Source of the DNA: Mytilus galloprovincialis | Lineage: Eukaryota > Mollusca > Bivalvia > Mytilida > Mytilidae | Reading direction: 5' to 3' | DNA length: 64,000 nt | NCBI RefSeq assembly: GCF_965363235.1 | Contig: NC_134841.1 | Location: 60,099,078 to 60,163,077, forward strand | Shown: in pieces, positions 1 to 64,000 of the stretch | Layout: each line of letters starts with the position of its first letter | Position numbering within the stretch: position 1 is the first letter of the stretch | Translations under genes and position numbers: made by a program | The notes under the pieces: model-generated | Database searches by the model: none | Seen by the model: the letters and a program-made list of their open reading frames with translations, nothing else | What the model was told of the DNA's origin: nothing

Positions 1-1562
1 ACACCCAAACGACCAGAAACAATCCGAACATATCATACCTTTATATCTTCTACCAGGTTATTTTGTTCCTGTCGTCCGTCTTGGGTCCGTCTACTGTATT
101 ACTTGCAATGCAATCAGCAGTCAGAACTGTTTTCAGCACCTCGGCAGTAGTTGCATACATCGTTACATATGCACCAACAATTCTTTTTATTTTCATTTGT
201 TTAAAGTTCAAATCACAGACACAGCTAACAATAGCGATGATATTGAGTGCAATATATGCAATGTTAATGATGGCGGTTATAGTCGGAACCATTGTAAACA
301 TTTCAGAGGAAGGGTTTTTCACTCCGTCTGCTGTGTTTATGTATGTCTTAGTAGGGGTTTTTCTTATAGCCGGACTTTTCCATCCCCATGAACTAACTGA
401 TTTGTTTTGGGGAGTTCTGTATTTCATATGCATTCCTGCTGGTTACCTATTCTTGATTATCTACGCGATTTGCAACTTAAATAACGTGTCTTGGGGAACA
501 AGGGAAACACAAACAGCTGTTTTAGAAAACCAAGTACAAAAAACTCAAAAAAAGACGACTGAGGATGAACTTGGAGTTGTTTCTGGTGAGGTCATTGAGG
601 ATATTCTTAAGCAAGTTAAAACAAGCAAAATCAAAGATGTTTCATGTCGAGATTTAGTACCGTCAATTTTTCAGTGGATTAATAACTTGATAATCCTGCG
701 TTCTTTAGAAAGCGTGGTTAGTATATTTAAAAATGTTGATGGAGAAGAATATGATAACGCACCCTTGATGCAGAAATCAATGAGACGGAAGAAGAGGAAA
801 GAGTCGACCGAGGAGGATAATGCAGTTGACGAAGATTCTTGGGCAGACCAACATGGTACAATTAAACGCCTTAAACAAGATGAAATAAACTTTTGGAATG
901 AACTGATTGTAAACTATCTTGCACCATTGAATCAAGATAAAAAGAAAGAAAAGGCAGTTGCTGAAAGTCTGAAAGACTTCAGAAATAAAGTAGCTTTTGC
1001 ATTCTTTTTCGTAAATGGTCTATGGCTTGTTATAATGACGGCAATGAATGAAGTTAAAGCAGTATTGAATATTAATATACCAACAGTTGATGGGAGTACA
1101 ATTACTATTGAACCACTTGGACTTCTCTTTTTAGTCATATTCGCAATTTTATTATTTATGCAATTCTTTGGTATGATCCGTCACCGATATGGAACATTCT
1201 TGCAACTTCTTGCGGCAACAAATTTACGGAGTAAAGATTCTGATCCAGAATCAGTCATTCGAAAAATTAAAGAACTATCTTATTCTTCAGAACCAGATTT
1301 CGTTGTTCATAGCAATAGAAAACCCGGTGGTAAATCATACGAAACAAATGTCTCTCCGGAAGAAATAGACGATATCTATGAAAATTTTGCTCACCACAAG
1401 AGGGCAAAAAATATTGGAAAGTCTATCAAAAGACCAAGCCCACATGTAGGCAACAAACCTTTTGACTTGAAAAAGACATTCCGACGAAACGTAAATCACA
1501 TGACACGTAACAACAAAGAACACAAAATGAGAATTGTTTCAGATAACGAAGAAAGGTTATAG
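1..1562 (+). CDS. Chitin synthase paralogue A, 3' part of last exon (5' partial)
   Basis: The frame is open from base 3 to the TAG ending at 1562 (about 520 aa) and aligns along most of its length with the C-terminal part of paralogue B. Seen: five closely spaced membrane segments (starting SSVLGPSTVLLAMQ), the metazoan chitin synthase signature SWGTRE at 489-506, a hydrophilic cytosolic stretch of about 170 residues, two further membrane segments (FFFVNGLWLVIMTAMNE and EPLGLLFLVIFAILLF) and a basic tail. In this family the membrane bundle after the GT2 domain forms the translocation channel for the growing chitin chain, and SWGTRE is needed for export or activity. The catalytic domain lies upstream of the window. 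The tail after AATNLR is about 108 residues and quite unlike that of B, so the cytosolic end has diverged far faster than the channel. No stop or frameshift is seen. Confidence 0.93.
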   Translation, partial: TQTTRNNPNISYLYIFYQVILFLSSVLGPSTVLLAMQSAVRTVFSTSAVVAYIVTYAPTILFIFICLKFKSQTQLTIAMILSAIYAMLMMAVIVGTIVNISEEGFFTPSAVFMYVLVGVFLIAGLFHPHELTDLFWGVLYFICIPAGYLFLIIYAICNLNNVSWGTRETQTAVLENQVQKTQKKTTEDELGVVSGEVIEDILKQVKTSKIKDVSCRDLVPSIFQWINNLIILRSLESVVSIFKNVDGEEYDNAPLMQKSMRRKKRKESTEEDNAVDEDSWADQHGTIKRLKQDEINFWNELIVNYLAPLNQDKKKEKAVAESLKDFRNKVAFAFFFVNGLWLVIMTAMNEVKAVLNINIPTVDGSTITIEPLGLLFLVIFAILLFMQFFGMIRHRYGTFLQLLAATNLRSKDSDPESVIRKIKELSYSSEPDFVVHSNRKPGGKSYETNVSPEEIDDIYENFAHHKRAKNIGKSIKRPSPHVGNKPFDLKKTFRRNVNHMTRNNKEHKMRIVSDNEERL

Positions 1563-1582
1563 ATCCTGATTAAGATCATTTT

Positions 1583-1588
1583 AATAAA
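1583..1588 (+). promoter_or_regulatory. Poly(A) signal of paralogue A
   Basis: AATAAA lies about 20 nt after the stop codon. This implies a very short 3' UTR. A GT/T-rich stretch follows within 40 nt. Confidence 0.6.
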
Positions 1589-1813
1589 AGCTATTGACGT
1601 CTCTTTTCTGAATACACACTGGCGAGTTGAATGTAGATAAGTTATTGTCTGAGCATAAAAATCACATTATTTGCAAAATCCTTTAATAACTATTCAATAA
1701 TGAAAGACTATGCATTATATCGATTCATTCATAAAGTAAATTTAGTGAATTCATGCATTCTCAAACTTCGACCAAACTCTTTTGTCTGGAATACGTTTTG
1801 ATTTTATTATTTT

Positions 1814-3252
1814 ATGTTCACCCTAGGCCGATACCGAATCCGAAACCGAGACCGAAAGCGAAAATAGTAGTGAGGTAAATGTTAAATGTTTAAATCTTTA
1901 ATTAATGCAATTCTGTTACTCTATTATATTGTGTGAAATTTGAATACACTAGAGGGAGTATTACTTCAATTCATCAATTGACATAAATCTATTAAAAAAC
2001 CAAAGTGAAATTTAACGAGTATTAAATATTAAAAATAATTACGCAAGTTATATACAATTAAGAATAAACATACATAAATGAGAGTATAAGACGGATGAAC
2101 AAAGGAGCGGTACGAATGAGCTAGCAGAGTAATCTTTTAAAGGTTTTGATTGGGTAAAAATGTTACCCTACATTTTAACAAATGGCTTAAATGCTTGATG
2201 TTAGCAAAATTTAATTCATTAAGATATCCATGAAATTATTCATTTAGCTATCAATGAAATTATTCATCAATCTATCCATGAACTTATTCATCAAACATTC
2301 AGATTAATGATAACATGGCCTTAAGCTGACGATTGGGAATCTATGAAAAGTGATTGACCAGAATGGGAAGCGGTATTTGAATCTATTGCACTTCCAAAAT
2401 GATAAATCGCTTTACAAAAAAAAGCATTGTTCTATATTGGACATTGACATATACAATGATTTATACGCAAGTCATAATAGACATAGGAAAGAAGATAAGA
2501 TACATCAAACCTTGTTTCCTAGGTCAAAGCAATGACGCAATGACTTACACATTGACGGATGTGATCGGTTCACACGAGATATTTCCGTTTCCTCGTGATT
2601 GTGACTTACTTGGCGATACCATATATCTATCTGATCCTCATATTGCAACATCATATACTTTCATGCAGCTACCTAATCAAAATGCAAACATCTGCGGTCA
2701 ACGCAAATGTTTCAATTAAAAGATTCGTGCAAGAAGAGTTTAACTTGAACATTTCATTAGACGAATGAAAATAATAGGTTCTCTTCATAGACATAGTCAG
2801 AACGATATTGCACATACTGTAACAAACCTTTTTCATAAGTTCATGGGAATTAATGAATTACAGTACATAGTTATCAAAGGTACCAGGCTTATGATTTAAT
2901 ACGTCAGACGTCCGTTTCGACTACATAAGACTCATCAGTGACGCTCAGATTAAAAATAGTAAGAAAGACAAACAAGTACAAAGTTGAAGAGCATTGAGGA
3001 CTCAAATTAAAAAAAGTTGTGCAAAATACGATTAAAGTATAATCTATACCTGGGAATTGAAAATCCTTAGTATTTTGAATTGTTTATACTTTTGAAGTAA
3101 TACTTCATTATTGTATTCAAATTTCAAACAATACAATGAAGTTTAAGGGGTGAGACAATTAACATAATGAACATTTATCATTTACCTCACTACTATGTTT
3201 GGTTTCGGTATCGGTTTCGGTTTCAACTTCGGTATCGGCTTATGGTGAACAT
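1814..3252. repeat. Element or duplication bounded by ~160-bp inverted repeats
   Basis: The segment from ATGTTCACC at 1814 to about 1977 reappears in reverse complement at about 3085-3252. Both arms carry runs of the ACCGA/CCGAAA type, then TAGTAGTGAGGTAAATG, then an AT-rich part ending near AGTATTACTTCA. The arms are clearly similar but diverged, with small indels. The 1.1-kb interior has no transposase-like frame and contains a fragment of the AGACG...CGTCT dispersed repeat. A foldback or MITE-like element with long terminal inverted repeats is the simplest reading. Confidence 0.6.
2878..3075 (+). repeat. Dispersed repeat, AGACGCGCGTTTCGTCT family (fragment)
   Basis: Shares the order 'taccagg, cagacg..cgtttcg.ctac, aagactcatcagtgacgctc, acaaagttgaagagcattgagga' with copies near 14790, 27885 and 61821. 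It is noncoding. The core is an imperfect palindrome (AGACG...CGTCT). Confidence 0.6.
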
Positions 3253-3979
3253 GTCTAATACTCCGACTACGATTATGTTTGAAAATCTGTCTCTCCGTCT
3301 CAATTTCCAAAATCAGTTTATTATTTTAATTTATGAAAGTTCACCATGAAATTGCGGTGTCACGTGTGAACATCTTAGAATATGTGCTAAGTTATGATAA
3401 TAACGAAGAATTTAACATTTCACACGGCAAAGAAATGCGATAGGTCGAGCTGATGTATCCATTATATGCACACATTTTCATTTTCCTTTTAAAGTAGATA
3501 CTTTTATTAAATCTATAATGAAATTATACTGATTATGGCTTTTTTTTTTACTATAAACTAGCTATATGTAAACCTACTATTAATATGTAATCCAGATACA
3601 TGTTATATATTTGTTTTAATTCTAAGTTGTATCAAATAAAATTATACATCTATTAATCTGACTTTTCTAACTAGCACGTGAAACTTTATTTTAAGCATTA
3701 AAACAATAAATAATATAATCACGGATTTCGACAAAAAGTATATTTAATTTCACTAGTACTGTTGAAACTTGATAAACCACTCGTCTTTCCAAACAAACAA
3801 GATGACATACATTATCAACACTGTTTTATTTATTCGAGCGTCACTGATAAGTCTTTTGTAGACGAAATGCGAGTTTGCAAAATTTCAATACTGTTATTTA
3901 TGATGAGTTTATTTGTACATTAAACTTACAAAAGTAGCAATATACATTTGAAAAAGGATACCCGTTGAATATAAAGATA

Positions 3980-4060
3980 AGTGTAGGTGCGATATGATTG
4001 ACAATGAGACAACTCTCCACAAGAGACAAATGACACATTTAATTTCCCCGCGGAAATGAC
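3980..4060 (+). repeat. Dispersed repeat, AATGAGACAACTCTCCACAA family (fragment)
   Basis: Contains the core shared with 11037-11225, 39196-39262, 41735-41880 (reverse) and 57480-57575 (reverse). Noncoding; I recall this motif as abundant in mussel DNA but could not search for it. Confidence 0.55.
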
Positions 4061-5554
4061 TTATTTGGTGCTGTACACTGTTCTTTGTCTTTTTAATCTC
4101 GACGCTTAATGTGTATTTATTCAAACCAAAGTTAACCTTTAATCAATCTTTATAAAGCCTATGACATAAAAAAATCAATCAATGATTTGTGACATACTTT
4201 ACAAATCCTTGATAAAACTATGAAAGGTTAAATCATTATATAGAAAGACGTGTTATTCGGCTATAGAATTAAATCAGAATAGGATACAAATGATATCATT
4301 TTCGACCTCACAGTACATGTTCCTGGAATAACTACCATTAGATAGTGAATTCAACATGAGCACAAAAAAATCTAAAATGGTCAGAATAGAACAACCACAA
4401 CCTCTAAAGGTTTTTTTTTTGTGTGAGGTAGTTGTTAATTAACTTAAGGTAAACACAACGACGTTATTACATGAAGAGCTAGGTTTCCATATATTTGTCA
4501 CACGAGCTAATTTTTACCAAAAAAAAGGTGATTTCTCAATTTTCTATTTAACTGTTTTGAATGTATTCTATCTATATTAACATCTATGAAGGATTATGAA
4601 TATTAAAAGATTTGTGAACAAAATTCCGTATACTTTATACTTTTTCCTAAAACATTACAAAATGAGAACCCCTTAAACATGTAAGATTTTGATTTATTTC
4701 TCTATATCTCTATAAAACCATAACAAAACTCACTGTAAAAAACATACGAACAAATGTTCTTTGTTGAGTAAGAATTATTTCATTCATGTCGGCTTTATGG
4801 TGATTTGTAACAGTAAAATACAAAGTAACAATTTTACAACTTTGACATTCAACTTTTCAACTCTTCTTGCTTTATGTGATGACTGCACAATACAAAAAAT
4901 AAAATAAGTGATAGATATGATAGGTACATGTATAACAAATACGTAAATCCAATTGTTGTTGCTTCCAAAATAAAACAACAAAAACACATGAAAAATACCA
5001 ATGACTTGTGTGTCTTTTTGTTTTTAGTATTCACAAGTATTTTCATTTTTTTTTAATCATTTAACAAATACGCTTGATGGGTTTTTTAAACGTTTGTCAT
5101 TCACATTCTTAATCTGCTGTAATACAACAAATGCGAAAGAAATTTAATACGTAGATACGAAGAGTGAGTGTTGGATGCCGCTAACATGTTTACTCTGCCA
5201 GATTCTATATGTGCAATTTCTTAATTAGGAGCCTGTTATTAAGTGGTTGTCGTTGTTGCTATACTTGTTTTTCGTTCATTAATGTACAAGAATTAGTCCG
5301 TTAGCTTTCTAAACAAAAATTATTATTGTTTATGCCCTTTGTTATTTACATCAGTTCATGTCAAACGGGTTTAAAGTTAGAGTAAAAAAACCTAGGGTAG
5401 ACACCACACTTACGTATCTCAGTCCATTTGATTTTTTCGATTATAAAACTTTTGAAACTACAATATTATACATTGATATGCGAACATGGGAATCATATAT
5501 GGTTGAACGTCAACGTAATTAAATATTATAGAAATATCGTGACGTCTAAAAAAT

Positions 5555-5731
5555 AAATATTTAAGAAATAATTCATGGGGACTTGAATTTATACGAACTT
5601 TACCACGGGTTAGCCCTTATTTGAATATTGTACCACGAGCACAAACAAGGGGTAACATAGCGGCATAAAGGGCAAACCTGTGGTAAAATCAGTTTTAATT
5701 CACGCCCCCATGAACTATTTCTTAAATATTT
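5555..5731. mobile_element. MITE-like hairpin element, 177 bp
   Basis: A 26-bp arm at 5555-5580 is matched in reverse complement by 5706-5731 with one mismatch (arm ends TTCATGGGG). The interior is noncoding. Size and near-perfect arms fit a nonautonomous DNA transposon. The terminal AT-rich bases make the exact ends and target duplication unclear. Confidence 0.6.
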
Positions 5732-6924
5732 ATAGTGAAGACATAATATTTGTTTTGGTCGTTAACTGTGATTAACTATTCCTCTGTTTATTCTGTCATT
5801 TTTGTGGCTCCAAATTACTGTACGTATGCCTTCATTTGATTCACATACGAAAAATGAATATTGAACTCATGATACAACACTTACTTAACGCTAAAAGATG
5901 CGTATATTACTGCCATTTCTCAATAAACGAGGAGGTTGACGAATGATCATGGAGAAGAAATAATGAATAAAGGCAACAGTAGTATACCGCTGTTCAAACT
6001 CATAAATCCATGGACAAAAAACAAAATCGGGGTAACAAACCAAAACCGAGGGAAACGCATAAATATAAGCGGAGAACAATGACACAACACCACAATGTAA
6101 CACACACAGAAACGGACCAAACATCAGACAAAATCCCACGAGAATAACAATATATCTGTATCTGTTCACTTTGATTATAAATTAAACATCTGGTGAAAGT
6201 CTGCTGCATCAATATGCATTATGGTAAATACCAACTACTAATATTTTTTTATTTTTTTATGACCGATGCACTTTCCTCGGATACCTCAGTGGAACATACG
6301 GCCCTCAAAATGAAAAGTTTTACACTGGTCATTTTAGGGCCCTTTACAGCTTGCTGTTCTCTGTAAGCAAATTACTACTTTGACCTATCCTCGTTTATCA
6401 GTTTCTTTGTTGTTACTTGGATTGGAGAGTTAAATTCGTTGCACTTATACCACATCTTCTGATTTATATAAACAATAATTATGGACATACGAAATTGTTT
6501 GTCTCATAAAAATGTATGAGAGATTATATACTTTATGTATATGTCTATCAAGAATCAAGTATTTTGTTCAGAAATATTTAGTGGTGATGTTGAAGTCACC
6601 CTGAAGTAAACCATATGTCTCCTTTCATTCGTCCTACAAATGTTCAGATTGATTTGATAAATAAGTTCGATAATTGAGAACACTCAAATTGGACATTAAA
6701 TGAAATATAAAAGTCGTTTATCAGCCGTTTGCTCTTATATATGTCAATGTCATTTTAAGATTACAATAGAACATGTGTATATGCTTTTCTTAGTTTTAGG
6801 TATGGATTATTATTATCGTGTCAAGGACGTTGAAGTGTATATGTTGTGTACAAATTATAATTTGTACAAAACAAAATTATAATAATTGTAATTCGTATTT
6901 TCAATTTGTAAAAAAGTGCAATTT

Positions 6925-7050
6925 GTACAAAAAGTGCTTGTACAGTTGATCTCCATTCGTTTGATGTGTTTAAGATTTTGATTTTTCCATTTGATTTAGG
7001 GATTTTTCTTTTTGATTTTTCCTCGGATTTCAGTATTTTTCTGAATTTAC
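6925..7050 (+). repeat. Dispersed repeat, CCATTCGTTTGATGTG family (fragment)
   Basis: Matches the middle and 3' part of copies at 8095-8250, 16915-17095 and 29130-29290 (cattcgtttgatgtgt, then catttgattt, then cctcggatttcagtattttt). Noncoding. Confidence 0.5.
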
Positions 7051-7439
7051 TTTTATTGACGATATTATAATGTGTAAACATTTGAATAACATTAACTGAT
7101 AAATTTTGCAATAATTTATACTATGAAATTTGTTATAAAAAGCACACTATATAATTCTTATTCAAAGGACTACACAGTAAACCTTATTTCAAAATACCAA
7201 AAAAGTGCTTTGTCCTTAATTGTTTGAGCATTTGAGTGAAATATGGCATTGGGAATTGTACAACCGTGAATAACGAATTGTCTTGAACATCTTCAATTTG
7301 ATTTCTCGACTTATATCATGTTGAAATACCTATTACGGTTCCCATGAGGTACCCCATATCTCCATATTCCATAATTACACCTAAGATAGTTAGAGGATGA
7401 GTTTGGGGACGACCATACTGCGGAATTAATATAATTACA

Positions 7440-7740
7440 TTATTCCCACAGCAAGTTTTCACTGGTGCCAATTTCTATAATATTACCAGAATTATCACAA
7501 GGGCCAATTTCTATTATACTATCAGAATTGTTACAGGTACCAATTTCTATTATATGATCAAAATTGTCACTAGGGTCAACTTCTATAATACTATCAGAAT
7601 TGTCAATCGGGCCAATTTCTATTATGTTATCAGAATGGTTATTGAGGCCAATTTGCATTAAGCTATCATAATTCGTTACTGGGGCATATACTTATTACTA
7701 AAGTATTATCTTAAGATTGAAACAGGGACCGAATTCTATT
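7440..7740. repeat. Degenerate 36-bp minisatellite, about 8 units
   Basis: The motif ccaatttctat.ata.tatcagaattgt is repeated at about 36-bp spacing with scattered substitutions. Because 36 is a multiple of 3, the minus strand reads as a 12-residue peptide repeat (NSDSIIEIGPCD-like) for about 72 aa. No signal peptide, splice signals or flanking exons support coding use, so I treat it as a minisatellite. Confidence 0.75.
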
Positions 7741-7751
7741 GTACTATCATA

Positions 7752-7915
7752 ATTAACTCTCTCTCAAATTTATGATTGCGTTGGATAAAAAACGCAATTT
7801 TTATACGTGCGTATATGCATGAAATACAAATTTCGTAGAGAGGCCTAAATACAGCACACACTACATTTTCCAAAAGACCATAAAAAGTGAAAAGTGTATT
7901 TTGACAAAACGCATT
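7752..7915. repeat. Dispersed repeat shared with the B-C spacer
   Basis: The stretch starting atgattgcgttggat...acgcaattttt.atacgt and ending with an aaaagacca..aaagtgaaaa segment recurs at 39497-39640. Both copies lie in spacers between chitin synthase paralogues. It may be an ordinary dispersed repeat or a trace of the tandem duplication. Confidence 0.5.
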
Positions 7916-8094
7916 TGACAAACAGGTCGAACAACTAACGATTGCCAGATAAATCGATCAAAACGATCATGTAACAAAATGGATCTTTATAAAGATTTAA
8001 TAACAAACAGAAAACAATAAACTTGCGGCGTAGATGGTGTGCTATTTTATTTCACCATAGTCGGACATATATATATATATGTATTGCTAAAATA

Positions 8095-8250
8095 ATATAG
8101 GTAGCTGCAAAAATCTAGCTAACTATAAAACCAGGTTTAACCAATTCAGGGCTATGACAGCTGTTATCTATTCATGTGCTGTCCTTGGAGCTTTTGTTTT
8201 GCCATTTAAATTTTCCTGTGTTTTTGTTATTTTACTTTTTGGAAGGTTTC
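8095..8250 (+). repeat. Dispersed repeat, CCATTCGTTTGATGTG family
   Basis: Shows the order 'ctagctaactataaaaccaggttta, atgacagctgttatc, attcatgtgctgtcc, cttttgttttgcca'. Related copies are at 16915-17095 and 29130-29290 (plus) and 18195-18300, 21855-21965 and 28440-28560 (minus). Noncoding. Confidence 0.55.
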
Positions 8251-9560
8251 AATTAAATATATTGACTTATTTTTACTTGTTGTACACCAGCTTTGTGAAA
8301 TTCGCAATACAACTGGAGATCACAACTTAAGGAAATAGAATAGGAAGTTATGAGTGTAAACCCCACCCAAAACAAAAGAGAAACAACAAAACTAGAGGAA
8401 ATAAAATCACAACGCCATAGGCAAAAAGGAAGGAGACCAACAGACTAACCGTCTATTCATAAATCACAAAATTCGGGGTTTGTGCTCAAAGCAAGGGGTC
8501 GACAAAAAAGATATAAATAGGTTAACCTTCAAACGGAAAACAGTGTGTTATATTTTTAATAAATTATGTATTTTGCCTGGAAGCAGTTCGAAGATAAAAT
8601 AAATAAATTGCCAGATAGAAAATAGTTATTTTGAGAATGTGGACAATCTCTGTAATGCTCCCATTAATGTTAATTAAAGAAATTATTGTAACTTCTTTTT
8701 TTCCTGAAACAATCAATTATTTTGCATGTGCCAAATGTTGATATACCTGTAATATCTGATTTCTATAAAATGTGAGATATATTTAACCGGCGGTTTGATT
8801 GTTATCTGTTCGACGCTCAAAGACAAAATTATCATGCTAAACACTGTGCTGGTCTACAACAATTTCTACTTTACTAAGATTCGTGTGTGAAGATACTCCT
8901 ACTTAAGGTCATTAATACACACAACCGACTAAATGCTATCACAGACATTTGTTATTCTTAATTTCTGGTTTATAAGGTTAAAGATAAAAAAAACAAACAT
9001 TGATATTCTTCTATTATTCTAAAACCTGACAACGTTTGGTTCACAAGACTTATTTTCATACCTTTAAATCAGTTGAATTTACTATTCCAAGAGAACCGAA
9101 AAACTTCAACTTTTGATAAAGTTAAAATAAAGATGTTCATCCCCTGGAGGATATAAAAGACCTTTATCATCGGAGATGTAATATCTAAACATCTTGATTG
9201 CTGTTGTTTAAAAAGTAAAATCTCAAAAATACTGAATTGTGTATCGGCCTTATACAAATATAGTCCGCTAGTCTTATTAGGTTTGGTTTTTAATAAATGT
9301 GTTCCAAATCTCGAAACCAAGCACACGTACAAACACAAAAAAACAGTTTATTGAAACCATTTCTTGACGAAAAAAAATATTGTCAAGATAAAATAATTTA
9401 AAGGTGCATGAAATGAGGCTTAAATGGATAACTTAAAATATCAAAAGAAACAGTAACATGTGATGAAAAAAAATGCTGCATTGTAATAGTATAACAAATA
9501 CCTACACTGAAAAAAAAATCATTAAGACAGGGGTAATTTGCAACATATGTGAATTCAGTT

Positions 9561-9675
9561 CTCAGACGGGGTATATACTGTGACATTCCCGGCTGAGGGC
9601 TTATATCCCCTTCGCCTTCAGGGCAGAGGGTATCAACTCTAAGCCTAGAATGTCACAGTATATACCCTGTCTGAG
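9561..9675. mobile_element. MITE-like hairpin element, 115 bp
   Basis: A 28-bp arm (9561-9588, containing GGTATATACTGTGACATTC) is repeated inverted at 9648-9675 with one mismatch. The 59-bp loop is GC-richer than the surroundings. This is a very short foldback element with no coding content; a structured noncoding transcript is an alternative without support. Confidence 0.6.
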
Positions 9676-11036
9676 ACCCAAATAACATATAATATGTGGT
9701 TCTCGCCTATATAATTTTCTATGCCTATAACTGAAGATGAACTGTATTCAAGATGATATCAATCACTAAGGATATATAGGTATATCATATATAGTTCAAT
9801 CTCGTCATATCATCTTGGCGAAATATTCGGACCAAGTTGTTTTCCACTCCGTTAGTGGATAACACTTGATTTTATCAGTTGTATGGTCTTCACCGTTTTT
9901 TAAGTTTCCATCTAGTGCAAAATTTTGTTTATACTTTTTTATTCCCATGTGTTTATCCGCCGAAACCAGAAAATTTGTGTAGTATGCAACTGATTATATA
10001 TTAAGTTTTTAAGTTTTTGGTAAATTTAGAATTAATGGCATATCTTAGATACTTTCTAATAAATTATTTATTTGCAACTGTTTTAAATTCGGGTCGATAA
10101 AGAGCTTGAAATAAGGGTAAGACATCTATATATTGTGGTGAAGATTGTTTGTGGCTTTTCGTATATCTTTTGATTGTTGGTTGCTCTCTTTATCATTCAA
10201 CTTCATTATGCAAATTATTCCCTTGATTTTTAGGGGGTTATAGATAATTGATATTTGATGTAATTAAAAAAAAAATTAGAAGTAGGTCAGTATATAGTTC
10301 TATTGAAATGTAGATAAAAAATACGAAGAACTATTTGTATGTCCTAAAATTATCCACCGTCAACCAACAACACTAGCACAAAAAACCCAAGATGAATGAC
10401 GGTGCCTTATTGTTCGTAAAAATCATTGATAGAACAAATTTGCAGTATAAAACTATGTTGGCAAAGGAAATGGACCATGAACCTCAGTTATTTGTCTCTT
10501 ATGCAACTGATTAAATCTGAAAGTTTTTAGTTTTTGGTAAATTAGGAATTAATTCAATGTCTTTGATACTATCAATTAAAATAATTTATTTGCAATTATT
10601 TCAATATCTGGCTGTTTCAGAGTTTGGAACATTGGTTAATAGATAAATAATTAAAATCGGGCAAATATTTCACTCTAAATAAGAATAGTGGGACTGCCAA
10701 ACAGTGCAGTTTACTTGAAGACGTATTGATGAATATTTTTAATTAAGATACATTTTGTGTTGTTTCTTGTGACTTAATGAAGGTTAATTCGTTATTAATG
10801 ATTTTAACTTTCATCGTTGTTCAGTTGTACACCTTTACATTAGGAAAAGTGAGTGTTAGAATATTTTTCTTGCAATAACTTAAAAACACTGTTACGAAAT
10901 AATTTTACAATTAGATAGTTTGTTTCCTGTGATTAAATGAAGGTCAAGTTCGATTTTTACGCTTTTAGGTTTTATCGTTGTTGAGAAGTGCACATTTAAG
11001 AAGCGAAAATTGATACTTGGATTGAATTTGTAAAAA

Positions 11037-11225
11037 AGAAGATGTGGTATGATTGCCAATGAGACAACTATCCACAAAAGACCAAAATAACACAGAAATT
11101 AACAACTATAGGTCATGTATGGCTTTCAACAATGAGCAAAGCCCATACCGCATAGTCAGCTATAAAAGGCCCCGATAAGACAATGTAAAACAATTCAAAC
11201 GAGAAAACTAACAGCCTTATTTATG
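11037..11225 (+). repeat. Dispersed repeat, AATGAGACAACTCTCCACAA family (longest copy)
   Basis: Runs from gatgtggtatgattgcca through aatgagcaaagcccatacc to caattcaaacgagaaaac. This is the most complete copy in the window and shows the family is at least 190 bp. Noncoding. Confidence 0.6.
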
Positions 11226-12425
11226 TAAAAAAATGTAATTTGGCCTTTCCATATCTGGACCCTACACAAAAATAATTAATTTATTCTTTTCAGTTCATCA
11301 AGTTTAGGGTTACAGATTTTCAATATTCATTTCATGCAGGAAAATCTAGTTTACTGTCAATTTTACAGCCTGTTTTTAATTTAAGAATTTGTTCTGTTCG
11401 TCCGAACATTATAAAGTTCCAATACAATTTTTAACATACGCAAAACGAATCAGAATCCAATCTGATGTGAGAAGTTGCATTTTAGCTTTACACTTGCACG
11501 ACAGCTGTTTGAAAAGGCCATACACAACATAGAAATATGGAGAAGCGTACTAATCACTAAAAGTAAATGTTGGCATGATTAGAATAAACGGACTTACTTT
11601 TATAGAATAGTAAGAATGCACTTTCACTGGTTCTACCTGGTGGTATTTATACTTCTTTCTGGTATTGATTTTTGATTTCATCTTTTGTTATCAAAACAAC
11701 TTACTAGCTCTATTGTATCTGCATCAGTATTGGTTTGATTCAATAAATATATTTACGATACCTGTTGTTACACAACATCTTCCAGTTAATATATTTTTTG
11801 TTTTTGTTGTCAAATAGTTCATTCGAGCTGTATATCCTTTCACGTTGTTTTCCATTTTTCTTGAGAAATTTTTGTTTTTTCTTACCCTTCCATGTTCATT
11901 AAACAATAAATGTATAACATTATATGAAATTTGGAATTATTTTTTTTGTTACGCTCTATGCGTTTCACTTTTAAGTTATTTCACTTCACCTAAAACTCGA
12001 AAAGCCAACATTGCACGTTACGAACTGAAGGAATTTTAAAGCAGTAACCTGTTTTTGTTCAGGTCGTCTTTGTCTGACGGAACTGGAACCTATAATTCAG
12101 AAAAATTTCGAATGATATCAAAATCGGCAAACTTAAGAATCTTAATTTAAGGGCATTACATATCATTTTGAAATATATGTATAAGTGTAACATACACTGG
12201 AATTAATTGGAATTTCATAATTATTACATGCGAATTGCATATAACGCGTTTTACCAAAATATATTAAATTTTACAACAAGTCTGCAGAAAATAACTAGGA
12301 CGAATTGTTTTATCTGTACGACATAATTTCATCTCGTACGTACATAATCTTTATCGTTGTACTAATTTCGAGTGTACATATATTTGGTGTAAGATAATTT
12401 ATCTCGTTCTTGTTTTATTTTTCAG

Positions 12426-12465
12426 TTTCACCCGAAGCTTACGCAATAAGAAGTTTTGCGGAAAG
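12426..12465 (+). other. Possible 5' untranslated exon of paralogue B
   Basis: A 40-nt segment lies between a good acceptor (T-rich tract then cag) and a good donor (AAAG|gtgagt), upstream of the first coding exon. C has a 5' exon in the equivalent place, but the two are not similar in sequence. Splice signals alone support it. Confidence 0.25.
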
Positions 12466-12565
12466 GTGAGTTGAACAAGGAAAATTGATAAGATCCGAGA
12501 TTCATTAATTTATTAATTTTATCAAAGACTCTCCACATACGTAGCATATATGTTATAGTAGCATA

Positions 12566-12668
12566 ACCTATTATTATTCATGATAAAGTCTGTTTGCATC
12601 ATAATGAAATGAGAGCTACACCTCTTTGTGTAGAAAATTCTTGTTTTTTTGGAATAAACTAGTTTATG
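12566..12668 (+). repeat. 103-bp direct repeat, upstream copy flanking B exon 1
   Basis: Nearly identical (one difference seen) to 13270-13372. It contains GAGAGCTACACCTCTTTGTG. The two copies bracket the first coding exon of B, 704 bp apart. Confidence 0.85.
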
Positions 12669-12905
12669 TAAAACACGATAAATTGCACTAGCAATATTAT
12701 GTTGAAATCAACAAAATAATTATAACATTAAAAAATAAGAGTGATTACACCTCTAATTTAAAAGTTGTGTATCTACTGCTATTATTGTTTTGAATTTTCA
12801 AAACAATTATTACATTGCAATGTCATTTTCGAAACAGGTAATGAGTAAATAAACAGTCATATCAACTTGCCTTATATAAATTGACTTTATTTCTCTTTCA
12901 GAGAT

Positions 12906-13124
12906 ATGTCACAAAATAGGAACTACTGGGATATTTTTAGAAAAGATGTTTCAAAAGTAAAATTGGAAAGAAATACCAGCATATCTGATAATATTTTTAA
13001 AGGACTAAAAATAATATTGTATATCATATTGTTTCTGGTAGTATTTGGAGGAACAATAGTGTCCAGAGCGTCATTACAAATTCTCACTGATAAATTGTAT
13101 CTGGAAAGCAGAAAAAATTATACA
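12906..13124 (+). CDS. Paralogue B coding exon 1
   Basis: Encodes residues 1-73. A short cytosolic start (MSQNRNYWDIFRKDVS) leads into the first membrane segment (IILYIILFLVVFGGTIV). It ends at ACA|gtaagt in phase 0. C exon 2 matches it from NYWDIFRKDVS onward. Confidence 0.9.
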
Positions 13125-16100
13125 GTAAGTTTTAAAAAAATACAGCGCACACACAGATTACTATTTATACATATAGAAATTAAACAATGCTTAAACTTCA
13201 CTGAAGATTATTTTGTAAAAGCATAACACGTTATTTTATATTCCTAGCCACTATAAGATTAATAAAATGACCTATTATTATTCATGATAAAGTCTGTTTG
13301 TATCATAATGAAATGAGAGCTACACCTCTTTGTGTAGAAAATTCTTGTTTTTTTGGAATAAACTAGTTTATGAAGAGGACATCATCAAGACAAAATGACT
13401 GCCAGCTGATCTTAAGTATTAACTATAACATTGACTTTACTCTCATGTCAGTACAACTGTCGTGTAATGGGTTGACTATATTTCACGATGATGCCCTGTT
13501 CATAAGCAAATATTTTTGTATGAATTAAGTGGAGTAATTTCACAATCTCTAATTTGTTACGAAACAATTGAATTCAACATGTATTTTATAATTTGTGTAT
13601 ATTAATATTCTCTTGTGATGTTTGGTTATCTGTTCTAATCTTTTTTCAATTAGCAGGTCCTTAACACATCTTTTAATTGATTAAAGACAAATTTATTGCA
13701 AATTATATAAAAAAAAAACAAATGCTGTATGTATTCAATAAAAAAAAATTCAGTTCGAAAGCTTATATTAGTCACAAAATTATGTTTAAAAGAATTTTTA
13801 TCAGTGTTAACTGATTTCTTCTTGACTAGATGGAGAAATACTGTCTAAAAAAAACCAAATATTTACATTAGTTTTTGTTCATATAAAAATGACATTTATT
13901 TCTTTAGGCAATATTATACATCACTATAACATTACGTTTCGTTTTTCTTAGTATCAGTTTTAAAGACATTAGTGATAGGCAATACATTGTTTTCAGTTAA
14001 ATTTGGAAAAAGATGCCATATCATATTACCTTTTGGGGTTAATATCAATACCAGATGGTGTTCAATTTATTTTGTCACTTCTGCAGTTTTTAGTCGGGAA
14101 AAGAGATTCGCCGTCTTTGATTCAGTTCATAGTTGTAAGTATTTTGAATTTTAACATAATCTGATTGGCTTAATCTTTAGATTTTCATTTTAACCTTCGA
14201 TCTAAGTTAATATAAATAAATTATAAAACTGAAAAGCACAGGGTTTATATCTTAACTTGCATCGCAAGTAAATATTGATATCAAATCAAACACATGATGT
14301 TGATAAACATATTGACCACCAGTTACATTTACTAAGATTAACATATTTCTGTTGTACCTGATCTGAGTTCATACTCAATTAAAGCTTTTCACTCAGATTT
14401 TTTGTTATCTTGATATATCTTATCAATAGAAGTATGAGATGTGAACATAGGTAAACCGCTATTACATTGATTGTGCATTTGTTTTTATAGATATCTATGG
14501 TCGATCGCAAAGTAAGAAAACTTTAACTATTTTGTAAATATAAGGGAAGGAAACTAAATTCACCTTTTGTCACGTACCGCGATTACGGAGATTGTACTTG
14601 TCGGATTTCGTGCCAGAGTTATTTCTTCGGATAAAGAATTGGCGACTGAGTTATATCTTTTTGAGATCGAATGTAAAAGTGGTTTTGTCTTCTTATGATG
14701 AACAACGGACACAAATAGCTGAAAGGCTTCTGGTCATCAAATAATCAAGGTTATAGCAGATGACGATAAAGGAAACAAACTCATCATAGATACCAGGACT
14801 AAATTTTGTATATATGCCAGACGAGCGTTTCGTCTACAAAAGACTCATCAGTGACGCTCGAATCCAAAATAGTTTAAAAAAAAAAGAAAAAAAAAGGGCA
14901 AATTAAGTACAAAGTTGAAGAGCATTGAGATCCAAAATTCCTAAAAGTGTTGCTAAATACAGCTAAGGTAATCTATGCCTTTGTATTTCAAAAAATTCAA
15001 AATTCTGCTTTCTGGTCTGGTGTTCTACTATTCTTATAGTTGCTATTTAAAGCCAACGTTCTTAATTTGTGTTTAAAACCGATTTGTCGAAGTGTCCGTT
15101 GCTTTTCTGTGGTTTACTTGTTGTAATGTACTATCAAATTGTCTATTTATGTGTTACTCTGTACTGAGTGTTCTTGCGTGCGTTTGTATTGTATTCACGT
15201 AATGTTGTCAATTTAGCGGGTTTTTTTTAAAACAAAGCCATAAAAGCAGGAGCTTTGACTAGCAATACAAACCTGGTTTTACACACCATTTTTTATTTGA
15301 ATGTTCTGTACCAAGTCGGGTATGTGGTTTCTGATATCAAATTGTCTGTTTCCATTTATGTTGGCGTTTGTTTGTGTAGCAGTTTCTGTTGTTTCGTTTT
15401 TTTCCTCTTATAGTTCATGTGTTTCCCCCGGTTTTAGTTTGTGAACCGGATTTGTTTTCATTTAATCGATTGAAGACTATTGATCATCGGTATACTATTG
15501 TTGGCCTTATGGATGTAGCTTTACAATTAGCAAATAAAATTCTTTATGATTTTTCAATACAAGAATTAAAAGTTGCTCAATCATACTTTCACCTTTGCAA
15601 TTTTATATATTAATTCTGTTTCGTCTATGAGCTATTAATTTAATACATGTATTTTCAGATCATTATAAAAGAATGTGTGCATTGCTTCTGTCTTGGCACT
15701 CTAGTATTCAAGGTGTTGCCATTATTAAATGCCGTAGAGGTATGTGCATATCTGTCGGGAACACCAATAGTACCTTCCATTCTCAAATCATTACCAAAGA
15801 GCAAGGGGAGATTATCTGTTGGTGGAAAACGTCTTTTAATAAAAAAATTGTTGAATATCTTGTCAATTATTTTACAAGCGGGTGCCGTCTTTGTAGTTCC
15901 AATATACAAAATGATGTATAACCAGATTTCCTACACTGACACATGTTTTATGGTATTATGTTCTATTTGTGTTAGTGTACGATGGTTTGAGACACATTTT
16001 GAACATTTAGAAAAATTCTATAAGAAACTTTTAGTTGACACCGAGAATAGAGAAAAATATAAGAAACTTTTAGTTGACACCGAGAATAGAGAAAAATATA

Positions 16101-19100
16101 AAGCAGTAACCTCGCTTGTGACAAGTTTCGTAAGACTTGCATTGGCATCAGCACTTTTCTCTACGTTTTACTCTCCTGGAGTTGAAAGTCCATGGGAAAC
16201 TTTTTCTCCTCGATCCTTATCTAATTCTAGTCAAACGGTTGCACCATGCCTAGATTTATCGAATAGCACAACCGTTCAACTACACAACATGACTATTCGT
16301 CCATGTGACATACCATCATCAGGTTATCATGGTGACGATTGGCTACTTAATTCCTTTTTGATTCATTTTTCCACTAGTATTGGATTGTTCTATGGAGCAG
16401 TAATTTCGACCAGACTCGGAATGGACAAAATTTGTTTTTGTATTACTTTGGCGATTGGAACACCAGTATATCTTATCGCATTAGTGGTTTCAAAATTCAA
16501 ATATGAAACAAACTGGATTTCCAGAACATTAATGTCAAAGGAAGTAAATTTTACAGAAATTTGGATCATGATTGTAATGTTCTTTATAGCTTGGGCTTCA
16601 CAGTTATGGACCTGCAGATATATATGGTATTCGTCACATGATAGAATGGCTTTAGTTAGCAGGTATGTAACAGAAAGTTGATTTTTCTATTACATTTTGT
16701 AATTTCAGAAACAAAAATTATAAGATCTTTCAACATAACAGATTTTGTAGTCAAATAATTACATTAGATGTACGTTACTCTGATTGCCTACACTGCAATC
16801 TCGCGTTATTCCTTAAGCAACTTCATTGCACAATAAAATTTATCATTCATGATAACACGAGGTTTTAATATAATGGAATTTTATGCGACTGTCACAGAAG
16901 TGAAAGATTTAGCTAGCTTTAAAACCAAGTTTTAAAATCCCTCATTTTCTACATATGAGAGTAACTGTACCAAGTCAGGAATATGACAGTTGTTATCCAT
17001 TCGTTTGATGTGTCTGAGCTTTTGATTTTGCCAATTGATTTGGGATTCTCATTTTTGAATTTTCCTCGCAGTTCAGTATTTTTGTGATTTTATTTTTTTG
17101 ATAAAGGAGATACTTTAGTTAAAAAGAGTTGGGTGCTTCAAAACTCATAGCCTGACAGGAACTGACAACGTGATGACAAAAAAAACCCCAAAAGGTAATG
17201 AAAAAAAATCACGACATAGAAAACTAAAGACTGAAATCTCTGGTGCTCAAGAATGATAAAATTGAAAAAGTAAATGGGGAATCAGTCAAAGCGACAACAA
17301 CCCGACCATAGAGCAGACAACAACCGAAGGCCACCAATGGGTCTTCTATGTAGCAAGAAAAATATCCTTCTCACTACTAGTATAACGATATCTGAAAATA
17401 CGATTGTACCTCCTCCAACACGAGACTCCAGTCATTTTGCTAATGCAAGGAAAGTATCGAATGATACTTTCACAGTCGAGAATAGGAGACAGGATTGCTG
17501 TTACGAATAGTGAGTTATAATCGTGTTAATGTGGGTAACCTCTAACTGGTATATGGATTCATTAAATAAAGACGCTGCTGATTGAATGTGATAGAGTTAA
17601 TTTGAAAGTTCAAAGTTGGAATATTGAAATCCTCTCTTTTGTCGTTTTCTAGAACGATAAGACATGAAATAGATTGAACGCATCTTTAGTGTACTGTGAA
17701 ACCTTTTTTTAAAGACAAACACCAAAGAACATTTTAATTGAAATCTGCATACATCAGGTTTTTTTTTTACTGCATTGCTTATCGTGTCTTCATAGTTTTT
17801 ATGTCATTATTTTGTCCCTTTATCATGAGGAAATTTTAAGTTTGTTCTCAAAATTTAATGTTATTTGACCAATATAAGGTAAAAATTTGCCAGTCATAAT
17901 TGTTGAATTCATATTTTATAGACTGTTTGTTCTGCCTCACTACTGTAGTCCTATTGCTGACCTGTCACTTCTTCACAGCAGACGACACAAACGTATACAT
18001 AACTCTAATGATAGACAGGAAGATGATTCTGGTGTTACAAATGTATACATTTGTGCAACTATGTGGCACGAAAACAGACGGGAAATGAAACAGTTCATCA
18101 AAACCTTATTCAGGTAATGAATATTGATTACAATCATTTCACAAAATCAAACAAATTTAAAAGAAAAAAATACTGAACTTCAAGGAAAATTTAAAACGGA
18201 AAGTCACTCATCATAACGAGATAACGAGGGATACAACTGTCAGATTCCTGAATTGGTACAGACATTTCTTTATGTAGAAAAGATGGATTTAACCGAATGT
18301 TATATTATCAGTATCTGAAATATTAAGTCAGTGAGGTTATTAAACTTGCAACAATTAATGCATCAGATTTTTGTAAATAAACTGATTTACTCTAAATAAG
18401 ATAGCGTAATATAGCTATATGTCTTTTTTTGTCAAATATTAGATAAATTAGAAGGCATATATTTTTTTATATGTTTGAAAAGAGTCGGTGCCAAAAAATC
18501 GATAATACCATTACATGCTTGATGTACATTTCAGTTATGATTTAATTCGTGGAATTATATCATACCTCGTCATAACTCCCTTCATTTGTTATAAATTGGT
18601 TAATGTTCCTATTTGAAGGTATTTAGTTTTCCTACTTTAATTAAAACGTACAGAAATGTGATGGCAATAATTCCTTCAATGATATTAACATGAGTGCTTG
18701 CAGATTGATGCATTTGATTGATATTTTTGAATGATTGTGATCGTTTTTCACTTTTGTTAAAAAAAAATTGGTAGTGAAGATTTACAGGTTTTATTACAAA
18801 TTTTTTATTCGTGTTAATACATTGCCTACTACATCATTTCGTTTAACATTATTTTCAATTTCTAATAAACTATGATGACGTGTTTATTTCATAAACTTCG
18901 GTTAGTTTGTACAATCATGTGTTACTTTGATTCTGGTTTTGTACTGTTTATGGTCTATTTACTTGCTGCATCCTTCGAGTGTATCCAAAATGTGTTTTGC
19001 AGGACGATCATATTAAATGTTAACACGTGATGGTTTTAAAATATGCAGTGTGACAATTTTAGAAATGGTTATACAAATTTTATTACAAAGATTATAAATA

Positions 19101-22100
19101 GAAAACATGCCGTCTTAATATCTACAGATTTTGAAAATATCTATCAAAATGTTTTTCCTTGTTTTATAATAACGTTCAGTCACAAACTACTTCGGAACAA
19201 ATGTGTGACAACATAAACACGTTACAATACCAATTCGGCTTTTGAGTTGATAAGGAAAAAGATCCATTATATGTTGTACCAATTCAAAACTACGTACTAA
19301 TAATGGCTTTCAATATTTTTATTTATCTCTTTTATTTTTTCTAATTTTTTTTATTAATAAAATAAAACTTTCAACATCTATTTTAGTAAAAAAATTACGA
19401 AGAATTGTACATCCCTTTTATAATGTTATCTCTCTTATCCATGGACAAATAGAAAGTATTTTATTCAAACATTTAAACAAAAGCTAAACATTTTCCTATG
19501 AACACAGTCACCTGCAATTCATAACATGTGCACAAACTTTGATATTTGCCGTCATATAATCCATTTAAAAGTTGTTTTACCGGTAAAATATTTGAACTTA
19601 TTCTTACTGTCTTTTTTATTCAACTGAATAGCAATAAAAAGATTGAGCAATACAATACAGAAAAAGTGACGAATACGTAATTGAGACAGAGAAGCAAACA
19701 CATTTAAAACTTCCTTTAACACGAATATTGACTGGTAATATATCTATTATTTGGTAGACTTGACATGGACCAAGCTGATAGACGAGAAACTAAGAAAAAC
19801 GGGTCAGCTAGTGACAGAGAAGCTGCTATTAGAGATTGTTATGAATTTGAAGGTACTTTATACCGGGTTTGTAATAACATGAGCAACACGATATATATGT
19901 TGAGCAGGATCTGCTTACCCTTTCGGAGCACCTGCGAGAACCCTCCTTTTCAGTCATAGCTTAGTCAGTTTATTTTCGATCTATGAATTTGACTGTCCCT
20001 CTGGTATCTGTCGTCCCTCTTTTATTCGTTGCATGATTTCGCACGCAACAGAAATAATATTTTTTCTGACAACTTTTGTGAAATTCTGTCTGTTCAAATT
20101 ATATTGACCGAAGAAGAAGTCCGAGTGTCAATCTACTATAATAGGTTCATACATGAGGGCCTGGATGGGATTTACAACAATAGACAACAATGACCAAAAA
20201 AGTTAACGAAACGATAACAACGGGCAAAAAAGAAAGTATAGAGAATAATTTGATCAAAAGATTAAGAATAACAGTGAAGAAATGAAGAATGAAATAATAA
20301 AATTATAAAATTATGAAATAATAAAATGCGGGTTACAGAAAAGAACTATGTACAGAAAAAGATAACATGTGATAACAGATAAATCTAATATTTAAATGGT
20401 TATTATGATAATACAGAATAAGCATTAATTTTAAAGATAAAGAAAAAAAATGCCCCAAAACATGAAGGAATACAGAATTAAAAGGACACCAAGACCCTTA
20501 TTTATAACGTATTGACTGATTGAAATTCCTTAATTCATATATAACTTATACAAATAGTGTGTTATGGAAATGAACTTCAACGTTATTTACGTGTATTCTA
20601 TATTGCATTTTTCAAAATTTTCATTCTTGACTTTCATGAGTGAAATAGAAACATAACGTCTATACACTAAATCATTAAAATTTTTTAGAGTTTATGTACT
20701 TTGGTACCTTTTGGATCATATGATCGTTATATACAATGAAAAAAGCAGAATGCGTATTTGTTAAATTAATTGATTGATAACGTTTGATTTTGTCAGTTTT
20801 TATTGACTTCCCCGTTATGAATTCTTTACATGCGCTCAGGAAAAATGGTTTCGAGGTGAAACTTTTAAAAGCATGATAACAACAACAACAAAGATGTTTC
20901 AACACATATCGAAGGATAGTGGGATTTTTAAGGGATTGTCGTCCTTTTTTGTGCGTTTAAGACTTAAATCTTCTAACGCTAATTATTTTCCCTACATATG
21001 TATCTTACGCAAAAACCGTCAACCTCACAAAGAGGGCATCTTGCACTTGTTTTGCTATATGCTGATAGTGAACTAGTATATGAACAGTAATAGTATTCCA
21101 AATATTTTTGCATAAGCACATATTATGTTTGATGATGCAATGGAAACGACAGGCGGAAAAGATGGCAAAGAACAGAAAAGGGAACCTAATGAGTTCGTGC
21201 AACAGTTAATGGAAATTATTTCAGAAGCAATGATGTAAGTGTCAAACTTATTGCATAAAGTCAGTGATACCATGTTATAAGAACTTTTTCTAATTTATTT
21301 TTAAAGACAAAACCTTATAATTCAATTTCAAGTATTGCTTATGTACTTAGAACCCAATCTTTTCAAATTGACATTGGTTTCATCAATAAGAAGAAGCAAA
21401 CATGCCTTAACTTTTTCTCTTATATAAATTGAAACGTATTTTATGAAATTCAGATGAAGGATTGAGTTCAGCTTATCAAGACTAATTTGAATGAATTAAA
21501 AGATAAGGGAAATAAAAATGTTAATTTTACATTCAGGACCGATTACCAGGAGACAACCAATCTAACTACCCTAGTGAAGCGTGTAACTCCATATGGTGGA
21601 CGTTTAGAATGGACGTTAAGAGGAGAGAATAAACTTTATGTACATTTAAAAGATAAACTTAAAATTAGGCACAAGAAGAGATGGTCTCAGGTTATTATAA
21701 TAATAATAATGATTATCATTATGAACCAGAACAAAACAATACCAATGAAAAAAAAAGATAAAGGCTGTGCCCTAAAACGACGGGAAAATCCGACTTGATT
21801 ACAGATTTAAATGATACGTTTACATACATCAAAATTTTAGATGGTGTAACATAAAGTAAAATCACCAAACTCCGAGGAAAATTCAAAATGACAAAACGGC
21901 AAAACGGCAAAACCAAAAGCTCAAAACGAATGGATAACAACTCTTATTCAATGTAGAAGGCAAACCTTAACTTAAAACATAAATCGTACCCTTTATCCTT
22001 GAATAGCATTATCAGTTTTCCATTTCACAAGGTCTTTAGCTGCTGTTCTTGCTGTGACCATCTAATTGATGTACGTTCTGTCTCTACAGATTGTCACCAT

Positions 22101-25100
22101 GTGGTTTTGGGACGTCCAACTTTCCTTTTCCCTTCTGGTTTTTTTGTCAGTGTAACTGAACATATACACTGTTGGTATCCATCCTTAGTACATGACCAAT
22201 CCTTCTTCAATGCCGTTCTATTTATTCGTCATTTAGCTCTTTTGTTACAGCTCTTATGTGGAGGGTTTCGTTCGATATAGTATTGGGCCATCTTATTTTC
22301 AGTATATGTCTCAGACATCTATTTTGGAAGGTGTTTAATTTCTTTTTGTTTTGTTCAGTTGTTTTCCAGGTTTCAAATCCATACAGTAGTACTAATATAA
22401 CTAAGCTGTTAAATAATCTGACCGTTGTTTTAAATGACAGTACTGGTGATCTCCGTATTTTTCTTAATCTGATGAATTGGCCTTTAGCTTTCTTGAACAT
22501 TTTGTCCATGTCATTGTCACAGCCACTTTTAGTTGTAACTATTCCTCATAGATAAGTGAAGGTATCGACTTCCTCTGGGTCTTTCTCGTTTTACTTCACT
22601 GGGTTGTTATTTGTGGTGTTTATCTGCATTACTTTTGTTTTAATGTGTTTATCTTTAGTCCTATTTTGCTGGCATTTTCTCGAAGTTTACTTGTTTTCAG
22701 CTGTAAATGTTGGAATTTAGAAGATAGTAATGCTAGGTCATCAGCAAAATCAACGTCTTCAAGTTTAGTGGTAAATTTTCATATTATTCCTGTTTCATGG
22801 TTCCTTATTGTTTGCTTAATGACATAGTCAATGGCTAACAGAAATAAGAAGCCAGACATCATGCATTATTGTTTCACCCCATTTTTTACTTTAAACCATT
22901 CTGATTGTATTCCTTCGTCTATAACTGTACACTCAAATCAATCGTAAAAGTTTTATAACTGTGCTGAGTTTGTCTTGGATGTGATAAGCTTTTAAGATGA
23001 ACCATAAGCTTTCCCTAGGGATGGAATCAAACACCTTTTTAAAGTTTACAAAGTTGATATATAAAGGAGCATTCTGTTCAAACATTTTTCCATGATGTTT
23101 CTTCAAGTGAAGAGTTGTTTTATCGTGTTATTTATTCCCTCTTCTGAAGCCAGCTTGTTCTTGTCTTAGCTCTTCATCTATTTCTTCCAGTATTCTTTGG
23201 TTGATGATTTTTGTAAATACCTTGCTTGGCACAGAAAGTATTGTTATGCCTCTGAAGTTATCGCAAACCCGTTCGATCTCCTATAAACACAATACTTGAA
23301 TAAAAAGTAATGGGATGCTGGCCCTGTAATCAGACACATTTTAATAATACGTTTACATACATAAGTTCTTTTAAATTGTTTAATACTTCAATCTTACAAA
23401 ATCTCAGTTAAGAGACCTTAATGAAATAGCAATGGAGCCGAGTTATGTTCAAATTACTCATAAATTTTAGACGATTAAAGCATGTGTTTAAAAAAATATC
23501 GCACATTACTGATCATTACTTACCCGAGTGAGTCATTAATAGAATGAATGCGCTTTAAATTCTAGTCATGGTATCTATAATGTGTTTGTTTACAGAAGCT
23601 GAACAAAAGCTTTTGAAACGTTTACTATGATTTGATAATTCCATCACTTGAAAAGCTAAAAAACACGAGTTAAAGATAGATATATATGATTACATGTATG
23701 ATATATAATAAGGATAAAGAATATCATTTATGTTTTAATTAAGGGGCTTGACCTTTTGCTCAGCAGCCCCAACAATTTATTGTAAGCAACGACCATACAT
23801 TACGCAAATACAATTTTGTATGTTATACATTTTTGATTGTTTTATCAATAAGGGTATCTAAGATAATACGATTGATTCCAGTATACAATAAATTCGTTTA
23901 TTTTTAAAATGACACTGATGTTCGTGTCGTAGGAGTAATCCGGCGTTAACAGCATAGAAATATCTTCTTTAATAACTTTTGATACCCTAAAATTATGCCC
24001 CAATAACACACATTGGGTCGCTGCAACACATATTTAACGTCCCGACTGACGGGATAGATCTACTTACAAAAAAAAATAACAAACAAAGGAGTGACTGTTG
24101 CTCTTGTAATGTGTCTGATTTTTATTAAAATCAAACATTAGTTTCCGCATTGCCTGTTCTAGTATTTTTATCACCATCATAATATGTCTATGCCAAGAAA
24201 ACTAGAACTTCGATAGGTCAAACTGTTTTTTGTCCAACCCTAATGTGACACCTAGTTCCTAACAAACTTGGTTCAAACTTTTCTTCAATCATTTACAGTT
24301 CTGTATGCCCGCTTTACCGGTAACTTAACTAGAATTGTACTTGCAATTTGAGAAAGTCTGCGACTTTTATAAACAGTAAATTTGACGATGAAAGGCCCAT
24401 TGGTTTGCATTTATCAAAAGTGGAAAATGCCTTTAAATTTGAACTTAAATAAGTCGAACTCTTCGGGATAGAGAAATACTAATATAAAGGCTGAAAGTCA
24501 GTCTATCTTTGCTATTCCGCATTTTTCTTGTTTGTTCATAGTTTCTTGTACTTAATCAAATGACATATACAAGAGAGAAATATTTTCTCTATCAATAAAA
24601 CTATAGACATTCGTGCTGAGTTGGTATTTACATATGCTGAATGAGCCGCTTACCACTAGATGGCGATTTCATCTACACAAATCCAATCGGGGATAATCTT
24701 AAGTTAAGGATTACTCTATTTGATAAGGTGTCAGCAACTCTGCCTCACTCTTCATCCTTCAATTGTTTGAAGAAGCACACCATTTACCATTCTTCTTAGT
24801 TGGTTCATCTGAAGATCTTGTGTCGACTGAACTCTCTGATAAATAATCGTTTCATCTTCTTGTCGCTAGGATACATGATATGCATAATTATGTGTTATCG
24901 TGGCTAAAGCAAATATCTCCCTCGACAGAAACATCAGTTTCTTCAGATCATTAAATTATTTCTATACTGGAATAAATCGTATTAATTTCTGTTCAATCGT
25001 ATAATGTCTTTTCTTAATTTTATTTAACGACCAACTTCTTTTTGTATAAAACCAGGAGGGACTCGTAGGAGAGTTTAGCTTTTCTTAGCGGTACGATACC

Positions 25101-28100
25101 ATAATGTTTGGGTAGTATTAAATAGCATTTTTACATTGTAGATTATGTACTTATATTATTTGATTGGGTATAAATTAGTGAACACCGAGTTGCAAAAGGT
25201 GAAACCTGAGAAAGAAGAAGATGATTTTAGAAGTGCTCCCAACATTTTTAAAAGTTTTCCAAGAAGCTTAAACCAAAAGGTAATAGTTCATCTTTCGTCA
25301 ATAATATTTATCATATACTTAGCATTAATATAATAGCTTTTGCATATGTGTAATGAGCGGAAGTACACAAGTCATAATTACCCACCCGGGCTGATAACCC
25401 ATATCAGGTGCATCTCGTGCACAAAACCCATAATAGTGCCTCTCGTGCAAGTTACTTCCGGTGTTTCCGGTATCGGTTGTTAACTTTTCCATTGTGACGT
25501 CAGATTTTTTTTATGACGACGTCAAAATTTACGGGAACTTTTATAGGGATAGTTTAGTACTTGCTAACAAATGCCATAGACAATTATGAATCATTTTATA
25601 GTACAACAAACATGGAGTAGTACTGATCATAAAACTATAAAACTCTATAGGGAATGTTACCATAAATATATAAGGAGGTAGTGATGCTGTTGTTCGACAA
25701 TTATAGTATACTTGATTCATAATTTAACTTCTTTATAAAGTTTTTGACTGTTCATGAATGGGAAGGGCATTGTAGTTACGACGAAAGGAACATATCCGAT
25801 ATCATTTGTGAAATGGTTATTCCATAACGGCAATTTGATACGCCGGAACTTTCAGTGTTTAGTATCTTTTGAGGCATAATTTATTATTTTTTGAATTATA
25901 TCTGTCAAATTTTTTTTATCTTTTCAATAATTTCAATAAAAAAATAATACATTAAATTAGTAGATCAATGTGAGACGAGACAAATCAACATAACAAACAA
26001 AAGCTAAAAGGAATCCCATGAGGTTAAAAGATGTTCACCGACCCTGGAAAGTGATTCCTTCCATGCCTGCATCTCCGCCATGTCAATCCAAACTCAGTCA
26101 AAATTTCACAATCGGAAACAAGATACATCGACAAAAGTTCAGATCATACGGCGTAAACTGGTATCTCAATATATACAAATCTATAAAGATGCCGCTGGTG
26201 AGCTGGGTCACCAACACATCGTATCGATCAACTAATTTGTGATGTTGACCTTAAAACAAATGCAATATCGATATGAAGTTGTTCTACATCATAAATCTGT
26301 TGAAGCAAAAAATCAGCATCTGTATGGTGACATGTATTCATAGCAATTCTTTTTTAATCATATAGGTGGAGAACACATATGTTATGGCATTAGACGGTGA
26401 TGTTGACTTTTCTCCAGAAGCTCTCCAGCTACTCATAGATAGAATGAAGAAAAACACACTAGTTGGTGCGACATGTGGTCGTATTAAACCAGGAGGATCT
26501 GGTAAGGCACTCGTGAAACTAAGAACCCTAATACATTGGACAATGATAAACTTTTCACAACAGACTTAGAACACATTGTAATTCTTGCTTAAATATGCAT
26601 CGATTGCATATTTACTAGTACACTACTATTATAAAGTGTACTCTTTTAAAGTAAAAGTGATAGGTCCGATAACTTTTATGTCTATTGGTCATTCTTTCTA
26701 TTGGTCTACTCTTTTTTCCGTATTTTGTTTTAAAAGCCCACACAATCAGAGCGTCATATGGGCATGCTATACAGTATGGTGCAATTCATCACAATAACTC
26801 ATAAACTACTTATCTACCGAACAGTTATAGGGGATAAATCACGAGTAAGTAATAGCTCACAGGTTTTATATGTGACAGTATTTCAATATTGTAGGTCCGG
26901 TTGTGTGGTACCAGAAATTTGAATATGCTATAGGACATTGGTTACAGAAATCAGCAGAGCATGTTTTTGGTTGCGTGCTTTGTAGTCCCGGATGTTTTAG
27001 TCTGTTTCGGGCAAAAGCTTTAATGGATGATAACATCATGAGAACATATGCAAATGTACCGACTGAACCCAAACATTATATACAATACGATCAAGGTAAG
27101 GTGACAACTATTTGATTGTTATGGTGAAACAAACAAGAAAATTGTATTTTAAATCTAATAACGACTTCCATGGAATTAGGTCAATGTCACACATAATAAA
27201 GGAGAGTTCCGTTCTGTTAATGCTAAAATAACTATTACATTTTGACTTTATAGACATATACATAAGAAGTATAACAATATTCTTATTGATAACTTGGTGC
27301 GTTTTTATGAAGATTACACGAAGGAATATTATACAGATAGTAGTAATGAATAAAAAATGTAAATTTGCATATTCTTATTTCTTGAAATAACATAATTGGT
27401 ACCAATGTTTCTGCACCAAATACGCATTTTGACAATCAATGTCTCTATGGAGATGTCCGCGGCCCAAATAGTTAAAAATCCAAAGCTTATTTAAAGGATG
27501 AAAAGCTATAAACAAAAAAAGACAAAAAGTATAGCCAAAGCCGGGCAAAGAATCAGAGCTTTGCATGATGGAGATAAATTTTATATAATTTCAAAAATTT
27601 CGTAACACAAAATAATGAAAATACAAAATCCGTATTTCTATGCAAGAACCGAAGTACTGTCTACTGGGATGGTGATACCCTCGGGGACTAACAATCCACC
27701 AGCAGAGGCATCGACCCAGTGGTAGTAATTACATAGACGGCACCTTTTTGTTTACTGTACTGGATTCAGATCTCGTCAATCAAAAACAATGTCTCTTCAG
27801 TGATGCTCGTGACCAAAGAATTTGAAAATCCAAAGCTTATTAAAAGGATCAACCAAAAAGGACATAAAAGGTATAGCCAAATAGTTATCAAAGGTACCAG
27901 GATTATAATTTTGTACGCCAGACGCGCGTTTCGTCTACATAAGAATCATCAGTGACGCTCATATCAAAATATTTATAAAGCCAAACAAGTACAAAGTTGA
28001 AGAGCATTGAGGATCCAAAATTCCGAAAAATTCCAAAGCCAGGCAAGAAATCAGAGCTTTACATGAGGGAGATATATTCTTTAATTTTGAATAATACCAA

Positions 28101-31100
28101 AACTTTGTAAGAGCAAATATTTATAACACAACATCCGTAACTTCATACCAGTACTGGCTACTAGGATGGTGATACCCTCTGTGACTATCAGTCAATCGGC
28201 AGAGGCAAACAAATATTCAATAGTCTTATACTATACTACCGTATATTATAACTAATTTTTTGAAAAATTGATGACCCTCTGTGCATCTTCTCCAAAATGT
28301 TAAAAAAACAAAGGAATATTTTTATCAACCTTAAGAATCATTTTTTGTTCTCGATAAAAATCATGTCATGTTAGGCTAATAGGTAAAATATCGAAATCCG
28401 ATAAATACTCAAAGTCCTTATTCAAATAACAAAATCAATAGCTCAAACGCATCGAACGGATAAATGGCATCTGTCTTATTCCTGAATTGATACAGGCATT
28501 GTCTTATGTAGAAAATTGTGGATTACACTTAGCTTTATAGCTAGCGAAACCTCTCACTTGATTGACAGTCGCATACAATTTCATTATATTGACAACGGTG
28601 TGTAAACAAAACAACAGACATAATAGGCAAAAATGTCAAAAATAGGGGTAGAGCAGTCAATATTGTGCTATAATCTTTTTCACTATAAAAACAAATAAAT
28701 ATGTAACAAAGAAACACAAATAGGCATATAGACAAGGCACATTATCAAAAAAGAAAGACAAACATACAAAAATGTACCGTAGCACATTAACACAATGACG
28801 GAATGTATAATTACAAAGCCACGACAAATGTAAAAGGCAAACAGACAAAGCAAATTAGCAAAAATGAGAGACAAGAATACTAAATTTTACCATAACAAAT
28901 AACACAATAACACAATGTATAAGTATATAATGGATATCACCAAAAACAAACAATGCAGTAAATATAATATTCATGATGACAAATACTTTATCAAGTTATT
29001 AATATAATAAACAACGTCAGTACCCATAATCTATACTTCATGACCATCGTATATTATTTGTGAAGTTGATACGGAAATAATTAACAAGGTCTTGGTACCT
29101 TTCGATAATTTTTTTTTAGAAAAAATAGAGACGTCATTTCACAATTTTCTACATTTGAAATGCCTGTACCAAGTCAGGAGTATGACAGTTGTTGTCCATT
29201 CGTTTGATGTGTTTCATCATTTGATTTTACCATTTGATTAGGGACTTTCAGTTTTGCATTTCGCTCGGAATTCAGTATTTTTGTGATTTTACATTTGCAT
29301 ACCCTTGGTTCGTCAACTTTCTACTCAGACACTGGTGACATTTTACAAAGTCGGAGTAGCAGCTGCAAGCTCTTGGGTACCGAATATGTTGGTAGTGTAT
29401 ATCTCATATGCAGGTTAAGTTGGTATATTGATACTCAGGTGGAGGAAATTGATATAGATTCTGGAACTGAAATGATTGCGTATGTCAAATTCGAGGTATG
29501 AGTCTAAAAATTGGCGTCGGAGGCCATGGATGTTGTTTCTGAGCGAAGTGTTCATGGGATCTGATCAAATGAGTAATGATTGTTAATGGAAAGAACAAAA
29601 TCAATATATATGTGTGTAAAACTCCAATTGTACGAGTTCCGCTATCTATTTATATCTATATATATGTTTATATCGCTTATATGGGCATCGGAGGTCAACT
29701 CAATATAAGGACAGTCTATTTGAAGATGTGTGTGACAAGGATGGTGGCCGTTAGAATTATAGTTGATTTCTAATCACCAAACCGATATACAAATGAACTG
29801 AGTGTATGCTTTGTGAGGAATAACTGGCATTTCAATAACTATTGCATCCTAAAACACATGTCTATAATAGATGGACTGGACTTAAATAAGCGAACCGGTT
29901 AAGTTAGCACTCCACAGTTAGGTGTGTAGTTTCGCATTTTGGCCCCTGTGGATTTTTCAAATATGAGAGCTAGTGTGCAATAAAATTCATTTTTGGATAG
30001 CTGAGTATTAAAATAGCCTTTGTATTGGGTTTATATGAACATCAAGGTTATGTAATGTATGTAATATAGGCTGTTTTCTGTATGACAGTCCGTATTTGCA
30101 TGTCCCTACCATACATTGGTCCGGCAATTATTGTAATGTTTTTTTCCAACTTTTTATCGCACGAACTTTGTGATTGGATTTTACGAAAAAATGAGGCGAA
30201 AGACACCCATTTTTTATTTGATCATTAGGAAGATTTATGAAAACAGTTTCTAAAAAGGTATCACTGAAAGGCATTGAAATTCTAGTTTGATCCAAATTTT
30301 GGGGCGATATGTGACATGTCCACCCCCCTTTTTGCAATATTTTATGGTAAATAAATGCAGAATGTTGCCATGGATACACATAAAAGGAATTAATTTTCAC
30401 TCTTTTAACTTTTGAAAATCAAATCTATGGAATATACTGATTACATACATATGCACATGTACAATACAAACAGTTAGGTTAATGTATAAGAAATCCAGGA
30501 ATAGGAGATGATAAAACATTTTGTGGCTCATTTTTAATTTTATTTTCTAACTGTGGAGTGCTACCTTATGGCACATCAGAAAGCACAGAAATGCACTTTT
30601 TAAGATAAAATTTACCACAAATCTTTAGTCTTTTATGTTCTTGTTTTAGTTCTGAAGGTAAAAAATCTGCTAGGAATGCAATTTATGTTTATTTTATTGT
30701 TTACTGTCCTTAGCAACCAAATATACACATTTTGACATTTAGACATGTTGCGGTCTTAAATTTGTACTCCATTAGCTTCACCATTGTAACCAAAGATTGC
30801 GCCTTATATGATATCCTCGGAATGTATCGCTTTATTTTTTTGAATGCAAATAAGTCAAATAAACATTTTTAGCAGGATTTTATATTATAATTTGGCATTA
30901 ATTAAGTTTAATGATGCCAGTCCTGCTAGAAATTTATACCCTGCTTGAGAGCTTCTAAACCAAGGTTAGGTATGCTATTTACAGCAAAATTTACCTATAA
31001 GTGCTTTCAAATACCTAAAAATTGTACAATTTGTCCTCTTTAAAGGTAATTTTATGATTTTAAATAAGATAATGGGAAAAGTTTTAGAAATTTACTCCAA

Positions 31101-34100
31101 AAATGAGACAGACTTGAAGTTTTTCACTATGATCCAGCATTTATTTTTAAATCACTTTTTGTCGCGTTTCAACATCAACTGCTAACCTTCATAAAATCTT
31201 TATTACTGAACCAATTTTAAAAACTAAGGTACCATTTTCATCGTAACAGCTAATAGAAAACAGAAAATATAATAAAAATTGAGGCAGGAGGGGAAAAATT
31301 TCACCTTATGGCACATCAGAAAGCACAGAAATGCACTTTTTAAGATAAAATTTACCACAAATCTTTAGTCTTTTATGTTCTTGTTTTAGTTCTGAAGGTA
31401 AAAAATCTGCTAGGAATGCAATTTATGTTTATTTTATTGTTTACTGTCCTTAGCAACCAAATATACACATTTTGACATTTAGACATGTTGCGGTCTTAAA
31501 TTTGTACTCCATTAGCTTCACCATTGTAACCAAAGATTGCGCCTTATATGATATCCTCGGAATGTATCGCTTTATTTTTTTGAATGCAAATAAGTCAAAT
31601 AAACATTTTTAGCAGGATTTTATATTATAATTTGGCATTAATTAAGTTTAATGATGCCAGTCCTGCTAGAAATTTATACCCTGCTTGAGAGCTTCTAAAC
31701 CAAGGTTAGGTATGCTATTTACAGCAAAATTTACCTATAAGTGCTTTCAAATACCTAAAAATTGTACAATTTGTCCTCTTTAAAGGTAATTTTATGATTT
31801 TAAATAAGATAATGGGAAAAGTTTTAGAAATTTACTCCAAAAATGAGACAGACTTGAAGTTTTTCACTATGATCCAGCATTTATTTTTAAATCACTTTTT
31901 GTCGCGTTTCAACATCAACTGCTAACCTTCATAAAATCTTTATTACTGAACCAATTTTAAAAACTAAGGTACCATTTTCATCGTAACAGCTAATAGAAAA
32001 CAGAAAATATAATAAAAATTGAGGCAGGAGGGGAAAAATTTCACCTTATGGCACATCAGAAAGCACAGAAATGCACTTTTTAAGATAAAATTTACCACAA
32101 ATCTTTAGTCTTTTATGTTCTTGTTTTAGTTCTGAAGGTAAAAAATCTGCTAGGAATGCAATTTATGTTTATTTTATTGTTTACTGTCCTTAGCAACCAA
32201 ATATACACATTTTGACATTTAGACATGTTGCGGTCTTAAATTTGTACTCCATTAGCTTCACCATTGTAACCAAAGATTGCGCCTTATATGATATCCTCGG
32301 AATGTATCGCTTTATTTTTTTGAATGCAAATAAGTCAAATAAACATTTTTAGCAGGATTTTATATTATAATTTGGCATTAATTAAGTTTAATGATGCCAG
32401 TCCTGCTAGAAATTTATACCCTGCTTGAGAGCTTCTAAACCAAGGTTAGGTATGCTATTTACAGCAAAATTTACCTATAAGTGCTTTCAAATACCTAAAA
32501 ATTGTACAATTTGTCCTCTTTAAAGGTAATTTTATGATTTTAAATAAGATAATGGGAAAAGTTTTAGAAATTTACTCCAAAAATGAGACAGACTTGAAGT
32601 TTTTCACTATGATCCAGCATTTATTTTTAAATCACTTTTTGTCGCGTTTCAACATCAACTGCTAACCTTCATAAAATCTTTATTACTGAACCAATTTTAA
32701 AAACTAAGGTACCATTTTCATCGTAACAGCTAATAGAAAACAGAAAATATAATAAAAATTGAGGCAGGAGGGGAAAAATTTCACCTTAAGGTAGCACTCC
32801 ACAGTTAGGTGTGTAGTTTCGCATTTTGGCCCCTGTGGATTTTTCAAATATGAGAGCTAGTGTGCAATAAAATTCATTTTTGGATAGCTGAGTATTAAAA
32901 TAGCCTTTGTATTGGGTTTATATGAACATCAAGGTTATGTAATGTATGTAATATAGGCTGTTTTCTGTATGACAGTCCGTATTTGCATGTCCCTACCATA
33001 CATTGGTCCGGCAATTATTGTAATGTTTTTTTCCAACTTTTTATCGCACGAACTTTGTGATTGGATTTTACGAAAAAATGAGGCGAAAGACACCCATTTT
33101 TTATTTGATCATTAGGAAGATTTATGAAAACAGTTTATAAAAAGGTATCACTGAAAGGCATTGAAATTCTAGTTTGATCCAAATTTTGGGGCGATATGTG
33201 ACATGTCCACCCCCCTTTTTGCAATATTTTATGGTAAATAAATGCAGAATGTTGCCATGGATACACATAAAAGGAATTAATGTTCACTCTTTTAACTTTT
33301 GAAAATCAAATCTATGGAATATACTGATTACATACATATGCACATGTACAATACAAACAGTTAGGTTAATGTATAAGAAATCCAGGAATAGGAGATGATA
33401 AAACATTTTGTGGCTCATTTTTAATTTTATTTTCTAACTGTGGAGTGCTACCTAAACCCCGCCCAGTCAAGTGAAATAAAACAATTAATAACCGGAAGTA
33501 ACTCCTCAGCGATAATTTAGAAATTTATGTTGAAACCTTCAATTATTGTTCTTTGATCATTTGGTTATTAATCAATTTAGTGATGTACGGCGGGGTATAT
33601 CGTTCGGGCATTCGGGCTCAAAAGCGGCTGTCAAACAGTGTCCGTGGAATAACTTGAAAACACTTTGACGAAATCATTTCGAAATTAGATATTTTTATAC
33701 ATAATGTTTTCTGGTCTGTGCGTTCGTTCGTTCGTCCGTTCGTCCGTCTGTCCCGCTTCAGGTTAAAGTTTTTGGTCGATGTAGTTTTTGATGAAGTTGA
33801 AGTCCAATCAACTTAGTACACATTTTCCCTTTAATATTATCTTTTTAATTTAAATGCCAATGAATTTTTACCCCATTTTTACGGTATACTGAACATAGAA
33901 AATTACAGTGCGGATGGGGCATCCGTGTACAAGGGACACATTCTTGTTTCCTTTGACTTAACGAAGGTCAAATTTGATTATCACGATCTGAGATTTTATA
34001 GTTGCTGATTTGTAGACATTTAAAAGTAGCGAAACGTTATACTAAGCGCGTTTTCTTTGCAATCGCTTATTTCTAAAAAAAAATCCTTTACCTTTTTTAG

Positions 34101-37100
34101 CTCACCTGGCCCGAAGGGCCAAGTGAGCTTTTCCCATCACTTGGCGTCCGGCGTCCGTCGTCGTCGTCCGTCGTCCGTCATCGTTAACTTTTACAAAAAT
34201 CTTCTCCTCTGAAACTACTGGGCCAAATTAAACCAAACTTGGCCACAATCATCATTGGGGTATCTAGTTTAAAAAATGTGTGGCGTGACGCGACCAACCA
34301 ACCAAGATGGCCGCCATGGCTAAAAATAGAACATAGGGGTAAAATGCAGTTTTTGGCTTATTACTCAAAAACCAAAGCATTTAGAGCAAATCTGACGCGG
34401 TAAAATTGTTTATCAGGTCAAGATCTATCTGCCCTCAAATTTTCAGATTATTCCGACAACCCGTTATTGGGTTGCTGCCCCTGAACTGGTAATTTTAGGT
34501 AATTTTTGCTGTTTTTGGCTATTATCTTGAATATTATTATAGATAGAGATAAACTGTAAACAACAATAATGTTCAGCAAAGTAAGATTTACAAATAAGTC
34601 AACATTACCAAAATGGTCAGTTGACCCCTTTAGGAGTTATTGACCTTTATAGTCAATTTTTAACCATTTTTCCTAAATCTTAGTAATCTTTTACAAAAAT
34701 CTTCTCCTCTGAAACAACTGGGCCAAATTAATCCAAACTTGGCCACAATCATCTTTGGGATATCTAGTTTAAAAAATGTGTGGCGTGACCCAGTCAACCA
34801 ACCAAGATGGCCGCCATGGCTAAAAATAGAACATAGGGGTAAAATGCAGTTTTGGCTTATAACTCAAAAACCAAAGCATTTAGAGCAAATCTGACAGCGG
34901 TAAAAGTGTTTATCAGGTCAAGATCTATCTGTCCTGAAATTTTCAGATGAATCGGACAACCTGTTGTTGGGTTGCTGCCCCTGAATTGGTAATTTTAAGA
35001 AAATTTTGCTGTTTTTGGTTATTATCTTGAATATTATAATAGATATAGATAAACTGTAAACAGCAACAATGTTTAGCAAAGTAAGATTTACAAATAAGTC
35101 AGCATGACCAAAATGGTCAGTTGACCCCTGAAGGAGTTATTGCCCTTTATAGTTAATTTTTAACATTTTTCAAAAATTTTTGTTAATTTTTAGAAAATAT
35201 TTTCCACTGTAATTACTGGGCCAAGTTCATTATAGATAGAGATAATTGTAGCAACAAGAATGTTCAGTAAAGTAAGATCTACAAACACATCACTATCACC
35301 AAAACACAATTATGTCATGAATTTATCCGTGTCCATTGTTAAATATGCACAAGACTAAGGTGAGCGACACAGGCTCTTTAGAGCCTCTAGTTTTACCTGA
35401 TCCTGTTTTTGAGTGAAAATTGGCAAATATCATTTCATTCAATGAATTCCGGTTTGCTGTCATTTTGACGGTCTCGTGTTAAGTTTTGTTTTAATTGTAT
35501 CTATGTCTTCCGTAGCTATGCAATTTTCCCCCTTCTTCTTTAATCCATTCTATTTTAAATTTTAGTTTCTTGTGTATAATTCGGAGTTTAGTATGACGTC
35601 CATTATCACTGTACTATTATGCATATTTTAGGGGCCAGCTGAAGGACACCTACGGGTGCGGGAATTCTCGCTACATTGAAGACCCATTGGTTGCCTTCGG
35701 CTGTTGTTTGCTCTATGGTCGGGTGGTTGTCGCTTTGACATATTCACCATTTCCTTTCTCAATTTTAATGTAGATTTTCTTGTTTAAAAGCAAGAACATC
35801 GTAAATTGTTGTTTTAGTTCCTGTCTTTTCTTTTGATTGTTTGAGAATTGTTCTTTGTAAATTTTATCCCAAGAAAATAGAATGGATCCAGGAAAAAGTA
35901 TTAACAAAATTACTGAACTTGACGGTAAATCAAAAATAGGTGAATTCCACAATACCTGAAAAATAAATGTTACTTTCCGAATACCTTTCATCAATAACAC
36001 TAAAAAGCAAAACATATAAGAGTCATACGAATTTATACAAAACTATGTTAGGTTAAATACTAGTAAATCAAATCAAATCAAATAATTTTATTGGTGTAAA
36101 TTCCTATACAGACATGCTACCAGCCGACATTTACAAAATACAAACACAAAAATAAACAAACAAACAAACAAAAACAACCAAACATATTTTCTCAATGATC
36201 ATGATAAGAGATACATATTTTATATTTACATAGCGTGGAGGTGTTATTCATACAATATTATTAATTCCAGCCATTACAATCAGCTTTAATACTATAAAAG
36301 CTCTTAACAACATTATGTTTGCTTTAAATGAATGTTCAAATCATACATATCGCTTATTCCAGCTTCACTTACAGTACTCATGTCCGTATCATTACTTTTC
36401 AAAATGAAACTAAACTTATATTGTTCACACATATTAACAAAAGATGGAACTATATCACTTAAATTACAAAAGAGTACATTTCTATTAAGTTCTAACGCTT
36501 TACATTGAATGAGGAAATGGAACTCATCTTCAATTCCATCCTTACAAATTGGACAAATTCTCTGTTCTAAAGGTGTTCTAGTATATCTACCAACTTCTAT
36601 TAGTAATTTACTATTACTAATTCTGATTTTTATCATATTAGAAATAACACTTTTGTTAAGGTCTAGTAGAAGATATTTTTCTAATTCAAAATTATTTTTA
36701 ACTTTGCGATATGTTCTTAGTTTATTACCATGACTATTACCATTAAAAGAGTCACAAAAAAGAGCTTGTTTCCAGTATTTTATGAATTCCTCTTCTAATT
36801 TCTTTTGAAATGAAAAAAAGTAATTTTTTCTTTGACATAGTATTTTGATTTTCCCAGACATGCTGAAAACCAAGTTTACCTAATAAAACTTTTAATTTAC
36901 TACAAAAACCATTAGGAAAGTTTAAGTTTTCATTGTATGCTTTCTTTACCATACTCTCACTGTCCCTATTAATGATATGAAGCCAGAAGTTAATTGTATT
37001 TTAAGGGCTGACAATGAAAGTGGAATCAAAGGCATAAATAGCGTTTGTAATACCAAGTGTTCGACATAAAGTTTTTTTATTATTATTATTTACAGTATTA

Positions 37101-38791
37101 GTATTGTGCTTTAAGGTTGTTGTATCATGGCTACAACCCTTTGTATTCATATTTATAAAACAATATCTTAATTTCTTAAAGAAATTCTTGACATTCCTTT
37201 AACTAAAATTTTAGGTGAAGATAGATGGCTCTGCACACTCTTGTTACAACAAGGTTATCGTATTGAATACTGTGCAGCTGCGGAAGCATTGACGTTCGCA
37301 CCAGAGGATTTCCGAGAATTTTTCAACCAACGAAGGAGATGGCTGCCATCTACAATTGCTAACAATTTAGATATACTAATGAACTACAAGCAAATCACAA
37401 AAAATGAGAGTATATCACACCTTTATGTCATCTACCAGGTAATTCTGTTGATGTCGTCCGTCTTAGGCCCATCTACTGTGTTACTGGCAATGCAATCAGC
37501 TATCAGAACCGTTTTCAGCACATCCGCTATAGTTGCATATATCCTCACCTATGGACCAGCAATACTTTTTATATTTATTTGTTTAAAGTTCAAATCACAG
37601 ACACAGCTAACAATAGCTATGATATTGAGTGCAATATATGCAATGTTAATGATGGCGGTTGTAGTTGGTACAATTGAAAACATTTCAGAAGAAGGGTTTT
37701 TTACTCAATCTGCTGTTTTCATGTATGTCTTAGTAGGCGTTTTTCTCATTGCTGGACTTTTCCATCCCCATGAACTAACTGATTTGTTTTGGGGAGTTCT
37801 TTATTTCATATGCATTCCAGCTGGCTACCTATTCTTGATTATCTACGCGATTTGCAACTTGAACAATGTATCATGGGGAACAAGAGAAACACAGAAGGCT
37901 GTTTTAGAATGCCAAACACAAGGAACACATAAAAAGAAAAAGACAGAAGAGGAATTTGGAATTGTTTCAGTTGAGGTTATTGAGGATATTCTTAAACAAG
38001 TTAAGTCCAGAAAAAACCAGGATTCTCCATGTTTAGATTTGATTCCGTCGATATTTCAGTGGATCAATAACTTCGTCATTTTGCGTTCTTTAGAAAGCGT
38101 GGTTAGCATTTTTAAAAATACTGTTGCCGATGATGAAATCGTTAAAGCAGATGGTCGTTCACTTATGCAGAAATCAATGGGACGGACAATGACAAAATTT
38201 CTAATCCATAAGGATAAAACTACTGATGAAAATTCTTGGGCAAAAGCACATGGCACCATGGAAAAGCTAGACCAAAAGGAATGTAATTTCTGGATTGAAT
38301 TGATTGATAAGTATCTTAAACCATTGAATCCAGATGAAAAAAAAGAAAAAGCTGTCGATGAAAGTTTGAAAAACTTCAGAAATAAAGTAGCATTTGCATT
38401 CTTTTTTGTAAACGGTCTTTGGCTTGTTATAATGACGGCAATGAATGAAGTGAAAAATGTTCTCAATATAAGGATAGAAACTGTTGAGGAGTTTACTATC
38501 ATTATTGAACCACTTGGACTTCTCTTTATAGTAATATTTGCGCTTCTATTATTTTTGCAATTCTTTGGTATGATCCGTCATCGATATGGAACTTTTTTGC
38601 ATCTAATTGCGGCAACAAATTTACGAAAGAGAAAGAGAAAGGGAAGTTTCTCGTCTACAGAACAGAAAAACGGAAATAGGAATGCACAAAATATGGGAAA
38701 TGACGAGACACCGACGATTAAACAAAATGTCAATCAAATGCATCCAGTAAGAGAGGAAATGAGCAGACTTGATTCAGAAGAAAGCGTATAG
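12906..38791 (+). CDS. Chitin synthase paralogue B, complete (11 coding exons)
   Basis: Joined exons 12906-13124, 13997-14134, 15659-16662, 17922-18113, 19758-19852, 21117-21234, 21537-21690, 25142-25279, 26366-26501, 26895-27095 and 37215-38791 give 3972 nt and 1323 aa; all have AG/GT borders and the phases agree. Order: about nine membrane segments (residues 40-450), the GT2 domain with CATMWHE (498-504), DGDVDF (696-701), GRIKPGGSG (724-732), EYAIGHWLQKSAEH (741-754), EDRW (800-803) and QRRRW (837-841), five membrane segments, SWGTRE (1018-1023), a hydrophilic stretch, two membrane segments and a serine-rich acidic tail. Every family hallmark residue is present, so an active processive UDP-GlcNAc transferase of the plasma membrane is expected. 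There is no myosin head, unlike the myosin-fused mollusc chitin synthases. Start: first ATG of the exon, placed as in C relative to NYWDIFRKDVS. Odd: a perfect 39-bp tandem duplication in exon 3 and a 10.1-kb last intron. Confidence 0.95.
13270..13372 (+). repeat. 103-bp direct repeat, downstream copy flanking B exon 1
   Basis: Partner of 12566-12668, lying in intron 1. No inverted termini or reading frame are seen. Unequal exchange between the copies would remove the first coding exon. Confidence 0.85.
13997..14134 (+). CDS. Paralogue B coding exon 2
   Basis: Encodes residues 74-119 (138 nt, phase 0 on both sides), the second membrane region, with KDAISYYLLG and IPDG matching KDAIAYYLLF and IPDA of C. 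Acceptor ttttcag, donor gtaagt. Confidence 0.9.
14135..15658. other. Paralogue B intron 2
   Basis: No gene. At 14790-15000 there is a copy of the AGACGCGCGTTTCGTCT-family repeat (here agacgagcgtttcgtcta). The rest is AT-rich unique-looking sequence. Confidence 0.6.
15659..16662 (+). CDS. Paralogue B coding exon 3
   Basis: Encodes residues 120-454, about seven membrane segments with cysteine-bearing and N-glycosylatable outer loops (NSS, NST, NMT). It is 117 nt longer than C exon 4; 39 nt of that is a perfect internal duplication (16022-16099), the rest mostly a longer loop around residues 300-350. It ends AGC AG|gtatgt, phase 2. Confidence 0.93.
16022..16099 (+). repeat. Perfect in-frame 39-bp tandem duplication in B exon 3
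   Basis: Bases 16022-16060 and 16061-16099 are identical. Each encodes KKLLVDTENREKY, so the loop after VRWFETHFEHLEKFY carries this 13-residue block twice. C has one unrelated-length segment here. Zero divergence implies a recent event, a polymorphic allele or an assembly slip. Confidence 0.97.
16663..17921. other. Paralogue B intron 3
   Basis: Holds a CCATTCGTTTGATGTG-family repeat (16915-17095) and a diverged fragment of the retroelement 3'-end family (about 17150-17650). No gene is seen. Confidence 0.55.
17922..18113 (+). CDS. Paralogue B coding exon 4
   Basis: Encodes residues 454-518, the entry to the catalytic domain: LFVLPHYCSPIADLSLLHSR, a variable charged insert, then VYICATMWHEN. 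CATMWHE is the first conserved motif of animal chitin synthases. Borders atag and CAG|gtaatg, phase 2. Confidence 0.95.
18114..19757. other. Paralogue B intron 4
   Basis: AT-rich. A reverse copy of the CCATTCGTTTGATGTG family lies at about 18195-18300. Nothing else is recognised. Confidence 0.5.
19758..19852 (+). CDS. Paralogue B coding exon 5
   Basis: Encodes residues 518-550 (RLDMDQADRRETKK and RDCYEFE). It is 30 nt shorter than C exon 6, the difference lying in the hydrophilic middle. Acceptor ttggtag has a weak pyrimidine tract; phase 2 to 1 agrees with C. Confidence 0.88.
19853..21116. other. Paralogue B intron 5
   Basis: A reverse fragment of the retroelement 3'-end family lies at about 19860-20010 (ctgcttaccctttcggagca), directly after the exon. 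The remainder is AT-rich with A-rich tracts and no gene. Confidence 0.5.
21117..21234 (+). CDS. Paralogue B coding exon 6
   Basis: Encodes residues 550-589 (AHIMFDDAMET then KREPNEFVQQLMEI). It carries a 6-residue insertion (KDGKEQ-like) relative to C exon 7. The acceptor tgcataag is weak, but the phase fits and the protein alignment is uninterrupted. Confidence 0.9.
21537..21690 (+). CDS. Paralogue B coding exon 7
   Basis: Encodes residues 589-640 (VTPYGGRLEWTLRGENKL, KIRHKKRWSQ), part of the GT2 domain conserved with C exon 8 (both 154 nt). Donor is CAG|gttatt, followed at once by an ATA microsatellite. Confidence 0.93.
21990..23290 (-). mobile_element. LINE (non-LTR retrotransposon) remnant, RT to C-terminus
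   Basis: Minus-strand translation shows typical LINE reverse transcriptase blocks in order: NFRGITILSVPSKVF, RQEQAGFRRG, LYINFVNFKKVFDSIPRE, LLYGFETWKTTEQNKKKL, TFQNRCLRHILKIRWPNTIS, and a terminal block ending near 21990. The YADD catalytic block is not legible. Several stops and frameshifts separate these blocks and the 5' part with the endonuclease is missing, so the copy is dead and 5'-truncated. It probably belongs to the RTE/jockey-like group, but I cannot fix the clade. It lies antisense in a host intron. Confidence 0.85.
24653..24664 (+). promoter_or_regulatory. CTCF-core-like motif
   Basis: CCACTAGATGGC fits the CTCF core consensus CCASYAGRKGGC at every position. It lies in intron 7 of B. 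Fewer than one such match is expected by chance in a window this size, but a single motif is weak evidence. Confidence 0.3.
25142..25279 (+). CDS. Paralogue B coding exon 8
   Basis: Encodes residues 641-686 (IMYLYYLIGYKLV, then a charged linker, then APNIFKSFPRSLNQK). It is 12 nt longer than C exon 9. Phase 0 on both sides. Confidence 0.92.
25280..26365. other. Paralogue B intron 8
   Basis: Holds a short GC-richer repeat with ctcgtgcac/ctcgtgcaa motifs (about 25340-25475) and a fragment of the retroelement 3'-end family (about 25745-25840). No gene is seen. Confidence 0.5.
26366..26501 (+). CDS. Paralogue B coding exon 9
   Basis: Encodes residues 687-732 with ALDGDVDF, the metal and nucleotide-sugar binding acidic motif of GT2 enzymes, and GRIKPGGSG. 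Same length (136 nt) and phase as C exon 10, and almost the same peptide. Confidence 0.95.
26895..27095 (+). CDS. Paralogue B coding exon 10
   Basis: Encodes residues 732-799: VVWYQKFEYAIGHWLQK, then GCVLCSPGCFSLFRAK, the acceptor-binding part of the active site. Same 201-nt length as C exon 11 with only a few amino-acid differences. Confidence 0.95.
27640..28215 (+). repeat. Dispersed repeat, AGACGCGCGTTTCGTCT family (two partial units)
   Basis: The phrases 'tggtgataccctcgggga' (27668) and 'tggtgataccctctgtga' (28167) flank a core with cagacgcgcgtttcgtctac at 27921. The arrangement matches the unit boundary seen at 61821-62285, so these are about one and a half diverged units. Confidence 0.65.
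29130..29290 (+). repeat. Dispersed repeat, CCATTCGTTTGATGTG family
   Basis: Best-preserved copy in the window, from the ttctacatttgaaatgcctg part to tcagtatttttgtgatttt. Noncoding. Confidence 0.65.
29903..30565 (+). mobile_element. 663-bp TIR element, left copy
   Basis: Begins GTTAGCACTCCACAGTTAG and ends CTAACTGTGGAGTGCTACC, so its ends form a 19-bp inverted repeat with one mismatch. It is flanked on the left by TTAA. No frame resembling a transposase is present, so it is a nonautonomous DNA element. A same-orientation copy at 32790-33452 differs at only about three positions by eye. Confidence 0.85.
30566..32785 (+). repeat. Three 740-bp tandem units, apparently identical
   Basis: Units 30566-31305, 31306-32045 and 32046-32785 each run from TTATGGCACATCAGAAAGC to GGGGAAAAATTTCACC. 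I see no difference among the three on reading. They have no open frame longer than chance, no inverted ends, and no visible similarity to the 663-bp flanks. Such homogeneity means very recent amplification, active gene conversion or assembly duplication. Confidence 0.95.
32790..33452 (+). mobile_element. 663-bp TIR element, right copy
   Basis: Begins GGTAGCACTCCACAGTTAG and ends CTAACTGTGGAGTGCTACC, a perfect 19-bp terminal inverted repeat. Left flank TTAA, right flank TAAA. With the left copy it brackets the 740-bp array; the outer borders of the composite both read TAA, as a 3-bp target duplication would. Confidence 0.85.
33700..33960 (+). repeat. Dispersed repeat with GTTCGTCCGTCTGTCCCGC
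   Basis: Contains a (GTTC)n/(GTCC)n tract, then gttaaagtttttggtcgatg, gaagtccaatcaactt and gcggatggggcatccgtgta. I recall this as a common bivalve repeat; not searched. Parts similar to the flanking sequence also occur near 10740-11000. Confidence 0.55.
34097..35395. mobile_element. 1.3-kb element with hairpin ends and internal ~510-bp tandem repeat
   Basis: The left end carries CTCACCTGGCCCGAAGGGCC (a GGCCC/GGGCC hairpin) and the right end AGGCTCTTTAGAGCCT (another hairpin). Inside, a unit of about 510 bp (from cttttacaaaaatcttctcc) occurs twice with moderate divergence (from about 34188 and 34688) and a third partial time from about 35190. Both full units include accaagatggccgccatggc. No transposase frame is seen. 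I recall this family as common in bivalves; a nonautonomous element is likely. Confidence 0.65.
35635..35765 (+). repeat. Short dispersed repeat (GGGTGCGGGAATTCTCGCTA family)
   Basis: A GC-richer 130-bp block with gaaggacacctacgggtgcg, cattggttgccttcggctg and gttgtcgctttgacatattc in an AT-rich context. I recall it as a repeated mussel sequence; only one copy is in the window. Confidence 0.4.
36064..37060 (-). mobile_element. LINE 3' end with pentanucleotide tail
   Basis: The minus strand reads the C-terminus of a non-LTR reverse transcriptase: KLRTYRKVKNNFELEKYLLL, LIEVGRYTRTPLEQRICPIC and the zinc-knuckle-like CPICKDGIEDEFHFLIQC, to a stop near 36313. Upstream, ENLNFPNGFCSKLKVLLGKL continues the protein in another frame, so at least one frameshift lies near 36840. 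The 3' end is a GATTT tandem repeat (AAATC on plus, 36064-36083), a typical CR1/L2-like tail. The copy is 5'-truncated within about 1 kb, antisense to the host gene, and ends about 150 nt before B exon 11. Confidence 0.85.
37215..38791 (+). CDS. Paralogue B coding exon 11 (last)
   Basis: Encodes residues 799-1323: GEDRWLCTLL and NQRRRWLPST (end of the catalytic domain, QRRRW being the chitin-binding motif), five membrane segments, VSWGTRE, a hydrophilic stretch, two membrane segments and a tail of about 55 residues ending SRLDSEESV. Paralogue A matches it from VIL.SSVLGPSTVLLAMQ to IRHRYGTFL and diverges after AATNLR. Stop TAG at 38789-38791. Confidence 0.96.
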
Positions 38792-38885
38792 TTTGTTTTT
38801 ACATAGTTTTAATTTTTGAGAGAAGTTAAGAACCGCTTCCTTAAACTGACCCTTACATGAGGACTTTATAAAACTTTAAAATAAT

Positions 38886-38891
38886 AATAAA
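38886..38891 (+). promoter_or_regulatory. Poly(A) signal of paralogue B
   Basis: AATAAA about 95 nt after the stop, within an ATAAT-rich tract. It is the first canonical signal downstream. Confidence 0.55.
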
Positions 38892-39496
38892 TGTTTGATT
38901 TTACAGTCATAACTACCAAACAGGTAAGAAAAATGTGTAAACTTTTCCCAAAAGAATTTGTAAAAGGCTTATTAATGATTTGAATGTTATCAAAACAATA
39001 ATTGTAATATACGTGTTATATGAGCTAACACATAGCCATTTATTTCTGAAATAAAAAAAATATAAACATTTTGCTAGCATATTTCTATTATCCTGTGAAT
39101 GAGCTAAATGTATAAAAAAAAATGTGTATGTAACAGCAACCCCACGACAAACATATTAACAAAACACATTATGACATTTTGTATACATATATGTGTATGT
39201 AGATAAAATGTGGTATGACTCTTAATGAGACAACTATCCATCAAAGACCATGCAGACTATTTTTACGACCGTTGGAAAAGACTTAATGAGAATTGTAATC
39301 ACGTTTTGTTACAGCTGTTTAAATAGAAAATGTATTAAATATATAGTATTTGGAAGGCCATATAATATACCTCGATTTAGGATAGACTCTTGAATTTTAA
39401 AGTGTCGAAAAAGGATACTCGAATTATATAAACCGGAGGGAAATTTTAAAACAAGCCAAAACGAAATAAATATAAACAAGTCCTAATTGAAAACAA

Positions 39497-39640
39497 CGTT
39501 CAAACCTATGATTGCGTTGGATCAAAACCGCAATTTTCATACGTCTGCATGTAAAAAAAATTTCGTTGTGAAGGGGGTCTACAGCACAAACAACATTTTC
39601 AAAAAGACCAAAAAAGTGAAAAAGTATAGTTTAACAATTA
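39497..39640. repeat. Dispersed repeat shared with the A-B spacer
   Basis: Partner of 7752-7915 (atgattgcgttggat, acgt..gcatg, aaaagaccaaaaaagtgaaa). Confidence 0.5.
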
Positions 39641-39892
39641 TATATATAAGCAGATCGGCGCTTCTCAAAATGTTAAAGTACATATCTAACTAAGGACATT
39701 AATGTTATACATATTTTTATATGAAAATCAACCTGAATAACTTAAAACTATTTTTACCATGGGTTTAAATGATACACTTAGTTCCCTTTTAAGATCATAA
39801 CTATTTGTTTTGTCCCGTATTGAATAACATTATTTACATTCTGTATTCCTAATATACATAATATATAGTGACAGTTAAAAACGTTTGTGGAT

Positions 39893-39946
39893 TTAGAAAA
39901 TAAACTTCCTGATTCATTCAAGCATCGTTCTATAAGCTCAGACTCG
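39893..39946 (+). promoter_or_regulatory. Candidate first exon/promoter, distal copy
   Basis: The segment AAATAAACTTCCTGATTCATTC followed after about 30 nt by the donor CTCG|gtaagt is matched at 43671-43723 by AAATAAACTTCCGGATTCATTC with its own donor ATTG|gtaagt. Both lack an ATG in a long frame, so an untranslated first exon of C is plausible. Similarity and donors are seen; the exon role is inference. Confidence 0.3.
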
Positions 39947-40734
39947 GTAAGTCACTAAAAAAATGCTCACTGTATTATTATACAAATCTTCAATTTCCTT
40001 GCTTGATTGTTTAAGCATCATACATTCTTTATTTTATCGTAGATTTCCAACACTCTACGTAACCCAATTTAAGTCTCAAAATTAAAAACAAAAAATAGCA
40101 ATCGATCATCAAAATGTGTATAGTTTGTCCAAAACGTTGGTAGTTTGAATAAAAACAAAGATATTGAATACAATCTAACATGCATATAGCTATAATAGCA
40201 GTGTTTACCAAAAAGTAAACACAGAAAAAAAAGAACAAACGAAGGTAAGAAGCCTGTTGGTCAGTGGTTTTCGATTGTTGGTGTGGTTTATAGGTGTTTC
40301 TCGTTTATATATAGCATTGACCAATGGTTTTCCTGTTTGAATTGTTCAACACCAGTCATTTTTTTTTTTATATAGCTTTCTGTTAGGTGTGAGTCAAGCT
40401 TAAGGATCGGTGATGAAAGCCATACTTTGGCCTATTATACTGTTAACTTTTTTTTTATACATTGTGACTTGGTTGAAGAATTGTTTTATTTTATATTTCA
40501 TTTTTTTCACTAAAACGATTTACCGGAGCGGTTTTTTTTTTACTACCCTTCAAATCAATGTCAACAAAAATGTAAAGAACAGAAAAATTCAATATAGAAG
40601 TAAAATACTAGGATTTTCATCAACACTACCTTTCAATGTTCTTCTTAGTACAATGGTACTCATTGCAAAGGATAAACAAAAATCAGAAACTGATATACGC
40701 ATTTGCACAAATTGTTACATTTAATACATCACGA

Positions 40735-41490
40735 ATTCGCTAAAGCGTGTCAAACTAAAGAACAAGAAAAATATGAAACAATAAACATTGTTTTGTTGGG
40801 ATAGTTTAAAATCTTATGGCTATATATACTTTCATTGTGCAATTATTACGATTTTTTTGTCGTTTAATAGATTTCGATTGAATTTACCTATTTTATAGGT
40901 GATGTCGCTTTGAATTTAAAACATTTTTATAAATAATTATGAAGTATTTGGTTGTGTCGCTGAAAAGCAGAGAAAGACATCAATTGTCTGCTTCGCTAAT
41001 TAACAACTTATAATTTTACAACTATCTGCTCCATTACGTAGAAATAGTCAGTCCACTGGCGATAATAAAAAGGGGGGAGGTTTAAGGTACTCTGTCACCA
41101 TGATGTTGTAGTGTGTGTCAGAGGTCTGAATTTTCGTTATAAGTTGCGTTCTTTTATATTCGTTAAAGCATGTCACACAAACAACAAATTATGAAAAAAT
41201 TAACATTTTTTGTTGGGATAGTTTAAAAACTTATGGCTATATATACTTTTTGTACATTCATTACGAGATTTCAGTCGTTTGATAGATTTCGATTGAATTT
41301 ACCTATTAATAGGTAATGAGGTTTTATTTGACATAAAATCTTTTTCATAAATATGTTGTGTCGATGAAAAGCAGAAAAAAGACATAGTTCGATCAATTGA
41401 TTGCTTCGCTAATCAACAACTTAAGATTCAAAAACTTCCTGCTCCTTTACGTAGAAATAGTCAGTCCACTGGTGATAATAAAGGGAAGGT
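40735..41490 (+). repeat. Diverged tandem duplication, unit ~420 bp
   Basis: Blocks 40735-41080 and 41158-41490 align from TTCG.TAAAGC.TGTCA through gttgggatagtttaaaa, atagatttcgattgaattta, gcttcgctaat.aacaactta to tacgtagaaatagtcagtcc, with many small differences. No open frame is conserved. Confidence 0.75.
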
Positions 41491-41734
41491 TTAAGATAAA
41501 AAAAAATAAAAAAAAATATTGCAACTCTGCCACATGTTCCAGTGCCTGTCAGAGGTTAATAAACTCGTAGGAGGTTGCCTTATGTCATGTCCTAATATTT
41601 TTTATTTTTATTTGGAGAATTTGGTGATGATAATTGATTGTAATAGAAATTCGATGGGTTCCATAGGGAAATTCACACTTATCTATCGAAAACAAACTGA
41701 ATTGTCTTACATATGTCATTTCGAAGCCTCGTAT

Positions 41735-41880
41735 AGCTGACTTGATAAGCGGTATGGGTTTTGCTCATTGTAAAAGACCGTACAGTTACCTATAGTTGTT
41801 AATTTCTGTGTCTTTTTGGTCTCTTGAAGTTGTGGAGAGTTGTCTCATTGGCAATCATATCATATTTTCTTTTTTATATT
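41735..41880 (-). repeat. Dispersed repeat, AATGAGACAACTCTCCACAA family (reverse copy)
   Basis: Reverse complement of the family at 11037: gcggtatgggttttgctcat and gagagttgtctcattggcaa. Noncoding. Confidence 0.6.
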
Positions 41881-42190
41881 GACCATGCCATGGCAAAAAA
41901 AAAACACCCAGAAAAACGACCGAAAGACAAATATCAGTATACGAAAACACATCATACAAAACTAAAGACAGAGCAACACGAAACCGATGAAAATAACCGG
42001 AGCAGATCTTGGGAGCTCCGAAAGGGTAGAAAGATACCGCTCCATATGTAACTTCCGCCGTGTTGATAATATAAGTACAAACCCGGCGATAAGTCAAATT
42101 CGAAAGGTCACATTCAAGGAGGACAGGGTTGTTTTAACGCCAATTAAAATAGATATTCCATAACGGTAGATCTGTAATTGTTTCATTTTG

Positions 42191-42370
42191 TTTGCTTAAA
42201 CAGATTTTTTATAGCTTACCATATTGTATAGATTGTACATTGTTGAAGACTCGAATATGATATTTTTTTGTATATGTGTCTTTGCTTAAACAGATTTTTT
42301 ATAGCTTACCATATTGTATAGATTGTACATTGTTGAAGACTCGAATATGATATTTTTTTGTATATGTGTC
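42191..42370 (+). repeat. Perfect 90-bp tandem duplication
   Basis: Bases 42191-42280 and 42281-42370 (tttgcttaaacagatttttt ... tttgtatatgtgtc) are identical. Noncoding, recent. Confidence 0.92.
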
Positions 42371-42402
42371 TTTGGGTTGCATTCTCTTTCCCGTTGGGAT
42401 AT

Positions 42403-43062
42403 AAAAGAGGGACGAAAGATACCAAAGGGACAGTCAATCTCATAAATCCAAACAAACTGACAACGCCATGGCTAAAAATGAAAAAGACAAACAGAAAAAC
42501 AATAGTACACACGACAGAACATAGAAAACTAAAGAATAAACAACACGAACCCCACCAAAAACTAGGGGTGATCTCAGGTGCTCCGGAAGGGTAAGCAGAT
42601 CCTGCTCCACATGTGGCACCCGTCGTATTGCTTATGTGATTACAAATCCGGTAAATAGTCTAATTCGGTAGGTCATATTCATGAAAGGGAAGGGGATTGT
42701 AGTTACGACGTAAGGAACATATCCGATATCATTTGTGAAACGGTTATTCCATAACGGTCAACCAACTCGTGATGGCGTCCGTAAAATTTACGAAGGGATG
42801 ATTTCAACTTCACCATTTGGAACTCTTGGTTTAATAGCTTCCTTGTGAGCAGCAAACCTCTATCAAGAAAATCATGATAGGAAATGCAAGCACGGGAATA
42901 TCGTATCAATTGGGAGATATATACCCGTATGCAGGTGCTGCTGGAATGTTGCTACTTAGAAATGGAAAGTTCACAATTGGAAAGCTGAAATCATCTCTTT
43001 TGTCGTAAAGTTTTGTTTTCAACCGACCCTCATTGTCAATTTCTAGATGTAAGTCAAGATAT
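42403..43062 (-). mobile_element. Retroelement 3'-end fossil, copy 1
   Basis: Noncoding in effect. The minus strand reads a recognisable reverse-transcriptase C-terminal tail (RKLLNQEFQMVKLKSSLRKF, FYGRHHELVDRYG) followed by a long 3' tail. The tail type resembles a Penelope-like or related retroelement; I cannot settle the family. It is a broken, 5'-truncated relic. Copies at 44339-45020 and 62295-62900 have the same orientation and limits, suggesting one family truncated at a similar place. Confidence 0.6.
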
Positions 43063-43670
43063 GTTAGATATAACCTAACATCATTTTCAATATATAGTGA
43101 ATTTTTATAGTAACTCCTTCGTCATTTATACAAATATGTGCCCAATAATTTATTTATAAGTGCAATACTTCCCTATAGCCTGTATAAACTGCGAAGTTGT
43201 ATTATTTAAAGAAAACAATACATATTTTCCATGGAAAAAGCGACTAAAGGACACATTATATGTTTATTGTGTAACAATTCAACTGATGTTAATTGTTTCC
43301 CTGTCACCTACACGGAACTGCACATCAGCTTCATTATGTGAAGAAAGCAGGCGACAAAATAATATTTAGCAAAGAAAAGGTGTCAATAACCAAACAAATT
43401 GTTGAGGGTTGAATTATTTAAATCTTTAAAGCTACCCGTGTTGTCAGTTTGAACAAATAATGACAACTGTTTAAGACTAATTATGCAGAGAATAATTATG
43501 TACTATATAAAGAATATAATTATGATTATTATAACTTGCAAAAATCAGTCAAGAATGTTTATGATATATAAAATCCCTTAAAGATCACCTCTCAAGTGTT
43601 CTTTTGTATGAAATTGAATTACTCCTTTTACAAAAGTTTGAGATCGTCCGTACATTGTGCGTCGTTTAAA

Positions 43671-43723
43671 AGGAAATAAACTTCCGGATTCATTCCTGCA
43701 TATTCCAAAAGAAAAATGCAATT
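43671..43723 (+). promoter_or_regulatory. Candidate first exon/promoter of paralogue C, proximal copy
   Basis: Partner of 39893-39946. A TATA-like TTTAAAAG lies at about 43666, just before AAATAAACTTCCGGATTCATTC, and the donor gtaagt follows at 43724. It lies 1.9 kb before the first coding exon of C. Confidence 0.35.
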
Positions 43724-44338
43724 GGTAAGTTATCTATTATATGAGTTTTTGACAATAGTTTTCTCATGTTATTAGGTTTAGCAAATTAAAACAAATAATG
43801 CATCAGGAATAGTTTGGCAAAATGTGTATGATACTTTTATCATTTTTCATTGTGAATTGCATAAAGGTGGATGCTGTTCCCTTATGTTTTTTTTTTTATT
43901 TCCCTTGTTTGTCTTTTTTATCCGAACTATTGGGAGAAATTTGATTTTTAAATCTGAATGTTTTGAAAATTCATTTTTAGTTATCTTTTAAAAAAAAATT
44001 GAAACTCTTGTTAGAACTGTTTGTTACTATGCATACATTTATGTAAATAAATCATAAAATAATTATCTGTGTAACGTATAAAAAGTATGTTTGGTCAGTA
44101 CATTAGAACATCTCGTGTATTAATATTTATTTTCAGCACGCAAACCCATTTTCATTCTATTTTCATATCTATAACGAATTTAAATTGTATGTTATGATTG
44201 AAACTGTGTTAATGGGAATGTTTATTTCCACAAAGTTGTTTAAAGCTTCACTAAAATGCATGAAATTTTTATGAATGAGTTTTGTGAATAACTAAATTAG
44301 ATTTATTAACCGGATCCGATAAAATTCATTTAACATTT

Positions 44339-45020
44339 AAAAGAGGGACGAAAGATACCAAAGGGACAGTCAAACTAATAAATCTAAAATAAACTGACAA
44401 CGCCATGGCTAAAAATGAAAAAGACAAACAGACAAACAATAGTACAATAACACAACATATAAAACTAAAGAATAAACCCCACGAACCCCACCAGAAACTA
44501 GGGGTGATCTCAGGTGCTCATAAGGATAAGCAGATCCTGCTCCTCATGTGGCACCCGTCGTGTTGCTTATGTGATAAAAAATCCGGTAAAGAGTCTAATT
44601 CGGTAGGTCACATTCATGAAAGGGAAGGGGATTGTAGTTATCCGATATCATTTGTGAAACGGTAATTCCATAACGGTCAACCAACTCGTGATGGCGTCCC
44701 GTAAAATTTACGAAGGGATGATTTCAACTTTACCATTTGGAACTCTTGGTTTAATAGCTTCCTTGTGAGCAGCAACCCTCTATCAAGAAAATCATGATAG
44801 GAAATGCAAGCACGGGAATATCGTATCAATTGGGAGATATATACCCCGTATGCAGGTGCTGCTGGAATGTTGTACTTAGAAATGAAAAGTTAACAATTGG
44901 AAAGCTGAAATCATCTCTTTGTCGTAAAGTTTCGTTTTCAACTGACCCTCATTGTCAATTTCTAGATATAAGTCAAGATATGAGGCCGACTTAACTGTAT
45001 CTGTAGTATCCTTTATCTCT
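44339..45020 (-). mobile_element. Retroelement 3'-end fossil, copy 2
   Basis: Closely similar to copy 1 over about 660 bp, same orientation. Broken relic without a usable reading frame. Confidence 0.6.
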
Positions 45021-45583
45021 AATATTCATTAAATCTCAGCGATTCAATCAACTTTGAAACTTAATGAATTATATATATATTGGTATTATTCAGTTTCCCA
45101 ATTCATAAGCACGGTAATCAATTGCTTAATTGTTATCGAGAAAACAAATGGACATGGCTACCAGAGAGACATTACAAATCAAGATTTTAATCGAAATATA
45201 TATTTGTTTATTACGTGGGTAAAGTAAAACTTGAAACAACAGTTCTACAATTGATTAGTTTTCATATCGGATTTTAGTGAACCGTCATCTTTTGATAAGA
45301 TTCCTATCGTTGCTCATCGTTTAAATAATGAGTTTCTGCAGCTTGTCGTTGCTTTATGGCATCAAGGACTCTGATATTTAGATCATATTATACTGACTAT
45401 TGCTACATATGCAAAGCTGTCTACAAGTACCCGTATTGCCTTTCATTATTTCTTAGACTACCCCGTTGTTGATTATAGTATAGCATGTCAAATGTCGGTT
45501 ACTAGTAATCATTTTAATTAATTTAATTGAATACGTTGTCTTTTGTAATGACTGTCGGTAATATATTATTTTCTATATTTCAG

Positions 45584-45691
45584 AGGATTTAAGGGTTTCA
45601 TAATACTTGTAAAGAAAAGGGACAATATTTGTTTACTCGTCGACAACACAAACGAAATGGAAAGTGAGGACCAAGGGAGGAAAAGAATTAA
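45584..45691 (+). CDS. Paralogue C coding exon 1 with 5' UTR part
   Basis: The exon runs from acceptor ttcag (45582-45583) to AA|gtaaga; the ATG is at 45657. It adds MESEDQGRKRI, and with the next exon makes INGLSNGKMNYWDIF in one frame. B has no counterpart. If this exon is skipped, translation could start at the internal ATG at 46139. Confidence 0.7.
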
Positions 45692-48600
45692 GTAAGAATT
45701 TAGAATATAGTCATTAGACGTAATGTATATAAAAATTATACTGACAGACTTTAGAAAATCAACTTACATTTTTGTAATGTTTTTACCAACACATGATTGA
45801 TTCTCATAGAACTACTATCCATACATATCTTTATCTTAGAAAACAAAGTAAGTGCCTGACTTACCTGAGGTTATTGAACATACCGGATTTTTGAAGTCGT
45901 ACTAATGTCTTAAAGCGAAATTTGAATCTTTTAAATGATTTTTTAAAAGTTTTTTTGCGCCATGTCTATATAAGTTGAGCATACAACGTCCTTTTTAGAG
46001 ACATGTTTACGGCCGCAACGTCAGTATGCTTGAACAATCTAATAAACTTCTCTCCACCAACATATTGCAATCGTATCATGCTGCTTATGATATACTTCTT
46101 AATTTATTTTATATTCCAGCGGATTATCAAATGGAAAGATGAATTACTGGGATATCTTCCGAAAGGATGTTTCCGAAAACGAAAAAGAAAAAGCGTCTGG
46201 AGCAACAGATACTTTACTAAGGGTCTTGAAAGTAGTAGCCTACTTAGTGTTTTTCTTTCTTGTATTTGGGGGATCCATCGTCACCAAAGCTTCACTTCAA
46301 ATCCTCACAAATGAATTCAACAAAGAAAATAAATCAAGATTTTCAGTGAGTTAGATTTTATTCTATTTAGATTTGTGTCATACTTGTATGTATATGAATG
46401 GTTATTATCTATTCTACAAATACGAAATAAGAGACACAACCGATTAACTTCACTAACATGAGGCTTAAAACTCGATCACGGAGGAAAAAAAACGATGTCA
46501 TCGATTTGGTTAAAAGACGATGGTATTCTTTAATACGGCGACCTAAAAATAGATAAAACAAATGAAGATCAATGAAGTCTAGAGGTCTTCAACATTAAAC
46601 AATCGTACATACAATATGCCCAGTTCTAAATAGCACTGAATCTAGAAAAGTTTGGCCTCAATAAAATAGTGTATTAAAGGTAAATTAATTCAATAAAACA
46701 AAATAGTCCTGAAAAACTGGCTACAAGAAAAAAACGATGTTTGCCTCATTTCGTTTTTACATTTTCATTTTAGACAAATTTAGCAAAAGATGCCATCGCT
46801 TATTATCTCCTGTTTATTTTGACGATTCCTGACGCTGTTAAGCTACTGCTATCATTCTTCAGATTTGTGTTTGGAAAACGTGCGTTACCAACTATTGCAC
46901 AGATGGTTGTTGTGAGTAAAAAATGATTAAACTATTCAAATTATTTAAACAAACACCAATAAAAGAGTTAGTTTCTTAATACTTTAACAAACACAAATGA
47001 ATGACTTATATATTTTCTTAGTATTTCAACTAACAACAATGAATGAGTGAGTATTTCAACTAACAATAATGAATGAGTGAGTATTTCAACTAACAGTAAT
47101 GAATGAGTGAGATTTCAACTATCAATAATGAATGAGTATTTCAACTAACAACAATGAATGAGTTATTTTCTGAATAATTAAGCAGCTGACATCAAATGTA
47201 TATAAAACAAATACAGTATAGATGAGTTTAATAAATATATTTCATTTGCTTAAATATACAAAAGGGACGAGACACAAGTAAATCCTACTTCTATAGTCTT
47301 CTGCCATAACCGTATAGATGATGATGATGATGTTGTTGACTTATATATATTGAAACAAATGTATAACGTAATGTTTCCAGTCGTTCATATTTTATAACCT
47401 GTTTAAAAGGTTTTCAACTAGCTGTTTACGTGTGTTGTCTATGATTTATTCCAGATGGTTGTTAAAGAATGCCTACACATGTTTTGTCTAGGAATAATCG
47501 TTTTCTTGGTTATGCCAAAACTTAACTCTATTGAAGTGTGCGCTTTCTTGGCTGGAATGCCATTGGTTCCTTCCATTCTTCATACAATTTCATACCGAAG
47601 GAAATGTACCAAGAGATTTTGTAAACAAATCTTAAATATTCTTTCAATTTTACTGCAAGCAGCAGCCGTATGTGCAGTCCCACTTTATAAATCTTTCAAG
47701 GACCAGATAACAACGGAAGAAACATTCTGGATGATATTCTCTTCTGTTCTTGTGAGTGTTCGATGGTTTGAGACTTATTTCAAATATTCTAGTACATCAA
47801 GAGTGTTTAAAACATTATTTGCTTATGAGAACAGAATTGAGACACACTGTGCGTCAACACTAGTTACTAGCTTCTGTCGCCTTCTTCTTATTATCGTTCT
47901 GTTCCCCACTTATTTTGCGCAAAATATCCATCGACCAGAAATTGCTTTCGAAATGAAACCAGAGCTTCACATTGAATGTTCAATATCTCAGTTGAACAGT
48001 ACTAGGTGCACACATTATGCTGATCCTTCGCTGATGACGCCGTTCCTTGTTCATTTCTTCGTGTGTATGGGGCTGTATTATGCGGCAGTATTAGCCACTA
48101 AAGTTTGCATGGATCGGATTTGTTTTTGTGTGGCACTAGCTTTAGGTGCTCCAGTATATGTTGGGATAATTGTAATATCACGAGTAACCGACAACTGGAT
48201 ATCTAATACTTTCATTAAAGATGTTGATAATATGGACTTATACGTCATGGTCGCCATTTTCGTCATAGCATGGTTATCGCAGTTGTGGATTTGCCGTCAT
48301 ATTTGGTACAGCCCACACAACAGACTAACATTTGAGTACAAGTGAGTTCATTTTTATCGATGTAAATTTTAATGAAGTAGCAATTATAAGAATATGACAT
48401 GATTAAAGATCAGGTAGCGCGAAAATGAAGAGATTAATTTTTATAATAATAACTATAATATTGTTTTCACCCCAACAATAAGTGTAGGCGCATGTCATAA
48501 GATAGGATCATCGTAAGTTCCTGACTGCTTTTCGTTTTGTCTGAAAATTTTGTTATTTGGTGAATTTTGTGTCGAAGGCAGGTCTATTGTCTGTTGAAAT

Positions 48601-51600
48601 TATTCACAAATGTGTTTGACTTGAGGCAATAAAGATAAGATTCGTACATTATGGTCAATTTCGAAATGGCCCGGTTAACCAAATGAGGTAGATTCAAAAT
48701 AAACGAACGACATAATGCGTCAATAGCATTTCTTTTTTGTCGGATTCTCTATTGAGTTGTCTTTCTAACGATGGGTTCCTGGTCATATACTGACCGACTT
48801 TAAAAACGTAACACTCATTTTGTTGATATTTTTGCCAAATCATTTTTGATTTTTATACAACTAGTATTCATGCTTATCATACTTCTTTCTCTTGAGAAAA
48901 ATTCAACATCTGACTTACCTGTGTTTATTGAACACTACGAATTTTTGAAGCCGCACGAATTTTTTAAAGCGAAATTTGGAACCTATAAAATATTTTTTCA
49001 GTTCTTTTTGCTTCATGAAACAGTTCTTTTAATCCTTGGGCTCACTAAAATCAGTTGAACAATGTTGCATCTCCATATTGTCAAGACTGATGAACAAAAA
49101 CTAATCTGCCTATAAGAATACTGCCAGCAGAAAAACGTGAACGTGCTGCAAAAATACAGTTTGACTTCAGAAACTCGTCTTACTGTCCTTCCGACAATGA
49201 TACAGGTAGACGGGATTTGTTGCTGACCATCCATGACTAGATGAACATGTAGTGACAATGCAGTGTCACTAGAATTCGATTACGCAACGTCATTTGCGAG
49301 ACATGTTTACGGCCTCAACGTAAACTGTTTATTAAATTGTAGAATGCCATTGCGCACAGATTTATGCCATAAATGTTTCCCATAAACTAAACTGTCAAAG
49401 AACCAGCTGAGAAAAAACATTTGAAGTTCTTAAGTTTCAACCGCATCATTGCCAAAACCATTTTTAATGGGTTGAACAAAGGCAAAATGAGAATGTAAAA
49501 CAGAACTTAAAACATGTCGAACAGAATTGGTTGACCTTTCTGACAATCATTTTGGCGTTTGTCACAGGCAGTCATCGCTATTGACGCTGACACATTCATT
49601 CAAAAATTTCAAAAAACTAATCAGTGTTGCGTTTCTAAAGTCGGTCAGTATATTATTGGTCACACATTATAAGCATGAATAATATATTGCGGTTGTAAAA
49701 CCTACTAGATCGACAGCTATAGTAAATTTTTTTTGACAAGATTCGCAGCTCTACATCTGTAATAAATATGTTGAGATGAGAATAAGAAAATGCACACAGA
49801 AGCCGTCACTTTAAAAATTGCCAATTGTTTTATTGTTTTATTACGTACATTTTTTTTAAGTGTTTCAACCTTTATGTATTGTTCTTATTACAGATTATTT
49901 GTCTTACCCCATTACTGCAGTCCGATAGCCGATATATCTTTATTACACAGCAGAAGGATTGTTTCTGGTACAACCGAGTCCAAGAAATATGAAGAATCTA
50001 TACCGACGAAGGTCTATATTTGTGCAACGATGTGGCATGAAAATAGAACCGAAATGAAGCAAATTATGAAAACTTTGTTCAGGTATGTAAATTTCTCTTT
50101 ACATTTAATAGGGTCCTGTCGATCAATTGCCGGTAGGGATAAAGTAATCAGATTGTCTTTCCTCCCATCTCCCATGTGGCAGCAACTCTTCTGCGACCGT
50201 ATGATAGGAAACTTTCATACGTAGTAGGCTTAGGATTATGTTCATCATGTATAGTTGAATGTTTTGTCCGATATTTCGATTCGACCATTTTGGACTTTTA
50301 CCTTTGGAACCTCGAAGGATCGTTTGCCATTTTGTACCGTAATTTTTTTTCCACCATTTTCCCGAGAAATATAGGACGGTGACTATTTCTTTACTTTCAT
50401 AACCGTACCTCCCATTACATTCTTCTTGTGAGCGAGATGAAGGGTTCATAATCCGTTTCATGTACTATCCCTTTCTCATTTAATTCTTTACCATTTTTTT
50501 GGACAACACCTTGAATTTGAACCCCTTTTGTTTGGTTGAAATTCAAAACATTATAGATTGTGAACAAATTATATAGATTTATTAATCCTATATAGAGGAG
50601 AGGAGGCTATCACTATCCGTTTTATTTACAACTATCCCTTTCTCGTGCAATCCATTACCACTTGGTTTTTTTAATACCTTAAATTCAATACACGGTATAA
50701 TTGGGCAAGTATTGAAACAAACTGTTTCAGTTGAATTTCGCAGGCGGGTAGTACGGCGACAGGGCATGCGATTACGATCTTTGAATTTGTTCATTTTCTA
50801 AAAAATGGCGTTTTCTGTGGAAAAAAGATTGATTTAAAGACAAACTTAGGGAGAACAAAACACTACACTTATACATCAGGTCACAAATACTCCACTTTGT
50901 ATGGTTTCAGAGTAATTGCGGCCCAATGATACCGGTCTCTTCCTTAAGTAGTATAGATGATTATCGTGATAAGTTTTAAGAAATCAACAAATCCAGACAT
51001 TTGGATTTGATGTATCGAGCACAAATGTTGTACTATGTATAAGCTCCATTAAATGTGTTAATCGTGGTGAGGCGTGTTAGCAACGTAAAACAAATCTTAC
51101 AGAGTAAAATGAAAGATCCGATTTAATTCAGATCATAGCAAGCGATAGTGTATTTTGGTTTTCCGTATCACACCGACGAAACCATTAAAATGAACAAGCT
51201 CTGGTGGATATTTTTCAATAAATGTTTGATCAACAACAAATATTGATGTGAGGCTGAATATTGCAATGAGAGAATGGGTTTCAACTCTTTTCAAGGCTCT
51301 GTTATTTTTCTGTTTGGTTGGCTGCAATAATTCACTATTTGTCCAGAATAGAGTTTTGTCTATATTGAATGAACACTTATTTATCCAAAAAGAACTTTTA
51401 TTTAGATGTTGATTGCATATATACAATCGCTTTATCAATAATTGTTCGAATAATCATTCTTCCCATTTCCCTCCTTTGCAGTTGTTAAATTTAGTTATTT
51501 ATTCAATCGTTGATAATCTCATTGCTTTTAGTCTAAAAAGGGATCACAAGATACCAGGTGCTCCTGTGCACATGCATTCGACGGACATTACAATTTACGG

Positions 51601-54600
51601 AATTTCGAGTCCTTAATGCTCCTTAACTAGGGTACCTTATTTGACCTTTTTATAAAACGTTTTTAATTGGAGTGTTGACCTGTTTAGTCTTTTGTAAACG
51701 AAACGCACTTTTAACGTACCAAATTGAAAAGTTTGGATTCTTTGACGAGTTCCATTACATTTTTTTTTTTGGATTTTTTGACAACCTATATCTAGATAAG
51801 TTGTATTTCATAATCTATAATGCATTTCATATCTGTATAGTATCAACTTTCAGTGACGAATACGCGTCATTGATTTCGTGTTGATGTCATGCAATTTTGT
51901 GTTTCTATTTTCTTTCAGTTAACTAATTTCTTATGTTGATACCCATTTTAAAGATAGATTTCATATAGCTATATCGTTTTAACCAGCACTTTTATTTACA
52001 TCTAATCTCAATCTGTTATCCTATTTCATTTTTTTTTCAGGTTGGATATGGACCAAGCAGCCCGAGAAATTGCCAAATATGAAGTTAAAGTGCCAACTAA
52101 TCGTAGTCTGTTCGGTTCTAAACTGGACAAAGATGCTATCAACAGAGACTACTATAAATTTGAAGGTAACCGTTAGTTAAGTTTTAGAGCTTGGTATATT
52201 TATATATAATAAAGTGGGAAAATCTTTCAACTGATCTCAATATTTTTTGTTGTTTGCATCATCTGTGGTTTTATTAGGACGAAGGATAATTAAAAATGGA
52301 TATGGACTTAAAGAATGCACACGCAGGAAAAAAAAATATACTAACATTATCGAAAAATATAATATCTCATTTTATACTCACCAAGCAGCAGCTGAAAAAC
52401 TTGGCGATAGTTGCCTGTTCGCCGGTTCAAATAACCGTGACTTTACATTTTATGACTGTGATGTAAACAAAAAAATAGTCATGTAGAAATTAAAAAATGG
52501 TAAAATTAAAAGGCAAAAATACGGACGACAAACAAAATTGGCTGAATATAAATAAAAGCAGTGAAAAAAACACATTGCAAAGCTTACTGTGGTTGCCTGA
52601 AAGCCAAAGGAGACAATAATTGTCTACCACTTTATTGTTCCTTATACTAGAATAGTAAATTTTATGCTATAAAAATAATGATTGCTTTATCTTTTAACAG
52701 CTCATATATTGTTTGATGATGCTATGGAAACTATAGAAGGAAAACGTGAGCCAAATGAATTTGTGAAACAGCTAATGGAAATCGTCACTGAAGCTGGAAC
52801 GTAAATTATTTATTTATTTTTTTAAATCATGTATGACTTATTCTGTGTTAATGTTGTTCTCTTTTTTTCTTTAAAGTTTACGTTTACTGTTTGGTTTGTG
52901 TTTCTACTTTTTCGGTAAGAAAGTTTTTTATGTTGGAAGTTATCTCGATTTATAATAGAAACATTTTCAATCTAGATAATCACGACCAAAATTTACCAAT
53001 ATTATACATTTAAAACTGGGTAAACTGAAATTACTACAAAATACAATATAAACGTAACTAAGACAATACCAAAATGTAAAAAAAAACCAACCAAACAATT
53101 GCACTTATACACACAAACACACTAAGATGTATAATTTTTCGATTCACTTGCCAGCATACAATAGGTCGTTGAAGTGTGACAAGTTGTATAGCTTACCATA
53201 TATTCATTGTTTAATGTCGTATGGTGACCTAATATTATAATTGGCTTCTTTAGCACCATACCGTTTCTACTTATCTTTATGTTTCAATTGTATGCTGAAT
53301 ATAAGCGACCAGGGATCAATGGTTAAAAATTGGCAATATGCTTTTATGTATTTCAGTGATGTATATAAAATTCCGATAAATATGTTACCTCCGGACAAAG
53401 TTGTTACCCCCTATGGTGGAAGACTGAATTATACTCTGCCTGGAGAAAATAAGCTTGTTGTTCATCTTAAAGACAAGGACAAAATAAGGCACAAGAAAAG
53501 ATGGTCACAGGTAAAACGAAAAATTTAACCGTTTTTTATGTGTTTTATCTGAGACTACTATAAAACATACTAGTCGCAGGTTTTATAAAGTGTAATTTGG
53601 CCTAGGTAGGACGGCATTCTGGCGTAGAAAAAATTCACAACGTTAACCGAAAATATTGCTACAAAACAGTTTATATGCCCCCAGAAATTGACAGAAATAG
53701 TCATCAAAAGAATAGCAAGAACCGACATTTTGGTACTACCTTTAGAGATAAATGGGAAAACTTTAGTTTATTTTTTTTAATATTGACAGCGGTCCAAGCT
53801 ATAATAAACAAGAAAAATCGATTGTTTTTTCGGTTTAAACAAATTTTATACATAAGAAGGCAGATACACCATCCATTCAACCCAAACTACAAGGGATATT
53901 AAAGTCAAACCGCTGAATCAATATTGGTACCTATGCACATAGGTTTTTTTTTCCTTGAAGGCTTTAAATCTTCTATTATAAATAGCGGTTTGTAATCTTG
54001 TTAAGTTTGTTTGCCTCCAAGGATTTGAAAGTGTGAGAGTCGAAACGATTTTTATATAAATCCAAAGAAATGACTAAATTAAACTAAATTGTTGACCATG
54101 AATTTCAGTGAAAGGGTTTCTATCTTGTACACGACACACTTTCTGGTAGAGGTGAATATTAATGCCAGATTATATTACTGAAATCCAAAGTGTTTAAAGT
54201 TACAGAGATGCAACGTTTATTGTGAATGCTTAATGAAAGATGATAAAAAATCTTCACATAAAGGTCTTCATTACAATTTTGCATTAATGTTTGTTGTATA
54301 CACTCTGTTTATAAATCGATGACAGTGTCGATTCTACAGTTGATGCTACCTTTTTACTTGATATATTTCAACATAAGTATTGTTTTTATGTTGATATGTT
54401 TACAATACATTTGTCTTTCGGGTACGAATCAACTTGAAACGGATACGTATTCATACATTTCACATAGCCAAATAGAAGTTCAATCAACGTGGGTTTTATA
54501 AATAGTATTTTTTATTTTAAGTGTTACAAGTATTAACAAACAATAGCCAGTCATGTTCGAATCAACAAACTTACGATATGATTGTAAAGGGAAGAAAATG

Positions 54601-57600
54601 CTGTTAAAACTAATAAGCCGATAAAGACAAACCAAAACCATTGCCAAAAAAGGCAACAGTCCTCCAACACTACACTTAAAACTAGAGATTAAGAAGGCTA
54701 AACTCACCTAAACACCTAGAGATTAAGAAGGCTAAACTCGCCAAAACAACTAGAGATCTTAATAGCATTAATAGTTTCTGTACACAAGATGTCGTGTTGC
54801 TTATGCAATTTCCGATGTTCATTTCCTCCTGGTGATGTAACAAATCAGGAAAGAGAACGTCATTGTGACTATGGCAAATGTTGAAACATATCTGTATTCA
54901 TATACGACACAGATATTTTGTAACAGTTTACCGAATCAAAATGGTTTCTGTATACTTCATAGTTAACCATTAAGAAATAGTCAGAAAATATCCCTTCAGT
55001 TGACTAGTACAACGTTAGAGAAAGACTGTTTTAGTAGTTTTGTTTTGTCTCTTGGTTGTATTTAATCTCAAATCTGTTTTAGTCTTGATTTTTCAGCAAA
55101 ATATTTGTTCTGGATCACCTGAACAATGTGATTCAACGTTGTTTGCAATTCATACGATTGCAATTGTTTCAATTCTTTACTGTCCTTAATCAGTTTTAAA
55201 CGGGCTTGTGTAGCTTTACAAGTTTAAAAAAGGATTCACAATATTCATTTATTAAACTTTATTTTGATCATCAATCCATCTATTGTAACAGATAATGTAC
55301 ATGTATTACTTGCTTGGATATAAACTGGTAGAAAAAGAAATAAGCAGTCCTTTAGATGAAGATTTTGAAAGCGCATCATCATTATTCCAAGCTTTACCCA
55401 AAGACATAGTTCAGCAGGTAGTTTTCTGAGTTGTGTAGTGTAATGTACATTGTTTACATTTTTGTTTTGTAAGCATTCATACTGTAACTAACAAAGCACC
55501 ATTCAATTATAGCAAGACAAATAAATTTTTTTCCATTTCCAATATCATATATTCTCTAAAGTTTAACATCTATTTAAATATTTTACGGATACTTCAAGAA
55601 TAGATTTTTAATTCAATTTTAAATTATTAAGATTTTTCTACTTTTTCGCCCTAAAGACAGCCCGTGCCCCTTATATACACTCTCAAGCATACATCTTTAA
55701 TATGTTTCAGGCAGAAAATACATATGTAATGGCTTTGGACGGTGATGTTGATTTTTCACCAAAAGCTCTCCAGTTACTGATCGATAGAATGAAGAAAAAT
55801 CCAAAAGTCGGAGCAACATGTGGCCGCATTAAACCAGGAGGATCGGGTATTAAAATTAGTGTTGTCAACTGTTAACCGGTTTACCGTTCGAACTACCGAA
55901 TACCGAATACCAAAAACGCTAAGCGATTAACCAGACTTTTTTCAATTTTAATAAATTTGATATTAATTTGTATTGAAATCATTGAATAGTTATGTTTTCT
56001 TTAAAAATTGTCGTCCTGGTAATTAATATGACGGATCAATTATCCAGTATATTGATTGCTATTGTTAATCCAAAAATATAAAATTAATTAGAACTTGTCT
56101 CTCAGCTCGGGGCAAGATCTTAAGAAAACATAATTAGTTGCATGTTTTTTAACAGTAACTTTAAATCAGTAATACGATTAAATTTTACGATTTACTTCAT
56201 TATTTCATTTTTGATCTATTATTAGTAATATAGTGTAGACCTACATTTTAAATATGCAATCTCCGTCGTGCATGTTTTTGTCATACTTTAAACGAAAAGC
56301 TAACCCAAAAACGGTAAAAATCCAAAGTGAATGTAATCAATGTATACTTGATGGTACGAGTATCAGGATTCATCAATTTAAATTAAAACACTCCAGATTA
56401 TTTTCGGAGACAACAAGAGAAAACACAGAATCATCGATTTCAGACATATTCAATTCTACAAGATCAAGACGGTTTTGTTTATTTTTCAATCTGAAGTTAG
56501 TACAAACGCCGTAGTTAATTCTGTGTATTTGATTATTAAAAGCCAATCTTCGACAGGAATCTTCACAGATAAGACTTGTAATACCAAAGGACAAACTTCA
56601 ATTCATCGTATTATAAACACGTAAATGTATGACTTGAATGGAAGGTAATCAAATTGACAGCCATACCACATCTTCTTATATCTATGTGTAAGGTATTATT
56701 GATAAGGCCTTCGACTACCGGTTAATCGGTTAATCGGTCGAACGATTATAAGAGTTCCCGGTTAGGCACAAGTGTACGATTTGACAACACTCATTAAAAA
56801 TAATCGATAATTATCCCTCCTTTACAGACAATTAGCAGATCACTAAATAGAATACAAAAAATATATATCATAACGCTTTATTATCTTTAAACAATAGTAA
56901 AACATATCAGCCCTCTTCATAATGAAACAAAAATGAATATTGTATGGCGAATTTACAGTCCAATGATGTAAAAATATCGAAACAGTACTAGACAGCTATA
57001 ATTCATCATTAGTGCGTCTTCCCCTTACTGCAAAAGACGATATTTGATTTAGATTTTGTTTGCTGAAATTAAAGAAAAACATCGCGTCCAACTTTACATT
57101 CGATAAATAAAGACTGAAAATAACAAGGGGACAATCAAAAACGAAATGTCAAAAAAATATAATTTTTATACATCTCCCTTAATCGCTCTTACACATTTAC
57201 AAAATTTTAAACACTGTTGAACACACATATTTATTACGAGTATTCCATTTCATTAATAAAGGAACATGACGACTACATTAAAAAGCATCATTGCAGTATG
57301 ATTTCAAATCAGAAGTCTGTATTTTGGTGGTTTTCTTGTGTTGCTGTATATCATATATTTTTTTCGATCATTGTTTTTGTATATAAATCAAGCTGTTATT
57401 TTTGTTGTATGGAGATTTTTACGTTTGTCATTTCGGTGCTTTTTATAGCTGACTATGTGGCTTGAGTTTTCTCATTATTGAAGGCCGTATGGTAACCTAG
57501 AGTTTCTAGCTGCTGTGTAATTTGGTTTTGGTGGAGAGTTGTCTCGTTGGCAATCATACTACATATTCACATTTGTATAATAACGAAATTTCAGATATCT

Positions 57601-57963
57601 TGAAACTGAATTCTAAATAAAAGCACACTTTTGTGTTGTACAGTACTAACGTGTGATCTGGTAGTTTGTCATGTTTGGTGTTTCAATTTTGAGGTGCACT
57701 GTTTTTAAATGTTCATGTTTATATATTTAAACAAATTCACTACAATTTTTTTTATCTTGCAGGTCCAGTGGTTTGGTACCAGAAATTTGAATATGCTATT
57801 GGACATTGGTTGCAAAAATCAGCAGAACACGTTTTTGGTTGTGTATTGTGTAGCCCTGGATGTTTTAGTCTCTTCCGAGCCAAAGCTTTGATGGACGACA
57901 ATATTATGAGGACGTATGCCAGTATGCCAACAGAACCAAAACATTACTTGCAGTATGATCAAG
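45657..57963 (+). CDS. Chitin synthase paralogue C, 3' partial (11 of probably 12 coding exons)
   Basis: Exons 45657-45691, 46120-46345, 46774-46911, 47455-48341, 49894-50082, 52041-52165, 52701-52800, 53357-53510, 55292-55417, 55711-55846 and 57763-57963 join in frame to 772 codons plus one base. From the second exon onward intron positions and phases equal those of B. Motifs: nine N-terminal membrane segments, CATMWHE (472-478), DGDVDF (670-675), GRIKPGGSG and EYAIGHWLQKSAEH (715-728). EDRW, QRRRW, SWGTRE and the C-terminal membrane segments would be on the missing last exon, expected past 64000, since B's equivalent intron is 10.1 kb. It differs from B by an extra 5' coding exon (MESEDQGRKRI) and a shorter outer loop. 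A truncated gene lacking the last exon cannot be excluded from this window. Confidence 0.93.
45739..46025. mobile_element. Tc1/mariner-like deletion derivative, C intron 1
   Basis: Starts after TA with TACTGACAGACTTTAG, matching the left terminus of 48788-49650. It follows that element through cttacct and ttgaagtcgtac-type segments, then jumps to gagacatgtttacggcc.caacg and ends near TCAGTA. An internally deleted relative of about 290 bp with no transposase. Confidence 0.6.
46120..46345 (+). CDS. Paralogue C coding exon 2
   Basis: Encodes residues 12-87: GLSNGKMNYWDIFRKDVSEN, then the first membrane segment (VVAYLVFFFLVFGGSIV). Ends TCA|gtgagt in phase 0, as B exon 1 does. Confidence 0.92.
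46774..46911 (+). CDS. Paralogue C coding exon 3
   Basis: Encodes residues 88-133 (KDAIAYYLLFILTIPDAVKL). Same 138-nt length and phases as B exon 2. Confidence 0.92.
47020..47164 (+). repeat. ~30-bp minisatellite, 5 units
   Basis: GTATTTCAACTAACAAYAAT plus GAATGAGTGA is repeated about five times in C intron 3 with small deletions in later units. A GATGAT microsatellite follows at about 47317. Confidence 0.85.
47455..48341 (+). CDS. Paralogue C coding exon 4
   Basis: Encodes residues 134-429: VVKECLHMFCLG, LLQAAAVCAVPLY, SVRWFETYF, STLVTSFCRLLL, then an outer loop with NST and three cysteines, then ICFCVALALGAPVYVGII and WLSQLWICRHIWYSPHNR. About seven membrane segments. Ends TAC AA|gtgagt, phase 2. 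Confidence 0.95.
48788..49650. mobile_element. Tc1/mariner-like element, 863 bp, C intron 4
   Basis: Ends are TACTGACCGACTTTA... and ...TAAAGTCGGTCAGTA, an inverted repeat of about 27 bp with mismatches, flanked by TA on both sides as Tc1/mariner insertions are. Plus-strand reading gives fragments such as SVTRIRLRNVICETCLRPQR that resemble the helix-turn-helix part of Tc1 transposases, broken by stops. At 863 bp it is shorter than an intact Tc1 and is a dead or nonautonomous copy. Confidence 0.7.
49894..50082 (+). CDS. Paralogue C coding exon 5
   Basis: Encodes residues 429-492 (LFVLPHYCSPIADISLLHSR, then VYICATMWHENRTEMKQ). One codon shorter than B exon 4. Borders tacag and CAG|gtatgt. Confidence 0.95.
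50083..52040. other. Paralogue C intron 5
   Basis: No gene or known element is recognised in about 2 kb. A weak internal duplication (ctatccctttctc with following ttacca, near 50465 and 50633) is the only structure noted. Confidence 0.4.
52041..52165 (+). CDS. Paralogue C coding exon 6
   Basis: Encodes residues 492-534 (RLDMDQAAREIAKYEVKVPT, then RDYYKFE). Ten residues longer than B exon 5. Phase 2 to 1. Confidence 0.92.
52701..52800 (+). CDS. Paralogue C coding exon 7
   Basis: Encodes residues 534-567 (AHILFDDAMETIEGKREPNE, then FVKQLMEIVTEAGT). Phase 1 to 2. Confidence 0.93.
53357..53510 (+). CDS. Paralogue C coding exon 8
   Basis: Encodes residues 567-618 (VVTPYGGRLNYTLPGENKL, then KIRHKKRWSQ). 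Same length as B exon 7. Donor CAG|gtaaaa. Confidence 0.94.
53511..55291. other. Paralogue C intron 8
   Basis: AT-rich. A 39-bp-spaced duplication of ctagagattaagaaggctaa lies at 54680-54740, and a piece of the retroelement 3'-end family may lie near 54775-54850. No gene is seen. Confidence 0.45.
55292..55417 (+). CDS. Paralogue C coding exon 9
   Basis: Encodes residues 619-660 (IMYMYYLLGYKLVEKE, then LFQALPKDIVQQ). Phase 0 on both sides, as B exon 8. Confidence 0.93.
55711..55846 (+). CDS. Paralogue C coding exon 10
   Basis: Encodes residues 661-706 with MALDGDVDFSPKALQLLIDR and GRIKPGGSG. The donor is gtatta, weaker than the gtaagg of B, and a hAT element begins 10 nt after the exon. Confidence 0.95.
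55857..56792. mobile_element. hAT-type nonautonomous element, 936 bp
   Basis: Ends TAGTGTTGTCAA and TTGACAACACTC form an 11-bp perfect inverted repeat (the outermost base differs), fitting the hAT TAGNG terminus. Flanks ATTAAAAT (55849-55856) and ATTAAAAA (56793-56800) look like an 8-bp target duplication with one change. Subterminal ACCGAATACCGAATACC and CGGTTAATCGGTTAATCGG repeats are typical of hAT binding sites. Inside, the frame 56254-56514 (SYFKRKANPKTVKIQSECNQ, then IHQFKLKH) resembles a decayed BED zinc finger, the N-terminal domain of hAT transposases; the catalytic part is absent. Confidence 0.8.
57480..57575 (-). repeat. Dispersed repeat, AATGAGACAACTCTCCACAA family (reverse copy)
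   Basis: Contains aaggccgtatggtaacct and gagagttgtctcgttggcaa, the reverse of the family core. Confidence 0.6.
57763..57963 (+). CDS. Paralogue C coding exon 11 (last in window)
   Basis: Encodes residues 706-773 (VVWYQKFEYAIGHWLQK, GCVLCSPGCFSLFRAK, EPKHYLQYDQ). It ends CAAG|gtatta in phase 1, so it must continue into an exon starting with the GEDRW block, which does not occur before 64000. Confidence 0.95.
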
Positions 57964-58298
57964 GTATTATTAACCCTTGTCGTATTTATGTCTTACATGA
58001 GTTTATGTTATCACAACAAATGACAGCATGCCAATAGAACATAAACATGATCCGTCGTATGGAAAATTTCATAATACTGTACAATGTTATCCCTTATGAA
58101 TGTGTCTCACGGATTTATAACCGTTATTGACTATTATGAGTTAAATGACCCATTCAAATGAGGAAACAAACTGAAAATACAAGTAAAATTCATTTATTTA
58201 AACTCTACATCTGTTAATATTTTGAAAGAACATATCAATATAATGACACAACGACAGTTTCAGTTTGTGTTGAAATATCTCGAATATATTTTGATGCA

Positions 58299-58304
58299 TT
58301 TATT
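58299..58304 (-). promoter_or_regulatory. Poly(A) signal of the nested minus-strand gene
   Basis: AATAAA on the minus strand, 21 nt after the stop codon. Confidence 0.65.
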
Positions 58305-58324
58305 CAGACTGATATATCTGGATA

Positions 58325-58445
58325 TTACTTGTGGCAGCAGCAGTAGTTTGGTCCACAATATGTGGCAGAACATCCACCGTATCCATACAAATGTGCAACA
58401 GAATATGGATAAGCATATAGATGCAGAGCGTTGAAACATTTCAAA
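58325..58445 (-). CDS. Nested gene exon 3 (end of Cys module)
   Basis: Acceptor tttatgtttcag, 121 nt, phase 2 to stop TAA. Encodes LKCFNALHLYAYPYSVAHLY, then GYGGCSATYCGPNYCCCHK. Confidence 0.8.
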
Positions 58446-61271
58446 CTGAAACATAAATGAAATTCTAAGATAAGTAAAACAGCTTCAAAGTCGGATTCAC
58501 AAGAAATATGACATGTTATTTTTACCGAAATGTGACCTACATAGTTAGACTTATTATTGGGTTTGTACTAACGTGAGCCACACGACGGGTACCACATATG
58601 AAGCAAGATCTGCCTTACCTTCCGGAGCACCTGAGTTTTTGGTGGAGTTCGTGTTGTTCAGTCTTCATTTTTCTATGTTTTGTTTGATGTTTTGTTCATT
58701 GTGTTGTTGGGTTTCTTTAAATCTTTTTTAGCCATGGCGTTGTAAGTTTATTTGCAACTAATGAGTTTGAATGTCCATTTAGGTATTTTTCGCCTCTCTT
58801 GAATATCGAACATTAACAAATAAGTTACTATGGGAAATGTTAATTTATTTCACAAATTCAAAATAAAATTCATATTTATTAAGTGAGCAAACAAACAATT
58901 TATGTCAATCTTTTCGTCTTGAATATGTATGGTATAAATGCCACGAAAGGTAAACAAGCATCACTCGTTTTGGTCCAAAGTCTTCCCTTTGACCTTTAGT
59001 GCCAGGCATAATTTGTTAAATGAAAAACAATGAAAGTTAGCTAACAAAATATCGAAGTTTGTTCATTAAATGAAATGTTACTTCAAATGCAACTACACAC
59101 TTAAAAAAAAAATCATTTGATGCAAAAATGTGCTATAGTACTTGTTTGATTGTCATTTTCGATTGTCGTTTTAAGTTTATCAGCTGACACTTAATTTCCC
59201 TTTTGGAAAATGTCTTTACAATTTATCCTATTGTTTATATCGTTATCTTCTATATATCAATACCTGGCATTTGCTCCCTTGCAGATGGTTTCACACGTTG
59301 TCTGGCTGCTACAATTCCGTCTGACCGATCTGATTTGACCACTACTGCTCCCCGTGATTCCAAGGCACATAGACAATGCACGGTCATCTTTTCGACGTGG
59401 TTCTGTTAAATACAAAACAAAATTTAGAAATTGATTAAAATGAACTGACTGTCTCATTAGCAGTCATACCACATCCAATTTATCTTCTTTTTTTTTGGAC
59501 TGAGTTGGATGATTTGATGTTAAAGTATAATTTACGTTTTCATTTGATTTTGAAATAACGCAGTATTTACGTACGCCTAAAGTACTATTTTAGATAACCT
59601 TTATGGAACAAACGAAAGGTGTTTGTCTTTTGACCTGAAACTCTGAAATGCTTAATTAAGTGCATATCTCTGTCACAATTGTCGCTTGTCCAGATTTTTA
59701 TTTCAATCAAAGGTCTGAAGTACTGAACATCGGAAGACCGCAAGTTATATTGGATTATGAATAAATGACATTATCCTGATTTAGAGTAATTTCTCGCAAT
59801 TTGATTGGCTGATTTTATCCTAACATATTTCAGTACATTTTTATTACGTCAATTGGAACTATCTCCCTTTTACCATTGACTTAATAAAAAAAAATGAATT
59901 GCTTTATAGTCCTCATATTTTTAATTTTTCACAATTTTAGATTCAATATCTAAAATATATTTGGTTGATATTGTTCTTATATTGAATTTGAATATGATAA
60001 TATGTAATATAACAAAATAAGGATAAATGCGTTACACAGTGTGCAATTGTCCTAATACGAAATTACTGCAATACGGAATTTATCGGGTCAATAAAATTCT
60101 CATATTAGGACAATTGCACACTGTGTAACTAATAATATGATACCTGCCAGACAGATACGTTCACCTTACAATTATTCGATACACTTGATTTAAATGAAAT
60201 GTTCATTCCAAAACACAATTTTCGGTATGTTTACATAGATATTTATGATTTTTTATTGGTATGTTCCGGTATTTCTCACGACAAAACTTTTTCCACATTT
60301 TTAATTCATGTTCTTCAAAAATATTCTCACTAGTATTCATTGAAGAAATGAATTGAACAGCGATAACGAAATCAATGTTATTTTGCACCCGATAATATCT
60401 GCGTATTTATTCGAAATACGTTCGATTATCAGTCAAAAGGCCAAGGGGCCTCTGCAGAAATTTCTGAAGGAACATAACACTGGTATGGTCTCTTAAGGTC
60501 ACATCCAATGTAAAAATAACAAAGAAATGTGAAAAAATATTGCCTACACTGGCAAAACAAATGGCTTCTTTCTGTTATTTTCTACTCGAAAATGAAAGAA
60601 AGTGAATGGACTTATATTTACATCCTTCTTTGTTTGATATCAGGTATTTTACTAGTCTGTGAGACAGTATTGTTATATATTAACATTCCCGTACTTTTCA
60701 AGGCTTTTCCTGGAGACAGTCCACAGAAAGAAATTTTTTCCTAAACGTACACATTATTCTTAAACCAAACTGATCGACATGTGTTTTTACTCATAAACGT
60801 TATGGTTTGGTGGAGATGAAGCACGTATTTTAAAGTCTTTCGTTTTACCATTTTTCAAATAGATACAAATAATAGCTCGTTTAAGTATATAAAATCATAT
60901 TTGAAATCATCATCTCGTAAAAAGAACTCATTTATATTACCTTTTTCTAAAATCCGTGCATCAGTAATCCGTTTTATATCATCAGTTATGTTGACTTTCA
61001 GATTCGTTTTCACGTTATCAATATATCGCTTTACGTCTTCCTCCAAATGCAATGCTGTAAGAACCTCTTCTAATTTCATCTTCACCAGACCTTCCATCTT
61101 TTTCTCCATTGCTTCACTAACATATTCTTTGACACGCTTATTGGCATTCGACAAATCGAGGGTGGCAACTAGTGGCGCATTGTTATTATCAAGTAATGGT
61201 GCGTCGACTCTGTCACTGACGGCATTTGTAAGTGTGTTTGAAGCCAAAAGAAAGAATACAATGACAATCAT
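58325..61271 (-). CDS. Secreted ten-cysteine protein, complete, nested antisense in paralogue C
   Basis: Three exons (61271-60941, 59402-59264, 58445-58325) with AG/GT borders join in phase to 591 nt, 196 aa. Residues 1-19 are a clear signal peptide (MIVIVFFLLASNTLTNA). Residues 40-110 are charged and helix-prone, perhaps a coiled coil, with one N-glycosylation site (NIT, 94-96). A basic EPRRK at 111-115 could be a processing site. Residues 119-196 form a cysteine-rich module with Cys 123, 141, 147, 151, 160, 182, 187 and 192-194, ending CGPNYCCCHK. Ten cysteines suggest five disulphides and an extracellular product. I do not recognise a characterised family; I have an unverified impression that similar end modules occur in predicted bivalve proteins. 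Possible roles (defence peptide precursor, shell or mucus matrix) are guesses. TATA-like box and poly(A) signal are in place, so the gene looks intact. Confidence 0.8.
59264..59402 (-). CDS. Nested gene exon 2 (first half of Cys module)
   Basis: Acceptor tttaacag, donor GCCAG|gtattg, 139 nt, phase 1 to 2. Encodes EPRRKDDRALSMCLGITG, then QIRSVRRNCSSQTTCETICK. Composition is far less AT-rich than its surroundings, as expected of an exon. Confidence 0.8.
60030..60128. mobile_element. MITE-like hairpin, ~100 bp
   Basis: Arms of about 27 bp (GTTACACAGTGTGCAATTGT... and its reverse complement near 60101-60128) are essentially perfect around a loop of about 43 bp. It lies in intron 1 of the nested gene's reverse path. 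No coding content. Confidence 0.7.
60941..61271 (-). CDS. Nested gene exon 1 (signal peptide and helical region)
   Basis: Encodes residues 1-110 and ends AAAAG|gtaata in phase 1. The start is the ATG at 61271; no earlier in-frame ATG lies close by. The peptide has KRVKEYVSEAMEKKMEGLVK and EEDVKRYIDNVKTNLKV with regular hydrophobic spacing. Confidence 0.85.
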
Positions 61272-61479
61272 CTTCACCTTTAACGGGAATTTGCTCTAAA
61301 ATATATGGGAACCTTGCCTTCAAATCCTTTATAGACATTGTCCGGAAATGTTATTGTGATTTCTATATAAGTGTTGTGTTTAGTTTTGAAATAATTGTCG
61401 ATTCTCCTTAAAAACAACAATAATATGTTATCATCCTTCAACTTTCGAGAAGATCTCCAATCCAACTGTAGTGCTGATA

Positions 61480-61487
61480 CTTATAAA
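61480..61487 (-). promoter_or_regulatory. TATA-like box of the nested gene
   Basis: Minus-strand TTTATAAG, about 210 nt before the ATG. It would place a start site near 61456 and give a 5' UTR of roughly 185 nt. Confidence 0.45.
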
Positions 61488-61820
61488 TGAATTGATATTT
61501 TCCTATATTAATGGCTAACACTTTATTACAGTTAAGTTGTTTACCTCTTATATGATATATACAATAGATTATGATTGCGCTTAGGAAGTATAACAAAATT
61601 CTTCTTTTTTAAGGGCATCAAAGTAATTCTTTTTCATTATGGTTCATAAAAATAATAGTTTGTTTGTGTCCTTAACTGTTTACAAAACTTTTGAATTTTT
61701 GAAAAACTAAAGCTTTACTACCTCCGGAATAGATTACCTAAGATGTATTTATGCTCTTCAACTTCGTACTTTATTTGGCCTTTTTAACTTTTTTGGATTC
61801 GGGCGTAACGGATAAAAGAA

Positions 61821-62285
61821 ACTCATCATAGATACCAGGACTAAATTTTGTATATACGCCATACGCGCGTTTCGTCTACAAAAGACTCATCAGTGACGCT
61901 CGAATAAAAAAAAAAGTTTAAAAGGCCAAATAAAGTACGAAGTAGAACCCCGTTCGCACTAAGGACCAAAATTCCTAACAGTTATGCCAAAAATACAGCT
62001 ATGGTAATCTATGTCTGAGATAGAAAAGCCTTAGTTTTTCAAAACTTCAAAATTTTGTAAACAGTTAATTTATAAATATAAACATATCAATGATAATTCA
62101 TGTCAGCACAAAAAAAAGTGCTGACTATACTGGGCTTGTGATACCCTCGGGGAAATAAATCTCCACCAGCATGGCATCGACCCAGTGGTTGTAAATAAAC
62201 TCATCATAGATACCAGGACTAAATTTTGTATATACGCCAGACGCGCGTTTCGTCTACAAAAGACTCATCAGTGACGCTCGAATCA
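61821..62285 (+). repeat. AGACGCGCGTTTCGTCT family, one full 378-bp unit plus start of a second
   Basis: actcatcatagataccagga occurs at 61821 and again at 62199, a 378-bp period. The interval includes tggtgataccctcgggga and catcgacccagtgg, which also occur near 27660-27720. This shows the dispersed fragments elsewhere derive from a tandem-capable unit. Confidence 0.75.
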
Positions 62286-62294
62286 AAAAAAGTT

Positions 62295-62900
62295 AAAAAG
62301 AGGGATGAAATATACCAGAGGGACAGTCAAACTCATAAATCGAAAATAAACTGACAACGCCTTGGCTAAAATATAAAAGGACAAACAGACAAACAATAGT
62401 ACACACGACACAACATAGAAAACTAAAGAATAAACAACACGAACCCCACCAAAAACTAGGGGTGATCTCGGGTGCTCCGGAAGGGTAAGCAGATCCTGCT
62501 CTACATGTGGCATCCGTCGTGTTGCTAATGAGATAACAAATCCGGTAAATAGTCTAATTCGGTAGGTCACATTTATGAAAGGGAATGGGATTGTAGTTAC
62601 GACGTAAGGAACATATCCGATATCATTTGTGAAACAGTTATTCAATAAAGGTCAACCAACTCGTGATGGCGTCTGTAAAATTTACGAAGAGATGATTTTA
62701 ACTTTACCATTTGGAACTCTTGATTTAATAGCTTCCTTGTGAGCAACAACCCTCTATCAAGAAAATCATGAGAGAAAATGCAAGTACGGGAATATCGTAT
62801 CAATTGGGAGATATATTCAACGTATGCAGGTGCTGCTGGAATGTTGCTACTTAGAACTGGAAAGTTCACAATTGAAAAGCTTACATAATCTCTTTTGTAG
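62295..62900 (-). mobile_element. Retroelement 3'-end fossil, copy 3
   Basis: Minus strand reads YISQLIRYSRTC, LLLTRKLLNQEFQMVKLKSS and RRHHELVDLY, the same reverse-transcriptase tail as the copies at 42403 and 44339, then a long 3' tail. Broken relic; family Penelope-like or related, unsettled. Confidence 0.6.
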
Positions 62901-63199
62901 ACGAAACGCGAGTCTGGCGTAAATACAATCTTTAATCATGTTATGTATGATGAGTTTATTTACAAAACAAAACATTCTGTCATATCTATATAGATGCTTT
63001 GTATCGGTTAGTGCGACAGTAACTCAATTTTGCATATGACAAACAGTTCACAAAAACTCCATGTACATGACAGAACGGGTAAACTTATGTCAGTTGTTGT
63101 CTTGCAATAAATACTACATAATGTTACAAATTACACAGTTATGTTTTATTGAAGATCGTGCAAGTTGGGTTTTTTCCTTTGATTCATGCATGTTTGTCA

Positions 63200-63340
63200 T
63201 CTTTATACACAGTTGGGCCCTTTATAGTTTACTGTTCTGTGTGAGCCGAGGCTTCGTGTTGAAGGCCGTACTTTGACCTATAATTGTTTACTTTTTATAC
63301 ATTGTGACTTGCGTGAAAAGTTCTCATACCACATCTTATT
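63200..63340 (+). repeat. Dispersed repeat (gaaggccgtactttgacct family)
   Basis: Contains ggccctttatagtttactgt, gttgaaggccgtactttgac and acattgtgacttg. Related fragments occur near 6335-6460 and 40410-40480. Noncoding. Confidence 0.5.
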
Positions 63341-64000
63341 ATTTCTACTTGAAATGTGTTTATCATTACTTTTATGGAAATAATTGAATATCCCTCCATA
63401 AAATAAAAATGTCTTTCCGTCAAACAAAATTCTATTACCTGATATCAAAACATTTCAGTTATCCTGCTACCTAAAAATTTATTTCTGCTAGGCTCGATAA
63501 TGTACTGTAAATTCATTCTAGAAATCGGGTATCAAACAAATTTTTGCCATAAAGTGTTGTTTGCAATAGAATCTTGAAAGTTCAATTGTATAGACTATTA
63601 TGATTTATCAGTGTGAACACATTTAAACCAAAATTGCAGTTTGAAATCATGTAGTTGTCTAAAGCAAGTTATTGTATACGAATATGGCGCAAATACAACA
63701 GGTTGGGGACAACCCGCCAAATGGGGAACTATTCCACAAATGAGTAACAACCCCTCATTTGAGTAATCATTTCATAGTGCTAAAAACAATATTTTCTAAA
63801 AATAGGTCTTTTTAGTTAAAATGGCACTAATTTATAGAAAATGGAACAACTTCTTCTCAAGAACAATATTTTTAATATGGATTTTATAAAAGTTAGTAGC
63901 CTTGAAAATAGTCAAATTTTCAAAATGTTCACATGCTTGTATCTTCTCAATAAATTAAGATAGGGATGATCATCTTTTAGAAAATATGGTGCATTTTTCA

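Follow-up and report, generated by a model that had tools for sequence, protein, structure and literature searches.

What kind of protein is encoded by a small gene lying antisense in an intron of a chitin synthase gene of Mytilus galloprovincialis, and does its position there carry any meaning? The gene lies in a window of 64,000 nucleotides (NC_134841.1, positions 60,099,078 to 60,163,077), which is the whole stretch of DNA analysed and to which positions without a contig name refer. The initial annotation had joined three minus-strand segments into a protein of 196 aa, and its coordinates, splice sites, and phases were all verified. Coding exon 1 (60941..61271, minus strand) encodes residues 1-110 and the first base of codon 111, with a putative signal peptide, called from hydrophobicity alone, and a long helical stalk; coding exon 2 (59264..59402, minus strand) carries the EPRRK linker and the first four cysteines of a ten-cysteine domain; and coding exon 3 (58325..58445, minus strand) carries the last six cysteines, the CGPNYCCC end, and the stop codon (58325-58327). 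Spliced in silico at GT/AG sites in phases 1 and 2, the exons give 591 nt, that is 196 aa plus the stop, with cysteines at residues 123, 141, 147, 151, 160, 182, 187, and 192-194. The proposed signals are also present on the minus strand, namely TATAAA as a possible core promoter (61333-61328) and AATAAA as a possible polyadenylation signal (58304-58299), both being consensus matches only. The trio is unlikely to be a chance join of open frames because relatives of each exon occur elsewhere in the genome, with 56% identity for the best relative of exon 1 (E 1.5e-25), 56% for exon 2 (E 1.9e-7), and 74% for exon 3 (E 1e-9). With the spliced frame verified and the signal peptide called as above, the locus is probably a secreted ten-cysteine gene, as had been proposed. 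Intron 1 also holds a high-copy, MITE-like repeat of ~380 bp with inverted end sequences (59760-60138), for which the genome gave 6209 first-look candidates, 40 of them scored.

Exon 1 is, judged by its relatives, the exon for signal and stalk in C1q genes of the coiled-coil type (type II), since two of its stalk kin run into C1q exons via phase-1 junctions. A genome search with the whole protein (matches at E <= 10, 150 of 175 candidates scored) returned at least 147 matches, comprising 132 mainly to exon 1, 13 to exon 3, and two to exon 2. The stalk exons of loci L010 and L013 are 58% and 55% identical to exon 1, respectively. At L013, a Pfam C1q domain (E 8e-14) follows within 1.5 kb of the stalk exon, and at L010 one was seen (E 8e-20) once 5 kb more DNA was taken in; read by eye, both junctions between stalk and C1q are of phase 1, as in the first intron of the nested gene. 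Downstream C1q exons were sought in 15 stalk loci with a flank of ~1.5 kb (seen in one, L013) and in the extended L010 (seen). Three weak stalk matches (C5:44483264, C8:58053036, and C5:27333726; E 0.03 to 1.8) likewise have a same-strand C1q match less than 3 kb downstream. In the genome at large, C1q gave 1055 candidates, and 150/150 scored were over the cut-off; in the 196-aa protein there was no C1q match, and the best match of a C1q query within 57001-72000 reached only E 0.69.

The helical region noted earlier was reproduced by AlphaFold2, which predicts one long helix (residues 40-109) for exon 1 alone in single-sequence mode (mean pLDDT 69.7, pTM 0.32). No clean heptad was seen in the stalk, the strongest period being 4.0, and a periodicity of the 3.5 type was equalled in 147 of 5000 shuffles for this stalk and in 684 of 5000 for L010. 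Against four stalk kin, dN of exon 1 was 0.33-0.39, with silent sites saturated. A cluster of stalk exons lies at C5:21.4-22.0 Mb (L022-L038 in part), several of them with internal repeats of ~24 residues.

The other part of the protein, the ten-cysteine head, passed the cut-off of no Pfam family and found nothing credible in NCBIfam, the matches being sub-threshold only; a profile search of the PDB gave no match, and another search for a solved relative gave a single weak hit to a helix (E 1.8). Defensins and macins, like every other Pfam-A family, stayed below the cut-off and were rejected as its family. The statement that the protein belongs to no named family thus stands for the end module, which matches none of the curated families searched, and falls for exon 1 with its kin among the stalks of C1q-domain proteins.

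Within the same genome, the head has many relatives. A search with the head exons returned 20 matches, namely the gene's own two exons, 13 more copies of exon 3, exon 2 of a sister gene, and four weak ones; the 13 copies are located on contigs C4, C13, C6, and C2, and the C13 cluster gave ten exon-2 matches. The six cysteines of exon 3 are kept in 14/14 aligned copies, this gene included and two weak matches (C13:52893186 and C6:72776717) left out, and the four cysteines of exon 2 are kept in 5/5; splice phases are consistent among the copies read by eye. The copies on C6 (L048) and C2 (L051) have a near-identical, signal-like exon of 13 codons with a phase-1 donor; in the same scan, L050 on C13 had none that was convincing. 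On this exon order, the plain form of the head is a predicted signal exon, exon 2, and exon 3. Among the other copies, dN/dS exceeded 1 in three pairs, two of exon 3 and one of exon 2, on few sites (for example, L042/L050 3.17 and L048/L051 2.19), in a comparison of chosen exon-3 pairs and all pairs of five exon-1 and five exon-2 rows. Four weak matches on C8 (C8:937481, C8:996866, C8:3556033, and C8:3527658, L056) cover the first half of the domain only and are perhaps a diverged branch of it. The head is presumably common among predicted proteins of other invertebrates as well.

The sister gene, 0.2 Mb away (exon 2 at C4:60383344-60383478, exon 3 at C4:60369907-60370035), resembles the nested gene in the EPRR linker and in the 3' flank and, upstream of the same head, carries four or more small stalk exons of phase 1-1. 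Queries with the nested gene's stalk (first exon at E 1.6e-4) and with the sister exons themselves detected these, the last of which resembles the end of exon 1 in DNA (73% identity, E 1.5e-4); a partial scan of 31.5 kb upstream found no sister signal exon. A C1q-type stalk exon and the ten-cysteine head therefore stand in one frame, across a phase-1 junction, in two genes. Since both partners meet at a phase-1 intron, the reading frame survives when C1q is replaced by the ten-cysteine head. The simplest reading of these exon structures is a single fusion, which phase-1 exon shuffling would have produced ahead of the split between the two genes.

On the sequence evidence, the nested gene is probably functional, encoding a stalked binding protein. 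This product would be secreted via the putative signal peptide, the stalk would assemble it into oligomers, a role that has been proposed for the type II C1q proteins, and the head would bind a ligand outside the cell, with sugars and microbial surfaces as the most likely targets. The gene could instead be a decaying or unspliced fossil, with exon 1 as a C1q stalk exon gone astray and exons 2 and 3 in no working transcript, and the stalk family does include broken copies, with stops in L032 and L035. Here, however, each of the three exons has an open frame and the right phase, ten of ten cysteines are kept, and in the 3.1 kb that precede exon 2 no alternative first exon resembling a signal peptide passed a scan. 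Moreover, dN does not exceed dS between the nested and sister genes, dN/dS being 0.19 for exon 2 (dS 1.5) and 0.52 for exon 3, on 23-30 synonymous sites per exon pair and with exon 2 near saturation. We consider a fossil very unlikely.

A cationic precursor of antimicrobial type would give the same exons another meaning, the stalk being a propeptide and a cut at PRR(K) freeing the ten-cysteine peptide. The charge of the head (10 K+R vs 3 D+E in a stretch of 85 residues), the PRR directly before it, kept in the sister gene, and the small signal-peptide-plus-head proteins among the other copies all agree with such a precursor. The basic EPRRK site of the initial annotation is indeed present, spanning the exon 1/2 junction, but PRR is missing in the aligned copies on C6, C2, and C13, so a processing site there is possible and weakly supported. 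In addition, exon 1 is kin to C1q stalks and not to a known propeptide, the head matches no antimicrobial family of Pfam, and its bacterial counterparts, described below, include heads fused behind other domains. This alternative to a stalked binding protein is thus unlikely, though less so than a fossil.

The head also occurs in bacteria. A scan of genome_contigs (84,980 species, two short peptide patterns only) gave 36 stretches, of which six encode a relative, and in 6/6 records the domain is C-terminal and the frame unbroken. The head is preceded by a signal-like start only in L068 and L069, by a long repetitive part in L067 (a record cut by the contig end), by a membrane-and-helix part in L070, and by DUF3011 in L071 and L072 (2/6). 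Among 16 neighbouring genes examined, 11 had a Pfam match: DNA polymerase III alpha beside L067, XendoU and integrase core near L068, FGE-sulfatase and OmpA near L069, iron-sulphur and cyclase proteins near L070, sulfotransferase and glycosyltransferase near L071, and pyruvate kinase and aminotransferase beside L072. Because of these neighbours, the surroundings of L067, L069, L070, and L072 are clearly bacterial; the bacterial setting of L068 and L071 is less certain. On L068, an XendoU endoribonuclease with a sub-threshold lamin-tail domain (6028-7275) lies beside the Thiotrichales copy of the head.

Mussel and bacterial heads have in common the ten cysteines in order and a C-terminal CGPN(Y/F)CCC, and 15 columns, including all ten cysteines, are invariant across ten aligned head sequences. 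A profile built from bacterial heads only scored the nested gene's protein at E 1.2e-8 (the best of 200 head shuffles reached 3.1) and for a further three mussel heads E ran from 6e-8 to 3.5e-15; this is a check of similarity and not an independent discovery because the bacterial heads had been found with mussel heads. The initial annotation had missed these copies and the many relatives in the same genome. In a tree of ten heads, mussel and bacterial sequences split with a support of 94/95, below the starred level of the tool, on very long branches; the tree is unrooted and gives no direction for any transfer. The head was rare in the sampled bacterial genomes (2/369 and 1/385, all three among the six known; at most 13 candidates scored per genome), and searches of viral contigs, plasmids, and phages, limited to patterns or a single query, found no copies. 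AlphaFold2 gave a mean pLDDT of 47 for the six bacterial heads.

The idea of a lectin comes from the two bacterial heads of six that follow DUF3011, a domain linked to sugar binding, the first characterised member of which is a galacturonic acid-binding lectin of the sea hare (PMC5484111, in part). By analogy from domain company only, the head may perhaps bind sugar, and the stalked protein may perhaps be lectin-like. The nested gene nevertheless differs from DUF3011 lectins (Aplysia AKL) and bacterial DUF3011 proteins, in that its ten-cysteine domain is distinct, with no Pfam match, and its protein is without DUF3011. A further-reaching reading, to which we give appreciable but clearly less than even weight, is that the head represents an undescribed, probably lectin-like family that passed laterally between aquatic bacteria and molluscs and was captured onto a C1q stalk, giving a stalked recognition class without C1q. 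In the searches of Pfam, NCBIfam, and PDB the head had no credible match, yet bacterial copies occur sporadically, which makes it a candidate on two counts, as an extracellular binding domain not yet described and as a case of gene exchange of animals with bacteria.

Among known systems, the secreted type II C1q-like proteins of bivalves, composed of signal peptide, coiled-coil tail, and C1q (PMC6835236, in part), are similar in the signal and the stalk exon (kin at 55-58%) and in the phase-1 junction to the head exon, whereas the nested gene lacks C1q and has the ten-cysteine head instead. Chimera-type mytilectins and SUEL/C1q fusions are likewise bivalve binding proteins with combined domains, but the domains are others, and the parts of these sources considered describe no stalk-plus-ten-cysteine fusion; for brachiopod mytilectins, exon shuffling has been suggested as the source of a signal peptide (PMC10744619; PMC6835236, both in part). 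In the literature searched (main texts), the string GPNYCCC was found in no paper, and titles and abstract starts revealed no recognisable stalk-plus-head fusion. Stalked C1q proteins and nested genes are known kinds; the head swap and the unlisted head make this gene a variant of them. Bivalves use very large C1q families for microbe recognition, and a different head at the position of C1q points to a stalk exon that can be reused, the ten-cysteine domain being a candidate second head.

As to position, three chitin synthase genes lie in tandem within the window and an 8-kb flank, and the gene nests in the third copy. Its antisense nesting was borne out by mapping of the host intron (plus strand, phase 1) to 57964-64930 (6,967 bp), which therefore ends beyond the window (window part 57964..64000); the chitin synthase exon before it (57747..57963, plus strand) has its start placed from similarity and not from a mapped acceptor, and Chitin_synth_2 matches at C4:60156854 and C4:60163998 lie either side of the nested gene. 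Such nesting could matter through co-expression with chitin synthase in shell-forming tissue or through transcriptional interference, which has been reported for nested genes (PMC3192792, in part). However, the window holds no second copy of the gene, which is hence absent from those parts of the first two chitin synthase copies that lie within it, and the sister gene is not in a chitin synthase within the 44 kb examined (C4:60371000-60414999, no match to ten chitin synthase exons). The relatives on C6, C13, and C2 also lie away from the 50 Chitin_synth_2 matches listed in the genome, none of which is on C6 or C13 and of which the nearest on C2 is separated by ~35 Mb from the head copy there. 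A functional tie to chitin synthase or shell, as suggested at the outset, thus found no backing, and we hold it to be highly improbable, the least probable of the alternatives weighed. The nested position looks accidental and is not common to the relatives examined; the intron would be merely where this copy of a stalked binding protein gene sits. Drosophila 2mit is likewise a complete gene in an opposite-strand host intron (PMC3786989, in part), and compared with such genes nothing special was found about the nested ten-cysteine gene.

Within the second chitin synthase copy, the large intron holds direct repeats at 740-bp spacing that are identical in translation (30563-32787). Two open frames, at 36313-36873 and 22222-22509 (minus strand), we take to resemble the ends of non-LTR retrotransposon polyproteins. 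A dispersed element is present in three copies (42451-43063, 44388-44982, and 62328-62898), the last of which has a counterpart near the sister gene with 87% identity.
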